From: an uncultured Acetatifactor sp.
GTDB lineage: Bacteria; Bacillota; Clostridia; Lachnospirales; Lachnospiraceae
Assembly: GCA_947627115.1 (NCBI GenBank)
Contig: CANQUQ010000008.1
Location: 1-64,000, forward strand
DNA length: 64,000 nucleotides
Reading direction: 5' to 3'
Below, piece by piece: positions 1-64,000 of the stretch. The notes beneath the pieces are model-generated. The model saw only the letters and a list, made by a program, of their open reading frames with translations, did not search any database and had not been told where the DNA came from. Each line of letters opens with the position of its first letter. Positions within the stretch are counted from its first letter, which is position 1. The position numbers and the translations under genes were made by a program.

Positions 1-338
1 AACTCTATGTACGGAATGGACAACGAGACATTGGAGACCACCTGCACGTACTGACGCACCCACTTATGCCGGGCAAAATCATAGATCAGACGGCCGTTAT
101 ATCTCTTATAGTCCGACACCACACGGTGGACGGCGGAAAGGGTCTTCCCTTTGCCGAACAGACCAACAAAACAGATGAGCTTACCGGTCCGGCATATGCG
201 CCATTCTTTGTATCTAATGTACTGAATGAGATCCTGCACGGCATACCGGACCAGCTTCACAGGGTGCTGGATACTGACCCGCACACAGACAGAGCAGCAG
301 ACCGCAAGAATGAGAACAAATATCACAATGATAGACAT
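1..338 (-). CDS. Inovirus Zot/pI-like morphogenesis ATPase, partial (C-terminal part beyond window start)
   Basis: Own reverse-strand translation: MSIIVIFVLILAVCCSVCVRVSIQHPVKLVRYAVQDLIQYIRYKEWRICRTGKLICFVGLFGKGKTLSAVHRVVSDYKRYNGRLIYDFARHKW...; N-terminal TM segment then Walker A GLFGKGKT; SD GGAAGG upstream; not in the ORF track because it runs off the window. Confidence 0.7.
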   Translation of the reverse strand, partial: MSIIVIFVLILAVCCSVCVRVSIQHPVKLVRYAVQDLIQYIRYKEWRICRTGKLICFVGLFGKGKTLSAVHRVVSDYKRYNGRLIYDFARHKWVRQYVQVVSNVSLSIPYIE

Positions 339-342
339 AGTA

Positions 343-483
343 TCACCGCCTTCCCACGCTCAAGATGCTATGAGCGATAGAGCCGATGCAGTCCAGTATC
401 AGACTGAACACGATCAGGCCGACAACGACCTGCGGCGTGAACTCCGTGGATCCGTTACATATCATTTCAATGATCGCCTGCAT
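343..483 (-). CDS. 46-aa single-TM micro-protein of inovirus-like element
   Basis: MQAIIEMICNGSTEFTPQVVVGLIVFSLILDCIGSIAHSILSVGRR; strong SD AAAGGAGGG; stop 4 nt before the Zot-like start. Confidence 0.6.
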   Translation of the reverse strand: MQAIIEMICNGSTEFTPQVVVGLIVFSLILDCIGSIAHSILSVGRR

Positions 484-637
484 TTCTTTTTCCCTCCTTT
501 ATACAAAGAATCAGGACAATAAAGAGACTGAGTGCAAAAACGGCACATATTCTTCTGTTTCCTGAAAATACTGCACTCGCTACAAAGCTTATTCTTTCGT
601 AGACATCTTACAAACTTATAACAGTAAAAATCACATA

Positions 638-1012
638 TCATCGATCCAACCCCTTTCCCGTTATGCCAGAAACGGCCGAGCGGATCCGGCGGAACGCAAA
701 GAAGAAGAGGAGCAGCGCAATGATCAGGAGCAAATCGTTATGTATCACCTGCAGCTGATCCAGAACAGGACCATCACCACTGTCAGATCCGGATACGTCA
801 GATCCGGATACCGTCATAGACTCCAACTCATCACCTGCAGACAATGTTTCAAAAGAATCAACAGGAAGCTCACCAGATAAAATATCAACACTCCCCGGAA
901 GAACCTTGTTCTCTCCTCCAACGGAGATAGGGTCAACACCATATAAACTAAATAAAGACCCATAAAAGCAAGTACTACAATTAGTAAAAGTCGAGAAATA
1001 AAAATCATACAT
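638..1012 (-). CDS. Putative inovirus minor coat-like protein, C-terminal TM segment
   Basis: MYDFYFSTFTN...VIHNDLLLIIALLLFFFAFRRIRSAVSGITGKGLDR; SD AAAGGAGG. Confidence 0.5.
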   Translation of the reverse strand: MYDFYFSTFTNCSTCFYGSLFSLYGVDPISVGGENKVLPGSVDILSGELPVDSFETLSAGDELESMTVSGSDVSGSDSGDGPVLDQLQVIHNDLLLIIALLLFFFAFRRIRSAVSGITGKGLDR

Positions 1013-1023
1013 ATAGACCTCCT

Positions 1024-1215
1024 TTATACATGCAGAACTACAGCTACTGCCCAAACAAGCACTATCAACAGAATAAAAAACAACATTCCATGAAAAGCTG
1101 ATTTCGCAAGTTCTTCCGGCAAGACCAAAGCAAGGCCAAACCTAACAGCGAACAACATTACAGGATAGGCCAAAATTAAACGATATACAGAAATTCCAAA
1201 AATCTCATCAGCCAT
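1024..1215 (-). CDS. 63-aa small membrane protein of inovirus-like element
   Basis: MADEIFGISVYRLILAYPVMLFAVRFGLALVLPEELAKSAFHGMLFFILLIVLVWAVAVVLHV; SD AAAAGGAGG. Confidence 0.6.
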   Translation of the reverse strand: MADEIFGISVYRLILAYPVMLFAVRFGLALVLPEELAKSAFHGMLFFILLIVLVWAVAVVLHV

Positions 1216-1287
1216 ATAGACCTCCTTTTCTTTGACAAATATACAATTTTTTGTTATCATCTTCATAAAAACAAAGGAGACAATAAC

Positions 1288-1500
1288 ATGGATATACTGA
1301 ACGACATCATTGAAAACTTCACAGGAATTATTTTATTAATTGCTATCATTGTTACAATAATAAAATGGGCTATATTATATACAATCTTTAAATCTGCAAT
1401 CAGAAATGCAATAGTAGAAGCACACAATATAATCAACAACGACACACATAAAATCACTCCTGAAGAAGACTTCAAAAAAGAGATGAAAGGCTGGTCATGA
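1288..1500 (+). CDS. 70-aa small membrane protein encoded opposite to the phage genes
   Basis: MDILNDIIENFTGIILLIAIIVTIIKWAILYTIF...; SD AAAGGAGA. Confidence 0.55.
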   Translation: MDILNDIIENFTGIILLIAIIVTIIKWAILYTIFKSAIRNAIVEAHNIINNDTHKITPEEDFKKEMKGWS

Positions 1501-1566
1501 AAAAAGACCAAAACTCCCAAGATAACTCAAGCAGCAGCTTAATCTATTCCATAAAGGAGAAAAGGC

Positions 1567-1773
1567 ATGGAAAAACAGAATAACAACATCATCAGTGAAG
1601 AAAATGAAATATTACACGGTGACCTCATGTACACATTAGATAAGATTCGCTTCTGGGTAACAGTCATAGGAATCTATTTTCTATGCAAAATGATCATCAA
1701 CGTTGTCCTCTTTGTGGTATATTTTCAACTGATAATGACTATACTTAACGGACTAGGCAACTACTTAAAATAA
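1567..1773 (+). CDS. 68-aa small membrane protein encoded opposite to the phage genes
   Basis: MEKQNNNIISEENEILHGDLMYTLDKIRFWVTVIGIYFLCKMIINVVLFVVYF...; SD AAAGGAG. Confidence 0.55.
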   Translation: MEKQNNNIISEENEILHGDLMYTLDKIRFWVTVIGIYFLCKMIINVVLFVVYFQLIMTILNGLGNYLK

Positions 1774-1917
1774 AATTTTGAATAGAATAAACAAAATAAG
1801 CGACGCAGCGAAAACAAACGCAACAACGGCAAAAAGATTAAAATTGTACCCCCAAATAGGTATATTGATTCGCATCACGTCCGCGCAAAAATTAAAAAGT
1901 ATACGCAAATTATCCAT
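1765..1917 (-). CDS. 50-aa single-TM micro-protein of inovirus-like element
   Basis: Own translation: MDNLRILFNFCADVMRINIPIWGYNFNLFAVVAFVFAASLILFILFKILF; SD GGGAGG; below the ORF-track length cutoff. Confidence 0.5.
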   Translation of the reverse strand: MDNLRILFNFCADVMRINIPIWGYNFNLFAVVAFVFAASLILFILFKILF

Positions 1918-1919
1918 AA

Positions 1920-3596
1920 TTACCTCCCAAGAACTCGCGCAATAAAGATGATGATAAACATAACACCTATTGCATTGATATAGAAGCTTGGTATGAACTG
2001 GAAAACATCAGCCACCAAGCTAGGAAACACCGACATCATATTGATTAGATTTTTTAAAAAATTAAAACCATCAGACACATAAGTTGTCATAGAAGAAGAC
2101 GTAAAAGAACTACCATTACCAGTAGGATTACTAGGATCTGTAATCTGCTCCCTGTTGACTGTGCCATTCTCCTCATCTAAGACATCTACAAAAGCATCAC
2201 CTGTCAGAGTATTAAGTGCCATAAGCGGACCCGAATAAAAGACACCATCTTCAGAAACATAAGAAGCTCCAACATATATATAACCGTCCCAATGAACATT
2301 TTCAGCCGAATCAATATTTAAAAGTTTGTCTTGATCAAAATAGAACTTCCCCTTTCCTATAGTAGTAGATGCTACTTCGCGATTTTCAATAGTTCCGTCG
2401 GCATATTCAAGAGCAACAACAGCAATCACAGCAGTTTTATCATCAGGTATATACACAAGATCTTCCGGATGAGTAACACCAGACCATGTAACTTTATATC
2501 TGCCAGTAGTTATACCAGAATCCGCTATGCCTTTAATAAGGGAAAGATTAGTCAAATAAAAATCATTAAGATCTACAGTTTTATTTTCGCCACCAGCAGG
2601 AACAGTAACAATCACCTTACTATTGACATCAAATTTAACTAAGCTGCCAACATAAGTTTGTCCATTACAATTGACCTGCGGCTGCAAATAGACAACCCCA
2701 TCCCAAGAATGCCCTGGCGAGAACAATGCATTGAATCCACTGGCCTTACTTATATTAACGACAAATTCATTATCGCCAATGCTGCATTCACCAAGCTTAA
2801 CATTCTTATAGCTACTGTCAGAAACTTTATCTCTTACAAATGCAATCACCTTTTGATTAGTACATACAGAAATCTTGGAACCCAAAGACGTACCCTTCCA
2901 AGAGAATTTATACATATCTTCTTTTAATTTTACATAATCCACACCTGTAAGATACCAATCATCAAATTCAGCCACATCAACTTTCCAATCAAACCCACAA
3001 TTTTCTTTATATTCATCAACTAGATCTTTTACATAATCAAAACGATTAAAATCGGCACCATCAACCTCAACCATGCGTTTGTTCGGCAAGCCCTCAAAAG
3101 TATCAAATAAATACGGATCATTGTCAGAGTATTCTGAACCAATGAGAACTTCTAACATATACGGTGTATTACTGATAGATTGACCATCGAGTCTATAGGT
3201 ATTAACAGATTTATAATCACCCAACATATTGTACATAATTTCAGGGTGACTAGGCCCGCCCATCTGTTTGTAAGATGAAAGCATAAACGGCTCATCAGAA
3301 AAAGCATACAAACACACCATGGCACATCTTTTACCTTCCGGCGTAAGATACCAATAATAATTAGACACAAAATCTATATCACCACCCAGAAATTCCAAAA
3401 CATGAGTACGGGCAAATTCACCCGGTCCATAATAGCCTGATTCGACATTCAACTTCCAGCCCAATATATCGAACCTATAAAGTTCATCTCCGATTTCAGG
3501 CGAAGGTTCTGCAGCATGTACCATCAGTGCCGGACATAAAAGAACGGCCAGCACAAGGCAAACAGTAATATTCATAATTGTTACATGTTTCTTCAT
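1920..3596 (-). CDS. pIII-like adsorption/receptor-binding protein of inovirus-like element (secreted, C-terminal TM anchor)
   Basis: 558 aa, N-terminal signal peptide (MKKHVTIMNITVCLVLAVLLCPALMVHAAE), C-terminal hydrophobic anchor INAIGVMFIIIFIARVLGR, position after the coat gene. Confidence 0.6.
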   Translation of the reverse strand: MKKHVTIMNITVCLVLAVLLCPALMVHAAEPSPEIGDELYRFDILGWKLNVESGYYGPGEFARTHVLEFLGGDIDFVSNYYWYLTPEGKRCAMVCLYAFSDEPFMLSSYKQMGGPSHPEIMYNMLGDYKSVNTYRLDGQSISNTPYMLEVLIGSEYSDNDPYLFDTFEGLPNKRMVEVDGADFNRFDYVKDLVDEYKENCGFDWKVDVAEFDDWYLTGVDYVKLKEDMYKFSWKGTSLGSKISVCTNQKVIAFVRDKVSDSSYKNVKLGECSIGDNEFVVNISKASGFNALFSPGHSWDGVVYLQPQVNCNGQTYVGSLVKFDVNSKVIVTVPAGGENKTVDLNDFYLTNLSLIKGIADSGITTGRYKVTWSGVTHPEDLVYIPDDKTAVIAVVALEYADGTIENREVASTTIGKGKFYFDQDKLLNIDSAENVHWDGYIYVGASYVSEDGVFYSGPLMALNTLTGDAFVDVLDEENGTVNREQITDPSNPTGNGSSFTSSSMTTYVSDGFNFLKNLINMMSVFPSLVADVFQFIPSFYINAIGVMFIIIFIARVLGR

Positions 3597-3682
3597 TATC
3601 TACCTCCATGAAAATAGGGGACGGAACCACCGCCCCCTACTACCTGCTGACTTCTAAACGTTTCATCGGAACTTCACGAGCA

Positions 3683-3880
3683 TCAATGACCGGAAGCAGC
3701 CCTTCTGGCGATGCCGAAGATACCAAACCCGATACCGGCCAGGGACGCGATCAGCATGATATTGAGCGGGAACTCTGTGAACAGGCCCATCATGGTCTTG
3801 ACCAGATTGAGCAGCTCCGTCACGAGACTGGTATCAATGCTTGCCTCAGCCGCCGCAATGATAGGAATAAATGCAGACAT
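3683..3880 (-). CDS. Putative major coat protein (pVIII-like) of inovirus-like element
   Basis: 65 aa MSAFIPIIAAAEASIDTSLVTELLNLVKTMMGLFTEFPLNIMLIASLAGIGFGIFGIARRAASGH: short amphipathic part, one TM, basic C-terminus; SD AAAGGAGG. Confidence 0.6.
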   Translation of the reverse strand: MSAFIPIIAAAEASIDTSLVTELLNLVKTMMGLFTEFPLNIMLIASLAGIGFGIFGIARRAASGH

Positions 3881-3959
3881 ATAGCTTTCCTCCTTTCTCC
3901 GCGCGCGCGCAACGGTTAATAACAACCAGTTGTTTATCTAATGCCTATGGCCTAGATAC

Positions 3960-4241
3960 TTACTTCTTGTCCGCAGCTGAAGGCTTGACTATGATGCACC
4001 CGATCAGCTGCGCCCGATCACCGAAGCCCTTCGTGTAAATGAACTCCACTTCATCGCCGACCTTGCAATCGAGCTCCTCCCGGCAGAACTCATAACCACA
4101 GGAGACACCTGCAAGCTGGATAGAGTTCTCAGCCTCATACTCGGAAAAGCGCTTCGTATAGTAATAGTTGTAAAATTCGCTCTTTCCGTCCTTGCTCTTC
4201 GTTTTCTTGATTCCAACGATCTTAACCACATTCTGATCCAT
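3960..4241 (-). CDS. Small soluble protein, candidate pV-like ssDNA-binding protein
   Basis: 93 aa, position upstream of the coat gene as in inovirus gene order; SD GGAGG; function from position only. Confidence 0.45.
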   Translation of the reverse strand: MDQNVVKIVGIKKTKSKDGKSEFYNYYYTKRFSEYEAENSIQLAGVSCGYEFCREELDCKVGDEVEFIYTKGFGDRAQLIGCIIVKPSAADKK

Positions 4242-4346
4242 CTTTTTTCCTCCATATCTTCTTTTTGTACTGTTTAACTGTTGCAGAACTGGTTGTCGAA
4301 ATTAATTTTACATACAACATTTATGGCAAGAGCACCGGAAATGTAT

Positions 4347-4375
4347 TGACAAAACATCCCGCCTGGTGTATTATC
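4347..4375 (+). promoter_or_regulatory. Sigma-A promoter of the fab operon
   Basis: TTGACA (4347-4352), 17-bp spacer, TATTAT (4370-4375). Confidence 0.75.
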
Positions 4376-4387
4376 CCAATAAGTAGT

Positions 4388-4430
4388 TTGAAAGTCAAAA
4401 TAATTGAAAATCAAAATTCTTGATTTTCAA
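4388..4430. promoter_or_regulatory. Triple FabT-type operator array
   Basis: TTGAaagTCAA (4388-4398), TTGAaaaTCAA (4404-4414), TTGAtttTCAA (4420-4430), 16-bp period. Confidence 0.7.
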
Positions 4431-4463
4431 ACTATTAAAACGGATCAAAAAAGGAGAAGAATC

Positions 4464-4694
4464 ATGTTAGACAAAGTAAAGGCAGTAATTGAGGAAAAGT
4501 TGAACGCAGACGGAGTGGAGATCACCGAGAGCACCAGCTTTAAGGATGATCTGAATGCAGACTCCCTGGATCTGTTCGAGCTGGTAATGGCCCTGGAGGA
4601 TGAGTTCGGCATCGAAATTCCCTCGGAGGACCTGGAAAAGCTGACAACTGTGGGCAATGTGCTGGATTATCTGAAGGATAAGGGCATCGCGTAA
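4464..4694 (+). CDS. acpP: Acyl carrier protein
   Basis: DDLNADSLDLFELVMALEDEFG phosphopantetheine site; SD AAGGAG. Confidence 0.95.
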   Translation: MLDKVKAVIEEKLNADGVEITESTSFKDDLNADSLDLFELVMALEDEFGIEIPSEDLEKLTTVGNVLDYLKDKGIA

Positions 4695-4707
4695 GCTTTT
4701 GAAAGGT

Positions 4708-5652
4708 ATGGTTACTGGTGTGAAGACGAAATTGACAGAGCTTCTGGGAATTCAATATCCCGTCATTCAGGGAGGCATGGCCTGGGTGGCGGAATATCAT
4801 CTTGCCGCGGCCGTCTCCAACGCAGGCGGCATCGGACTGATCGGAGCCGCATCCGCTCCTCCGGAGATAGTCAGAGAGCAGGTCAGAAAGTGCAGAGAGC
4901 TTACGGATAAGCCCTTCGGCGTCAATGTGATGCTGCTGAATCCCAATGCGGAGGAGGTGGCGAAGATCGTGGTGGAGGAAGGCGTTCCCGTGGTGACCAC
5001 GGGTGCAGGAAATCCGTCAAGATTTATGGGCCTTTGGAAGGAAGCCGGAGTAAAGGTGATCCCCGTGGTGGCCAGTGTGGCCATGGCCAGAATGATGGAG
5101 CGCGCCGGAGCCGATGCCGTGGTGGCGGAGGGAATGGAGAGCGGCGGCCATATCGGCAGCGTCACCACAATGGCGTTAGTGCCCCAGGTGGCGGACGCGG
5201 TCTCGATCCCCGTGATCGCGGCGGGCGGTATCGGTGACGGAAGAGGCCTGGCGGCGGCCCTGATGCTGGGAGCTGAGGGCGTCCAGATGGGGACCCGCTT
5301 TGTGGCGGCAAAGGAATCCATCGTACATGCCAATTATAAAGAGAGACTGCTCAAGGCTTCGGACATTGATTCCGAAGTGACGGGCATGAGCACCGGACAT
5401 CCGGTGCGCTCCCTGCGCAACAGGATGACCAGGGAGTATCTGCGGCTGGAAAAGGAGGGAGCAGATTTTATGGAGCTGGAGCAGCTGACTCTTGGCTCCC
5501 TGCGCAAGGCCGTGATAGAAGGCGATGTGGTAAACGGAACCGTCATGGCCGGACAGATAGCAGGTATGATCAAAAAAGAACAGAGCTGCAGTGAGATCAT
5601 CCAGGAGATCGTAGAGCAGGCTCAGGCGCTGCTGAACGGAGGGGACCGATAA
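4708..5652 (+). CDS. fabK: Enoyl-ACP reductase II, FMN-dependent (start codon uncertain)
   Basis: LGIQYPVIQGGMAWVAEYHLAAAVSNAGGIGLIG nitronate-monooxygenase/FabK family; in fab operon. Confidence 0.9.
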   Translation: MVTGVKTKLTELLGIQYPVIQGGMAWVAEYHLAAAVSNAGGIGLIGAASAPPEIVREQVRKCRELTDKPFGVNVMLLNPNAEEVAKIVVEEGVPVVTTGAGNPSRFMGLWKEAGVKVIPVVASVAMARMMERAGADAVVAEGMESGGHIGSVTTMALVPQVADAVSIPVIAAGGIGDGRGLAAALMLGAEGVQMGTRFVAAKESIVHANYKERLLKASDIDSEVTGMSTGHPVRSLRNRMTREYLRLEKEGADFMELEQLTLGSLRKAVIEGDVVNGTVMAGQIAGMIKKEQSCSEIIQEIVEQAQALLNGGDR

Positions 5653-5709
5653 GCTTCCCGCTGTCTTCGCGCTGCCTGGGCCGCCTTCGCGGCAGAGAAG
5701 AGAGGAATC

Positions 5710-6630
5710 ATGAGTAAGACGGCATTTATCTTTCCCGGACAGGGAGCTCAATACTTTGGTATGGGCAAGGATTTTTACGATACCTTTGACACGGCGCGTC
5801 ACGTTTATGAATCGGCGCAGAGGGCTACGGGGTTGGATGTGGCTCGGCTGTGCTTTACGGAGAATGACGAGCTGGATATCACGGAGTATACGCAGATCGC
5901 CATGCTGACCACCGAGGTGGCGATCCTGAGAGTACTTCAGGAGAGAGGCATCAAGGCGGACTGCTGTGCGGGACTAAGCCTTGGTGAGTACGGTGCGTTG
6001 GCCGCAGCCGAGGTCATGGAACAGGAGGATCTGTTCCGGCTGATCCGCAGCCGCGGTATTTATATGCAGGAGGCGTATCCGATAGGCGGTGCCATGACTG
6101 CGGTGCTGGGGCTGGACCCTGATACGGTCAGGGAGGTCTGCGCCGCCGTGAGCGGCATCGTCTCCGTTGCCAACGACAACTGCCCCGGTCAGATCGTTAT
6201 CACCGGGGAGAAGTGTGCGGTGCAGGAGGCGGCAGGAAAATTGATGGAATCGGGCGCCCGCAAATGCGTGCCGCTGAAGGTGAGCGGGCCCTTTCATTCG
6301 GCGCTTCTGACGGGAGCCGGCGAAAAGCTGGCGGCTGAGCTGAAAAACGTAAGGGTCAGCGACCCCGTGATCCCCTATGTGTGCAATGTGGAGGCGGTTC
6401 CTGTAACAGAGTGCTCCAGGGTGAAGGAGCTGCTGGCAAAGCAGGTCTCCGGCACCGTCAGGTGGCGTGAGTCTGTGGAGCGGATGATCGCCGACGGGAC
6501 GGATACCTTTATTGAGATCGGGCCCGGCAAGACGCTGACGGGATTTGTGCGAAAGATCGACAGGAACGTGACCGCCAAAAATGTGGAGACGGTGGCGGAC
6601 CTGGAAAAGCTCACGGAAGAAATGCAGTAG
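5710..6630 (+). CDS. fabD: Malonyl-CoA:ACP transacylase
   Basis: FIFPGQGAQYFGMG, GLSLGEYGAL. Confidence 0.95.
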   Translation: MSKTAFIFPGQGAQYFGMGKDFYDTFDTARHVYESAQRATGLDVARLCFTENDELDITEYTQIAMLTTEVAILRVLQERGIKADCCAGLSLGEYGALAAAEVMEQEDLFRLIRSRGIYMQEAYPIGGAMTAVLGLDPDTVREVCAAVSGIVSVANDNCPGQIVITGEKCAVQEAAGKLMESGARKCVPLKVSGPFHSALLTGAGEKLAAELKNVRVSDPVIPYVCNVEAVPVTECSRVKELLAKQVSGTVRWRESVERMIADGTDTFIEIGPGKTLTGFVRKIDRNVTAKNVETVADLEKLTEEMQ

Positions 6631-6636
6631 TACTTC

Positions 6637-7434
6637 ATGGAGGAATGGAAGAGAATGGAAGCGGTACAGCAAAGCTTGAAGAGGGAAGGCGGGCAGTTGT
6701 CCGGAAGGGTCGCTCTGGTGACCGGAGCAGGCCGCGGCATCGGAAGAGCCATAGCCCTGGCACTGGCAGAGCAGGGGGCGACGGTGTTGGTAAATTACAA
6801 CGGTTCCCGTGAACGGGCGCTGGAGGTGGCCGATCGGATCCGGCAGAGCGGCGGTGAGGCGGAGGCCGTGGGATGTGATGTTTCCGATTATGCCGCCTGC
6901 GGAAAAATGGTGGAGGATATCATAGGAAAGTACGGCCATGTGGATATTCTGGTCAACAATGCCGGGATCACCAGAGACGATCTGATCGTGCGGATGACGG
7001 AGGAGGAATACGATACCGTTCTGAACACCAATCTGAAGGGTGCTTTCAACACCATACGTCATCTGTCCAGATATTTTTTGAAGCAGCGCGGCGGAAAGGT
7101 GATCAATATATCCTCTGTGTCCGGCGTCATGGGCAATGCGGGACAGGCGAATTATTCTGCGTCCAAGGCGGGGCTGATCGGCCTGACAAAGAGCGTGGCG
7201 AGGGAGCTGGCGGGCAGGGGAATCTGCGTCAACGCCATAGCTCCGGGTTATATTGCCACCGATATGACGGATTCCATGCCGGAAAGGGCCAGAGAGGCAT
7301 TGCTTCAGACGATCCCCATGGGCAGGATCGGAGCTCCGGAGGATATCGCCCGGACGGCGGTGTTCCTCGCGGGCAAATGCTCCGACTATATTACCGGTCA
7401 GGTGATACACGTTGACGGCGGAATGGCGATGTAG
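6637..7434 (+). CDS. fabG: 3-oxoacyl-ACP reductase (start possibly 6655)
   Basis: ALVTGAGRGIGRAIA, YSASKAGLIGLTKSVARELA. Confidence 0.95.
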   Translation: MEEWKRMEAVQQSLKREGGQLSGRVALVTGAGRGIGRAIALALAEQGATVLVNYNGSRERALEVADRIRQSGGEAEAVGCDVSDYAACGKMVEDIIGKYGHVDILVNNAGITRDDLIVRMTEEEYDTVLNTNLKGAFNTIRHLSRYFLKQRGGKVINISSVSGVMGNAGQANYSASKAGLIGLTKSVARELAGRGICVNAIAPGYIATDMTDSMPERAREALLQTIPMGRIGAPEDIARTAVFLAGKCSDYITGQVIHVDGGMAM

Positions 7435-7454
7435 ATTTGGGAGGAGAAGCCAAG

Positions 7455-8690
7455 ATGAGACGAGTGGTCGTGACAGGTATGGGCGCCGTGACGCCCATCG
7501 GCAACAGTGTGGAAGAATTTTGGAACGGTGTGAAGCAGGGGAAGATCGGATTTGCACCCATCACCAGATTTGACACTGCGGATTATAAGTGCAAGCTGGC
7601 GGCGGAGGTCAAAGATTTTGAACCTGAGAAATATATGGACAGAAAGGCGGCCCGGCGAATGGAGCAGTTCTGCCAGTTCGCGGTGGCGGCAGCAGGAGAG
7701 GCGATCTCGGACGCGGGGCTCAATATGGAGGAGGAAGACCCCTATCGCGTAGGCTGTTCCGTGGGCAGCGGCGTGGGAAGCCTTCAGGCAATAGAGCGCG
7801 AATACGGAAGGCTCTTGGAGAAGGGTCCGTCCAGAGTGGGCCCCCTGTTCGTTCCGCTGATGATATCCAACATGGCGGCAGGCAATGTGAGCATACAGTT
7901 CGGCCTGAAGGGGAAAAGCATCAATGTGGTCACCGCATGTGCCACGGGCACCCATTCTATCGGCGAGGCATTTCGCACCATTCAGTACGGCGATGCCGAC
8001 GTGATGATAGCGGGGGGCACGGAGAGCGCAGTCACCCCCATCAGCATAGCCGGATTTTCCTCTCTGACGGCCCTTTCTGACAGCACGGATCCCGCCAGAT
8101 GCTCCCTCCCCTTTGACAGGGACAGGAGCGGTTTTGTCATGGGCGAGGGCGCGGGCATAGCGGTGCTGGAGGAGCTGGATCACGCGAAAAAGCGCGGTGC
8201 GCATATTTACGCCGAGGTGCTGGGCTACGGATGCTCGTCGGATGCCTACCACATCACCTCTCCGGCCGAGGACGGAGCAGGCGCTGCAAGGGCCATGATC
8301 AACGCCGTGAATGACGGCGGCGTGAACCCGGCAGACGTGACTTATATCAACGCTCACGGAACCGGCACGCATCACAACGATCTGTTCGAGACAAGGGCCG
8401 TCAAGCTGGCCTTCGGCGACCATGCAAAAAATATAAAGATCAACTCTACCAAGTCTATGGTGGGACATCTTCTGGGCGCAGCGGGCGCAGTGGAATTCAT
8501 TACCTGCGTAAAGGAGCTGCAGGAGGGCTTTATCCACAGGACCGTGGGGCTGCAGGAGCCCGGTGAGGAACTGGATCTTGACTACTGCATGGAGAGCTGC
8601 CGGGAGGAAATTCCCTATGCCCTGAGTAATTCTTTGGGCTTCGGCGGACATAATGCAAGTATTTTGGTGGGAAAATACAGGGAGGCCTGA
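7455..8690 (+). CDS. fabF: 3-oxoacyl-ACP synthase II
   Basis: VVVTGMGAVTPIGN, NVVTACATGTHSIGEA. Confidence 0.95.
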   Translation: MRRVVVTGMGAVTPIGNSVEEFWNGVKQGKIGFAPITRFDTADYKCKLAAEVKDFEPEKYMDRKAARRMEQFCQFAVAAAGEAISDAGLNMEEEDPYRVGCSVGSGVGSLQAIEREYGRLLEKGPSRVGPLFVPLMISNMAAGNVSIQFGLKGKSINVVTACATGTHSIGEAFRTIQYGDADVMIAGGTESAVTPISIAGFSSLTALSDSTDPARCSLPFDRDRSGFVMGEGAGIAVLEELDHAKKRGAHIYAEVLGYGCSSDAYHITSPAEDGAGAARAMINAVNDGGVNPADVTYINAHGTGTHHNDLFETRAVKLAFGDHAKNIKINSTKSMVGHLLGAAGAVEFITCVKELQEGFIHRTVGLQEPGEELDLDYCMESCREEIPYALSNSLGFGGHNASILVGKYREA

Positions 8691-8691
8691 T

Positions 8692-9120
8692 ATGTCATTG
8701 TATACAGCAAAAGAAATTATGGAGATCATCCCGCATCGGTATCCCTTTCTGCTCATCGATACCGTCGAGCAGCTGGAGCCGGGACAGAGGGCCCTGGGGA
8801 AAAAGTGCGTCAGTGTGAACGAGCCGTTCTTCACAGGACATTTTCCGGGGAATCCGGTCATGCCGGGGGCGCTGATCATAGAAGCGCTGGCCCAGGTGGG
8901 CGCGGTGGCTATTTTGTCAAAGCCGGAATTTCAGGGCCGCACGGCCTACTTCGCCGGGATCGACAAGGCAAAATTCCGCCAGAAGGTGCTTCCCGGTGAC
9001 GTGCTGATGTTGGAGACAGTCATCGTCAGGGCCAAGGGGCCTGTGGGCGTGGGCAGGGCTGTTGCCAGAGTGGATGACAGGGTGGTGGCTGAAGCGGAGC
9101 TGACCTTTGCCATCGGATGA
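8692..9120 (+). CDS. fabZ: 3-hydroxyacyl-ACP dehydratase
   Basis: [33 protein letters not shown]. Confidence 0.95.
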
Positions 9121-9160
9121 CCGTCGAAGAACGGCTGCAGCGGAAAGGCGTGGTATCTTT

Positions 9161-10948
9161 ATGAGTCTGTTGAGTGAAAAACGTGCAGAATTCTTTTCCA
9201 GAAAATTGGGAAAGCTGAACGGCTTTACAATACCGAAGGGCATTGCTGCCACAGCGGGGAGAGAGTCCGATTCCGGAGCGGAATCCTCCGGACAGTCCCA
9301 GATGAAGGACGTGTATCTGATCCGCTGCCCGAAATGCGGTAAAATGGTAGACCGCGAGAGGGTGGTAAAAAGAAAATACGTTTGCTATGAGTGCGGGGGA
9401 TACTTTCGGGTGAAGGTGCCCAATCGCATTAAGATGGTGGCGGATCCCCGCACCTTTGAACCCTGGTTCACGGATATGCCTGTCAGCAATCCGCTGTCCT
9501 ATGAGGGCTATGAGGAAAAGCTGCAGGAGGCAAAGAGCAAGACAGGTCTGGATGAGGCAGTGACGGTCGGCCGGTGCAGGGTCTTCGGCGAGGAGATCGT
9601 GCTTGGCATCTGCGACTCGCGGTTCCTTATGGCCAGCATGGGCCAGGCGGTAGGCGAGAAGATCACCGCTGCCATAGAACGGGCGATCAAGCTGAGGCTG
9701 CCGGTATTTCTGTTCTGCTGCTCCGGCGGTGCCAGAATGCAGGAGGGGATCATGTCCCTGATGCAGATGGCGAAGACATCTGCCGCTGTCCGGAAGCTGG
9801 GAGAAGCAGGACTTCTCTACTGCACCGTATTGACGGATCCCACCACGGGCGGTGTCACTGCAAGCTTTGCCATGCTGGGGGATGTGATCATGGCGGAGCC
9901 CGGCGCGCTGATCGGCTTTGCGGGTCCCAGAGTCATCAAGCAGACCATCGGACAGGAGCTGCCTGCGGGCTTTCAGACCGCGGAGTTCTTGGTGGAGCAC
10001 GGCATTATCGACGGCATCGTTACGAGAGAGAACCTGAAAAAGACCATCTATTTTCTGGTGAAGGCCCACCAGGGCCGTGAAGGAAGGTATGCGGAGTTCA
10101 CGCCCGGCACGGATTTCCATTTTGTCCTGAGTGAGATCCTGAAGGAGCAGGCGTGGAAAGTGCGCCCCAAGAACGCATGGGAAAAGGTCAAGGCGGTCCG
10201 CAGGGTAGAAAGGCCGGCGGCCACCGATTATATGGAGTATATTTTCGAGTACTTCGTGGAGGCGCACGGGGACAGGACGTTCCGCGACGATCCGGCTATC
10301 GTGGGCGGCATCGCATTTCTGGACGGCCAGCCGGTGACTGTGATCGCGGACCACAAGGGAAAGAACCTGAAGGAGTGCCAGGAGCGGAATTTTGGTATGC
10401 CCATGCCTGAGGGATACCGCAAGGCGCTGCGGCTGATGAAGCAGGCCGAGAAGTTCAACCGGCCGATCGTCAGCTTTGTGAATACCGCCGGAGCCTTCTG
10501 CGGAGTGGAAGCGGAGGAGCGGGGCCAGGGTGAGGCGATCGCCAGAAATCTAACGGAGATGGCGGCCCTGAAGGTGCCGGTACTCTGTATCTTTATCGGC
10601 GAGGGCGGAAGCGGCGGCGCGCTGGCCACGGCGGTGGGCAACGAGGTATGGATGCTGGAGAACGCCACCTATTCCATCCTGTCCCCCGAAGGCTTTGCAT
10701 CCATTCTCTGGAAGGATTCCTCCAAGGCCAGGGAGGCCAGCGAGGTCATGCATATCACGGCTCAGGATCTGAAGAATCTGGGCGTGATCGAAAAAATCAT
10801 CCCGGAATTCGGCGGTGCGGACGACAGCACTGTGGAGGCCATCGGCGCCTTCCTGAAGGAGCAGATAAAGGATTTTCTCACAAGATTTCAGGGAATGTCC
10901 GGCGAGGAAATCGCAGATCAAAGATACAGGCGTTTCCGCAGCTTTTGA
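9161..10948 (+). CDS. accDA: Acetyl-CoA carboxylase carboxyltransferase, fused beta-alpha (AccD-AccA)
   Basis: AccD zinc ribbon CPKC...CYEC and carboxyltransferase core, continuous with AccA ([27 protein letters not shown]...[17 protein letters not shown]) in one frame. Confidence 0.92.
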
Positions 10949-11024
10949 CGCAATGCGGGGACAGGTTCATTAGGAGTCATTGTTTTTGCCGCTGAGACAG
11001 CATGGCAGGAAGGCAAGGTTTATC

Positions 11025-11993
11025 ATGTCCGTAAAGATAATCGGGACCGGAAGTGCGCTTCCGAAGCTGCAGGTCACCAATGCAGATCTGGAGAAGCTGG
11101 TGGACACCTCGGATGAATGGATCAGAGAGAGGACGGGAATCCGCGGCAGGCACATCTCCACCGGCGAGACGCTGGTCTCGCTCACGGCTCAGGCCTGTGC
11201 GGGAGCCTTGGAGAATGCGGGGCGTGCGGCCTCGGAGGTGGAGCTTTTGCTGGTGGCCACCTGCAGCCCGGAGCGGGGGATCCCGTGTGCCGCCTGCCAG
11301 GTGCAGAGTGTTCTGGGAGCGCAAAAGGCGGTGGCCTTCGATCTGAACGCGGCCTGCGCCGGCTTTCTTTTTGCATTGAACACCGCATACGCATACGTGG
11401 AGGCCGGCATTTACCGGAATGCCCTGGTGGCAGGCGGCGAGGTGCTGTCCAAGATCGTGGACTGGACGGACCGGGGGACCTGTGTTCTCTTTGGAGACGG
11501 CGCGGGCGCCGTGATGGTGGAGAAGTGTGACAAGGGCGGACTTCTGGGATTTGTGCAGCATTCCGACGGACGCAAGGGCGAGGTGCTGAGGTGCGACAGC
11601 CGTGAACTGAAAAATCCGTATGTGTCTCTGCCGATGGAGGCTCCGTATGTGCAGATGGATGGAAGGGAGGTCTTTGCCTTTGCGGTACGCCGGGTGCCGG
11701 AGAGTATTCTTGAGGTGCTGGAGCAGACGCACACTGACATAGAGGAGGTGGACCTGTTCCTTCTGCACCAGGCGAACAGGCGGATCATAGAGGGCATTGC
11801 GAAGCGTCTGTCGGTGGATATCTCTCGTTTTCCCACCAATCTTGACAGGGTGGGGAACATGTCCTCCGCCGCAATACCGGTATTATTGGACGAGCTGAAC
11901 AGGCAGGGCAGACTCAGGCCCGGAATGAAGCTGGTATTGTCCGGTTTCGGCGCGGGACTGACCTACGGCGCCGGTGTCATGGAGTGGCAGTGA
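11025..11993 (+). CDS. fabH: 3-oxoacyl-ACP synthase III
   Basis: KIIGTGSALPKLQVTN, FDLNAACAGFLFAL. Confidence 0.93.
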   Translation: MSVKIIGTGSALPKLQVTNADLEKLVDTSDEWIRERTGIRGRHISTGETLVSLTAQACAGALENAGRAASEVELLLVATCSPERGIPCAACQVQSVLGAQKAVAFDLNAACAGFLFALNTAYAYVEAGIYRNALVAGGEVLSKIVDWTDRGTCVLFGDGAGAVMVEKCDKGGLLGFVQHSDGRKGEVLRCDSRELKNPYVSLPMEAPYVQMDGREVFAFAVRRVPESILEVLEQTHTDIEEVDLFLLHQANRRIIEGIAKRLSVDISRFPTNLDRVGNMSSAAIPVLLDELNRQGRLRPGMKLVLSGFGAGLTYGAGVMEWQ

Positions 11994-12062
11994 TAAAAAG
12001 TATTTGACAATTTCTGTAAATCGGGTAAATTATTATTGTTAAAGGAAGGCAGCAGTGACAAA

Positions 12063-12515
12063 ATGGCGCAGAATACAACACGCTCTCTGAATGAACTGTT
12101 GATCAATCTGTTCGACCACGTGATGGATATGGAAGCCAGGGCAGTGATTACAGAGGCATACAGCGATATCAGCAACAACGATCTGCACATCATAGAAGCC
12201 ATCGGCGTGGAAGAGCCGAGGAATATGTCCGTGATCGCGCACAGACTGTCGGTTACGGTGGGCACTCTGACCACCAATATGAACGGACTGGAGAAAAAGG
12301 GCTATATACGGCGCGAGAGAAGCCTTGAGGACAAACGCTTAGTGTATGTCACACTGACCGAAAAAGGACGGAAAGCTTTTTATCATCATCGGGATTTTCA
12401 CAAGAGAATGATCCGGGCCATCATCAAAGACCTGAACGAGGACGAAATGGAGATATTGTACCGGTGCCTTGTGAATCTTAATCTTTTTTTAGAGCCGGAG
12501 ACGATGGAGAGCTAA
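12063..12515 (+). CDS. fabT: MarR-family transcriptional regulator, FabT-like
   Basis: MarR wHTH (LSVTVGTLTTNMNGLEKKGYIRRERSLEDKRLVYVTLTEKG); location at end of fab operon. Confidence 0.8.
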   Translation: MAQNTTRSLNELLINLFDHVMDMEARAVITEAYSDISNNDLHIIEAIGVEEPRNMSVIAHRLSVTVGTLTTNMNGLEKKGYIRRERSLEDKRLVYVTLTEKGRKAFYHHRDFHKRMIRAIIKDLNEDEMEILYRCLVNLNLFLEPETMES

Positions 12516-12539
12516 GGTTGTTACGACGGCGGTATCATT

Positions 12540-14084
12540 ATGAAAAAACAAAAAGGCGTAAAGGTCAAGACAGTCATTTATGGACGAACAGCAATGATAT
12601 TGGTGGGCTTTCTGGCTCAGTTCGCGCTTCTGTTCGTAGGTTATGTTCTTTTGCGCGGTTACAGTTTTTGGTTCTACGGACTTTTTCTTGCCATCAGCGC
12701 TGCCGCGCTGGTGTATATCTATAACGATCCGGGCAATCCGGACATGAAGCTGGCATGGATGTTTCCAATCGCCATTTTCCCCGTTTTTGGCTCCATTTTT
12801 TATATGACCATCGTCTCTCAGCCGGGACTCAAGGTGATGAACGGAAAACTGGTGGAGCTGTCAAAATTTACGCATCAGCACGTGCACCCCAGCAGAGAGG
12901 TGTGGGACGGACTGCGCGCCGAGAGCCCTCATATGGGGCAGCTGGCCCACTATCTCTGGAACTGCGACAACAGCCCGGTCTATGAAAACACACAGGTAAA
13001 ATATTACTCGCTGGGCGACGGACAATTTCCGGATATGGTGGAGGATCTGAGAAAAGCGGAAAAATATATTTTCATGGAGTTCTTTATCGTCAGTGAGGGG
13101 AGGATGTGGAACACGATCCATGAGGTGCTGAAGGAGAAGGTGCGGCAGGGAGTGGAGGTCCGTTTCATGTTTGACGGAACGTGCGCCCTCTGGTATCTGC
13201 CGGGCCATTATCACCAGCAGCTGGAGCAGGAGGGCATCAAGTGCAGAGTGTTTTCTCCTGTGAAGCCTGTCTTTTCCCCGCATTTCAACAACCGCGACCA
13301 CCGCAAGATAGTCGTGGTGGACGGGAAAGTCGCGTATACGGGCGGAATCAATCTCTCCGATGAATATATCAACGAAAAGGTAAGATTCGGCCACTGGAAG
13401 GATGCGGGCGTCCGGCTGACGGGAGATGCCGTGGAGCGCTTTACCTATATGTTCCTGGAAATGTGGAACGTCTCCGCAAAAGGGGAAGAAAATTATGCTC
13501 TCTATGAGCGGCCGGCCGACGCGCGGCAGGAAAAAGACGGCTACGTGATTCCCTACAGCGTATGTCCGCTGGGAAGGGAGCGCGTGGGGGAGAGAGTCTA
13601 TCTGGATATCATCAACACCGCCCACACGTACGTGCACATTATGACGCCTTATCTGGTGCCGGACCACCAGATGCTGACGGCGTTGACCTATGCGGCGAAG
13701 CGGGGAGTGGAGGTGATCATTATCATGCCTCATGTGCCCGATAAAAAATATGCCTTTGTTCTGGCAAAGACCTACTATAATCAGCTCCTGGAAGCCGGTG
13801 TGCGGATCTGTGAGTACGAGAAGGGATTTGTCCACGCCAAAGTGTTTGCGGCGGACGACGCAAAGGCGGTGGTGGGGACGGTGAATCTGGATTACCGCAG
13901 TCTGTACCACCACTTTGAGTGCGGCCTGGTGCTGTATCAGAATACGCAGGTGGAAAAGGTCGAACAGGATGTGCAGGAGACCCTGCAGAAATGTATAGAA
14001 GTGAGACCGGAAGATTACAGGCGTCTTCCCCTCCGCGACAGAATGCTCGGCAGAATGATGCGGTTCATTGCCCCGATGATGTGA
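12540..14084 (+). CDS. cls: Cardiolipin synthase
   Basis: Two HKD motifs (HFNNRDHRKIVVVDGKVAYTGG; FVHAKVFAADDAKAVVGTVN), N-terminal TM helices. Confidence 0.92.
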   Translation: MKKQKGVKVKTVIYGRTAMILVGFLAQFALLFVGYVLLRGYSFWFYGLFLAISAAALVYIYNDPGNPDMKLAWMFPIAIFPVFGSIFYMTIVSQPGLKVMNGKLVELSKFTHQHVHPSREVWDGLRAESPHMGQLAHYLWNCDNSPVYENTQVKYYSLGDGQFPDMVEDLRKAEKYIFMEFFIVSEGRMWNTIHEVLKEKVRQGVEVRFMFDGTCALWYLPGHYHQQLEQEGIKCRVFSPVKPVFSPHFNNRDHRKIVVVDGKVAYTGGINLSDEYINEKVRFGHWKDAGVRLTGDAVERFTYMFLEMWNVSAKGEENYALYERPADARQEKDGYVIPYSVCPLGRERVGERVYLDIINTAHTYVHIMTPYLVPDHQMLTALTYAAKRGVEVIIIMPHVPDKKYAFVLAKTYYNQLLEAGVRICEYEKGFVHAKVFAADDAKAVVGTVNLDYRSLYHHFECGLVLYQNTQVEKVEQDVQETLQKCIEVRPEDYRRLPLRDRMLGRMMRFIAPMM

Positions 14085-14156
14085 AACTTTGTCGATTTTT
14101 TCTCGTCTGATACAGTGACCGGCCATTCCGTATCCAAAAGGAGACAAGCAAAGCCT

Positions 14157-14717
14157 ATGCAGGACGATCAGATCGTAGACCTTTACTGGTCGCGCGACGA
14201 ACAAGCCATCACGGAATCCCAGAGAAGCTATGGCAGCTATTGCCACAGCATTGCTTTTCGTATTCTCCGTGACCGTGAGGACACCGACGAGTGTGTGAAC
14301 GATACATGGCTCAGGGCATGGAACGCCATGCCGCCCAGCCGTCCGGGCAGGCTCGCTCTTTTCCTGGGAACGATCACCAGAAATCTGTCCCTGGACCGGT
14401 GGAAGGAAAAGCGCGCAAAGAAAAGAGGCAGCGGAGAGATGATGCTGGCGCTGGACGAGCTGGCGGAATGTGTGCCGGACAGGCACAGCACGGAGGACGC
14501 GGTAGAGACAGCGGAGCTGGAGAGGCTTCTCAATGAGTTCCTCCACACCCTGCCGGAGCGAGACTGCAATGTGTTCCTGCGGAGATACTGGTATGTGGAG
14601 GAATACAGCAGCATTGCAAAGCGGTACGGAATGAAGCTGAGCACAGTGAAGACCTCGCTGTTCAGGACCCGCGGACGGCTCAGGACCTTTCTGGAGAAAG
14701 AGGGCATTATATTATGA
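14157..14717 (+). CDS. ECF-type RNA polymerase sigma factor
   Basis: Sigma-70 region 2 (DTDECVNDTWLRAWN) and region 4 (HTLPERDCNVFLRRYWYVEEYSSIAKRYGMKLSTVKTSLFRTRGRL). Confidence 0.88.
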   Translation: MQDDQIVDLYWSRDEQAITESQRSYGSYCHSIAFRILRDREDTDECVNDTWLRAWNAMPPSRPGRLALFLGTITRNLSLDRWKEKRAKKRGSGEMMLALDELAECVPDRHSTEDAVETAELERLLNEFLHTLPERDCNVFLRRYWYVEEYSSIAKRYGMKLSTVKTSLFRTRGRLRTFLEKEGIIL

Positions 14718-15712
14718 AGAACGATAATATCGATCAGAGCGATAATATCGATCAAAACGATAATATCGATCAGGGGGCGCTGCGGATTCTGGATGCACTG
14801 AGCGGGGCGGATCAGGACCTGCTGGCACGCTGTGATGAGGAAGGCGGGACGGCAATACCTCTGTGGAGAAGAGGGCGCATGTGGGCGGCCTGTCTGGGCC
14901 TTATCGCGGTGGGGGCATTGGCATGGAATGCGCTGCGGTTCGCCGGCCCGTCTGAGAAAAGTCTGTTTACGCAGGACGCCGCCATGGATAAGATCGCTAT
15001 GCAGGATACGGAAGACGGCGGACAATTGAACGGCGCGCCTGTAGCGGAGGTGCAGGAGGATGCGGAGGCCCCGGCGGCAGGCGTTTCAGAGGAAGCGCCG
15101 CCGGAGGAGCATGACGGCCTGACCGACGCTGTGAAGGAGTCCGACGGGCAGGAGGCCTGCCCGCCTGACGGGGCAGAGGAGGCCACCGATCTGGAAGCCT
15201 GTCCGCCCGACGGGGCAAGGGAGGTCACCGAGCAGGAGGCCAGAGAATGGATGCCGCTGGGCGCATTTATCCCCAGGGATCTGCCGTCGGGATATGTCTT
15301 TGAATCGGCCCGGATCGACGAAGAGGAGCAGGATGTGACCGTGTGCTGGAGCAGAGGGATGGACAGTATCGTGATAACGGTGTCCCAGGTGGAGGCGGAC
15401 ACTGTCGTTTTGGCGGACATCAGCAGACCGGAGACTTATGATGAGAGACTGTACGAAATTCCCTTCGGGGAAACGGTCCCGGCGGAATATCTTCAGACCT
15501 TTCAGGACCCCGTCTTCGATTGGACGGACCTGGGAGCCGATACGGGGCTGGAGCTGATGGAGAGCAGGCTCCTCGCTTACGAGGATGCCGGTGACACGGA
15601 TACGCCCAGGGGAAACTTTTCCGTGCTTTATCCGGACGGTGTACTGCTGAGATTCAACGGGCGGGGAACGCCGGAGGAAATTTGGAACATGTTCTATTCC
15701 ATGATGAGATAG
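14714..15712 (+). CDS. Membrane-anchored putative anti-sigma/partner protein
   Basis: ATGA overlap with sigma gene; one TM (MWAACLGLIAVGALAWNAL), large extracellular domain. Confidence 0.6.
   Translation: MKNDNIDQSDNIDQNDNIDQGALRILDALSGADQDLLARCDEEGGTAIPLWRRGRMWAACLGLIAVGALAWNALRFAGPSEKSLFTQDAAMDKIAMQDTEDGGQLNGAPVAEVQEDAEAPAAGVSEEAPPEEHDGLTDAVKESDGQEACPPDGAEEATDLEACPPDGAREVTEQEAREWMPLGAFIPRDLPSGYVFESARIDEEEQDVTVCWSRGMDSIVITVSQVEADTVVLADISRPETYDERLYEIPFGETVPAEYLQTFQDPVFDWTDLGADTGLELMESRLLAYEDAGDTDTPRGNFSVLYPDGVLLRFNGRGTPEEIWNMFYSMMR
14723..14774 (+). repeat. 18-bp in-frame tandem repeat, about 3 copies (GATAATATCGATCAGAGC)
   Basis: Encodes DNIDQS-DNIDQN-DNIDQG. Confidence 0.85.
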
Positions 15713-15714
15713 AC

Positions 15715-16410
15715 TTAAATGTTTTCGTTTTCCCGCATGCGGTAGCCGATGCCGACTTCCGTGAACACGTATTGGGGCTGCGCGGAATCGGCCTCGATCT
15801 TGCGGCGTATATTTGCCATGTTGACCCGCAGGATCTGATTGCTGTTGTCTGCGTAAGGCCCCCAGATCGTATGTATAATAGTGCGGTAGGTCAGGACCTT
15901 GCCGGAGTTCTGTGCCAGAAGCGCCAGAAGCTGATATTCGGTCTGAGTGAGATGGATGATCTGACCGTTCAGCTTCACGGTCCTTTTCTCCAGATCGATC
16001 TCCAGGCCAAGAGCGCGATAGGTCCTGTCAGGAACCGATACAAAGCTGTGGCGCAGGGAAGTGCGAATCCGCGCCATCAATTCCGCCGTCCCGAAGGGCT
16101 TGATGATATAGTCGTCGGCTCCGAGATCCAGGGCCGTCACTTTCTCGTCCTCTTCGGAATGGGCAGAGATGACGATGATGGGGACACTGCTCCAGACGCG
16201 GAGCCGTTCCAGTACCTGATATCCGTCTATATCGGGAAGTCCCAGATCCAGCAGGATCACGTCGGGACAGAGGGATGCGGCCAGACAGAGGCCCTCCCTT
16301 CCGGTCACGGCATTGCAGATATGATAGTCGTGTACCGTCAGGGAGGTGGTGATGAAGGACACAATGTCTCTGTCATCTTCGATCAGTAATATTTTGATTT
16401 TCGGATTCAT
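15715..16410 (-). CDS. KdpE-like OmpR-family response regulator
   Basis: ILLIEDDRDIVSFITTSL, LDLGADDYIIKPFGTAELMARIR, winged-helix C-terminus. Confidence 0.85.
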   Translation of the reverse strand: MNPKIKILLIEDDRDIVSFITTSLTVHDYHICNAVTGREGLCLAASLCPDVILLDLGLPDIDGYQVLERLRVWSSVPIIVISAHSEEDEKVTALDLGADDYIIKPFGTAELMARIRTSLRHSFVSVPDRTYRALGLEIDLEKRTVKLNGQIIHLTQTEYQLLALLAQNSGKVLTYRTIIHTIWGPYADNSNQILRVNMANIRRKIEADSAQPQYVFTEVGIGYRMRENENI

Positions 16411-17486
16411 AGGAAGCTCTCCTTCTTTTCTTTCGGCAGCGTGAAGGTAAATTCCGCTCCTTTCCCGTGATTATGTCCTGTGAGCGTGCCGTGATGGGCC
16501 CGGATGATCGTCTCGCATATGACCAGACCGATTCCCCTGTTTCCCTGGGCATCGGATGACGGGGCGGCACGGCCGGATCCGTCAAAAAGCCTGTCAAGAA
16601 TATCCTCCGGGATGCCTCTGCCGTAGTCTCTGACGGTAAAGAAGACGTACTTGGGAGCATCCTCCACGATAAGCTCTATGGGAGCGAGGCTTTCGGAATG
16701 GCGCAAAGCATTGTCCAGCAGATTGAGGGTCACCTGCTCGATGAGAACAGCGTCCATGGGGAGCATGATGAATTGGTCGGGAATTTTTGTGTGGATGATG
16801 CATCCGGGATGCCGGATCTTCGTTTTTTGGAGCGCCTCGCCGATCACCTCCTCCACAGATTCGATATCGGTGCTGACCGTCAGGTCCTCTCCCTGAATTC
16901 TGGTGACGGTCAGGAGATTCTCCACCATATTTACCATCCAGTGGGAATCCTTACATATGTTTTTTACGATTGCCGTCTTTTCCTGTTCCGACAGCTGAGA
17001 TTGGTTTTCCAGATAGGCCGTACTGCTGCCGATGATGGCGGTCAGGGGCGTGCGCAGGTCGTGGGAGACGGCCCTGAGCAGATTGGCCCGCATCTTTTCT
17101 TTTTCCGCCTCCTCCAGCTGTCTCCTGTGCTCGGCGATCATGCCGGCCTGGGCAGTCAGGTGTGAGGTCAGTGTGTTCACAAAGACCGAAATCGGGATGA
17201 TGCCGAAGAACATAACGGGATACCCGCTGCGCGGGGGAAACAGGAAGCGGAGCCAAAGCAGTGAAAATACGGAACAGGCAATGCCGTACAGGCAGCTGTT
17301 GACAAGGCCGGAGACAACGATCACAAAGAAGAGGAATATCATGACGATATTGGCGCAGACAGGCTTGGGCATACAGCGACGGTAGAGAAGGGATATCCCT
17401 GCGGCAGCAGCCATGCAGCAGACGGAGAGAAGGAAACTGTACAAATGTCGCTTGAGCTTTGGAAAGTTTTCAAAAGTATTATGCAT
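16407..17486 (-). CDS. KdpD-like sensor histidine kinase lacking the N-terminal KdpD/USP domains
   Basis: DUF4118-like TM region, VSHDLRTPLTAIIGSS H-box, DYGRGIPEDILDRLF. Confidence 0.85.
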   Translation of the reverse strand: MHNTFENFPKLKRHLYSFLLSVCCMAAAAGISLLYRRCMPKPVCANIVMIFLFFVIVVSGLVNSCLYGIACSVFSLLWLRFLFPPRSGYPVMFFGIIPISVFVNTLTSHLTAQAGMIAEHRRQLEEAEKEKMRANLLRAVSHDLRTPLTAIIGSSTAYLENQSQLSEQEKTAIVKNICKDSHWMVNMVENLLTVTRIQGEDLTVSTDIESVEEVIGEALQKTKIRHPGCIIHTKIPDQFIMLPMDAVLIEQVTLNLLDNALRHSESLAPIELIVEDAPKYVFFTVRDYGRGIPEDILDRLFDGSGRAAPSSDAQGNRGIGLVICETIIRAHHGTLTGHNHGKGAEFTFTLPKEKKESFL

Positions 17487-17599
17487 CGCTATGCACCTTT
17501 TCTGTCAGTAAGAAAATGAGCCCTGCATCACGCGCTGTCTGTTATTTTGCCGGAAGTTGGCAGTGAAAGGCGTTAAGACGAAAAGCCGGTCGGCGGAGT

Positions 17600-18508
17600 T
17601 CAGCGGTACCAGCGGCCCGATGCACCGCAGGGCAGAATGAGACCGCTCCTGCTCACGGGCAGACCGATTTCGTCCGCTTCGACCCTGCCGCCAAAGCGTT
17701 TTTGGATGGCAAGGTTCATCATATAAGAAAGAACCGCAGGCTGCAGTCCCGTGGTATAGGAATTGATCAGAAGGAAGAGCGCGTCGGGGGAGAGCAGTTG
17801 TGCAGTCAGCTCGATAAAGGGCCATATGCTCTCTTCTATTTTCCAGACCTCCCCCTTGGGGCCCCGGCCGTAAGAGGGCGGATCCATAATGATGCCGTCG
17901 TATTTGTTGCCCCGGCGGATCTCCCGCTCCACGAACTTCATACAGTCGTCCACCAGCCAGCGGATGGGGGCATCGCCCAGGCCGGAGGTCTGTGCATTTT
18001 CCCTGGCCCAGCCTACCATGCCCTTTGAGGCGTCCACATGTGTGACATGGGCGCCCGCAGCGGCAGCAGCCAGAGTGGCGCCACCGGTATAGGCGAACAG
18101 ATTGAGCACCTTTACGGGTCTGTCGGCTGCAGGACGGGAATTCCGGATGATTTCCGTGAACCAGTCCCAATTCACCGCCTGCTCCGGAAAAAGGCCGGTG
18201 TGCTTAAAATGGAAGGGCTTCAGACGGAAGGTGAGCCGGCTCTGCCCGCGGGCACTGTCCGGGCCGCCGCCCGGCTCGTAGGATACGGTCCATTCATCCG
18301 GCAGGTCAAAGAACTCCCACTCACCGCCTCCCTTGGAGCTGCGATGATAGTGGCCGTTCTTCTGCTTCCAGCCCGCATGGTCGTGGGCGGTCTTCCAGAT
18401 CACCTGAGGGTCCGGCCGCACCAGGATATACTCCCCCCATCTCTCCAGTTTTTCTCCCGCGGAGGTGTCCAGCACCTCATAGTCTTTCCAGTTGTCGGCA
18501 ATCCACAT
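17600..18508 (-). CDS. Class I SAM-dependent methyltransferase (rRNA MTase-like)
   Basis: VLNLFAYTGGATLAAAAAGAHVTHVDASKGMVGWARENA, YDGIIMDPPSYGRGPKGE. Confidence 0.85.
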   Translation of the reverse strand: MWIADNWKDYEVLDTSAGEKLERWGEYILVRPDPQVIWKTAHDHAGWKQKNGHYHRSSKGGGEWEFFDLPDEWTVSYEPGGGPDSARGQSRLTFRLKPFHFKHTGLFPEQAVNWDWFTEIIRNSRPAADRPVKVLNLFAYTGGATLAAAAAGAHVTHVDASKGMVGWARENAQTSGLGDAPIRWLVDDCMKFVEREIRRGNKYDGIIMDPPSYGRGPKGEVWKIEESIWPFIELTAQLLSPDALFLLINSYTTGLQPAVLSYMMNLAIQKRFGGRVEADEIGLPVSRSGLILPCGASGRWYR

Positions 18509-18597
18509 GGGAACAGGTTCCTTTCCTTATTATGAATTATGAAGATATTTTACCACAATACGCCCAGGTGCGGACAAAAATATTATAAAAAATAGAA

Positions 18598-18626
18598 TTG
18601 CCTGCGAAAAATAAATAGACTATAAT
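18598..18626 (+). promoter_or_regulatory. Promoter upstream of HD-domain gene
   Basis: TTGCCT-17-TATAAT. Confidence 0.55.
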
Positions 18627-18664
18627 AAAAATGTTGCTGCCGGCGGCAGACGGAAAGGAAGGCG

Positions 18665-19156
18665 ATGAGCATGCTGAACGCATTGCTGATGGAAATGATC
18701 CGATATGACAGGGGGGATGCCGGACGCATTCAGCACCTTCTCAAGGTGTACGGCTTTGCGCGTCTGATCGCGGAATCCGAACATCTGGATCCCAATCTGC
18801 AGTTCATCACCGAAGCGGCGGCTATCGTGCATGACATTGCTGTCCGGCTGTGCGAGGAGAAGTACGGCGACTGCAGCGGGAAGCTGCAGGAGAAAGAGGG
18901 ACCGGCACTGGCGGAGGAGATGCTCGGCAGGCTCGGCGCCGCGCCGGATGTGAAGGAGCGCGTGAGCTTTCTGGTGGGGCATCACCACACCTATGACAAG
19001 ATAGACGGCCCGGACTATCAGATCCTGGTGGAGGCGGATTTTCTTGTGAACCTGGCGGAGAACGGAGCCGACAGAGATTCGGTCCTGCACACATACAGAG
19101 AGATATTCAGGACGGATACCGGGAGGGTGATCTGCCGGGAAATGTTCGGTCTGTGA
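18665..19156 (+). CDS. HD-domain protein
   Basis: AAAIVHDIAVRLCEEKYG HD motif, GHHHTYDKIDGPDYQILVEADFLVNL. Confidence 0.8.
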   Translation: MSMLNALLMEMIRYDRGDAGRIQHLLKVYGFARLIAESEHLDPNLQFITEAAAIVHDIAVRLCEEKYGDCSGKLQEKEGPALAEEMLGRLGAAPDVKERVSFLVGHHHTYDKIDGPDYQILVEADFLVNLAENGADRDSVLHTYREIFRTDTGRVICREMFGL

Positions 19157-19197
19157 CGGATTGTATGGAAAAAAATACAATTTTTTAAAAAAAGTCC

Positions 19198-19226
19198 TTG
19201 TCAAAAGGACTTTTTCCATGTATACT
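19198..19226 (+). promoter_or_regulatory. Promoter of S10 operon
   Basis: TTGTCA-17-TATACT; -35 lies in the loop region of inverted repeat AAAAAGTCCTT/AAGGACTTTTT. Confidence 0.65.
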
Positions 19227-19232
19227 AATCAA

Positions 19233-19491
19233 TGCTGTGGCATGATAGCTGTGAAGCGTGAGGTTGCTGGATGCCAGCAATGGCAGTCAGGTTTTCCGTG
19301 GAGCGAATGTCAAGTTAGAAAACTGACGACAAGTCACTGTACCAGTTAAAAGTCTGCCGAGGGCAGAAACGACGTGTAAATGACCTGTTCCCAAAAAGTT
19401 GCGTAAGGATTTAGGACACACACGGGAGAGTGTACAGTCACCGCTTGTCGTACTTGAGAATTGAAAGTGCGAAAAGGAGGCGACTTTTTTT
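19233..19491 (+). ncRNA. Structured 5' leader of rpsJ operon (candidate ribosomal protein leader)
   Basis: TTGCTGG-atg-CCAGCAA; GTCAGgTTTTC/GAAAACTGAC; TCTGCC-gag-GGCAGA; about 260 nt between promoter and rpsJ start. Confidence 0.55.
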
Positions 19492-19809
19492 ATGGCAAAT
19501 CAAGTAATGAGAATCACACTGAAGGCTTACGAGCATCAGCTTGTGGATGCATCTGCCAAGAAGATCATTGAAACTGTAAAGAAGACCGGTTCTGAGGTGA
19601 GCGGCCCCGTGCCCCTTCCCACAAAGAAAGAGGTGGTCACCATTCTGAGAGCGGTACACAAGTACAAGGATTCGAGAGAGCAGTTCGAGCAGAGGACTCA
19701 CAAGAGACTGATCGACATCATTACTCCGACCCAGAAGACAGTGGATGCGCTGCAGAGGCTGGAAATGCCTGCCGGCGTGTACATTGACATAAAGATGAAG
19801 GCAAAATGA
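19492..19809 (+). CDS. rpsJ: 30S ribosomal protein S10
   Basis: [23 protein letters not shown]. Confidence 0.98.
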
Positions 19810-19951
19810 TTTAAAGGAAGACCTCTACTTAGACGTAAGAACACGTCTCCGCCGTATGCGGAGGCAGGAAGCGATGCTTCCGCGGTTATGAGCGCAACGA
19901 TAACTGCGTGGTCCGCTATGTAGAACGCCGGAAGGCAGAAAGAGAGGAAAA

Positions 19952-20635
19952 ATGAAGAAAGCAATTTTGGCAACAAAAGTCGGAATGACTCAGATTTTTA
20001 ATGAGGACGGAACACTGATCCCGGTGACCGTTCTTCAGGCAGGTCCCTGCGTAGTCACTCAGATCAAGACTCCTGAGAATGACGGTTACAGTGCCGTTCA
20101 GGTGGGCTTTGTGGACAAGAAGGACAGGATCGTCAACAGAGACGCCAGCGGAAGAAAGGAAGTAATACACAGACACGGCGCCAACAAGGCGGAGCAGGGC
20201 CATTTTAAAAAGGCGGGCGTCAGCTCAAAAAGATATGTGAGAGAGTTAAAGTTCGACAATGCGGAGGAGTACAGCCTGGGCGCTGAGATCAAGGCCGATA
20301 TCTTCGAGGAGGGAGACAAGGTCGATGTTTCCGCTATCTCAAAGGGTAAAGGCTTCCAGGGCGCCATCAAGAGGCTCGGTCAGCACAGAGGACCCATGAA
20401 GCACGGTTCCAAGTTCCACCGTCATCAGGGTTCCAACGGTGCCTGCTCTTCACCCAGCCGCGTGTTCAAGGGCAAGGGAATGCCCGGTCATATGGGCTGC
20501 GTGAAGGTGACTGTTCAGAATCTGCAGGTGGTAAGGGTAGACGCAGAGAAGAACCTGCTTCTGGTAAAGGGTGCAGTGCCCGGCCCCAAGAAAGCGTTAG
20601 TGACCGTCAAAGAAACCGTTAAGGTGGAAGCATAA
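19952..20635 (+). CDS. rplC: 50S ribosomal protein L3
   Basis: [32 protein letters not shown]. Confidence 0.98.
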
Positions 20636-20673
20636 CAGTGCGCCGCGGCGCACATGAAAGGAGGGCCAACCAG

Positions 20674-21294
20674 ATGGCAAAAGTATCTGTTTTTAATATG
20701 GAAGGCAAGGAAGTCGGTACTATTGATCTGAATGATGCAGTGTTCGGTGTGAAGGTAAATGAGCACCTGGTGCACATGGCAGTGGTACAGCATCTTGCAA
20801 ATAAACGTCAGGGGACACAGAAGGCTAAGACACGTTCCGAGGTGTCCGGCGGCGGAAGAAAGCCCTGGAGACAGAAGGGGACCGGTCATGCGAGACAGGG
20901 TTCCACCAGATCTCCCCAGTGGACCGGCGGCGGAGTGGTCTTCGCTCCCGTTCCGAGAGATTATTCTTTCAAGCTCAACAAGAAGGAGAAGAGAGCAGCG
21001 TTAAAGTCCGCGCTCACCGACAAGGTCCTGAACAGCAATCTGATCGTGATCGACGAGTTGAAATTCGATGAGATCAAGACCAAAAATTTTGTGAATGTGA
21101 TGGATAATCTGAAGGTTCAGAAGGGCCTGGTGGTAATTGACGAAAACGACACGAATGTGGTAATGTCCGCAAGGAATGTGGAGGGAGTCGACACCACTCT
21201 GGTCAACACCATCAACGTGTATGATATTATGAAGGCTAAGAAGCTGGTCCTGACAAAGGCTGCTGTGGCCAAGATCGAGGAGGTGTACGCATAA
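20674..21294 (+). CDS. rplD: 50S ribosomal protein L4
   Basis: [34 protein letters not shown]. Confidence 0.98.
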
Positions 21295-21593
21295 TGGCAG
21301 ACATTAAGTATTACGACGTGATCCTCAAGCCGGTCATCACCGAGAAGAGCATGGCCGGAATGAGCGAAAAGAAATATACTTTCCTGGTTCATACCGACGC
21401 GAACAAGGCACAGATCAAAGAGGCCGTGGAGAAAATGTTCGAGGGCACCAAGGTCAGGAAAGTGAATACCATGAACTGCGAGGGCAAGAACAAGAGGCGC
21501 GGCACGGTATACGGAAAGACCGCCAAGACAAAGAAAGCGATCGTACAGCTCACCGAGGACAGCAAGGATATTGAGATCTTTGCAGGACTGTGA
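21294..21593 (+). CDS. rplW: 50S ribosomal protein L23
   Basis: [14 protein letters not shown]. Confidence 0.97.
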
Positions 21594-21667
21594 TAAGAGC
21601 TCAGCGGATTTAAGTATGCGGCGCGGGAATGCGCTGCGCAAAGAATCAAAGAAAAGGAGATAAGACA

Positions 21668-22510
21668 ATGGGAATCAAGACATATAATCCCTATACACCT
21701 TCCAGAAGAAACATGACCGGCTCTGATTTCTCCGAAATCACCAAGACCACACCGGAGAAGAGCCTTTGCACTTCCCTGAAGAAGAATGCCGGCCGCAACA
21801 ATCAGGGTAAGATTACCGTGAGGCACCATGGCGGCGGAAACAGAAGAAAGTACAGAATGATCGATTTCAAGCGAAATAAGGACGGAATCCCTGCAAAGGT
21901 CATCGGCATCGAGTACGATCCCAACAGGACCGCGAACATCGCGCTGATCTGTTATGAGGATGGCGAGAAGGCCTACATCATTGCGCCGGAGGGACTGACT
22001 GACGGCATGAAGGTGATGAACGGCCCTGCCGCAGAGGTGAGAGTGGGCAACTGCCTGCCTTTATCGGAGATTCCTGTCGGTACTCAGGTACACAACATTG
22101 AGTTATATCCCGGCAAGGGCGGCCAGTTGGTCCGTTCCGCCGGAAACAGCGCACAGCTGATGGCTAAGGAAGGCAAGTACGCGACGCTGCGTCTCCCTTC
22201 CGGTGAGATGAGAATGGTCCCGCTGGTATGCCGCGCGACCGTCGGTGTAGTCGGAAACGTAGACCACAGCCTTGTAAAGATCGGTAAGGCGGGCCGTAAG
22301 CGCCACATGGGCATTCGTCCCACGGTACGCGGTTCCGTCATGAACCCCAATGACCACCCTCACGGCGGTGGTGAAGGCAAGACCGGTATCGGCCGGCCCG
22401 GTCCCAGCACTCCCTGGGGCAAGCCTGCACTGGGACTGAAGACCCGCAAGGGCAAGAAGGCTTCCGACAAGCTGATCGTGAGAAGACGCGACGGCAAAGC
22501 GATCAAGTAA
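21668..22510 (+). CDS. rplB: 50S ribosomal protein L2
   Basis: [44 protein letters not shown]. Confidence 0.98.
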
Positions 22511-22541
22511 TATGTGTTTTATAAAAACAGGAGGATAGAAA

Positions 22542-22823
22542 ATGGCTAGATCACTGAAAAAAGGACCTTTCGCAGATGAGAATCTGTTAAAGAAAGTTGA
22601 CGCTTTAAATGCATCAGGACAGAAGCAGGTCATCAAGACCTGGTCCCGCCGTTCTACAATTTTCCCTTCCTTTGTGGGACACACAATTGCAGTACACGAC
22701 GGCAGAAAGCATGTTCCTGTATATGTGACCGAGGATATGGTCGGCCATAAGCTGGGCGAGTTCGTTGCAACGAGAACTTACCGCGGCCATGGCAAGGATG
22801 AGAAAAAGTCCAAGGTAAAGTAA
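22542..22823 (+). CDS. rpsS: 30S ribosomal protein S19
   Basis: [16 protein letters not shown]. Confidence 0.98.
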
Positions 22824-22922
22824 GTGCGATCCAAGGAAACAGGCTTCGGGAATCATCCCGGCGCGGATCGCCCGGAGGGGACCTGATGACCTTCCGGCAT
22901 TTTGAAAGGAGGACAACAGTCT

Positions 22923-23315
22923 ATGGCTAAGGGACATAGATCTAAAATTAAGAGAGAGAGAAACAAACTCCAGAGAGAGACCAGACCTTCCGCAAAGTTA
23001 TCTTATGCTAGAGTGTCCGTACAGAAGGCATGTTTCGTTCTGGATGCCATCAGAGGAAAGGATGTAGAGACGGCGCTCGGTATTCTGGAGTACAATCCCA
23101 GATACGCTTCCAGCCTTATCAAGAAGCTGCTTGAGTCTGCAATTGCAAATGCAGAGAACAATAACGGAATGAACAGAGAGAATCTGTATATTGCACAATG
23201 CTATGCAAACAAGGGACCGACCATGAAGCGCATTCAGCCCAGAGCACAGGGCAGAGCCTACAGGATCGAGAAGAGAATGAGCCACATCACCATTGTGCTG
23301 GATGAGAAGAAGTAA
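22923..23315 (+). CDS. rplV: 50S ribosomal protein L22
   Basis: AKLSYARVSVQKACFVLDAIRGKDVETAL. Confidence 0.97.
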   Translation: MAKGHRSKIKRERNKLQRETRPSAKLSYARVSVQKACFVLDAIRGKDVETALGILEYNPRYASSLIKKLLESAIANAENNNGMNRENLYIAQCYANKGPTMKRIQPRAQGRAYRIEKRMSHITIVLDEKK

Positions 23316-23335
23316 GGAAAGGAGCAAACAAATAA

Positions 23336-23995
23336 ATGGGACAGAAAGTTAATCCTCATGGCTTGAGAGTCGGAATTATCAAAGATTGGGATTCCAAATG
23401 GTATGCTGAGAGCGAATTTCCCGATTATCTTGTAGAAGATTATAACATCAGAAAGTTTTTGAAGAAGAAATTATTCAATGCCGGCATCTCCAAAATCGAG
23501 ATCGAGAGAGCATCTGACAGAGTGAGAGTGATCGTTCATACTGCAAAGCCCGGCGTGATCATCGGCAAGGGCGGCACCGAGATCGAGGTGACCAAGAACG
23601 AACTGTCCAAGCTTACCGACAAGAAGGTGTCGATAGACATCAAGGAGATCAAGAGACCTGACAAGGATGCCCAGCTGGTAGCTGAGAATATTGCCCAGCA
23701 GCTGGAGAACCGCGTTTCCTTCAGACGTGCCATGAAATCCTGCATGGGCAGGACCATGAAGGCGGGCGCGCTGGGGATCAAGGCTGCATGTGCAGGCCGC
23801 CTGGGCGGTGCGGATATTGCCCGCACGGAGTTCTACAGTGAGGGAACGATCCCGCTGCAGACTCTGAGAGCAGACATCGATTACGGTTTTGCGGAGGCAG
23901 ATACCACCTACGGCAAGATCGGAGTCAAGGTTTGGATCTATAAAGGTGAGATCCTTCCTACAAAGGGAAATCAGACGGAAGGGAGCGAGAAATAA
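23336..23995 (+). CDS. rpsC: 30S ribosomal protein S3
   Basis: [23 protein letters not shown]. Confidence 0.98.
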
Positions 23996-23997
23996 TT

Positions 23998-24429
23998 ATG
24001 TTAATGCCGAAAAGAGTAAAGCGTCGTAAACAGTTCCGCGGCACCATGGCAGGTAAGGCAATGAGAGGCAACACTCTCTCCTACGGCGAGTATGGTCTGG
24101 TAGCGCTGGAGCCCTGCTGGATAAAGTCCAATCAGATCGAGGCGGCACGTATTGCCCTCACCCGTTATACAAAGCGTACCGGTAAGGTGTGGATCAAGAT
24201 ATTCCCCGACAAGCCCGTCACGGCAAAGCCTGCTGAGACCCGTATGGGTTCCGGTAAGGGTGCTCTGGAGTACTGGGTCGCAGTCGTAAAGCCCGGACGC
24301 GTGATGTTTGAAATCGCCGGTGTCCCTGAGGATCAGGCGAAGGAGGCACTGCGTCTTGCAATGCATAAGCTTCCCTGCAAGTGCAAAATCGTTTCTAAGG
24401 CAGATTTGGAAGGCGGTGTAGAAAAATGA
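23998..24429 (+). CDS. rplP: 50S ribosomal protein L16
   Basis: [21 protein letters not shown]. Confidence 0.98.
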
Positions 24430-24629
24430 AATCGAGTAGGTTCGTAGAAGAATTAAAAGGCAAGTCCGTTGAAGAATTAAATGAGGAGCTTGTTGCTGCA
24501 AAAAAGGAACTTTTCAATCTGAGATTCCAGAACGCGACCAATCAGCTGGATAATACTGCAAGAATCAAGGATGTCAGAAGGAACATTGCGCGTATCCAGA
24601 CAGTTATCACTGAGAAGGCAAGAGCCTGA
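24426..24629 (+). CDS. rpmC: 50S ribosomal protein L29
   Basis: [22 protein letters not shown]. Confidence 0.97.
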
Positions 24630-24656
24630 TCCGAAAGCGCAGAAAGGAGAGCAACT

Positions 24657-24911
24657 GTGGAAAGAAATTTGAGAAAAGTCCGTACCGGTAAGGTCACAAG
24701 CAATAAGATGGATAAGACGATCGTTGTAGCTATCGAGGAGCACGTAAAGCATCCCCTGTACGGTAAGGTCGTGAAAAGGACCTACAAGCTGAAGGCTCAT
24801 GACGAGAATAACGAATGTAATATTGGAGATACCGTCAAGGTCATGGAGACCAGACCTCTGTCCAAGGAGAAGAGATGGAGGCTCGTAGAGATCGTAGAGA
24901 AAGTCAAGTAA
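24657..24911 (+). CDS. rpsQ: 30S ribosomal protein S17 (GTG start)
   Basis: [27 protein letters not shown]. Confidence 0.97.
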
Positions 24912-24960
24912 TTATAATCAGATCCATATTTGGCCGCAGCTGCGGCAAAGGAGGAAAATC

Positions 24961-25329
24961 ATGGTTCAGCAGGAAACAAGACTGAAGGTCGCTGATAACA
25001 CCGGTGCAAAAGAGCTTCTCTGCATCCGGGTCATGGGCGGCTCCACAAGAAGATATGCACAGATCGGCGATATTATTGTTGCTTCCGTTAAAGATGCAAC
25101 ACCAGGCGGCGTTGTAAAGAAGGGCGATGTTGTCAAGGCCGTTGTAGTCCGCACCGTAAAGGGCGCACGCCGCAAGGACGGTTCCTACATCAAGTTCGAT
25201 GAGAATGCTGCAGTGATCATCAAGGATGACAAGACACCAAGAGGAACCCGTATTTTTGGGCCGGTAGCGAGAGAGCTCCGTGACAGACAGTTCATGAAGA
25301 TCGCATCTCTGGCTCCCGAAGTATTATAA
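24961..25329 (+). CDS. rplN: 50S ribosomal protein L14
   Basis: [24 protein letters not shown]. Confidence 0.98.
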
Positions 25330-25340
25330 GGAGGTGCTGT

Positions 25341-25652
25341 ATGTCGACATTAAAGATCAAAAAGGGCGACACCGTAAGGGTCATCGCAGGTAAGGACAAC
25401 AACACAGAGGGAAAGGTAATTTCCGTAGACGCAAAGAAGAGAAAGGTGCTGGTAGAGGGCGTGAACATGATCACAAAGCATGCGAAGCCTTCCCAGGCAA
25501 ATCCCGACGGCGGCATTATTCGGAGAGAAGCTCCTATTGATATATCCAATGTCATGCTTGTCTATAAGGGCAAGGCGACCAGAGTCGGCTTCAAGATGGA
25601 CGGGGACAAGAAAGTCCGTTATGCCAAGGCGACCGGCGAAATAATTGACTGA
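25341..25652 (+). CDS. rplX: 50S ribosomal protein L24
   Basis: [16 protein letters not shown]. Confidence 0.97.
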
Positions 25653-25675
25653 TCAATAGGAAGGAGGAACGAAAA

Positions 25676-26218
25676 GTGGCAAGACTGAAAGATTTGTACT
25701 ACGACGAGATCGTAGAGGCTATGATAAAGAAGTTCGGATATAAAAATGTTATGGAAGTGCCGAAGCTTGAGAAGATCGTGGTAAATATGGGCGTCGGCGA
25801 GGCAAAGGACAATGCCAAGGTCCTGGAGAACGCCGTAAATGACATGGAGATCATCACAGGCCAGAAGGCTGTTCTGACCAAGGCCAAGAATTCCGTAGCA
25901 AACTTCAAGATCCGTGAAGGTATGAATATCGGCTGTAAGACAACACTCCGCGGCGACAAGATGTATGAGTTCCTGGATCGTCTGGTGAACCTGGCATTGC
26001 CTCGTGTGCGTGACTTCAGGGGCGTCAATCCCAACGCGTTCGACGGCAGAGGGAACTATGCGCTCGGTATTAAGGAGCAGTTCATCTTTCCTGAGATCGA
26101 ATACGATAAGATCGACAAGACCAGAGGTATGGATGTCATCTTCGTCACCACTGCAAAGACCGACGAAGAGGCACGCGAGCTGTTGACTCTGTTCAATATG
26201 CCGTTCGCAAGACAATAA
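25676..26218 (+). CDS. rplE: 50S ribosomal protein L5 (GTG start)
   Basis: [28 protein letters not shown]. Confidence 0.98.
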
Positions 26219-26232
26219 GGAGGTAAATTCTC

Positions 26233-26418
26233 ATGGCTAAGACATCAATGAAAGTAAAACAGCAGCGCAAGCCCCGGTTCTCTACCCAGGCTTACTCCCG
26301 CTGCAAGATTTGTGGTCGTCCCCACGCTTATTTAAGAAAGTACGGAATCTGCAGAGTTTGCTTTCGCGAACTGGCTTACAAGGGTGAGATTCCCGGCATC
26401 AGAAAAGCAAGCTGGTAG
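26233..26418 (+). CDS. rpsZ: 30S ribosomal protein S14 type Z (zinc-binding)
   Basis: [21 protein letters not shown]. Confidence 0.97.
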
Positions 26419-26435
26419 GAAGGAGGAAGAAAACA

Positions 26436-26837
26436 ATGACAATGAGCGATCCTATTGCAGATATGCTTACAAGAATACGTAATGCAAATACTGCAAAACA
26501 TGATACAGTTGACGTACCCGCCTCCAGAATGAAGCTGGCGATCGCGCAGATCCTTTTGGACGAGGGCTATATCGCAAAATATGACGTGATCGAGGACGGT
26601 AAGTTCAAGACGATCCATATTACCTTAAAGTACGGAGCAGACAAGACCGAGAAGATCATCTCCGGGATCAAGAGAATTTCCAAGCCGGGCCTTCGCGTGT
26701 ATGCAGGCAAGGATGAGCTGCCCAGAGTGCTCGGCGGCCTTGGCATTGCCATTATCTCTACCAATCAGGGCGTGATCACGGACAAAAAGGCACGGGAGCT
26801 GCAGGTAGGCGGAGAAGTGCTGGCGTTCGTGTGGTAA
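26436..26837 (+). CDS. rpsH: 30S ribosomal protein S8
   Basis: [16 protein letters not shown]. Confidence 0.97.
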
Positions 26838-26922
26838 CAAGGCAAAAAGATTTTCTAAGGCGTCAAAGTACGCCGCCTGAGAAAAAAACAAATATTTTTT
26901 AATCAATACAGGAGGTACGGGC

Positions 26923-27465
26923 ATGTCACGTATAGGTAGAATGCCAATCGCGATTCCCGCAGGTGTGACTGTGGAGGTCGCAGAAAATAACAAGGTGACC
27001 GTTAAGGGTCCCAAGGGTACGCTCGAAAGAGTGCTTCCCGGTGAAATGGAGATTAAAGTCGAGGGCGCAGAGGTGCTGGTGGCCAGACCCAACGATCTGA
27101 AGAAGATGAAGTCTCTTCACGGTCTGACGAGAACTCTCATAAACAATATGGTAGTGGGCGTTACCGACGGTTTTGAAAAGCGACTGGAGGTAAACGGCGT
27201 CGGCTACAGGGCTGCAAAGTCCGGCAAGAAGCTGACCCTGAACCTGGGGTATTCTCATCCCGTTGAGATGGTAGATCCCGAAGGCATCGAGACTGTCGTG
27301 GACGGACAGAATCTGATCATTGTCAAGGGAATCGACAAAGAGAAGGTCGGCCAGTTCGCGGCGGAGATCAGAGACAAGAGAAGACCTGAGCCGTACAAGG
27401 GCAAGGGAATCAAGTATGTCGACGAGACCATCAGACGCAAAGTCGGTAAGACCGGTAAGAAATAA
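26923..27465 (+). CDS. rplF: 50S ribosomal protein L6
   Basis: [28 protein letters not shown]. Confidence 0.98.
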
Positions 27466-27479
27466 CAGATAAGGAGAGT

Positions 27480-27854
27480 ATGAAGATGGTTAAAAAAGAA
27501 TCAAGAAAAAAGATCCGTGCAAAAAAGCACATGAGAATTCGTAACCGCTTCAGTGGTACTGCGACCAGGCCCCGTCTGGCAGTATTCAGAAGCAATAATC
27601 ATATGTATGCTCAAATTATCGACGATACGGTGGGAAACACATTGGTATCCGCTTCCACTCTTGAGAAAGAGATCAAGGCAGCACTGAAAAAGACCAATAA
27701 TGTTGATGCGGCAGCATATCTGGGAACCGTTATCGGTAAGCGGGCAATAGAAAAAGGCATCAGTGAAGTTGTCTTTGACCGAGGCGGCTTTATATATCAG
27801 GGTAAGATCGCAGCATTAGCTGACGCGGCCAGAGAAGCTGGCTTGAAATTCTAG
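27480..27854 (+). CDS. rplR: 50S ribosomal protein L18
   Basis: [20 protein letters not shown]. Confidence 0.97.
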
Positions 27855-27874
27855 GAAAGGAAGAGGAACATACC

Positions 27875-28384
27875 ATGAAACATACGATCATAGATCCAAG
27901 CCAGTTCGAGTTGAGCGACAAGGTCGTTACCATCAAGCGTGTAGCCAAGACCGTAAAGGGTGGACGTAATATGCGTTTCACTGCGCTGGTAGTAGTCGGT
28001 GACGGCAACGGTCATGTAGGTGCCGGTCTGGGCAAAGCCGTAGAAATTCCCGAAGCGATCCGCAAGGGTAAGGAAGATGCCATGAAGCATCTTGTTGAGA
28101 TCCCTTTGGATGAGAACAATTCCATCACGCATGATTTTATCGGCAAGTACGGCTCCGCAAATGTCCTGCTGAAAAAGGCGCCGGAAGGTACCGGTGTTAT
28201 CGCAGGCGGCCCCGTGCGTATTGTCTGCGAGCTCGCAGGCATCAAAAATATCCGTACCAAGTCTCTTGGCTCCAACAACAAGCAGAACGTCGTGCTGGCT
28301 GCGATCAGCGGTCTGAACCAGCTGAAGTCTCCCGAAGAGGTCGCAAAGAGCCGCGGCAAGTCTGTGGAAGAAGTATTAGCGTAA
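27875..28384 (+). CDS. rpsE: 30S ribosomal protein S5
   Basis: [31 protein letters not shown]. Confidence 0.98.
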
Positions 28385-28414
28385 GGCGCGGATGCGAAAG
28401 GAGTGCAAAGCGAA

Positions 28415-28600
28415 ATGGCAGATAAGAAGTTAAAGATCACTTTGGTAAAGTCCACGATTGGTGCTGTACCGAAGAACAAAGCAATTGTTGAGTCTATGGG
28501 CCTGCGCAAGATCGGCAGGACCGTGATCCTTCCCGACAATGATGCTACCAGAGGACAGATCCGCAAGGTAGGTCATCTGATCAAGGTTGAAGAAGTATAA
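28415..28600 (+). CDS. rpmD: 50S ribosomal protein L30
   Basis: KITLVKSTIGAVPKNKAIVESMGLRKIG. Confidence 0.96.
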   Translation: MADKKLKITLVKSTIGAVPKNKAIVESMGLRKIGRTVILPDNDATRGQIRKVGHLIKVEEV

Positions 28601-28619
28601 GCGAACGGAGGTGTAAATA

Positions 28620-29060
28620 ATGGAATTATCCAATTTGAGACCCGCAGAAGGCTCCAAACACAGCAATAATTTTAGGAGAGGCCGCGGACACGGTTCCGGA
28701 AACGGCAAGACTGCAGGTAAGGGCCACAAGGGACAGAAGGCTCGTTCCGGAGCACCGAGACCCGGCTTTGAGGGTGGTCAGATGCCTCTGTACAGACGTA
28801 TTCCCAAGAGAGGCTTTACCAACAGAAACACAAAAGAAATCGTAGCGATCAACGTAAGTGCGCTGGAGCGCTTTGATGATGGCGCCACCGTGGATGTAAA
28901 TGCATTGATTGAGGCTGGAGTTGTAAAGAATCCCAGAGATGGAGTAAAGATACTCGGAAACGGAGAACTTACCAAAAAGCTCAATGTGAAAGTGGATGCA
29001 TTCAGTGCAGCTGCGAAGGAAAAAATTGAGGCTCTTGGTGGAACTGCAGAGGTGATGTAA
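28620..29060 (+). CDS. rplO: 50S ribosomal protein L15
   Basis: [23 protein letters not shown]. Confidence 0.98.
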
Positions 29061-29061
29061 T

Positions 29062-30375
29062 ATGCTTACAACACTGAAAAACGCATTTAAGATCAAAGAG
29101 ATAAGAGATAAGATCTTATTTACTTTTGCAATGCTGGTCGTGATCCGTATCGGATCGCAGCTGCCCACACCGGGCGTGAGCGGCGAGTATTTTAAGAACT
29201 GGTTCGCCGCCCAGGCGAACGGTGCGTTCGGCTTCTTTGATGCGATAACGGGCGGATCGTTCATCAATATGTCTATATTGGCGTTGAACATCAGCCCCTA
29301 TATCACGTCCTCCATCATCATGCAGCTGCTGACCATCGCAATTCCCAAGTTGGAAGAGATGCAGCGCGACGGCGAGGACGGAAGAAAAAAGATCGTTTCC
29401 ATCACGCGTTATCTGACTGTGGCACTGGCTTTGATGCAGTCCACGGCTATGGCGGTGGGCTTTGGAAGACAGGGCTACCTGACCAGCTACAATGCTATGA
29501 GCATCATTACTGCTGTCGTGACTCTGACGGCGGGCAGTGCGTTCCTGATGTGGGTGGGTGAGACGATTACCGAGAAAGGTATCGGAAACGGTATTTCCAT
29601 TGTCCTGGTAATCAATATCATCTCCAGACTGCCGGAGGACCTGGGCAATCTGTTCCAGCAGTTCGTGCTGGGGAAGCCCCCTGCAACGGCTGTGCTGGCG
29701 GCGGTGATCATCGTTGCCATTATTGTTGCCATGGTGGTGCTTGTCATTATCCTGAATGACGGTGTGCGCAGTATTCCCGTACAGTATGCCAACAAGGTAC
29801 AGGGCAGGAAGATGGTGGGAGGACAGACCTCCAGCATACCGCTGAAGGTAAATACCGCAGGCGTGATCCCCGTGATCTTTGCCCAGTCTCTTTTACAGCT
29901 CCCTATCTTCATATCCTCCTTTGCAGGGTATCAGGGAACGGGCGTATGGAGCGAGGTATTAAAATATCTGAATTCAAATTACTGGTGCAATCCCAGCCAG
30001 ATCAAGTACTCCGTCGGATTGCTGGTGTACATGGTATTGATCGTGTTCTTTGCATACTTCTATACCTCTATCACCTTTAATCCGCTGATGATCGCCGACA
30101 ATATGAAAAAGCAGGGCGGTTTTATTCCGGGCATCAGACCGGGCAAGCCCACCAGCGATTATCTGAACAAGGTGTTGGATCATATTATATTTGTGGGCGC
30201 GGTAGGACTGACTATCATCGCTGTCATTCCCTATATTTTCAGCGGCGTGTTCCATGCGAGCGTGTCCTTTGGCGGCACCAGCCTTATCATTATCGTGAGC
30301 GTTGTGCTTGAGACGATGAAGCAGGTGGAATCTCAGATGCTTGTCCGCAATTATAAGGGATTTCTGGAAAAATAA
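29062..30375 (+). CDS. secY: Preprotein translocase subunit SecY
   Basis: 10-TM SecY pattern, QLLTIAIPKLEEMQRDGEDGRKKI, GFIPGIRPGKPTSDYL. Confidence 0.98.
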   Translation: MLTTLKNAFKIKEIRDKILFTFAMLVVIRIGSQLPTPGVSGEYFKNWFAAQANGAFGFFDAITGGSFINMSILALNISPYITSSIIMQLLTIAIPKLEEMQRDGEDGRKKIVSITRYLTVALALMQSTAMAVGFGRQGYLTSYNAMSIITAVVTLTAGSAFLMWVGETITEKGIGNGISIVLVINIISRLPEDLGNLFQQFVLGKPPATAVLAAVIIVAIIVAMVVLVIILNDGVRSIPVQYANKVQGRKMVGGQTSSIPLKVNTAGVIPVIFAQSLLQLPIFISSFAGYQGTGVWSEVLKYLNSNYWCNPSQIKYSVGLLVYMVLIVFFAYFYTSITFNPLMIADNMKKQGGFIPGIRPGKPTSDYLNKVLDHIIFVGAVGLTIIAVIPYIFSGVFHASVSFGGTSLIIIVSVVLETMKQVESQMLVRNYKGFLEK

Positions 30376-30474
30376 CTAAGGAATGATGGATCGGACAGGG
30401 CTGCCTGTCCGGTCTTATTTATCTGTTGTAAAACGACGACTGAAGTGCTGCCTCGGCAGCGGAAAAGAGGAGAT

Positions 30475-31116
30475 ATGAAAATTATCATGCTGGGAGCGCC
30501 CGGTGCAGGCAAGGGCACACAGGCGAAGCTGATCGCCGAGAGGTATCAGATCCCCCACGTGTCTACGGGCGACATATTCCGTGCGAATATAAAGAACGGC
30601 ACGGAGCTGGGAAGGGAAGCAAAGAAGTATATGGATCAGGGGCTGCTGGTCCCCGACGAGCTTACGGTAAAGATCCTGCTGGACAGAGTGGCTCAGGAGG
30701 ACTGCAGGAACGGATACGTGCTGGACGGCTTTCCGCGCACGATACCGCAGGCGCAGGTGTTGGATGAGGCGCTTGCAAAATTGAATGAAAAAATAGATCA
30801 CGTCATCGACGTGGATGTTCCCGACGAGAATATCGTGCGGAGAATGTCCGGCCGGCGGGCCTGCCCGAAATGCGGCGCTACATATCATATTGAGCATATT
30901 CCTCCTAAGAAGGAAGGAATATGCGATGGCTGCGGAAGCGAGCTGGTGCTGAGGGATGACGACAGGGAGGAGACCGTGCTCAACCGCCTGAAGGTATATC
31001 ATGAGCAGACGCAGCCGCTCATTGATTTCTACGCGAAGAAGGGCGTTCTGAATACGGTGGACGGCACCATGGATATGCAGGACGTGTTTAAGGCTGTCAC
31101 GGATATCTTGGGTTGA
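30475..31116 (+). CDS. adk: Adenylate kinase (zinc lid)
   Basis: [20 protein letters not shown]; lid CPKC...CDGC. Confidence 0.97.
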
Positions 31117-31144
31117 GATCCGGTGCCGGAAAGGAAGTATCGTC

Positions 31145-31897
31145 ATGGCTATTGCGATAAAGACAGAACAGGAGATCCGGCTCATGCGGGAATCCTGCCG
31201 ATTGCTCGCCGATGTCTTTCAGAGTCTGGAGCAGTCGATCAGACCGGGAATCTCCACCATGCAGATCAATATCCTGGGGGATCAGTTGATCCGGCAGCAC
31301 GGATGCATACCGAATTTCCTTCATTATAACGGATATCCCGCTTCCATCTGCGTGTCGGTAAACGATGAGGTGGTACATGGTATTCCCAGAAAGAATCACA
31401 TTCTGCAGGAGGGGGACATTGTAAGTCTGGATGCCGGCCTGATCTACAAGGGATATCACTCGGACATGGCCCGCACCTTCGGGGTAGGCCAGATCAGCGC
31501 AGAGGCCGCACAGCTCATAGAGGCCACCCGGCAGAGCTTTTTTGAAGGTATAAAAATGGCAAGAGCAGGTAATCATTTACATGATATTTCCAATGCCATT
31601 GACGCTTATATAAAGCCCTTCGGCTACGGAATCGTCAGAGACCTGGTGGGACACGGTATAGGCACTCATCTTCATGAGGAGCCGCAGATCCCGAACTTTG
31701 CGCAGCTAAAGCGCGGCCCGAAGCTTCGGGCGGGAATGACGCTTGCTGTGGAGCCCATGATCAATATGGGACGGGCAGACGTAGAGTGGCTGGATGATGA
31801 CTGGACAGTGGTGACGGAAGACGGTTCCTGGTCGGCTCACTATGAAAATACCATTCTGGTGACGGAGGGCGAACCGGAGATTCTGACGCTCTATTAA
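31145..31897 (+). CDS. map: Type I methionyl aminopeptidase
   Basis: GHGIGTHLHEEPQIPNF, LAVEPMINMG. Confidence 0.97.
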   Translation: MAIAIKTEQEIRLMRESCRLLADVFQSLEQSIRPGISTMQINILGDQLIRQHGCIPNFLHYNGYPASICVSVNDEVVHGIPRKNHILQEGDIVSLDAGLIYKGYHSDMARTFGVGQISAEAAQLIEATRQSFFEGIKMARAGNHLHDISNAIDAYIKPFGYGIVRDLVGHGIGTHLHEEPQIPNFAQLKRGPKLRAGMTLAVEPMINMGRADVEWLDDDWTVVTEDGSWSAHYENTILVTEGEPEILTLY

Positions 31898-31916
31898 ATA
31901 AGAAAGCGGAGGAATT

Positions 31917-32207
31917 ATGATAGGACAGTTTGTATTCTCCAAAGCTGGGCACGATAAGGGCACTCTCTATGTGGTGGCAGCTGAGGAAGAGGATCATGTG
32001 TATCTGTGCGACGGCCGGCTCAAGACTCTGGCTTCGCCCAAGAAAAAGCGCAGACGGCATGTGCAGCCGGTGAAGGCGGCCGTGGATGCGGATCTGCAAA
32101 AGCGGATGGCGAACGGCGGGAATGTGTATGATGAGGAAGTAAGACGCGCCATAAAATTATATAAGGAGCAACGTCAAAGCAAGCAAAGGGAGGAAATGTA
32201 TGTCTAA
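31917..32207 (+). CDS. KOW-domain (L14e-like) RNA-binding protein
   Basis: [20 protein letters not shown]...[17 protein letters not shown]; position between map and infA. Confidence 0.8.
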
Positions 32208-32418
32208 AAGCGATGTAATCGAAATTGAAGGAACTGTTGTGGAGAAGCTGCCGAACACAATGTTTCAGGTGGAACTGGAGAACGGCCACAGAGTGCTGGC
32301 ACATATCAGCGGTAAGCTGCGCCAGAATTTCATCCGTATCCTTCCCGGTGACCGTGTTACTCTGGAGCTGTCGCCCTACGATCTGAGCAAGGGAAGGATC
32401 ATCTGGAGAGATAAATAA
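32200..32418 (+). CDS. infA: Translation initiation factor IF-1
   Basis: [30 protein letters not shown]. Confidence 0.98.
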
Positions 32419-32457
32419 GATAAGGTTCTGATTACAGCAATTATGCGAAAAAAGGGG

Positions 32458-32486
32458 TTGCCAACCGGTGCCCCTTATGTTATAAT
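32458..32486 (+). promoter_or_regulatory. Internal promoter between infA and rpmJ
   Basis: TTGCCA-17-TATAAT. Confidence 0.6.
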
Positions 32487-32519
32487 GTAAAACGGTCTTT
32501 TTTGAAAGGAGGGTTTAAC

Positions 32520-32633
32520 GTGAAAGTTAGATCATCAGTAAAACCGATCTGCGAAAAATGCAAGATCATCAAGAGAAAAGGACGCATCAGAGTAATCTGC
32601 GAGAATCCGAAGCATAAACAGAGACAGGGATAA
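32520..32633 (+). CDS. rpmJ: 50S ribosomal protein L36 (GTG start, not in ORF track)
   Basis: [47 protein letters not shown]. Confidence 0.95.
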
Positions 32634-33025
32634 TCACCGCTTAGACAGGCTGAAGAGAGCCTGGTCCGAGTAAGTGAGTTCTTGTCCGGTTTCTATGTGC
32701 GGCTGAACCAATGGATAGCGCCTGGCGCAGACATTGATTATCATAAAACTGGGATAGGGCTTACAGGAGATTACTTGTTGATACCAGGACGAGAAGATTT
32801 TCTAAGACAGAGGATAAATTACGGAGGTCGTAATAAAATTACGGAGAGCGTAATTTTAAGAAAATCTGTGTTTCGTCCCGGAAAGATCGGATGAACGGAA
32901 TGTGTCCGGTTGGGTGAAAGCCCCAATCAACTTAGTAACAGATCAGCACACGGTAAACAGACCGAGCGTGTGCGGCGTAAGGTTCCGCGAAAAGCGGAAA
33001 CGCAAAGAAAATGGAGGAAATGTAA
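32634..33025 (+). ncRNA. Structured 392-nt rpmJ-rpsM spacer, candidate alpha-operon leader RNA
   Basis: CAGGCT/AGCCTG; GGACGAgaAGATTTTCT/AGAAAATCTgtgtTTCGTCC enclosing twin ATTACG/CGTAAT hairpins; GCACACG/CGTGTGC; GTTCCGC/GCGGAAAC. Confidence 0.55.
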
Positions 33026-33397
33026 ATGGCTCGTATCGCAGGTGTTGACTTACCCAGAGAGAAACGAATTGAAATCGGTTTGACCTATGTCTACGGCATC
33101 GGCAGGTCTACCGCCAATAAGATTCTGGCGGAGGCAGGCGTAAATCCCGATACCAGAGTGAGAGACGTGACCGATGAGGAAGTGAAGAAGATCAGTGAGG
33201 CCATTGAGAAGCTGAACGTCGTGGTCGAGGGTGATCTGAGACGTGAGGTGGCTCTGAACATCAAGAGGCTTCAGGAGATCGGATGCTATCGCGGTATCCG
33301 TCACCGTAAGGGTCTTCCTGTTCGCGGTCAGAATACCAAGAACAATGCAAGGACCCGCAAGGGACCCAAGAGGACCGTTGCAAACAAGAAGAAGTAA
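33026..33397 (+). CDS. rpsM: 30S ribosomal protein S13
   Basis: [27 protein letters not shown]. Confidence 0.98.
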
Positions 33398-33454
33398 CTG
33401 TTAACAGGAATCCCACTGATTCCGGAGAATAGAGAAAGTAGGTTAGTTTAAAAA

Positions 33455-33850
33455 ATGGCGAAACAAGTTGCAAAAAAAGTAACGAAGAAGCGCGTTAAGA
33501 AAAACGTTGAACGCGGACAGGCACATATCCAGTCTTCCTTCAATAATACGATCGTTACCCTCACCGATATGGAGGGGAACGCTCTCAGCTGGGCCAGTGC
33601 CGGTGGTCTGGGATTTAAAGGTTCAAGGAAATCTACTCCGTATGCTGCCCAGATGGCGGCAGAGACAGCTACCAAGGCTGCTCTGGTGCACGGCCTGAAA
33701 TCCGTAGACGTATTTGTAAAGGGGCCCGGTTCGGGACGTGAGGCTGCGATCAGAGCTCTCTCCGCATGCGGTCTTGAGGTGGTAAGTATCCGTGACGTGA
33801 CTCCTGTTCCTCACAACGGCTGCCGTCCTCCTAAGCGGCGCCGCGTTTAA
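33455..33850 (+). CDS. rpsK: 30S ribosomal protein S11
   Basis: [23 protein letters not shown]. Confidence 0.98.
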
Positions 33851-33933
33851 TGCAGAGCCGCCGTGGGCGGCGCGGTTGGAAGAAAGTGCCGGAATTACGG
33901 CACTGTAAACAATAAAGAAGGGAAAAGAAAAAA

Positions 33934-34527
33934 ATGGCAATCAATCGTGTACCTGTTTTAAAGAGATGTAGGGCACTGGGCCTGGAGCCCTCCTACTTGG
34001 GATATGACAAGAAGTCTAAAAGACAGAATCTGAGGGCCGGCAAGAAGGTAAGTGAGTACGGTCTGCAGCTGCGTGAGAAGCAGAAGGCAAAGTTCATTTA
34101 CGGCGTTCTGGAGAAGCCCTTCAGGAATTATTACGAAAAGGCTGACAGAATGAAGGGCACCACCGGTGAGAATCTGATGGTGATGTTGGAGAGCAGACTG
34201 GACAACGTGGTGTTCAGAATGTGCTTCGCGAGGACCAGAAGAGAGGCAAGACAGATCGTGGGCCACAAGCATGTGCTGGTGAACGGCAGGACGGTGAATA
34301 TTCCTTCCTATCGGGTCAAGGCCGGCGATGTGATCGAAATCAAGGAGAAGGCTAAGTCTCTGCAGAGATACAAGGACATTGTGGAGGTGACCGGCGGCAG
34401 GCTGGTACCTGAGTGGATGGATGTCGATATTGAGAACCTTAAGGGTACCATTAAGAATCTGCCCACCAGAGAGATGATCGATGTCCCTGTAGATGAGATG
34501 CTTATTGTCGAGTTGTACTCCAAGTAA
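33934..34527 (+). CDS. rpsD: 30S ribosomal protein S4
   Basis: RRLDN-type S4 domain, [20 protein letters not shown]. Confidence 0.98.
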
Positions 34528-34557
34528 GATAATTATTCAAAAAGGAGGATATTCGCA

Positions 34558-35514
34558 GTGTTTGATTTTGAGAGACCTAATATCGAGGTTGCAGAGATTT
34601 CAGAAGACAAGAAGTACGGGAAATTTGTCGTTGAGCCTTTGGAAAGAGGATACGGAATCACACTTGGCAATTCCTTGAGAAGGATCATGCTTTCCTCACT
34701 GCCCGGTGCAGCGGTAAGCCAGGTCAAGATCGAAGGCGTACTGCATGAGTTCAGTTCCGTTCCCGGTGTGAAAGAGGATGTGACTGAGATCATCATGAAC
34801 ATCAAGAGCCTTGCCATCAAAAACAACAGCGAGACCAACGAAGCAAAGATTGCATATATTGAGTATGAGGGCGAGGGCGTTGTACATGCGTCGGATATTC
34901 AGGCGGATCAGGACATTGAGATCCTGAATCCCGATCTGGTGATCGCCACCTTAAGCGGCAAGGACACCAAGCTCTATATGGAGCTGACCATCACCAAGGG
35001 GCGGGGCTATGTGAGCGCCGACAAGAATAAGAGCGGAGATCTGCCCATCGGTGTGATCGCAGTGGATTCCATCTACACTCCCGTGGAGAGAGTAAATGTG
35101 ACCGTGGAGAACACCCGTGTAGGCCAGATCACCGATTATGATAAGCTGACCCTGGACGTATTCACCAACGGGACTCTGGTCCCCGACGAGGCGGTAAGCC
35201 TTGCGGCGAAGGTACTCAGCGAGCATCTGAGCCTTTTTATCGACCTGTCCGAGAATGCCAAGACCGCCGAGGTCATGGTGGAAAAGGAGGACGACGAGAA
35301 GGAGAAGGTGCTGGAGATGAGCATCGACGAGCTGGAGCTCTCCGTGCGCTCTTACAACTGTCTGAAGCGTGCAGGCATCAACACGGTGGAGGAGCTGTGC
35401 AACAAGACCTCCGAGGATATGATGAAGGTCCGCAACCTGGGACGCAAGTCTCTGGAGGAGGTGCTGGCCAAGCTGAAGGAGCTGGGCCTGTCCCTGAATC
35501 CCAGCGAGGAATAG
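34558..35514 (+). CDS. rpoA: RNA polymerase alpha subunit (GTG start)
   Basis: [23 protein letters not shown]; alphaCTD. Confidence 0.98.
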
Positions 35515-35516
35515 AG

Positions 35517-35777
35517 CGCGAAAAGAACGTCTGGCCGTTCGCGCCGGAGGGCGCTTCACGGAGAAGCTCTGTGTTTCGCGCAGGAGAAATTGCCTGGCGG
35601 CAATTCTCTCCACAGCAGGTTCAAGAGGCCCAGAGCCTGGGTCGTACGGATAACCGCGGCGGTAAGGCCGATGTGTTCGCCAGCGGTTCATCTCTGAATG
35701 GCATATCAACAAGCATCCGGTAAGTAAGTCCAAAGAGCGTGGCCGGATGTACCATGAATGGAGAAAGGAAGTAAATT
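35517..35777 (+). ncRNA. Structured rpoA-rplQ spacer, multibranched
   Basis: GCGCGAAA/TTTCGCGC closing stem with GAACG/CGTTC and GCGC/GCGC inside; GGAGAaATTGCC/GGCAATTCTC; CATCCGG/CCGGATG. Confidence 0.5.
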
Positions 35778-36383
35778 ATGGCAAAGTACAGAAAACTTGG
35801 GAGAACATCCGCTCAGAGAAAGGCACTGCTGAGAAATCAGGTGACCGCTCTGATACAGAACGGCAAGATCGTTACCACCGAGGCAAAGGCCAAGGAGGTC
35901 CAGAAGATCGCCGACGGTCTGATCGCTATGGCCGTGAGAGAGAAAGACAACTATGAGACCGTGAAGGTCACTGCCAAGGTTGCCCGCAAGGACAAGGACG
36001 GCAGGAGAGTAAAGCAGATCGTTGACAAGGAGACCGGCAAGGTCCTCTCCGACACGCACCGCGATAAGGACGGAAAGATTAAGAGGATCGAGAACGGCGT
36101 TACGGTCACCGTCTACGACGAGGTGGAGAAGGAGATCAAGAAGGATCTTCCCTCCAGACTGCATGCGAGACATCAGATGCTGAAGGTGCTGTATCCTGTG
36201 GTGAGCGTTCCCAAGGAGGCTGCCGGCAGGAAGAAGAATACCAAGGAGATCGATCTCGTGGCAAAGCTCTTCGACGAGTATGCGCCCAAGTATGCTGACC
36301 GCAAGGGCGGTTACACCAGGATCGTCAAGATCGGACAGCGCAAAGGCGATGCGGCGATGGAGGTCATTCTGGAGCTTGTGTAA
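35778..36383 (+). CDS. rplQ: 50S ribosomal protein L17, with internal insertion (201 aa)
   Basis: [20 protein letters not shown]..., [14 protein letters not shown]...[24 protein letters not shown]. Confidence 0.95.
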
Positions 36384-36430
36384 GGATACGGCTGTGTGAG
36401 AACAGCAATGTACGAGCAATGAATAAAAAC

Positions 36431-36464
36431 ATGGGGAGGACCCTTCGGTCCTCCCCGTTTTTTA
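36431..36464. terminator. Bidirectional terminator between rplQ and M15 peptidase
   Basis: GGGGAGGACC-cttc-GGTCCTCCCC-gTTTTTT. Confidence 0.85.
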
Positions 36465-36473
36465 ACGGAAAAA

Positions 36474-37424
36474 TCAGTTCCGTTTCTTTTCGAAATGCTG
36501 GTAGTCCTTGCTGTTGTTCCAGTTGCCGCCCCAGATAAAGCCGTGCTCGGTAAAAAGCTTATAGCATAGATCGTTCTCGTCTATCTTGTAGGGAAATTCG
36601 GCCGAGCGGTCGGCGTATTCCTCGGCCTCCGGCGGAAAGATGCTGCGGCTGCGGTTGTTGTAGGTGACGTACGGATTGTAGAAGGGATTTACGTCGACGG
36701 CAAGGCCGAAGGCATGTCTGGAAAGCGTGTCGGTGCCCTCCACCACCCTGTAGTTGAAGCAGGAGGTATTGTTGTCGGCCATGGATGCGTCATCGTCGCC
36801 GTCGTACTCGTCGATCAGCAGGACGCGCTCCAGCCGGTATTCGTTCCGGTACAGCTCATAAAAGATCTCGGTCAGATCCTGAGCGATGTCGCGGTTGCAG
36901 ATCAGCTCGCCTTCTGCAGGTTTTCCGTCAAAATCATAGTGCAGAATGTGTACGTAGCGCAGCTCTTCCACGGTGATCTCCGGCTGGGCCTCCTCCGCCT
37001 GGGACGGGTAGGAAAAGCCGGTGATGTACCGGCGCAGACTGTCCGAGACAGGCTCGTAGTAAAAGCCCTCCGCCAGGGTATGGCGCTGCTTCTCCTGTGA
37101 GGTGCCGTTGAGGAGCGCTCCCGTGAGAAGTGACGTTGTTCCTGCATTTTCTTCCGGGGCCGGGGTCTCATCGGGTTCGGACCTATCCGCGTTCTCCGGG
37201 GACGCAGCGGGACCTTCCGCGGCAGGGGATGTCTGCGCCGTATCCCCGTCTGTGTTCGCGCCGTCCTCCTGAGGGACAGCAGTCTGTGTCTGAGACTGGG
37301 ACAGCTGTTTCTCGTGCTCCGTCAGAGTCATGGAATTTCGAGAGGCCGCCTTACTCAACAGTACGGCCAGTACCACAATAGCCGTCAGGACGGCGAACAT
37401 TTTGATCAGCTTGGTTCTGTCCAT
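36474..37424 (-). CDS. M15-family D-Ala-D-Ala carboxypeptidase-like protein
   Basis: Signal anchor; SRHAFGLAVDVNPFYNPYV, HGFIWGGNWNNSKDYQHFE. Confidence 0.85.
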   Translation of the reverse strand: MDRTKLIKMFAVLTAIVVLAVLLSKAASRNSMTLTEHEKQLSQSQTQTAVPQEDGANTDGDTAQTSPAAEGPAASPENADRSEPDETPAPEENAGTTSLLTGALLNGTSQEKQRHTLAEGFYYEPVSDSLRRYITGFSYPSQAEEAQPEITVEELRYVHILHYDFDGKPAEGELICNRDIAQDLTEIFYELYRNEYRLERVLLIDEYDGDDDASMADNNTSCFNYRVVEGTDTLSRHAFGLAVDVNPFYNPYVTYNNRSRSIFPPEAEEYADRSAEFPYKIDENDLCYKLFTEHGFIWGGNWNNSKDYQHFEKKRN

Positions 37425-37587
37425 GGATCTCTCCCTTTTCACTCATGAGATAAGTTTGCCCAATTCCCTATAAGCATACCACACCGCGGGGAAATTTGTA
37501 AACAGATCCCATGGGTACAGGTACCGTTCTCCCATCGGTACAGACGCCGTTTTCCTCTGCTTGCCGCGCAAGATTGGCCGGAAACAG

Positions 37588-37616
37588 TTGTATTCGGCAC
37601 TCAAATCTGCTATAGT
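37588..37616 (+). promoter_or_regulatory. Promoter of ecf operon
   Basis: TTGTAT-17-TATAGT. Confidence 0.55.
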
Positions 37617-37625
37617 TGAGAAAGC

Positions 37626-38501
37626 ATGGGAAAAAAGAGGCAGTGCGGCATGGAGATCGTCAAGACATCAGATTTAGTATATGAATATATCAGGCGCGAC
37701 GAGGAAGGGAACGTGGAGGGTATTACCACGGCGGTGGACAAGGTGAACCTGGACATACGGCAGGGCGAGTTCATTGCCATTCTCGGCCACAACGGTTCCG
37801 GGAAATCCACCCTGGCCAAGCATATCAACGCCATATTGAGTCCCACGGAGGGCACGGTATGGGTGGACGGAATGGATACCTCCCAGGAGGACAAGGTGTG
37901 GGATATCCGCCAGACTGCGGGCATGGTGTTCCAGAATCCGGACAATCAGATCATCGGTCAGGTGGTGGAGGAAGACGTGGGATTTGGCCCCGAAAACATG
38001 GGCATTCCCACAAAGGAGATATGGGAGCGGGTGGAGGAGAGCCTGCGTGCGGTGGGCATGTATGAATTTCGGAAATATTCCCCCAACAAGCTTTCGGGCG
38101 GTCAGAAGCAGAGAGTATCTATCGCGGGCGTGCTGGCCATGCATCCCAAATGTATCGTGCTGGACGAGCCCACGGCCATGCTGGATCCCAGCGGGCGCAG
38201 GGAGGTCATCCGCGCCGTGCGGGGGCTGAACCAGGTGGAGGGAGTGACCGTTATTCTGATCACCCACTATATGGAAGAAATCATTCATGCGGACAGGGTG
38301 TTCGTCATGGATCGGGGCAGGATCGCCATGGAGGGGACGCCGAGGCAGATATTTTCCCAGGTGGAACGTCTGAAGGAGCTTCGGCTGGATGTGCCCCAGG
38401 TGACGCTGCTTGCCTATGAGCTGAAAAAGAGAGGTGTGGAGTTGCCGGACGGGATCCTCACGGAGGAAGAGCTGGCGGATGCCCTGAGCGTATATTGCTG
38501 A
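37626..38501 (+). CDS. ecfA1: Energy-coupling factor transporter ATPase 1 (start possibly 37650)
   Basis: [35 protein letters not shown]. Confidence 0.95.
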
Positions 38502-38516
38502 CAGGAGTTCGATGCG

Positions 38517-39368
38517 ATGTCGATCATAGTAGATCATGTAAATTACATATACGGAGAAGACACTCCGCTGGCAGTGGCGGCGCTGAAGGATGTGTGCCTG
38601 CAGTTCCCGGATGGACAGTTCGTGGGCATCATCGGTCACACCGGTTCCGGCAAGTCGACCCTGGTACAGCATCTGAACGGTCTGCTGAAGGCCACCTCCG
38701 GCCATATTTACTTCAACGGGGAAGACATCTACGACAGGGACTATGACAGAAAAAAGCTGCGAAGCAAGGTGGGGCTCGTATTTCAGTACCCGGAGCATCA
38801 GCTTTTTGAGGTGGATGTTTTTTCCGATGTCTGCTTCGGACCGAAAAATCTGGGTCTGGACAGGCGGGAAGCGGAGCTTCGCGCCTACGAAGCCCTGCGC
38901 AAGGTGGGGCTTGAGGAGGAGCTGTTCTATCAGTCCCCCTTTGACCTGTCCGGAGGACAGAAGCGCCGTGTGGCTATCGCCGGGGTGCTGGCCATGAAGC
39001 CGGATGTGCTGATCCTGGATGAGCCGACGGCAGGTCTGGACCCCAAAGGCCGGGACGAGATCCTGAGTCAGATCAAACGGCTGCAGACCGAAACGGGCAT
39101 GACCATCCTGCTGGTGTCTCACAGCATGGAGGACGTGGCGGAATATGTGGACAGGATCATCGTGATGAACAAGGGAAGCGTCATGTACGACGACGGGCCA
39201 AGAGAGGTGTTCCGGCACTATAAGGAGCTGGAGGAGGTCGGTCTTGCGGCCCCTCAGGTGACTTACATCCTGCACCGGCTGAAGGAGAAGGGAATGGATG
39301 TGGACGTGAGCGCCACTACGGTGGGGGAGGCTGCCGAGACCGTGCTGCGGGCGCTGGGACGGCGGTAG
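38517..39368 (+). CDS. ecfA2: Energy-coupling factor transporter ATPase 2
   Basis: GHTGSGKSTLVQHLNGLL, LSGGQKRRVAIAGVLAM. Confidence 0.95.
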   Translation: MSIIVDHVNYIYGEDTPLAVAALKDVCLQFPDGQFVGIIGHTGSGKSTLVQHLNGLLKATSGHIYFNGEDIYDRDYDRKKLRSKVGLVFQYPEHQLFEVDVFSDVCFGPKNLGLDRREAELRAYEALRKVGLEEELFYQSPFDLSGGQKRRVAIAGVLAMKPDVLILDEPTAGLDPKGRDEILSQIKRLQTETGMTILLVSHSMEDVAEYVDRIIVMNKGSVMYDDGPREVFRHYKELEEVGLAAPQVTYILHRLKEKGMDVDVSATTVGEAAETVLRALGRR

Positions 39369-39431
39369 GAACATGGGCACACCGGTGCGGTGCAGGAAAA
39401 ATGCGGGCCGTACGTGCCGGCGGGAGACGAT

Positions 39432-40244
39432 ATGCTTAGAGATATTACCTTAGGACAATATTATCAGACGGATTCCGTGATACACAGGTTGGATCCCAGA
39501 GTCAAGCTGGGAGGAACGCTGCTGTTCATTCTGTCCCTTTTTCTGTTCGATCACTTTACGGGCTATCTGGTGGCCGTAGTGTTTCTTGGAATCGTGATCA
39601 GGCTGTCGCATGTGCCTTTCCGATTCATGGTAAAGGGCATGAAAGCAATACTTTTTCTGCTGATCCTTACCGTGACCTTCAATCTGTTCCTCACGCCGGG
39701 GACGGAGCTGGTATCCTTCTGGAGGCTGAGGATCACATGGGAGGGATTGGCGATGGCGGTCACTATGGCGGCAAGGCTGACCATACTCATTATCGGCTCC
39801 TCCGTTATGACGCTGACTACCACTCCGAACAACCTGACGGACGGCATGGAAAAAATGATGAAGCCTCTGAAGCTGCTGCATGTTCCGGTACATGAGGTGG
39901 CCATGATGATGTCTATTGCGCTGCGGTTCATCCCCATCCTGCTGGAGGAAACGGACAAGATCATGAAGGCGCAACTCGCCAGGGGGGCGGATTTTGAGAG
40001 CGGAAATATTTTTAAGAGGGCAAAGGCCATGGTGCCGCTTCTGGTGCCGTTGTTCGTCTCTGCCTTCCACAGAGCCAACGATCTGGCTATGGCGATGGAG
40101 TCCAGATGCTATCGCGGAGGAGAGGGCAGGACAAAGATGAAGCCCCTGATCTACCAGAGGCGGGACAGGCTGGCATATCTGTGCATTTTCTGCTATCTGG
40201 CGGTCAGCATTATTTTGGGAAGGCTGGTGTGGCTGTGGATATGA
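39432..40244 (+). CDS. ecfT: Energy-coupling factor transporter transmembrane protein
   Basis: LGQYYQTDSVIHRLDPRVKL; ARG motif AQLARGADFESGN. Confidence 0.95.
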   Translation: MLRDITLGQYYQTDSVIHRLDPRVKLGGTLLFILSLFLFDHFTGYLVAVVFLGIVIRLSHVPFRFMVKGMKAILFLLILTVTFNLFLTPGTELVSFWRLRITWEGLAMAVTMAARLTILIIGSSVMTLTTTPNNLTDGMEKMMKPLKLLHVPVHEVAMMMSIALRFIPILLEETDKIMKAQLARGADFESGNIFKRAKAMVPLLVPLFVSAFHRANDLAMAMESRCYRGGEGRTKMKPLIYQRRDRLAYLCIFCYLAVSIILGRLVWLWI

Positions 40245-41011
40245 GCGAGGAGCTGAGCAGAAAGCGGATACGGCTGACCGTCGCCTACGACGGCACCGAT
40301 TATCACGGGTGGCAGGTGCAGGACAACGGAAATACCATTGAGCATGAACTGAACCGGGCGCTTTCCGAGCTTTTGGGCGAACCGATACAGGTGATCGGCG
40401 CCAGCCGCACGGACGCGGGCGTGCACGCCCTGGGGAATATCGCCGTGTTCGACACGAAAAGCCGCATGCCCGCGGAAAGGTTCGCATACGCCCTGAACCG
40501 GCGGCTGCCGGAGGACATTCGCATTCAGCGTTCCGAAGAGGTGGCGGCGGACTGGCATCCCAGACATTGTGAGAGCCGCAAGACATATGAGTACAGAATA
40601 TACCGCGGGGAATTTCCCATGCCGGTGAGGAGGCGGTATTCCTATTTTACCTATCGGCCTCTGAATGTGGAGCAGATGCGCAGAGCGGCGGCGTACCTGG
40701 TGGGGGAGCACGATTTTAAGAGCTTCTGTCAGGCCGGCGCCTCGGTGCAGAGCACGGTGCGGACGGTCTATTCCCTGGAGATCGAGGAGCAGGGACCGGA
40801 GCTGGTGATCCGTGTCTGCGGCAGCGGTTTTCTCTACAATATGGTGCGGATCATTGCGGGGACCTTGATGGAGGTGGGGCAGGGAAAACGGACCCCTGAG
40901 TCCGTGGAAGAGACGCTTCGCGCAAGAGACCGGGCAGCAGCGGGCCCTACCGCTCCGGCGCACGGACTGACGCTGGTGAAGTATGAGTTTTTACAGAAAA
41001 ATAAAGGTTGA
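40241..41011 (+). CDS. truA: tRNA pseudouridine synthase A
   Basis: LTVAYDGTDYHGWQ, GASRTDAGVHALGN. Confidence 0.96.
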   Translation: MSEELSRKRIRLTVAYDGTDYHGWQVQDNGNTIEHELNRALSELLGEPIQVIGASRTDAGVHALGNIAVFDTKSRMPAERFAYALNRRLPEDIRIQRSEEVAADWHPRHCESRKTYEYRIYRGEFPMPVRRRYSYFTYRPLNVEQMRRAAAYLVGEHDFKSFCQAGASVQSTVRTVYSLEIEEQGPELVIRVCGSGFLYNMVRIIAGTLMEVGQGKRTPESVEETLRARDRAAAGPTAPAHGLTLVKYEFLQKNKG

Positions 41012-41036
41012 CATAAAGCTTTGAGTATAGTAAAAT
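41008..41036 (+). promoter_or_regulatory. Promoter of rplM-rpsI
   Basis: TTGACA-17-TAAAAT. Confidence 0.7.
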
Positions 41037-41202
41037 GTATGACTGTGACAGTGGATCTGAACGCTGAGCCAAAGCCCCGGCGAAGCGTTGGAGATAGAGA
41101 AGTCAAGCCGTTCTGTGGAAATGTGTGACGTGGCCGGACATCTGCGGAGCACATGATAAGCAGGACAATAACGAAATGACAAAGCAACACGGAGGGAACA
41201 TA

Positions 41203-41631
41203 ATGAAAACATTTATGGCTAGTCCAGCTACAATCGATAGAAAATGGTATGTAGTAGACGCTACAGACATGCATCTCGGACGCCTTGCTTCCGAGGTGGC
41301 GAAGATTCTGAGAGGAAAGAACAAGCCTATCTTTACCCCTCACATCGACACGGGAGATTACGTGATCGTTGTGAATGCGGAGAAGGTGAAGGTTACCGGC
41401 AAAAAGCTGGATCAGAAGATCTATTATCATCATTCCGACTATGTTGGAGGAATGAAGGAGACCACCTTGAGAGTAAAGTTAGCCAAGAAGCCGGAGGAAG
41501 TGATCGAGCTTGCAGTGAAGGGCATGCTTCCCAAGGGACCTTTAGGAAGACAGATGTACAAGAAACTTTTCGTTTACGCAGGACCTGACCACAAGCATGC
41601 GGCTCAGAAGCCTGAGGCACTGACATTCTAA
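41203..41631 (+). CDS. rplM: 50S ribosomal protein L13
   Basis: [23 protein letters not shown]. Confidence 0.98.
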
Positions 41632-41648
41632 AGTAGGAGGAAAAGATC

Positions 41649-42044
41649 ATGGCTAAGACTGAGAAATACTACGGCACAGGCAGAAGAAAGAAATCCATCG
41701 CCAGGGTATATCTGGTGCCCGGAAAAGGCAATGTTACCATCAATAAGAGAACCATGGATGATTATTTTGGTCTGGAGACCTTGAAGGTGATCGTTCGCCA
41801 GCCCCTGGTGGCTACCGAGAATACCGAGAAGTTCGACGTGATCGTGAATGTTCGCGGCGGCGGCTACACCGGTCAGGCGGGTGCGATCAGACACGGCATC
41901 GCCAGAGCGCTGCTTCAGGTGGACAACGATTACAGGCCCGTTCTGAAAAGGGCAGGTTATCTGACAAGAGACCCCCGTATGAAGGAGAGAAAGAAGTACG
42001 GTCTCAAGGCAGCCCGCCGCGCACCGCAGTTTTCAAAGAGATAA
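41649..42044 (+). CDS. rpsI: 30S ribosomal protein S9
   Basis: [36 protein letters not shown]. Confidence 0.98.
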
Positions 42045-42076
42045 GCAGCCGTCTGCTGACGGAACGTATGTACAAA

Positions 42077-42110
42077 GCCTCTGGATGCTTGCATCCAAGA
42101 GGCTTTTGTT
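42077..42110 (+). terminator. Rho-independent terminator after rpsI
   Basis: AAGCCTCTGGATG-cttg-CATCCAAGAGGCTTTTG. Confidence 0.8.
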
Positions 42111-42203
42111 ATGTGGTCTGCCCGCAGGAGCGAGGGGCAATTGACAAAAAAATCGAAATAGGGTTATGATAAAGCTATCTTAAATAAGACGGGACGGATA
42201 GCA

Positions 42204-44645
42204 ATGAATATTCAGGAGATTTTATCAAGGGTAGATGGTCTGTTCGAGGAAAACAAGGGCAAGGAGGCCGAGAGACTGATGCTGGAGGCCATGGAACAGG
42301 CAGTGAGGGAGGAGGACGACAACAGTCTGCTGCATCTGCTGAACGAGCTTTTGGGATATTATCGTGAGACCGGTCAGTACGCCGACGCCTTCCGGATCGC
42401 CGATCAGGCGCTGGCGCAGGCGGAGCGCATGGGACTTCAGGGCACGGCGCCCTACGCCACCACGCTGCTGAACGTGGCCAACGCCTACAGGGCGGGCGGC
42501 AGGCTGGCGGAATCCCAGGAGTACTATGCTGAGGTGCAGGAGCTCTACGGAAGGATCTATCCTCCCGACAGTATGTTCACGGCCGGACTGAACAACAACC
42601 TAAGCCTGCTCTACCAGGAGATGGGGGAGTACGGAAGGGCGAAGGAATGTCAGCTAAAAGCGCTGGAGATCGCAAAGGAACAGAACGCCGCCTATGAGCT
42701 GGGGGTGACCTGCGCCAATCTTGCCGCCACCTGTGTCCTGCTGGGCGAACAGGAGGAGGCCAGAGAGTATGCGGAAAGGGCCGTAAAGCTTTTCCGGGAG
42801 CTTGGCGCCGAGGACAGCCATTATGCGGCGGCCCTGTCCTCCCTGGGAGGATATCACTTTCAGAAAAAGGAGTATGAAGCGGCGCTGGAATATTACCGCA
42901 GGGCAATGGAGCTCGTGGAGCGGGGCGTAGGAAGGAACGAAGCCTTCAGGCGGCTTGAGGAAAACATAGCCGTCTGTGAGCGGGCCCTGGCAGCAGGCGA
43001 GGAGAAGGAGGCCGGGAAGGAGAAGGAGACCGGGGAGGAGAAGGAGACCGGGGAGGAGAAGGAGACCGGGGAGGAGAAGGAGACCGGGGAGGAGAGCCGC
43101 GGCTTCGGCCTCGAATTGTGCGAACGGTACTACAAAGCGTACGGCAGACCCATGATTGCGGAAAAGTTCGCCGCCTATGAAAATAAGATCGCGGTAGGAC
43201 TTGTGGGAAAGGGGTCCGACTGTTTCGGCTATGATGATGAGGCTTCCAGAGACCACGATTGGGGCCCTGGATTTTGCATGTGGCTGACGGAGGAGACCTA
43301 CGGGCAGATCGGTGAGGCTCTGCAGAAGGCTTATGAGGAGCTGCCGCAGGAATTTCAGGGAATCCGCCGCGCCCCAAGGGTGAACGCAGGCAGCAGACGC
43401 GGCGTGATGATCATATCCGACTTCTATCGGGAGCTTGTGGGAGCGGGAAAATATGAGGAGATCGACTGGAAGCAGGCGGCGGACCATTCTCTGGCGGCAG
43501 CGGTGAACGGCAGGGTATTCCGGGACGACGAGGGAATCTTTTCCGAATTCCGAAATAAGCTGGCGGCGGGCTATCCGGAGCAGATCCGCCTGTTGAAGCT
43601 GGCTGAGAGCGCTGCCCGCTTCGCACAGACGGCCCAGTACAACTATCCCAGAATGATGGGCCGGGGGGATCGCCTTACGGCCCGTATGATGGTGTGGGAC
43701 GGTGTGAAGGCGGCTATGAAGCTGCAGCATTATATCGAGGGAAAGTATCCGCCCCACGACAAGTGGCTGTATCGGAGCCTGGGAGAATCCGGGGAGGGAA
43801 GAGAGGTCCGGAAGCTGCTGGAGCAGGCGGCGGCCCCGGAAGAGGCGGACAGAGAAAAGGAAGGCAGCGATTCCCGGATCCGTCAGGCCATAGAACGGCT
43901 GGGTGAATATTTTGCCATGGAGATGTACCGGCAGGATATCATCAGCGATATTGACTCTTATCTGGATGCCCACAGTCAGGAACTGGTGTATAAGGCATCG
44001 CTGGCGGCCAAGAGCCGCGAGGAACTGGCGGACGAGATCGCGGCACTGGAATTTGAAGCCTTTGACAAGGTAAAGAACGAGGGCGGCAGGGCCAGCTGTC
44101 AGAACGACTGGCCTACCTTCTCCATCATGCGGAAGAGCCAGTACCTGACATGGAACAGGACCATGCTGATGCAGTATCTCTACGATTTTTACAGAGAGTA
44201 TCACAGGGGACACAACCTGATCGAGGAAAAATACGGAAGAATGATGGAGAGTACCGCGCCGGAGAAATACGAGGAGATCAAGGGCCATTTTCCGGAGCTG
44301 ACCGAAGAAAAGAAGGCTATCATCGAGCAGATCTGCGGGATGCAGGTCGGCTGGATGGAGGAGTTCGCCGGAAAATACCCCGCGCTGGCCGACAACGCAA
44401 GGAGCATCCATACCTACGAGGACAATCCCTTTGACACCTCCTATGAGACGTACCTGCGGGGAGAGCTGGGCACCTATTCCGACAAGATGCTGGAGCTGTA
44501 CGGCAGATATATCGTGGAATACGCCAGAGCCGGCAAAAATTTAGCGGAGGATATTATGGGGAACAGCGTGCGCATGTACGGATATGGGAGCATAGAGGAG
44601 GCGGAGCGGAAGACGGCCGCCGCCTGGGACGCCCTTAAGCCTTAA
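42204..44645 (+). CDS. TPR-repeat protein with nucleotidyltransferase-like (DUF4037-type) and DUF4125-type C-terminal regions
   Basis: N-terminal TPR helices; GKGSDCFGYDDEASRDHDWGPGF fits GS-x(n)-DxD NTase motif; DUF names from family memory, not searched. Confidence 0.7.
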   Translation: MNIQEILSRVDGLFEENKGKEAERLMLEAMEQAVREEDDNSLLHLLNELLGYYRETGQYADAFRIADQALAQAERMGLQGTAPYATTLLNVANAYRAGGRLAESQEYYAEVQELYGRIYPPDSMFTAGLNNNLSLLYQEMGEYGRAKECQLKALEIAKEQNAAYELGVTCANLAATCVLLGEQEEAREYAERAVKLFRELGAEDSHYAAALSSLGGYHFQKKEYEAALEYYRRAMELVERGVGRNEAFRRLEENIAVCERALAAGEEKEAGKEKETGEEKETGEEKETGEEKETGEESRGFGLELCERYYKAYGRPMIAEKFAAYENKIAVGLVGKGSDCFGYDDEASRDHDWGPGFCMWLTEETYGQIGEALQKAYEELPQEFQGIRRAPRVNAGSRRGVMIISDFYRELVGAGKYEEIDWKQAADHSLAAAVNGRVFRDDEGIFSEFRNKLAAGYPEQIRLLKLAESAARFAQTAQYNYPRMMGRGDRLTARMMVWDGVKAAMKLQHYIEGKYPPHDKWLYRSLGESGEGREVRKLLEQAAAPEEADREKEGSDSRIRQAIERLGEYFAMEMYRQDIISDIDSYLDAHSQELVYKASLAAKSREELADEIAALEFEAFDKVKNEGGRASCQNDWPTFSIMRKSQYLTWNRTMLMQYLYDFYREYHRGHNLIEEKYGRMMESTAPEKYEEIKGHFPELTEEKKAIIEQICGMQVGWMEEFAGKYPALADNARSIHTYEDNPFDTSYETYLRGELGTYSDKMLELYGRYIVEYARAGKNLAEDIMGNSVRMYGYGSIEEAERKTAAAWDALKP
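43013..43092 (+). repeat. 18-bp in-frame tandem repeat (GAGAAGGAGACCGGGGAG)
   Basis: Encodes (EKETGE)n linker EKETGEEKETGEEKETGEEKETGEE. Confidence 0.85.
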
Positions 44646-44716
44646 GAGCGCCGGATATTAGAAGAAATATATAAAAATATATATAATGAAAATAATGCAA
44701 AAGGAGAACAGTAAAA

Positions 44717-44797
44717 ATGCTGTGTCATATGATCATTGATCTAAGCATCTTTCTCTGTACAGGATCCGATGCCCGGACGAGGCTTGTACAGAGGTAA
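44717..44797 (+). CDS. 26-aa candidate leader peptide of MFS pump
   Basis: MLCHMIIDLSIFLCTGSDARTRLVQR; SD AAAGGAGA; overlaps competing hairpins. Confidence 0.6.
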   Translation: MLCHMIIDLSIFLCTGSDARTRLVQR

Positions 44798-44824
44798 CAA
44801 ATAATTTCGTCCGCATTGGATTTT
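44753..44824 (+). promoter_or_regulatory. Candidate attenuator: mutually exclusive hairpins
   Basis: Hairpin A CTCTGTACA/TGTACAGAG (44753-44793); hairpin B ATCCGATGC-cc-GGACGA/TCGTCC-GCATTGGAT then TTTT (44764-44824). Confidence 0.6.
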
Positions 44825-44882
44825 GTACTTATAGGTTGAAGGAACTCTCTATTGCACAAACTATCTATAAGGAGAAAATTCA

Positions 44883-46181
44883 ATGAATCATAACGGAAAA
44901 ATAAGCTTTAAGAGATATATTGTTTTTTGGCTCAGTCAGTCCCTGTCGCAACTGGGAAGCGCCATGACAGGCTTTGCCCTGATCCTTTGGGCGTACACTC
45001 AAAGCGGATCGGCCCTGCAGGTCTCGCTGATGTCGTTCAGCAGCTATGTGCCGTATATTCTTGCCAGTCTGGTCGCCGGTGCATTTGTGGACAGGAACGA
45101 CAAAAAGAGGATCATGCTGGCCTCGGATTCCGTGGCGGCTGTGGGCTCTGTGGCGGTGCTGTTATTCAGCCTTTCCGGCTGCCTGCAGATATGGCATATC
45201 TATCTGGTGAATATGCTGACCGGGTTCATGAATGCCTTTCAACAGCCGGCATCCGCCGTTGCTCTGGGCAGGATCGTTCCCAGGGATAAGCTGGCCAACG
45301 TCAGCGGCATGAATTCCTTTTCCATGAATCTGACTACCGTGCTGACTCCGGTGCTGGCGGCTGCGCTGTACGCGTTTGGAGGATTGGGGCTGATCCTGAC
45401 TGTGGATCTGTGCAGCTTTGCCCTGGCATTTTTTGTCCTTCTGACACTGATCTACATTCCGGAGACGGAGAGCACAGAGGGAGGAAAGACCGAAGATTCC
45501 GCTTTTTCGGGCTGCAGGGAGGGCTTTTCCTTTCTGCTGGCCAACCGGGGCATTCTGGTCATTGCGGTCACGATGGCCCTGCTCAACTTTTTCTCCCGGC
45601 TGACCTACGAAAACATCCTGTCGCCGATGATACTTTCCAGAAGCGGCAATGACAGCCTTGTGCTGGGCGTGGTGAATGCCATGATGGGCGTGGGAGGAAT
45701 TCTCGGCGGGCTTTTGGTGTCGGCCGGTAAATTGTCTAAGGATAATGTCAGGATGATCTACGTGTCCGCCATACTCTCGTTCCTGCTGGGAGATCTGCTG
45801 ATGGGAGCGGGACGGAATGTTCTCGTATGGTCGCTGGCAGGTCTGGCCGCCAGTCTGCCGATTCCGTTCATCAATGCCGGTCAGAACGTGATCTTGTATG
45901 AAAGGATACCGGATGAAATGCAGGGCAGGGTCTTTGCCGTGCGAAATGCCATACAATTCAGCACGATTCCCGTAGGAATCCTGCTGGGAGGTATTCTGGC
46001 CGACTATGTGTTCGAGCCCTTCATGGCATGGGAAAACCCTGTCACGGATGTGCTGCATCATCTGGTGGGAGAAGGCGCGGGCAGCGGCATGGCGGTCATG
46101 TTCCTCTGCACCGGTATCCTCGGCAGCCTGTTCAGTCTCTGCGCCTATCGTAGCAAGGAAATTCAGGAGCTGCGCCGCTGA
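44883..46181 (+). CDS. MFS transporter, DHA3 (macrolide-efflux-like) family
   Basis: 12-TM pattern; FWLSQSLSQLGSAMTGFALILWAYTQSGSALQVSLMSFSSYVPYILASLVAGAFVDRNDKKRIM. Confidence 0.85.
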   Translation: MNHNGKISFKRYIVFWLSQSLSQLGSAMTGFALILWAYTQSGSALQVSLMSFSSYVPYILASLVAGAFVDRNDKKRIMLASDSVAAVGSVAVLLFSLSGCLQIWHIYLVNMLTGFMNAFQQPASAVALGRIVPRDKLANVSGMNSFSMNLTTVLTPVLAAALYAFGGLGLILTVDLCSFALAFFVLLTLIYIPETESTEGGKTEDSAFSGCREGFSFLLANRGILVIAVTMALLNFFSRLTYENILSPMILSRSGNDSLVLGVVNAMMGVGGILGGLLVSAGKLSKDNVRMIYVSAILSFLLGDLLMGAGRNVLVWSLAGLAASLPIPFINAGQNVILYERIPDEMQGRVFAVRNAIQFSTIPVGILLGGILADYVFEPFMAWENPVTDVLHHLVGEGAGSGMAVMFLCTGILGSLFSLCAYRSKEIQELRR

Positions 46182-46299
46182 AATTTCAATGAAAATAAAA
46201 ACAGCGGCTTCAAACGATCCGAGCCTGCATATAGTTGTCACATTTTGCGCATACTGGTAGTGTCATCAGGACAGCAGATATGAGAAGGAGTGTGTGCAA

Positions 46300-46575
46300 A
46301 TGGAGATGAATCAATATTCGGGCGACGGTCACGGCCTGCCCTATGCGGGACTTCCCTTTGGTCTGCAGACGGTGGCTGCAAACAGTGCTTTGAACGGATA
46401 CTCCTATGAGAATCTGACGGAGGCGGAAAAGGAGCATCTTCTTATGCAATGCAAGGATGCAAAGTCTATGGGTGAAAAGCAGAGGATCGTGGCCAACGCG
46501 ATGCCTGACACAGACCTGAAGGCCATTGCGGAGGAGGAAGCCGTATCCAACAGTTATAAAAGGTCGCCGAAATAA
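46300..46575 (+). CDS. Hypothetical small protein
   Basis: MEMNQYSGDGHGLPYAGLPFGLQTVAANSALNGYSYENLTEAEKEHLLMQCKDAKSMGEKQ...; SD AAGGAG; strong terminator follows. Confidence 0.65.
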   Translation: MEMNQYSGDGHGLPYAGLPFGLQTVAANSALNGYSYENLTEAEKEHLLMQCKDAKSMGEKQRIVANAMPDTDLKAIAEEEAVSNSYKRSPK

Positions 46576-46579
46576 AAAA

Positions 46580-46627
46580 TGCCGCGGGGAGCTGTGCGGT
46601 CGCACAGAGCCCCGGCGGCGTTTTTGC
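46580..46627 (+). terminator. Rho-independent terminator
   Basis: GCCGCGGGGagCTGTGCggtcGCACAGagCCCCGGCGGCgTTTTT. Confidence 0.85.
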
Positions 46628-46641
46628 GTGTTCCGGCCTGC

Positions 46642-47373
46642 TTAGGACCATCCGCCGTCCATGGCGATGATCTGGCCTGTCATATAATCGGGCGCGTTGG
46701 CCAGCTGAAGGATCAGCTGCGCTGCCTCCCTTGTGCTTCCGAGGCGGTCGGTGGGAATCTCCGCCCGCAGGTCTTCCAGATCCTCCTTGGACAGACAGTG
46801 ATTCATGGCCGTGTCGATGGCACCGAAGGCGATGGCGTTGACCTGGATGTTGCTGGGCGCGAGCTCCTTTGCCAGGGCTTTTGTAAAAGCGTTGACGCCG
46901 CCCTTTGAGGCGGAGTAGGCGACCTCCATGGAGGCGCCCCGGCAGCCCCATACAGAGGAAATATTCAGGATGCGTCCTCTGTGATTTTTCAGCATCAGGG
47001 GAATGGCGGCCCGGCAGGTGTAAAAACAGGAATCCAGATTTACGGCCAATACCCTGTGCCACTGCTCCTCCGTCATATCCGTGAGCAGGCCTATATGGGA
47101 AATCCCTGCGTTGTTGACGAGCACGTCCAGAGACCGGATTCCTTCAAACAGACGGTCCACATCCTCCCGGCATCCCATGTCGGCCTGAACGGCCGTGCAG
47201 GAAACGGAGTAATCCGCCCGCAGCTGGTCTGCCAGCTTCTGAAGAGCGTCTATGGAGCTGCGGCAGGTGAGAAAAAGATCATAGCCTTCCGCCGCAAATG
47301 CTTTCGCCGCGTCCATTCCGATGCCGCGGGACGCCCCTGTGATCAGGGCGGTTCTTGAGTTGGTGCCGCTCAT
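46642..47373 (-). CDS. SDR-family oxidoreductase (FabG-like)
   Basis: ALITGASRGIGMDAAKAFA, YSASKGGVNAFTKALAKELA. Confidence 0.9.
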   Translation of the reverse strand: MSGTNSRTALITGASRGIGMDAAKAFAAEGYDLFLTCRSSIDALQKLADQLRADYSVSCTAVQADMGCREDVDRLFEGIRSLDVLVNNAGISHIGLLTDMTEEQWHRVLAVNLDSCFYTCRAAIPLMLKNHRGRILNISSVWGCRGASMEVAYSASKGGVNAFTKALAKELAPSNIQVNAIAFGAIDTAMNHCLSKEDLEDLRAEIPTDRLGSTREAAQLILQLANAPDYMTGQIIAMDGGWS

Positions 47374-47511
47374 AAGATAAGTCCTTTCAGTGAATGATTG
47401 TCTGAACAGATATAAGTATAACACACTCCCGCCTTGCTTTTCTACCCCAAAACTGATACACTGGTCTGGAGAACGGAATTGCCGGGAGTGTCGGCGGAAA
47501 AGAGGAACAAT

Positions 47512-48423
47512 ATGTATGATCTGATCATTATCGGTTCGGGTCCGGCCGGGCTGTCGGCGGCGGTCTACGGGAAAAGAGCGGGCCTGAAGCTTTTGGTCCT
47601 GGAGAAGAATCCCATGAGCGGCGGTCAGGTGCTGAACACATACGAGGTGGACAACTATCTGGGAATGCCCGGCATGAACGGATTTGACATGGGAATGCAG
47701 TTCAGGCAGCATGCGGACAGCCTTGGCGTGGAGTTCCGGGAGGCTGAGGTCTCCGCCATTGAAGATAAGGGAGATAAAAAGGTGGTGCATACAGACCGGG
47801 AGGCCCTGGAGACCAAGGCAGTGATCCTGGCCACCGGCGCCGTGCACGCGCATTTGGGGGTTCCGGGTGAGGAGGAGCTCTCAGGTATGGGCGTTTCCTA
47901 CTGTGCTACCTGTGACGGCGCCTTTTTTAAGGGAAGGACCGTTGCGGTGGTGGGCGGCGGGGATGTTGCTCTGGAAGATGCCATCTATCTCGCACGCGCC
48001 TGTGAGAAGGTATATCTGATCCACAGGCGGGACGAGCTGCGGGGGGCCGCTCTGCTGCAGGAGGAGCTGAAGGCTCTGCCGAACGTAGAGCTCCTGTACA
48101 GTCATGTCGTGGAGGAAATTCTGGGAGAGGATGCCGTTGAGGGAATCCGCATCCGGGATCTCAAGACGGGCGAGAGCTCCCAACTGTCCGTGGCGGGCGT
48201 GTTCATCGCCGTAGGCATACGGCCGGGCACAGAGCTGGTGCGGGAGCTGACTGCCTGCGATGAGGGAGGTTATGTGCTGGCGGGAGAGGACTGTGCGACG
48301 CAGATGCCCGGTCTTTTTGTGGCAGGTGATGTGCGCAGAAAACCCATACGGCAGATCGTTACCGCCGTCTCGGACGGTGCCAATGCCGCGGTCGCCGCAG
48401 GTGTCTATTGCCGGGGAAATTAG
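47512..48423 (+). CDS. trxB: Thioredoxin reductase family FAD/NAD(P)-binding protein
   Basis: LIIIGSGPAGLSAAVYGKRAGL, CATCDGAFF. Confidence 0.9.
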   Translation: MYDLIIIGSGPAGLSAAVYGKRAGLKLLVLEKNPMSGGQVLNTYEVDNYLGMPGMNGFDMGMQFRQHADSLGVEFREAEVSAIEDKGDKKVVHTDREALETKAVILATGAVHAHLGVPGEEELSGMGVSYCATCDGAFFKGRTVAVVGGGDVALEDAIYLARACEKVYLIHRRDELRGAALLQEELKALPNVELLYSHVVEEILGEDAVEGIRIRDLKTGESSQLSVAGVFIAVGIRPGTELVRELTACDEGGYVLAGEDCATQMPGLFVAGDVRRKPIRQIVTAVSDGANAAVAAGVYCRGN

Positions 48424-48497
48424 TCGGAAATTCCCTTGGCCGAACAGGGGCATATCCACAATTTTAAACAATTTGTTAAGTCGTGAAATAATTTTTT

Positions 48498-48528
48498 AAA
48501 AAGAACCCTCTTGCAGCGGTTCTTTTTT
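48498..48528 (+). terminator. Rho-independent terminator after trxB
   Basis: AAAAAGAACC-ctcttgcagc-GGTTCTTTTTTT. Confidence 0.8.
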
Positions 48529-48590
48529 TGTGCAGGCTGAAAGGTAAATAAAGGGGGAATTTCAAAAGAAAAAAGTTATCGAGATAGGTG

Positions 48591-48619
48591 TTGACAAATG
48601 TAATAGTCAGTGCTATATT
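48591..48619 (+). promoter_or_regulatory. Promoter of SH3-NlpC/P60 gene
   Basis: TTGACA-17-TATATT. Confidence 0.8.
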
Positions 48620-48721
48620 TATTAACATACTTAACAATTTTGTAATAAATTATTTCGACAACTATTTTTTACATTCATACATAGGAAGAGAGTATCGTAG
48701 ACTGATCGGAAAGGAGTCAAA

Positions 48722-49930
48722 ATGGTTCGCAATATTACAAAAGCAACAGCCGGTGTGTTGATGGCGATTCTTGCTTTTTCCTTAACGGATATCAATGCAG
48801 ATGCAGCAGGGAACTCGTCCTCCGTACTGTCGGGCGGCGGTGTCAATGTGGCGCTTTCTCTGGGAAACAAGCTTGAGGATATTGCGACAGAGCCCTGTAT
48901 TCCGATCGAGCCGATAGTGGAGTTCGAGGATGTGGAAAATACGGAGGAGACTGAGGCAGGCGCCATTGAGGAGGTCGCCGAGGAGGATACCTTCCGCAAT
49001 CTGGTGATAGCGCAGGTAGATCATTATGTCAATGTGAGGAGTATTCCCAGTGAAGAGGGAGAGATCCTCGGAAAGCTCTATAATAATTCCGTCGGATCCT
49101 TTCTCTCCGAGGAGAACGGCTGGTATCAGATCACTTCCGGAAGCGTGACAGGTTATGTGAAGGCTGAGTACTGTGTCACCGGTGATGCGGCCGTTGAGAT
49201 TGCAAAAGAGGTGGGCACTCACCTTGCCACGGTAAATACACAGACATTGTTCGTTCGTTTTGAACCCAGTCTGGACGCATCGATCCTGGGAATGGTCCCG
49301 GAGGCGGACGAACTGCTGGTGCTGGGCGAGACGGACGAATGGGTACAGGTCGACGTGGAAGAAGGTATCGGCTGGGTATCCAAGGATTACGTGACGCTCC
49401 ACAGTGAGTTCGTGCATGCCGAGTCCAAGGAGGAGGAGGCAAAGCGTCTCGCGAAAGAGGAGGAGGAGAGAAAGAAGGCCCGTGCGGCAGCCAAGGCCAA
49501 AGCGGCTCAGAACAGCTCCGCCTCTCAGAGCAGCGGATCCCAGGATACATCCGCTTCTGCAGATTACAGTGTATCCGGCGGCAGCGAAATGGGCTCTGCG
49601 GTGGCGCAATACGCGCTGCAGTTCGTGGGCAACCCCTATGTATACGGCGGCACCAGTCTGACGAACGGTGCGGACTGCTCCGGATTCGTCATGAGCGTAT
49701 ATGGGAATTTCGGTGTGAATCTGCCGCATTCTTCCTCCTCAGACCGTTCGCAGGGCTATGCAGTGGACGGCATGGAAAATGCGCAGCCGGGCGATCTGAT
49801 CTGTTACTCCGGCCATGTGGGAATTTATATCGGCAACGGCCAGATCGTACACGCCTCCAACAAGAGCACCGGAATCACCGTATCCAACTACAATTACCGC
49901 AAGGTACTGGCAGTAAGAAGAATCTTCTAA
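48722..49930 (+). CDS. SH3-domain NlpC/P60 cell-wall hydrolase
   Basis: Signal peptide, two SH3b repeats, NPYVYGGTSLTNGADCSGFVMSVYG catalytic Cys, GHVGIYIGNGQIVHAS. Confidence 0.93.
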   Translation: MVRNITKATAGVLMAILAFSLTDINADAAGNSSSVLSGGGVNVALSLGNKLEDIATEPCIPIEPIVEFEDVENTEETEAGAIEEVAEEDTFRNLVIAQVDHYVNVRSIPSEEGEILGKLYNNSVGSFLSEENGWYQITSGSVTGYVKAEYCVTGDAAVEIAKEVGTHLATVNTQTLFVRFEPSLDASILGMVPEADELLVLGETDEWVQVDVEEGIGWVSKDYVTLHSEFVHAESKEEEAKRLAKEEEERKKARAAAKAKAAQNSSASQSSGSQDTSASADYSVSGGSEMGSAVAQYALQFVGNPYVYGGTSLTNGADCSGFVMSVYGNFGVNLPHSSSSDRSQGYAVDGMENAQPGDLICYSGHVGIYIGNGQIVHASNKSTGITVSNYNYRKVLAVRRIF

Positions 49931-49944
49931 AGGAAACAGAGCGG

Positions 49945-49978
49945 GCAGCATGGCGTAAAGCCATGCTGCTTTTATTTT
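49945..49978 (+). terminator. Rho-independent terminator
   Basis: GCAGCATGGC-gtaaa-GCCATGCTGCTTTTATTTT. Confidence 0.85.
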
Positions 49979-50125
49979 GGTCGGAAATACAGTAAAATTT
50001 TTGGAGTTGTCAAAATATTATTTTAGGGAAAAAGTACTATTGATTTTCGGCGGATGTACAATTTACACAAAAAAGATTTGCATAACGGTATTCTAAATAC
50101 AATAAATACAAAATAACAAATAAAG

Positions 50126-50196
50126 TTATCCACAGTAAAAACACCTGAAAATCCGATAAAAGTAACTTATACACCAAGTTATGCACATTATCCACA
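50126..50196 (+). promoter_or_regulatory. DnaA-box cluster
   Basis: TTATCCACA 50126-50134, TTATACACC 50167-50175, TTATGCACA 50179-50187, TTATCCACA 50188-50196, same orientation, AT-rich flanks. Confidence 0.65.
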
Positions 50197-50347
50197 GAAT
50201 TTTTCTCTGTTTGCGGGTGGGAGAAATCAGTCAAGGTCGGAACGTCTGTTTTGTGAAGTTGTAATAAAAATAATTTTTTGTCGAAAAAAGTTCAAATTTG
50301 GGTTGACAATCTTAATGTCAAAAACAAGTAAATAATAAGTGAAATTG

Positions 50348-50377
50348 TTGCAAGAACCCGTACAGGCATGGTATAAT
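50348..50377 (+). promoter_or_regulatory. Promoter of hpf
   Basis: TTGCAA-18-TATAAT. Confidence 0.6.
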
Positions 50378-50411
50378 GACCATACAATAAATAACCGAAG
50401 GGGTGATTGGC

Positions 50412-50939
50412 ATGAAATTTATTATTGTAGGTAGAAACATTGAGGTTACACCCGGATTGAAGTCTGCTGTAGAGGAAAAGATCGGTAAGCTGGAGAAATA
50501 TTTTCAACCTGATACAGAGGTACATGTGACACTGAGCGTAGAAAAGGAGCGCCAGAAGATTGAAGTTACGATCCCGGTGAAGGGGAACATAATCCGTTCC
50601 GAGCAGGTAAGCAACGATATGTATGTTTCCATTGATCTGGTAGAGGAGATCATTGAGAGACAACTGAAGAAATATAAGACAAAAATTGTGGACAAGCACC
50701 AGGCTGGGGACTCCTTCAGTCAGCTGTACGTGGAGAATGACTACATGGACGAGGAGGAGATCAAGATCGTCCGCACGAAGAAGTTCGATATAAAGCCTAT
50801 GTATCCTGAAGACGCATGTATTCAGATGGAATTGCTGGGACATAATTTCTTCGTGTTCATCAATGCGGAGACAGATCAGGTAAACGTGGTCTACAAGAGA
50901 AAAGGGGAGACCTACGGACTGATCGAACCGGAGGCATGA
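50412..50939 (+). CDS. hpf: Ribosome hibernation promoting factor (long form)
   Basis: MKFIIVGRNIEVTPGLKSAVEEKIGKLEKYF; C-terminal domain FDIKPMYPEDACIQMELLGHNFFVFINAET. Confidence 0.93.
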   Translation: MKFIIVGRNIEVTPGLKSAVEEKIGKLEKYFQPDTEVHVTLSVEKERQKIEVTIPVKGNIIRSEQVSNDMYVSIDLVEEIIERQLKKYKTKIVDKHQAGDSFSQLYVENDYMDEEEIKIVRTKKFDIKPMYPEDACIQMELLGHNFFVFINAETDQVNVVYKRKGETYGLIEPEA

Positions 50940-50965
50940 GCGAAAAGACAGAACGGAGCGCCGGA

Positions 50966-51001
50966 ACAGAGCGATAAACAGAACGATAAATAGAGCGATA
51001 A
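50966..51001 (+). repeat. 12-bp tandem repeat, 3 copies (ACAGAGCGATAA)
   Basis: ACAGAGCGATAA/ACAGAACGATAA/ATAGAGCGATAA, degenerate copies continue to about 51026. Confidence 0.75.
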
Positions 51002-51031
51002 TAAGATAAATAGAACAGAGCGGTAAAAGGG

Positions 51032-51062
51032 ACAACTCCGAATGATTTCGGAGTTGTTTTTT
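51032..51062 (+). terminator. Rho-independent terminator after hpf
   Basis: ACAACTCCGAA-tga-TTTCGGAGTTGTTTTTT. Confidence 0.85.
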
Positions 51063-51149
51063 GTGCCGCGGGATCCGGTGTAAAGTAACAGGAATGAACC
51101 GGACCTTTTACAACATATATTTTCAGTAACGGACCTATGGGAGCCGCAG

Positions 51150-52307
51150 ATGGACAGAGAGAAAAGGATCGGCTGTATTGACCGGCTGAGGAAGGGAATT
51201 TTGGTGGAGTGCGGGCTGGTGGCCCTGGCGGCGGCGCTGATCGTGGGCAGACCGGATAATGTGGCCGAGGAAAGCTTTAACAACGGTACTCTTTCCATAC
51301 AGGACGACTATATCAAGTGGGTCGATTTCACAGTGTCATATGAGGCTCTCTGCAATGCCTATCAGTGGGATGTAAAGACTCACGGCACGGAGCATGAGGT
51401 CCACTGGATAGATCTGTTGGCTTTCACGGCGGCCAGGACGGGCGGGAGCTTTGACAAGGCCGCCTTGACGACCATGGAAAAGGCTGCCGTGGCGCTGGCG
51501 GAGGGAGAGGAGACTCTGGAGACTCTGACAGAGGACCTGAGCTATTTTACATATTACCGCGAGGCCTATGACGCGGCGCTGGGCGGACTTGTGGGAGAGT
51601 ATCGGGAGGAATATGTGGACGATGCCGGCAGGGTCAGCTACCGGGACTGTTACGGGCTGAAGGGGTATTTCCCTCTGGCAAGGGGATTTGACTATACTCA
51701 CTATGACGATTTCGGTGCAGGCAGAAGCTACGGCTACAAGAGAAAGCATCTGGGACACGACATGATGGGGCAGATCGGCACTCCCGTGATCAGCGTTGAG
51801 TCCGGGGTGGTAGAAGCGCTGGGATGGAATCAGTACGGCGGCTGGCGCATCGGGATCCGCAGCTTTGACGGTAAACGCTATTACTACTATGCGCATCTGC
51901 GGCAGAATTATCCTTATGCGGAGGGGCTGGAGGTAGGAAGCGTGGTCACCGCGGGGGATGTGATCGGGTACATGGGCCACACCGGATACAGCACCAAGGA
52001 GAACGTCAATAACATCGAGGTCACGCATCTGCACTGGGGACTTGAGCTGGTCTTTGACGAGTCACAGAAGGAGAGCGATAATGAAGTTTGGATCGATATC
52101 TACGCTCTGACGAAATTTCTGGCAAAGCACACCCAGGCGGTGGAGAAGGTGGGAGATACCAGGGAGTGGAGGCGCAGCAGTCGGATCATCGATCCGGCGG
52201 TGGAGCAGTACCGCCCCGGCACCGTGTCGGACTCCGACGGTCTGCAGGGGCTTACTCCGGATCCGGTCCCAGACGGAACTCCCGGCTCTTCTCCAGACGT
52301 TCCTTGA
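51150..52307 (+). CDS. M23-family metallopeptidase
   Basis: RKHLGHDMMGQIGTPVISVESGVV, VTHLHWGLELVFDE. Confidence 0.85.
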   Translation: MDREKRIGCIDRLRKGILVECGLVALAAALIVGRPDNVAEESFNNGTLSIQDDYIKWVDFTVSYEALCNAYQWDVKTHGTEHEVHWIDLLAFTAARTGGSFDKAALTTMEKAAVALAEGEETLETLTEDLSYFTYYREAYDAALGGLVGEYREEYVDDAGRVSYRDCYGLKGYFPLARGFDYTHYDDFGAGRSYGYKRKHLGHDMMGQIGTPVISVESGVVEALGWNQYGGWRIGIRSFDGKRYYYYAHLRQNYPYAEGLEVGSVVTAGDVIGYMGHTGYSTKENVNNIEVTHLHWGLELVFDESQKESDNEVWIDIYALTKFLAKHTQAVEKVGDTREWRRSSRIIDPAVEQYRPGTVSDSDGLQGLTPDPVPDGTPGSSPDVP

Positions 52308-53598
52308 AGATGATCTCCGAGCCCTCTTCCGTGGGAAGATAATACCGCCTGTCCTTCAGGCCGTCCGGCAGACAGGTCATGCGGGCAATTTTTTCCTTTG
52401 TGTCGTGGGCATAGGTGTAGCCCTCTCCGTAGTGGAGATCCGCCATGAGCTGTGTGGGCGCGTTCCGGATATTGAGAGGGACCGGCTCCGCCAGGCGGCT
52501 CAGCGCGTCCGTCCGGGCCGATTCATAGGCCCGGTACACGGCGTTGGACCGGGGCGCCAGAGACAGATAGACCACGGCCTGCGCCAGGTTGAGATTACAC
52601 TCAGGCATGCCGTTGAAATGACATGCCTGGTAGGCGGCTACGGCGAGCGGAAGCGCCTGGTTGTCCGCAAGGCCCACATCTTCGCTGGCGAAGCGGACCA
52701 GCCTGCGGGCGATGAACAGAGGATCCTCCCCCGCCTCCAGCATTCTTGCCAGCCAGTACAGCGCGGCGTCGGGATCGGAGTTGCGCATGGATTTGTGCAG
52801 GGCTGAGATCAGATTGTAATGTTCTTCGCCCTTCTTGTCGTAGAGAAGAGTCTTTTTTCCGAGACACTGTTCCAGTACCGGGCGTGTCACGGTGATACTG
52901 CCATCCGGGGAGATCTCCCCATTTAAAACAGCCATTTCCAAAGTGTTCAAGGCCGTGCGCGCATCCCCGTTCGCAAAGGCGGCGATGACCTCCAGCAGAG
53001 AACTGTCTATATGAATATCCATGCCGCCGAATCCGTGCTCGTCGGTCAGCGTCCGGGAGAGCAGATCGGTGAGATTCTCCGCGGTCAGTTCCTTCAGCAC
53101 GAAGACCTTGCACCGGGACAGGAGAGCGGCATTGATCTCAAAGGAAGGATTTTCCGTGGTGGCCCCGATCAGGGTGATGCTGCCCCGCTCCACATAGGGC
53201 AGGAAGGCGTCCTGCTGGGCTTTGTTGAACCGATGGATCTCGTCCACAAAGCAGAGGGTACGCACGCCATAAGCCCTGTTGTCTTCCGCCTGCTTCATAA
53301 TATCCTTGATTTCCTTGATGCTGCTGGTGACGGCGCTGAAGGTCAAAAAGCTTGATTTCGTACGCTTGGCAATGATCTTTGCCAGAGTGGTCTTGCCCAC
53401 GCCGGGCGGCCCCCAGAAGATCATGGAACAGATCTGGTCCCGCTCCAGCATCTGCCGCAGGATCATGCCCTTCCCCAGCAGATGCTCCTGACCGATGTAA
53501 TCCTCAAGATCGGTGGGACGCATCCGGTCCGCCAGAGGAGCCATGGTCCGGGAGAGTGAATATTCATTTTGAGAATCGAACAGAGATAACTGGTCCAT
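52252..53598 (-). CDS. rarA: Replication-associated recombination protein A (MgsA/RarA AAA ATPase)
   Basis: MAPLADRMRPTDLEDYIGQEHLLG, FWGPPGVGKTTLAKII. Confidence 0.95.
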   Translation of the reverse strand: MDQLSLFDSQNEYSLSRTMAPLADRMRPTDLEDYIGQEHLLGKGMILRQMLERDQICSMIFWGPPGVGKTTLAKIIAKRTKSSFLTFSAVTSSIKEIKDIMKQAEDNRAYGVRTLCFVDEIHRFNKAQQDAFLPYVERGSITLIGATTENPSFEINAALLSRCKVFVLKELTAENLTDLLSRTLTDEHGFGGMDIHIDSSLLEVIAAFANGDARTALNTLEMAVLNGEISPDGSITVTRPVLEQCLGKKTLLYDKKGEEHYNLISALHKSMRNSDPDAALYWLARMLEAGEDPLFIARRLVRFASEDVGLADNQALPLAVAAYQACHFNGMPECNLNLAQAVVYLSLAPRSNAVYRAYESARTDALSRLAEPVPLNIRNAPTQLMADLHYGEGYTYAHDTKEKIARMTCLPDGLKDRRYYLPTEEGSEIIFKERLEKSREFRLGPDPE

Positions 53599-53857
53599 AG
53601 CGCGCTTTTCCTTTATTCAAAGTTATTCAAAGTATTTTCCGTTCGGCTTCAATAAAGCGGGAACGGTATCCTCATCTATTTTCAATATTAGCAGGAAACA
53701 ATATCGGATGCAACGACGGAAATTATTTTTGGAAGAAACATTTTTCTCCGGTTTTCGGAAAAGCCGTTGCAAATACGGCGTGATTATGTTAAACTTAAAC
53801 TTACGGAAATGACAAAAAAATAACAATCATCACGAAAAGTAATCGGAGGGAAAGCAA

Positions 53858-55042
53858 ATGGCAAAAAAAGTAGTTTTAGCCGGAGCCTGCCGTACCGCTA
53901 TCGGTACCATGGGCGGCTCATTGAGCACCACTCCCGCAGCGGAGCTGGGTGCGATCGTTATCAGGGAAGCGCTAAAGAGAGCGGGCGTTGCTCCCGAAGC
54001 TGTGGATCAGGTCTACATGGGCTGCGTCATCCAGGCAGGCCTGGGGCAGAATGTGGCCCGTCAGGCGTCTATCAAGGCAGGACTTCCCAATGAAGTTCCC
54101 GCAGTGACCATGAACGTGGTCTGCGGTTCCGGCTTGAACTGCGTGAACCAGGCGGCGCAGATGATTCTGGCAGGCGATGCCGACATCGTTGTGGCGGGCG
54201 GTATGGAGAATATGTCCATGGCACCTTATGCCATTCCTCAGGGCCGTTACGGTTACCGCATGAACAACGGCGTCCTGGTGGACACCATGATCAAGGATGC
54301 CCTGTGGGATGCATTCAATGACTATCACATGATCAAGACGGCGGACAATATCTGCGAGGAGTGGGGACTGACCAGAGAAGAGCTGGACGAGTTCGCACTG
54401 AAGAGCCAGCAGAAGACGGAGGCCGCTCAGAAGTCCGGCGCCTTCAAGGCGGAGATCGTTCCCGTGGAGGTAAAGAAAAAGAAGGAGACGGTCATCTTTG
54501 ACACTGACGAAGGTCCCAGACCCGGCTCCACCATGGAGGGACTTGCCAAACTGCGTCCCATCAATCCGGGCGGCTTCGTGACCGCCGGAAACGCATCCGG
54601 CATCAATGACGGTGCGGCTGCCATCGTGGTGATGAGCGAGGAAAAGGCAAAGGAGCTGGGCGTAAAGCCTATGGCTACCTACGTGGCAGGTGCTCTCGCC
54701 GGCGTCCGTCCTGAGGTGATGGGCATCGGTCCCGTGGCGGCCACCAAGAAGGTAATGGCCAAGACAGGCTTAAAGATCGAAGACTTCGACATCATCGAGG
54801 CAAATGAGGCATTCGCCGCACAGTCCGTTGCAGTGGGCAAGGATCTTGGCATCGATGTGGACAGACAGCTGAATCCCAACGGCGGAGCCATTGCACTGGG
54901 TCATCCCGTGGGCGCTTCCGGATGCCGTATCCTGGTGACGCTGCTCCACGAGATGCAGGCAAGAGGCGCGAAGACCGGTCTGGCAACTCTGTGCATCGGC
55001 GGCGGCATGGGCTGCGCTACCGTTGTAAAGATTGAAGATTAA
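53858..55042 (+). CDS. thlA: Acetyl-CoA acetyltransferase (thiolase)
   Basis: [49 protein letters not shown]. Confidence 0.95.
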
Positions 55043-55058
55043 GCGATAGGAAAATAGA

Positions 55059-55100
55059 GAGAATACCAAACCGCGTTCCTGCGAGTTGGTATTCTCTTTG
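55059..55100 (+). terminator. Intra-operon hairpin / possible partial terminator between thlA and crt
   Basis: GAGAATACCAA-N16-TTGGTATTCTC-TTTG. Confidence 0.5.
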
Positions 55101-55147
55101 TTGCGAATAGAAGATTTGGCTGCCGCGGCAGCAGGAAAGAGGCAAAG

Positions 55148-55933
55148 ATGGAATACATACTGTATGAACAGAAGGGTGATTACGCAATTATCACCATCAA
55201 CAGAGAGAAGGCACTGAACGCCCTGAATTCCCAGGTCCTTGAGGAACTGGACGCCACCCTGGACGGCGTGGATCTTGCACAGGTGCGCTGCCTGATCCTT
55301 ACCGGCGCAGGCCAGAAGTCCTTTGTGGCAGGCGCTGATATCGGAGAGATGAGCACTCTGACAAAGGCGGAGGGTGAGGCCTTCGGCAAGAAGGGGAACG
55401 ATGTGTTCCGCAAGCTGGAGACTTTTCCCGTTCCCGTGATCGCAGCGGTCAACGGTTTTGCGCTGGGCGGCGGCTGTGAGATCTCCATGAGCTGTGATAT
55501 CCGTATCTGCTCCGACAACGCAGTGTTCGGCCAGCCGGAGACAGGCCTGGGCATCACGCCCGGCTTCGGCGGCACTCAGAGACTGGCCCGTCTGGTGGGC
55601 GCCGGCATGGCGAAGCAGATGATCTATACGGCGCGCAACATCAAGGCTGACGAGGCCTACAGGATCGGTCTGGTAAACGCGGTCTACACGCAGGAAGAGC
55701 TGCTTCCCGCCGCAGAAAAGATGGCGGCAGGCATTGCAAAGAATGCGCCTATCGCCGTGCGCAACTGCAAGAAGGCGATCAACGAGGGCCTGGATGTGGA
55801 CATGGACGAGGCTATCGTGATCGAGGAAAAGCTCTTCGGCGACTGCTTTGAGACCGAGGATCAGAAATACGGCATGGCCTTCTTCCTTGACAAGAACAAG
55901 GAGAAGGTGAAGGAGCCGTTCAAGAATCGTTAA
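55148..55933 (+). CDS. crt: Crotonase (3-hydroxybutyryl-CoA dehydratase)
   Basis: SFVAGADIGEM, NGFALGGGCEISMSCDIRI. Confidence 0.94.
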   Translation: MEYILYEQKGDYAIITINREKALNALNSQVLEELDATLDGVDLAQVRCLILTGAGQKSFVAGADIGEMSTLTKAEGEAFGKKGNDVFRKLETFPVPVIAAVNGFALGGGCEISMSCDIRICSDNAVFGQPETGLGITPGFGGTQRLARLVGAGMAKQMIYTARNIKADEAYRIGLVNAVYTQEELLPAAEKMAAGIAKNAPIAVRNCKKAINEGLDVDMDEAIVIEEKLFGDCFETEDQKYGMAFFLDKNKEKVKEPFKNR

Positions 55934-55967
55934 TTATGAGAATTAAGAATATAAGGAGGAACGTTCA

Positions 55968-56810
55968 ATGAAAGTAGGTATTATCGGTGCGGGCACCATG
56001 GGTGCCGGAATTGCTCAGGCGTTTGCAATGACAGACGGATATGAGGTATGTCTGTGTGACATTAAGCAGGAGTTCGCGGATGGCGGCAAGGCAAGGATCC
56101 TGAAGAATCTGAATTTCCTGGTAGGCAAGGAGAAGATCACCCAGGAGAAGGCTGATGCCATCGCAGCAAAGATCGTGACCGGTCTGAAGGACATCTGCAC
56201 GGACTGCGATCTTGTGATCGAGGTCGCTCCTGAGAACATGCAGATCAAGAAGACGACCTTCCAGGAGCTGCAGGCGATCGTAAAGCCTGACTGCATCTTT
56301 GCCACCAATACATCTTCCCTGTCCATCACCGAGATCGGCGCAGGTCTTGACAGGCCCATGATCGGCATGCACTTCTTCAATCCTGCCGACAGGATGAAGC
56401 TGGTGGAGGTGATCGCGGGTGCAAATACTCCCGACAGCCTGGTGGAGAAGATCAAGTCCATCGCGACCGAGATCGGCAAGACTCCCGTAGAGGTGAAGGA
56501 AGCTCCCGGATTTGTGGTGAACAGGATCCTGATTCCCATGATCAACGAGGCCATCGGCATTTACGCCGAGGGCATTGCAAGCGTGCAGGATATCGACACC
56601 GCTATGCAGTTGGGCGCATCTCATCCCATGGGGCCTCTGGCGCTGGGCGATCTGGTAGGCCTTGACATCGTGCTGGCCATCATGGAGGTGCTGCAGAGCG
56701 AGACGGGCGATTCCAAATACCGTCCTCATCCCCTGCTCCGCAAGATGGTACGCGCAGGCAAGCTGGGCAAGAAGACCGGCGTGGGCTTCTACGACTACAG
56801 CAAGAAGTAA
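55968..56810 (+). CDS. hbd: 3-hydroxybutyryl-CoA dehydrogenase
   Basis: [36 protein letters not shown]. Confidence 0.95.
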
Positions 56811-56901
56811 TACGTTCATTATAGAAGAAAAAAGCGGCGGACTCCGGAGAATGCTGTGGGGCCGCCGAAATTCAACATAAATAAATGGAGGAATGGAAAT
56901 C

Positions 56902-58053
56902 ATGGATTTTACGTTGCGCAAAGAACATGAAATGGCGCGCGCTCTGTTCAAAGAGTTCGCCGAAAAAGAAGTAAAGCCTCTGGCTCAGGAAGTGGATGAG
57001 ACAGAAGTTTTTCCCAGAGGGACCGTTGACAAGATGGCGAAGAACGGTTTCCTGGGGATCCCCGTTCCCAAGGAGTACGGCGGACAGGGCTGCGATCCTC
57101 TCACCTATGTAATGTGCGTGGAGGAGCTGTCCAAGGTCTGCGGCACCACGGGCGTTATCGTGTCCGCACACACCTCTCTGTGCTGCGACCCTATCATGAC
57201 CTTCGGCACCGAGGAGCAGAAGCAGAAATATCTTGTTCCCCTGGCGAAGGGTGAAAAGCTGGGCGCATTCGGCCTGACCGAGCCCGGCGCAGGCACCGAC
57301 GCACAGGGCCAGCAGACCAAGGCTGTGCTGGACGGGAAGGAGTATGTGCTGAACGGTTCCAAGATCTTTATCACCAACGGTAAGGAAGCCGACGTGTACG
57401 TTGTGTTCGCCGTTACCGGCATGATCGAGAAGCGCGGCAGAATGATGAAGGAGATCTCCGCATTCATCGTGGAAAAGGGAATGCCCGGCTTCACTTTCGG
57501 AACCAAGGAGAAGAAAATGGGTATCCGCGGATCTTCTACATACGAGCTGATCTTCACCGACTGCCGTGTGCCCCAGGAGAATATGCTGGGCAAGCAGGGC
57601 CAGGGCTTCAAGATCGCTATGCACACCCTGGACGGCGGCCGGATCGGTATCGCGGCACAGGCTCTCGGCATCGCGGAGGGCGCTCTGGAAAGGACCATCG
57701 CATACACCAAGGAGAGAAAGCAGTTCGGCAGATCCATCGCCGCTCAGCAGAACACCCAGTTCCAGCTGGCAGATATGGCCACCAAGGTCCAGGCCGCACA
57801 GCTTCTTGTCTATAAGGCAGCTATGGCAAAGGCCAGCCAGAAGGAGTACGGTTTTGAGGCAGCTCAGGCAAAGCTTTATGCGGCGGAGGTCGCAATGGAG
57901 GTCACCACAAAGGCGGTCCAGCTCCACGGCGGCTACGGCTACACCAGAGAGTATGATGTGGAGCGCATGATGCGTGATGCAAAGATCACCGAGATCTACG
58001 AGGGTACCAGCGAGGTTCAGCGTATGGTCATCAGCGCAGCGCTGCTGAAGTAA
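56902..58053 (+). CDS. bcd: Butyryl-CoA dehydrogenase
   Basis: GAFGLTEPGAGTDAQGQQT, KQFGRSIAAQQNTQFQLADMA, GGYGYTREYDVERMMRDAKI. Confidence 0.95.
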   Translation: MDFTLRKEHEMARALFKEFAEKEVKPLAQEVDETEVFPRGTVDKMAKNGFLGIPVPKEYGGQGCDPLTYVMCVEELSKVCGTTGVIVSAHTSLCCDPIMTFGTEEQKQKYLVPLAKGEKLGAFGLTEPGAGTDAQGQQTKAVLDGKEYVLNGSKIFITNGKEADVYVVFAVTGMIEKRGRMMKEISAFIVEKGMPGFTFGTKEKKMGIRGSSTYELIFTDCRVPQENMLGKQGQGFKIAMHTLDGGRIGIAAQALGIAEGALERTIAYTKERKQFGRSIAAQQNTQFQLADMATKVQAAQLLVYKAAMAKASQKEYGFEAAQAKLYAAEVAMEVTTKAVQLHGGYGYTREYDVERMMRDAKITEIYEGTSEVQRMVISAALLK

Positions 58054-58103
58054 GCCCCGAACCAGTCAACCTATCAAAAACGAAAACAAGGAGTGAAAAT
58101 ACA

Positions 58104-58886
58104 ATGAAAGTTGTTGTTTGTATCAAGCAGGTTCCCGATACCAAGGGCGGCGTAAAGTTCAATCCCGACGGTACTCTGGACAGAGCTGCAATGATGACGA
58201 TTATGAACCCTGACGACAAGGCCGGCCTGGAGGCTGCCCTGAGACTGAAGGATCAGTACGGCGCGGAGGTCACCGTTCTCACCATGGGCCTTCCCAAGGC
58301 GGAGGATGTGCTTCGGGAGGCGATCGCCATGGGTGCCGACAAGGGCGTTCTGGTCACCGACAGAGTGCTGGGCGGCGCAGACACCTGGGCTACATCCCAG
58401 ACTCTGGCAGGCGCACTGAGAAATATGGACTATGACCTGATCATCACCGGCCGCCAGGCCATCGACGGCGATACCGCACAGGTGGGGCCCCAGATCTCCG
58501 AGCACCTTGATATTCCCGTTATCTCCTACGCACAGAGCCTTAAGATCGAGGGAGACAGCGTGATCGTGGAGCGTCAGTATGACGACAGATATCATGTCCT
58601 GAAGGCAAAGATGCCCTGCCTGATCACCGCTCTGGCAGAGCTGAACGAGCCCAGATATATGACTCCCGGCGGAATCTTCGACGCATGCAAGGCAGAGATC
58701 ACCGTGTGGGGCAGAGCTGACCTGAAGGATGTGGAGGATTCCAACTTAGGTCTGAAGGGATCTCCTACCCAGATCGCAAAGGCTTCCGATAAGGTGAGAA
58801 AGGGAGCGGGCGAGAAGGTAAGCCTGGATCCCGGCGAATCCGTTGACTATATTGTCGGCAAGTTGAAAGAAAAACACGTGATCTGA
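58104..58886 (+). CDS. etfB: Electron transfer flavoprotein beta subunit
   Basis: KVVVCIKQVPDTKGGVKFNPDGTL. Confidence 0.95.
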   Translation: MKVVVCIKQVPDTKGGVKFNPDGTLDRAAMMTIMNPDDKAGLEAALRLKDQYGAEVTVLTMGLPKAEDVLREAIAMGADKGVLVTDRVLGGADTWATSQTLAGALRNMDYDLIITGRQAIDGDTAQVGPQISEHLDIPVISYAQSLKIEGDSVIVERQYDDRYHVLKAKMPCLITALAELNEPRYMTPGGIFDACKAEITVWGRADLKDVEDSNLGLKGSPTQIAKASDKVRKGAGEKVSLDPGESVDYIVGKLKEKHVI

Positions 58887-58926
58887 TGAGTGTCTCAGGT
58901 GCAAAAAATAACATGGAGGAAGAACA

Positions 58927-59973
58927 ATGAATTTAGAAGAATATAAAGGTGTATATGTCTTCGCACAGCAGGTAGACAATTGTGTAAACAATATTGCCTT
59001 TGAGCTGATCGGCAAGGGAAAAGATCTCGCCGAGGCTCTTGGCACCGAAGTGACTGCTGTCCTGGTAGGAAGCGGCGTGAAGGATCTGGCTGACCAACTG
59101 GCCGAGTACGGCGCCGACAGGGTGATCGTTGTGGACGATCCCCAGCTGAAGGAGTACAGGACCGAGCCCTATGCTCATGCTCTGGCTTCCGTGATCAGGA
59201 AGTACAAACCCGAAATCTTCCTGGTAGGTGCCACCGCCATCGGCCGCGACCTTGGCCCCCGCGTTTCCGCCAGGATCCACACCGGTCTTACCGCAGACTG
59301 CACACAGCTGGATATCGGCGATTTCCCTCTTGCTCCGGTTCCCGGCAAGGAGCAGAAGCACAATCAGCTGCTGATGACCCGTCCCGCATTCGGCGGCAAC
59401 ACCATTGCCACCATCGCGTGCCCCGACTTCCGTCCTCAGATGGCTACCGTCCGTCCCGGCGTAATGCAGAAGCGTGAGAGACAGGTGGGCGTCAAGGCGA
59501 ATATAGAGGAGTTCAATCCCGGATTCACTCCCGACCACAAGTATGTGGAGATCCTGGAGGTGGTGAAAGCCGTTACAAATACCGTAGATATCATGGATGC
59601 AAAGATCCTGGTATCCGGCGGCAGGGGAATGGGAAGCCCTGAGAACTTCAAGATGCTGGAGGATCTGGCCGAGGTCCTGGGCGGTCAGGTGAGCTGCTCC
59701 CGTGCGGTGGTGGACGCCGGCTGGAAGCCCAAGGATATGCAGGTGGGCCAGACCGGCAAGACCGTTCGTCCCAATGTGTACTTTGCCATCGGTATCTCCG
59801 GTGCGATCCAGCATCTGGCAGGTATGGAGGAGTCCGACATCATCATTGCCATCAACAAGGATGAGAGCGCTCCGATCTTTGATGTAGCCGACTACGGCGT
59901 TGTGGGCGACCTGAACAAGATCGTTCCCGCGCTGACCGAGAAGCTGCGCGCAGAGATTGCAAAGAACAACTGA
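58927..59973 (+). CDS. etfA: Electron transfer flavoprotein alpha subunit
   Basis: [49 protein letters not shown]. Confidence 0.95.
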
Positions 59974-59987
59974 ACCTATGTGATCAG

Positions 59988-60021
59988 GACCCCGGAGGCT
60001 TCGGCCGCCGGGGTCTTTTTT
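59988..60021 (+). terminator. Rho-independent terminator after etfA
   Basis: GACCCCGG-aggcttcggc-CGCCGGGGTCTTTTTT. Confidence 0.85.
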
Positions 60022-60066
60022 GGGGGCAGGGCCGCATATACTTGTAGAAAAGCATTGGATGTGGAT

Positions 60067-60564
60067 ATGAAACAAATTTTCGGGAAGCCTGACATAGGAA
60101 AAGACGACGCGAAGTCTCTGGCAATCAGCATTGCCATCAGTCTCGGCGCAGGAATTCTGAGTGCTCTTCTCACAATGGGAAACATGCGCATGTATGCGGA
60201 CATGTATAAGCCGCCCCTGGCTCCTCCGGGCTGGCTTTTCCCCATTGTCTGGACAATACTCTACATACTCATGGGCATTGCCGCCTGGAGGATCTACCGG
60301 TCCCGATGCGGAGACAGAAGGCTGGCGCTGTCCCTGTACGGCAATCAGCTGCTGCTCAATGTGGTCTGGCCGCTGCTTTTTTTTAATCTGAAGGCATATT
60401 TTTTCGCCTTGGGATGGCTGGTCCTGCTGTGGGCATTTATCTATCTGACTATAAAGCAGTTCCTGCAATTGGATAAAACGGCGGGAAGACTGCTGTTTCC
60501 CTACTTGGCATGGGTGACATTTGCCGGCTATCTCAATCTGGCCATTGCCATTCATTATATGTGA
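60067..60564 (+). CDS. tspO: TspO/MBR family protein
   Basis: YKPPLAPPGWLFPIVWTILYILMGIAAWRIY. Confidence 0.88.
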   Translation: MKQIFGKPDIGKDDAKSLAISIAISLGAGILSALLTMGNMRMYADMYKPPLAPPGWLFPIVWTILYILMGIAAWRIYRSRCGDRRLALSLYGNQLLLNVVWPLLFFNLKAYFFALGWLVLLWAFIYLTIKQFLQLDKTAGRLLFPYLAWVTFAGYLNLAIAIHYM

Positions 60565-60690
60565 GAAAAACCTTTTCAAAATCATGTAGAATGAAGCCGC
60601 AGGCTGTGGTATACTGTAGGGGCAGAGTGTTCACGCATTCTGCCCCGATCACTGTACACCCGTGCACGAATATAGATTTGAGAGGACGTA

Positions 60691-61176
60691 ATGGCGAAAC
60701 AAAAGGAGATCAAGACGAACGCAATGCGCATACTGGAGACCATGAACATACCCTTTCGGCACATGACATATGAGTGCGGCGAGTTCGTGGACGGGATCCA
60801 GGTCGCGGACAAGCTGGGACTGCCGCATGAAAAAATGTACAAGACGCTTGTGACCGTGGGGAACAGCAAAAATTATTTTGTGTTCGTGATCCCTATCGAG
60901 GCGGAACTGGATCTGAAGGCGGCAGCCAGGAGCGTGGGAGAAAAGAATGTAGAGATGATCCACGTGAAGGACATTAACAGTGTGACCGGTTATATCCGGG
61001 GCGGCTGCACTGCGGTGGGAATGAAAAAGCAGTATGTGACCAGGATCGACAGCACGGCCGAGGCACTGCCGGAAATGATCGTCAGCGGAGGACGTATCGG
61101 TTCGCAGCTGGCACTTGCGCCGGGCGATCTCGCCAGGGCATCCGGGGCAGAATTTGCAGACATTGTGCGCCACTGA
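60691..61176 (+). CDS. ybaK: Cys-tRNA(Pro)/Cys-tRNA(Cys) deacylase, YbaK/EbsC-like
   Basis: LGLPHEKMYKTLVTVGNSKNYFVFVIPIEAELDLKAAARSVGEKNVEM. Confidence 0.85.
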   Translation: MAKQKEIKTNAMRILETMNIPFRHMTYECGEFVDGIQVADKLGLPHEKMYKTLVTVGNSKNYFVFVIPIEAELDLKAAARSVGEKNVEMIHVKDINSVTGYIRGGCTAVGMKKQYVTRIDSTAEALPEMIVSGGRIGSQLALAPGDLARASGAEFADIVRH

Positions 61177-61238
61177 CAGCGCAGGTCCTAAAACAGTGGG
61201 AAAAGTTTCATAAAAATCGGAAAGGCGTGGAAGAATAA

Positions 61239-61910
61239 ATGAAGCGGAATGTGAGCCTGCAGGAGATATCCGACGGCCGCCTGTACGGGGAGAACGATAT
61301 GGTAAGGGCGGACTGTCACGGCTGTCCGGATTGCTTCCGGTGCTGTGTGGGCATGGGAAATTCCGTTGTTTTAGATCCCTTTGATATATACCGCCTGCAG
61401 TCGGGCGAGGGAAGGACACTGGCCGAGTTCTTGTCGGAGGGAAGCATCGAACTGAATGTGGTGGACGGTCTGGTCCTTCCAAATCTTCGGATGTCCGGGA
61501 GCGGAGAGCGCTGTTCTTTTCTCAGTGAGAACGGCCGCTGCGGCATTCATGAGAGCCGGCCGGGCATCTGCAGGCTGTTCCCGCTGGGAAGATATTATGA
61601 GAACGGCGATTTCCGGTACTTCCTGCAGACCGGGGAGTGCAGCCGGACGGACAGGTCCAAGGTGAAGGTCTCCAGGTGGATCGACACGCCGGATCCGGGC
61701 CGATATCATGATTTTCTCTGCAGGTGGCACTATTATCTGAACGCTCTGGAGGAAAGGGTCCTGGGAGTGGAGGACAGTGAAGCCTCCAAACGGCTCAATC
61801 TTTCCATGCTGCAGTGTTTTTATCTGACTCCCTACGACACGGCCCGAAGTTTTTATGAGCAGTTTGAAGAGCGAAGTTCGGCAAACAGAAAGGAAAACAG
61901 TTTTTTATAG
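61239..61910 (+). CDS. YkgJ-family cysteine-cluster protein
   Basis: CHGCPDCFRCC, RCSFLSENGRCGIHESRPGICRLFPLG. Confidence 0.85.
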   Translation: MKRNVSLQEISDGRLYGENDMVRADCHGCPDCFRCCVGMGNSVVLDPFDIYRLQSGEGRTLAEFLSEGSIELNVVDGLVLPNLRMSGSGERCSFLSENGRCGIHESRPGICRLFPLGRYYENGDFRYFLQTGECSRTDRSKVKVSRWIDTPDPGRYHDFLCRWHYYLNALEERVLGVEDSEASKRLNLSMLQCFYLTPYDTARSFYEQFEERSSANRKENSFL

Positions 61911-63134
61911 ATGGACAGAGAAGAAGTGCTGCAGTCCGTAGAGGACGAGGCTCAGGAGCAGCAGCGAAGACAAAAGAGAAAACAGCGCATCGAAGAGATG
62001 AAGCGTGAGAAAAAAAGAGCGCAGATCAGGAATCGCTGTCTGGTCGGCGCAGGATTGGCTGTGTGCCTTATGGCAGGAATCGGCATTGCCGCTCTGGTGC
62101 GCTCTGCCGTAACGTCGCCTTCCGCCCCGCCGGCGGACGCCGGCCGGCAGCAGGCGGGGAATGCGATCGTGGAAGCGGCGGAGGGGCCAGAAGGTCCTGA
62201 CATCACACAGACCGCAGAAGAAGGGACCGATATCACTCAGGAGAGGGAGCCTGCGGGGGAGCCCGATTCCACCCAGGAGCCTGCCGTTCCTGTATTTGCG
62301 GCCTCGGCTACCGATGTCACTGCAGGCTTCAGCGATACGATCGTCAGCGAGTACGGTATTCTGATCGATGTGGAATCCGGGACCGTCCTGGCCGGCAGAG
62401 ATGCCCATGCGCGAATGAATCCCGCCTCCATGACTAAGATATTGACGGTGCTTACGGCCGCCGAGGCCCTGGGCCTGGAGGATGACACTTCGGAAATTCT
62501 GAACGATACTTTTACCATGACCGTCGATATTACGGATTACTGCTATGTGAACGGCTGTTCCGTCGTGGGATATGAGGTGGGGGAGACGGCAACGGTCCGG
62601 GATCTGTTCTACGGCACTATCCTCCCTTCCGGGGCGGACGCCGCACTTGGGCTCGCCGTCTATGTGTCAGGGTCTCAGGAGGCATTCGTGGAGCTGATGA
62701 ATCAAAAGCTGGATGAGCTGGGACTTGCAGAGAGCACACACTTTGTCAACTGCGTGGGGCTCTACGACGATCAGCACTACAGCACGGTCTACGATATTGC
62801 GGTGCTTTTGGAGGAGGCTTCGAAGAACGGTCTGTGCAGACAGGTGCTGTCGGCCCACACCTACACGACCACCTTCACGGAGGAGCATCCGGAGGGAATG
62901 GTGCTCTCCAATTGGTTCCTGCGGAGGATGGAAGACCGGGATACCCACGGCCAGGTCCTTTACGGGAAGACGGGCTATGTGAAACAGTCGGGACACTGCG
63001 CGGCCAGTCTTGCCAGTGATATGAACGGAAAAGAGTATTTGTGCGTAACGGCGGGCTCCAGCAGCGTCTGGCAGTGTATCCGCGATCAGGTGGAGCTGTT
63101 TCAGGGTTATCTTACGGAGGAAGGATCGACATGA
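61911..63134 (+). CDS. D-alanyl-D-alanine carboxypeptidase (S11, DacF-like) with N-terminal TM
   Basis: ARMNPASMTKILTVLTAAEAL (SxxK), SGADAALGLAVYVSG, YGKTGYVKQSGHC (KTG). Confidence 0.9.
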   Translation: MDREEVLQSVEDEAQEQQRRQKRKQRIEEMKREKKRAQIRNRCLVGAGLAVCLMAGIGIAALVRSAVTSPSAPPADAGRQQAGNAIVEAAEGPEGPDITQTAEEGTDITQEREPAGEPDSTQEPAVPVFAASATDVTAGFSDTIVSEYGILIDVESGTVLAGRDAHARMNPASMTKILTVLTAAEALGLEDDTSEILNDTFTMTVDITDYCYVNGCSVVGYEVGETATVRDLFYGTILPSGADAALGLAVYVSGSQEAFVELMNQKLDELGLAESTHFVNCVGLYDDQHYSTVYDIAVLLEEASKNGLCRQVLSAHTYTTTFTEEHPEGMVLSNWFLRRMEDRDTHGQVLYGKTGYVKQSGHCAASLASDMNGKEYLCVTAGSSSVWQCIRDQVELFQGYLTEEGST

Positions 63135-64000
63135 GAACAACAAAGCGTATAAAATTGAGGGCGGCTGTCTGGAGCGGTATTTTTATTCTGCTCCTCACAA
63201 TGTCCACGGGCTGCGGGCGCAGTCATACGGAAGAGTCGACCGCATCCGACGCCGGCGTCGCCACAGAGACGGAAAGTCCCGCGGCGGATGATTCGGACAA
63301 GGCCGAAGACGGGAGGACGGAGAACACTCCCGCACCCAGCCAGGAACCCACTCCGCAGCCGGAAGAAATTGCCTCGAATGAGCTCAAGGCGCTGGCCGTG
63401 GACGGAACACGGCTGGTGGACAGCGACGGCGCCCCGGTACAGCTCAGAGGCATCAGTACGCATGGTCTGGCCTGGTTTCCCGACTATGTAAATGAGGACT
63501 GGTTCCGGCAGATGAAGGAGGAGTGGGGGGCCAATGTGGTCCGACTGGCCATGTATACGGCCGAGAGTGGCGGCTACTGTACAGGCGGAGATCAGGAAAA
63601 ATTAAAGGCTCTGATCCGGGATGGGGTACAGTATGCCACGGACTGCGGGCTGTACGTGATCATCGACTGGCATATCCTGTCTGACAGCAATCCCAACACT
63701 TACATAGATGAGTCCAAGGCATTTTTTGAGGAAATGTCCCAGGAGTATGCGGACCATGACAATGTGCTCTACGAGATATGCAACGAGCCGAACAGCGGCA
63801 CCTCCTGGAAGGATGTGAAGTCCTACGCGGAACAGGTGATCGACGTGATCCGGGAAAACGACGGGGACGGGGTCATTCTGGTGGGCACCCCCAACTGGTG
63901 CCAGTATGTGGATCAGGCGGCCGAGGACCCCATCGAGGGTCGTGAGAACGTGATGTACACACTGCATTTTTATGCATCCACGCACAAGGAGTCTCTGCGC
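63131..64000 (+). CDS. GH5-family endoglucanase-like lipoprotein, partial at window end
   Basis: Lipobox LTMSTGC; LRGISTHGLAWFPDYVNEDWF, YVIIDWHIL, NVLYEICNEPN; runs to window end. Confidence 0.85.
   Translation, partial: MRTTKRIKLRAAVWSGIFILLLTMSTGCGRSHTEESTASDAGVATETESPAADDSDKAEDGRTENTPAPSQEPTPQPEEIASNELKALAVDGTRLVDSDGAPVQLRGISTHGLAWFPDYVNEDWFRQMKEEWGANVVRLAMYTAESGGYCTGGDQEKLKALIRDGVQYATDCGLYVIIDWHILSDSNPNTYIDESKAFFEEMSQEYADHDNVLYEICNEPNSGTSWKDVKSYAEQVIDVIRENDGDGVILVGTPNWCQYVDQAAEDPIEGRENVMYTLHFYASTHKESLR

Follow-up and report, generated by a model that had tools for sequence, protein, structure and literature searches.

An MFS pump gene in an uncultured Acetatifactor sp. is probably controlled by a ribosome-mediated translational attenuator with a logic like that of erm(C). 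It lies in a 64,000-nt stretch of DNA, called the window here, from a 2.88-Mb genome of the family Lachnospiraceae. In our models, a ribosome jammed early on a short leader peptide probably uncovers the start site of the pump, and with its relatives in other genera the arrangement appears to represent a new and widespread family of switches that sense antibiotics in Lachnospiraceae. The original prediction for this locus was a leader peptide and mutually exclusive hairpins ahead of a DHA3-type pump, with a ribosome stalled at an R-T-R motif blocking a terminator. The leader, the hairpins, the type of pump and their conservation hold up; the R-T-R stall and the terminator do not.

The leader ORF and its hairpins lie inside a 237-nt gap that separates a gene for a protein with TPR, DUF4037, and DUF4125 domains (42204-44645) from the pump gene (44883-46181), with the features laid out in Table 1. 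The upstream protein, also encoded on the + strand, has a short GEEKET repeat and ends about 70 nt before the leader start. A consensus scan did not call a promoter at the TATAAT listed in Table 1, and since no terminator was called between the upstream gene and the leader, read-through from the gene ending at 44645 is possible. Of 200 dinucleotide shuffles of the 188-nt leader RNA, 199 fold less well than the real sequence (z = -3.5). An Rfam search at the leader gave no family above its gathering score, and the FsrA and uup matches, weak and far under their gathering scores, were rejected. The sole Rfam family above threshold in the window is the S10-Clostridia ribosomal-protein leader (RF03136, 84 bits) at 19243-19332 (+).

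Table 1. Coordinates of the leader, the competing helices, and the pump gene in the window.
Feature	Position	Strand	Basis
Possible -10 box TATAAT with a poor -35; promoter uncertain	44682..44687	+	sequence only
Leader SD (GGAG)	44703..44706	+	sequence; 10 nt upstream of leader ATG
Leader ORF, 26 codons + stop, ATG...TAA, MLCHMIIDLSIFLCTGSDARTRLVQR	44717..44797	+	sequence, conservation, coding constraint
Conserved peptide block MLC(H)MxIDLS, codons 1-10, proposed arrest sequence	44717..44746	+	conservation, modelling
Predicted P-site of stalled ribosome, codon 8 or 9	44738-44743	+	energy modelling
Hairpin A 5' arm, CTCTGTACA	44753..44761	+	sequence, alignment
Hairpin B 5' arm, GTACAGGATCCGATG + GGACGA (44757-44771, 44775-44780), pump-start mimic	44757..44780	+	compensatory changes
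Hairpin A 3' arm, TGTACAGAG	44785..44793	+	sequence; 100% of cells paired, 29 sequences
Hairpin B 3' arm, TCGTCC + CATTGGATTTTGTAC (44807-44812, 44814-44828)	44807..44828	+	sequence, covariation
Hairpin C 5' arm, anti-start/anti-SD, CATTGGATTTT-gta-CTTATAG	44814..44834	+	duplex energies, covariation
Hairpin C 3' arm, CTATAAG-gag-AAAATTCAATG, over the pump's SD and start codon	44865..44885	+	sequence, duplex energies
Pump SD GGAG	44871-44874	+	sequence
DHA3-type MFS efflux pump, 432 aa, regulated gene	44883..46181	+	TIGR00900, PF07690

The pump matches PF07690 (MFS_1) above cut-off, and TIGR00900 over its full length with 204 bits, under the cut-off of 319.6. Against the Mef profiles it scores 110 bits for Mef(A) (cut-off 675), 108 for Mef(B) (cut-off 800), and 86 for Mef(C) (cut-off 870), and the PDB search returned a single weak match, to LmrP. 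By these profile scores it is a DHA3-type MFS protein outside every named Mef family. Orthologues across the genus are 61-84% identical, with 84% identity to the pump of another uncultured Acetatifactor sp. (locus L123).

Conservation of the upstream region was the test proposed for the switch, and the region passed it, the leader and hairpins standing upstream of all orthologues examined. In the genus, the leader ORF with hairpins A and B is present in 29 of 29 loci where the region upstream of the pump is complete; a thirtieth, L020, is on a contig that begins within the leader, and keeps its 3' half. The leader occurs in other genera of the family as well, for a total of 116 distinct sequences. 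The 26-codon ORF that had been read at 44717-44797 is thus the same ORF that precedes the orthologues, where a purine-rich SD is found ahead of it too.

For codon analysis we used the 88 distinct leaders with standard spacing. Over codons 2-10 (LCHMxIDLS), pS is 0.81 and pN is 0.20, giving a ratio of 0.25 in frame 0, compared to 0.48 and 1.41 for the same region in the two alternative frames. Ile7 and Leu9 hardly change as amino acids while their codons vary, and Cys3 and His4 are both unusual and conserved. Codons 11-12 exhibit no constraint, and codons 13-15 are nearly invariant even at synonymous sites because there they are an RNA arm. The coding constraint points, indirectly, to translation of the short ORF with an SD upstream of the pump. 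A ligand-binding riboswitch or a protein-binding RNA, to which the ORF would be incidental, is on these data highly improbable: it would account for codons 13-15 being kept as RNA and for the variation of the stop codon and C-terminus (L012, L006), but codons 2-10, which lie 5' of all three hairpins described below, keep their amino acids despite near-saturated synonymous change, an SD precedes the ORF, and Rfam offers no match above a gathering score.

The R-T-R motif occupies leader codons 20-22 (44774-44782), in the C-terminal part of the peptide, where there is no peptide conservation. Among the 116 sequences, R-x-R is found in 9 and the looser R/K-x-R/K (+X+) in 42. L006, L007, L012, and many others have no motif of the R-T-R type, the L012 leader ends before that region, and several leaders have no stop codon. 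With these counts and the constraint on codons 2-10, the conserved translated element is MLCHMxIDLS and not R-T-R, which is ruled out as the arrest motif by its poor conservation.

Hairpins A and B are where they had been drawn, exclude each other, and recur in each of the 29 complete loci of the genus. Covariation in A is slight among these leaders, which we call type 1, because A hardly varies. Hairpin B has compensation in both of its helices, with 12 double-change cells compared to 3.3 in shuffles (0 of 500 as high). The pairing that had been proposed for B is correct, and its length of 15 bp is not, since B reaches further, through the TTTT to GTAC.

The two-hairpin wiring was right about A and B, but it missed a second partner of the 3' arm of B, namely the SD and start codon of the pump, which form what we name hairpin C. 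Of the first ten base pairs in C, nine can form in 110-116 of the 116 sequences and the other one in 108. The duplex of C with its own partner has -17.8 kcal/mol versus -13.0 for partners swapped between species, which is 4.9 kcal/mol better, and the distal stem has -7.9 versus -4.4 kcal/mol, with none of 200 swaps as good. Since swapping leaves relatedness in place, counted independent events are stronger evidence for C. At position 4/-1, both partners have changed together from U-A to C-G four separate times on the pump tree, such that the arm CATCGG goes with the start region CGATG in 8 of 8 cases, and position 9/-6 likewise switches from U-A to C-G. Hairpin B tolerates these switches because the G residues in its 5' arm can pair with U as well as C. 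With its 5' arm of B, the leader ORF imitates the start region of the pump; mimic and true start compete for one arm, the segment 44814-44828 shared by B and C. The pairing evidence indicates that the SD and start codon of the pump are sequestered in C as an alternative helix.

How a ribosome on the leader would bear on that choice was approached by computing how much free energy it takes to open the region from the pump's SD to its AUG with a 31-nt ribosome footprint on each leader codon, in a model that leaves out pseudoknots, folding kinetics, and transcription coupling. Averaged over 111 sequences, opening costs 6.1 kcal/mol without a ribosome, 4.3 with codon 8 in the P-site, 4.8 with codon 9, and about 9-11.5 for ribosomes at codons 12-22. 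In 83 of the 111, codon 8 or 9 is the cheapest position for opening (codons 1-17 considered), and ribosomes on the last codons (24-27) reduce the opening cost as well. In the window, the cost is 5.2 free, 1.4 at codon 8, a maximum of 11.7 at codon 13, and 8.4-9.6 at R-T-R. For shuffled leaders the profile stays level at 4.4, and its swing is 0.9 +/- 1.1 versus 7.9 for real ones. The average gap between no ribosome (6.1) and a stall at codon 8 (4.3) is modest, and the window's is larger (5.2 versus 1.4). The position at which the RNA is predicted to open falls at the end of the peptide block, whose conservation was established independently. A stall at R-T-R, the trigger that had been proposed, has against it both the counts given above and a modelled ribosome at codons 20-22 that keeps the pump start closed.

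The same calculation bears on what hairpin B is for. It had been cast as the OFF-state terminator, and the transcriptional version of the switch would have a macrolide stall at R-T-R cover the 5' arm of B so that transcription continues, as in mef(E)/mel. We find this quite unlikely. B is stable and is followed by TTTT in the window, 23 of the 116 relatives (about 20%) carry TTTTTATT after the extended hairpin, at least 5 T within 8 nt after B are found in about 44% of sequences, and mef(E) does use transcriptional attenuation (PMC4335068). However, the U-tract is not conserved: it is broken by compensated changes in relatives (GGATCCTG in L009, GGATCTTG, GGATTCTG), that is, it is lost where pairing is kept, and the T-rich composition of the tail follows from its pairing with the pump's SD region. 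Most leaders are without R-T-R, and a terminator explains neither hairpin C nor the conserved codons 1-10. A terminator scan of the window called none at hairpin B, and an intrinsic terminator is rejected as the general mechanism, although some lineages, such as those with TTTTTATT after B, possibly have a termination component. Because a modelled ribosome closes the pump start at codons 20-22 and opens it at codons 8-9, B is more likely the ON, or anti-attenuator, structure.

The translational attenuator we favor would then work as a competition of three helices, with A within the leader ORF, C on the pump's SD and start, and B joining C's segment with the leader ORF. With no ribosome on the leader, or with one that moves freely, C would mask the pump start, and B would be prevented by A or by ribosomes over codons 12-22. 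A ribosome stalled at codon 8 or 9, the end of MLCHMxIDLS, would cover the 5' arm of A and leave most of the 5' arm of B free. B could then form, C would open, and the pump would be translated. The cause of the stall may be an antibiotic, most likely one acting on the peptide exit tunnel or the peptidyl transferase, which the pump would export. Macrolides are a plausible inducer and one candidate among several, given the kind of pump and a predicted stall once 8-9 residues have been made, with lincosamides, phenicols, pleuromutilins, and others equally possible.

A non-antibiotic signal would suit the same RNA, with the switch sensing slow early elongation or a shortage of charged tRNA at the Cys, His, and Met codons 3-5 and the pump exporting a metabolite. 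We regard this as unlikely. The unusual and conserved Cys3 and His4 fit it, as do the scores of named pump families far under their cut-offs and the weakness of the PDB match to LmrP. Yet the leader lacks the string of identical codons seen in amino-acid attenuators, the geometry favors codons 8-9 over 3-5, and a sister leader, described below, has L-C and I-A at other positions.

To see how far the type 1 leader extends, we built a covariance model from it (R1) and used it to search 397 genomes from the family; at E <= 0.01 it matched 24, of which 18 are strong (3 in the window's genus and 15 in other genera). A class-wide sample gave R1 no match outside the family, and in its own genome there is no credible second copy (E > 2). 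Blind to the downstream gene, an exact DNA pattern of the leader core was also scanned over 85,462 species genomes and matched 110 stretches. The 80 tabulated loci have the same MFS gene downstream wherever the contig continues, and among them no gene other than the pump follows the core. L089 is an apparent exception, in which the leader is intact and a deletion has left only the opening codons of the MFS gene downstream. Among the named carriers are Lacrimispora xylanisolvens, whose cultured strain DSM 3808 has a type 1 leader (L138), L. amygdalina, Anaerocolumna sp. AGMB13025, Blautia sp. An81, and Eubacterium sp. 14-2. The core pattern is found in none of 2.9 million viral contigs, and leader DNA has no match in plasmid and phage collections save one chance-level phage match. 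The pump lineage is apparently native and chromosomal in common gut anaerobes, given that, at the sensitivity used, neither the plasmid nor the viral collections contain the core and phages have it no more often than by chance.

Some leaders depart from the standard form. Those of L049, L067, L072, and L117 start with MLCLCHRII(D/E)LS, an apparent two-codon duplication by which the distance to the start is altered and the distance to hairpin A is not. L055 and L057 have a third type of leader, MAPVIRMNAAALCRVS, with a pump 57-58% identical and A, B, and C recognizable by eye.

A sister set of 20 more distant pump homologues from the same genus, about 37-44% identical, mostly has another leader, M-x-L-C-I-A-x-A-P-C-(K/R)-V-stop. 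This type 2 leader, with the A/B/C layout, stands upstream of MFS genes at L172-L174, L176-L181, L183, L184, and L187-L220. Its RNA forms the same three helices from wholly different sequences: CTCCATGCA/TGCATGGAG, GCAAAGTCTGAGGA/TCCTCAGACTTTGC, and GACTTTGC with the SD-adjacent GCAAAGTC. Hairpin A does vary here, with compensation; hairpin C varies little (one double-change cell), and its support in this subfamily is mainly the pairing itself. In 16 of 16 sequences, the modelled opening cost is lowest with the ribosome just before A, 9-12 nt ahead of the A-P-C alanine codon, which corresponds to codon 4 or 5 in leaders of the usual form. A stall at that codon would suggest a drug acting on the peptidyl transferase for the sister leader. 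L182, L185, and L186 have no recognizable leader, and in L171 and L175 the arrangement is compact and has two states, with a leader such as MILCIASAPCKIN and one hairpin, GCTCCATGC/GCATGGAGC, whose loop encloses an SD-like AGGAGA and the leader stop codon.

The model built from the sister subfamily (R2), searched over the 397 genomes (334 genera) at E <= 0.01, matches 69 genomes and up to 64 of the 334 genera, and all 30 of the loci it returned, each of them checked, have a pump of the same family downstream. R2 also picks up the window's own leader in its genome (E = 0.009). A few of its weak matches, the G051 leader among them, belong to type 1, so the true type 2 count is slightly below 64 genera.

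The original prediction knew of no published system with this leader; likewise, a literature search that covered subscription journals thinly gave no description of the leader or of translational attenuation of MFS pumps in Clostridia. On balance we lean towards an undescribed, family-wide class of antibiotic-sensing attenuators, a start-mimic switch onto which two or more unrelated arrest peptides have been grafted (MLCHMxIDLS, with a stall at codons 8-9, and MxLCIAxAPC, at codons 4-5), which would respond to different drugs through new motifs. The antibiotic-sensing leaders known so far mostly belong to mobile resistance genes in a small number of pathogens. In the present case the switch is carried by an apparently native pump lineage of gut anaerobes, type 1 in many genera and type 2 in up to 64 of 334, which suggests that gut commensals sense translation inhibitors through such leaders. 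For each of two new candidate arrest peptides, the collections also supply a natural alignment and a sharply predicted stall codon.

Among described systems, the leader of tet(M) (Tn916 orf12) was considered as kin and rejected: it reads MLCIPMVMHKNPSDKSIYHWDF..., has no A/B/C, and is alike only in its first three residues, MLC. Comparison with the upstream regions of tet(M), tet(O), and tet(S) found no relation to the leader. In Bacillus subtilis, bmrCD is a multidrug transporter under ribosome-mediated control through BmrB (PMC4191407), differing in being an ABC transporter under transcriptional attenuation. The mef(E)/mel system (mefA/msrD) resembles ours in that a leader peptide precedes a DHA3-type efflux pump. 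Its leaders, MTASMRLR and that of msrD, MYLIFM, act via intrinsic terminators (PMC4335068, PMC10314930), and the leader sequence, a conserved +X+ motif, and a conserved U-tract terminator are not shared, nor is the pump a Mef.

The nearest in logic are erm(C) and erm(B), where a stall on the leader peptide swaps helices and frees the SD (PMC5118997, PMC10219788). Our modelling leads us to expect the same from the present leader, a short peptide with a stall after 8-10 codons and a helix exchange that would free the SD. ErmBL stalls with Asp10 in the P-site (PMC5118997), compared to a predicted Asp8 or Leu9 here, so the geometry is alike, although the two are not homologous. Unlike erm(C) and erm(B), the peptide is dissimilar, the regulated gene is an MFS pump and not a 23S rRNA methyltransferase, and one RNA segment can pair either with the leader ORF or with the SD and start codon of the pump, with the leader mimicking the start region of the gene it precedes.
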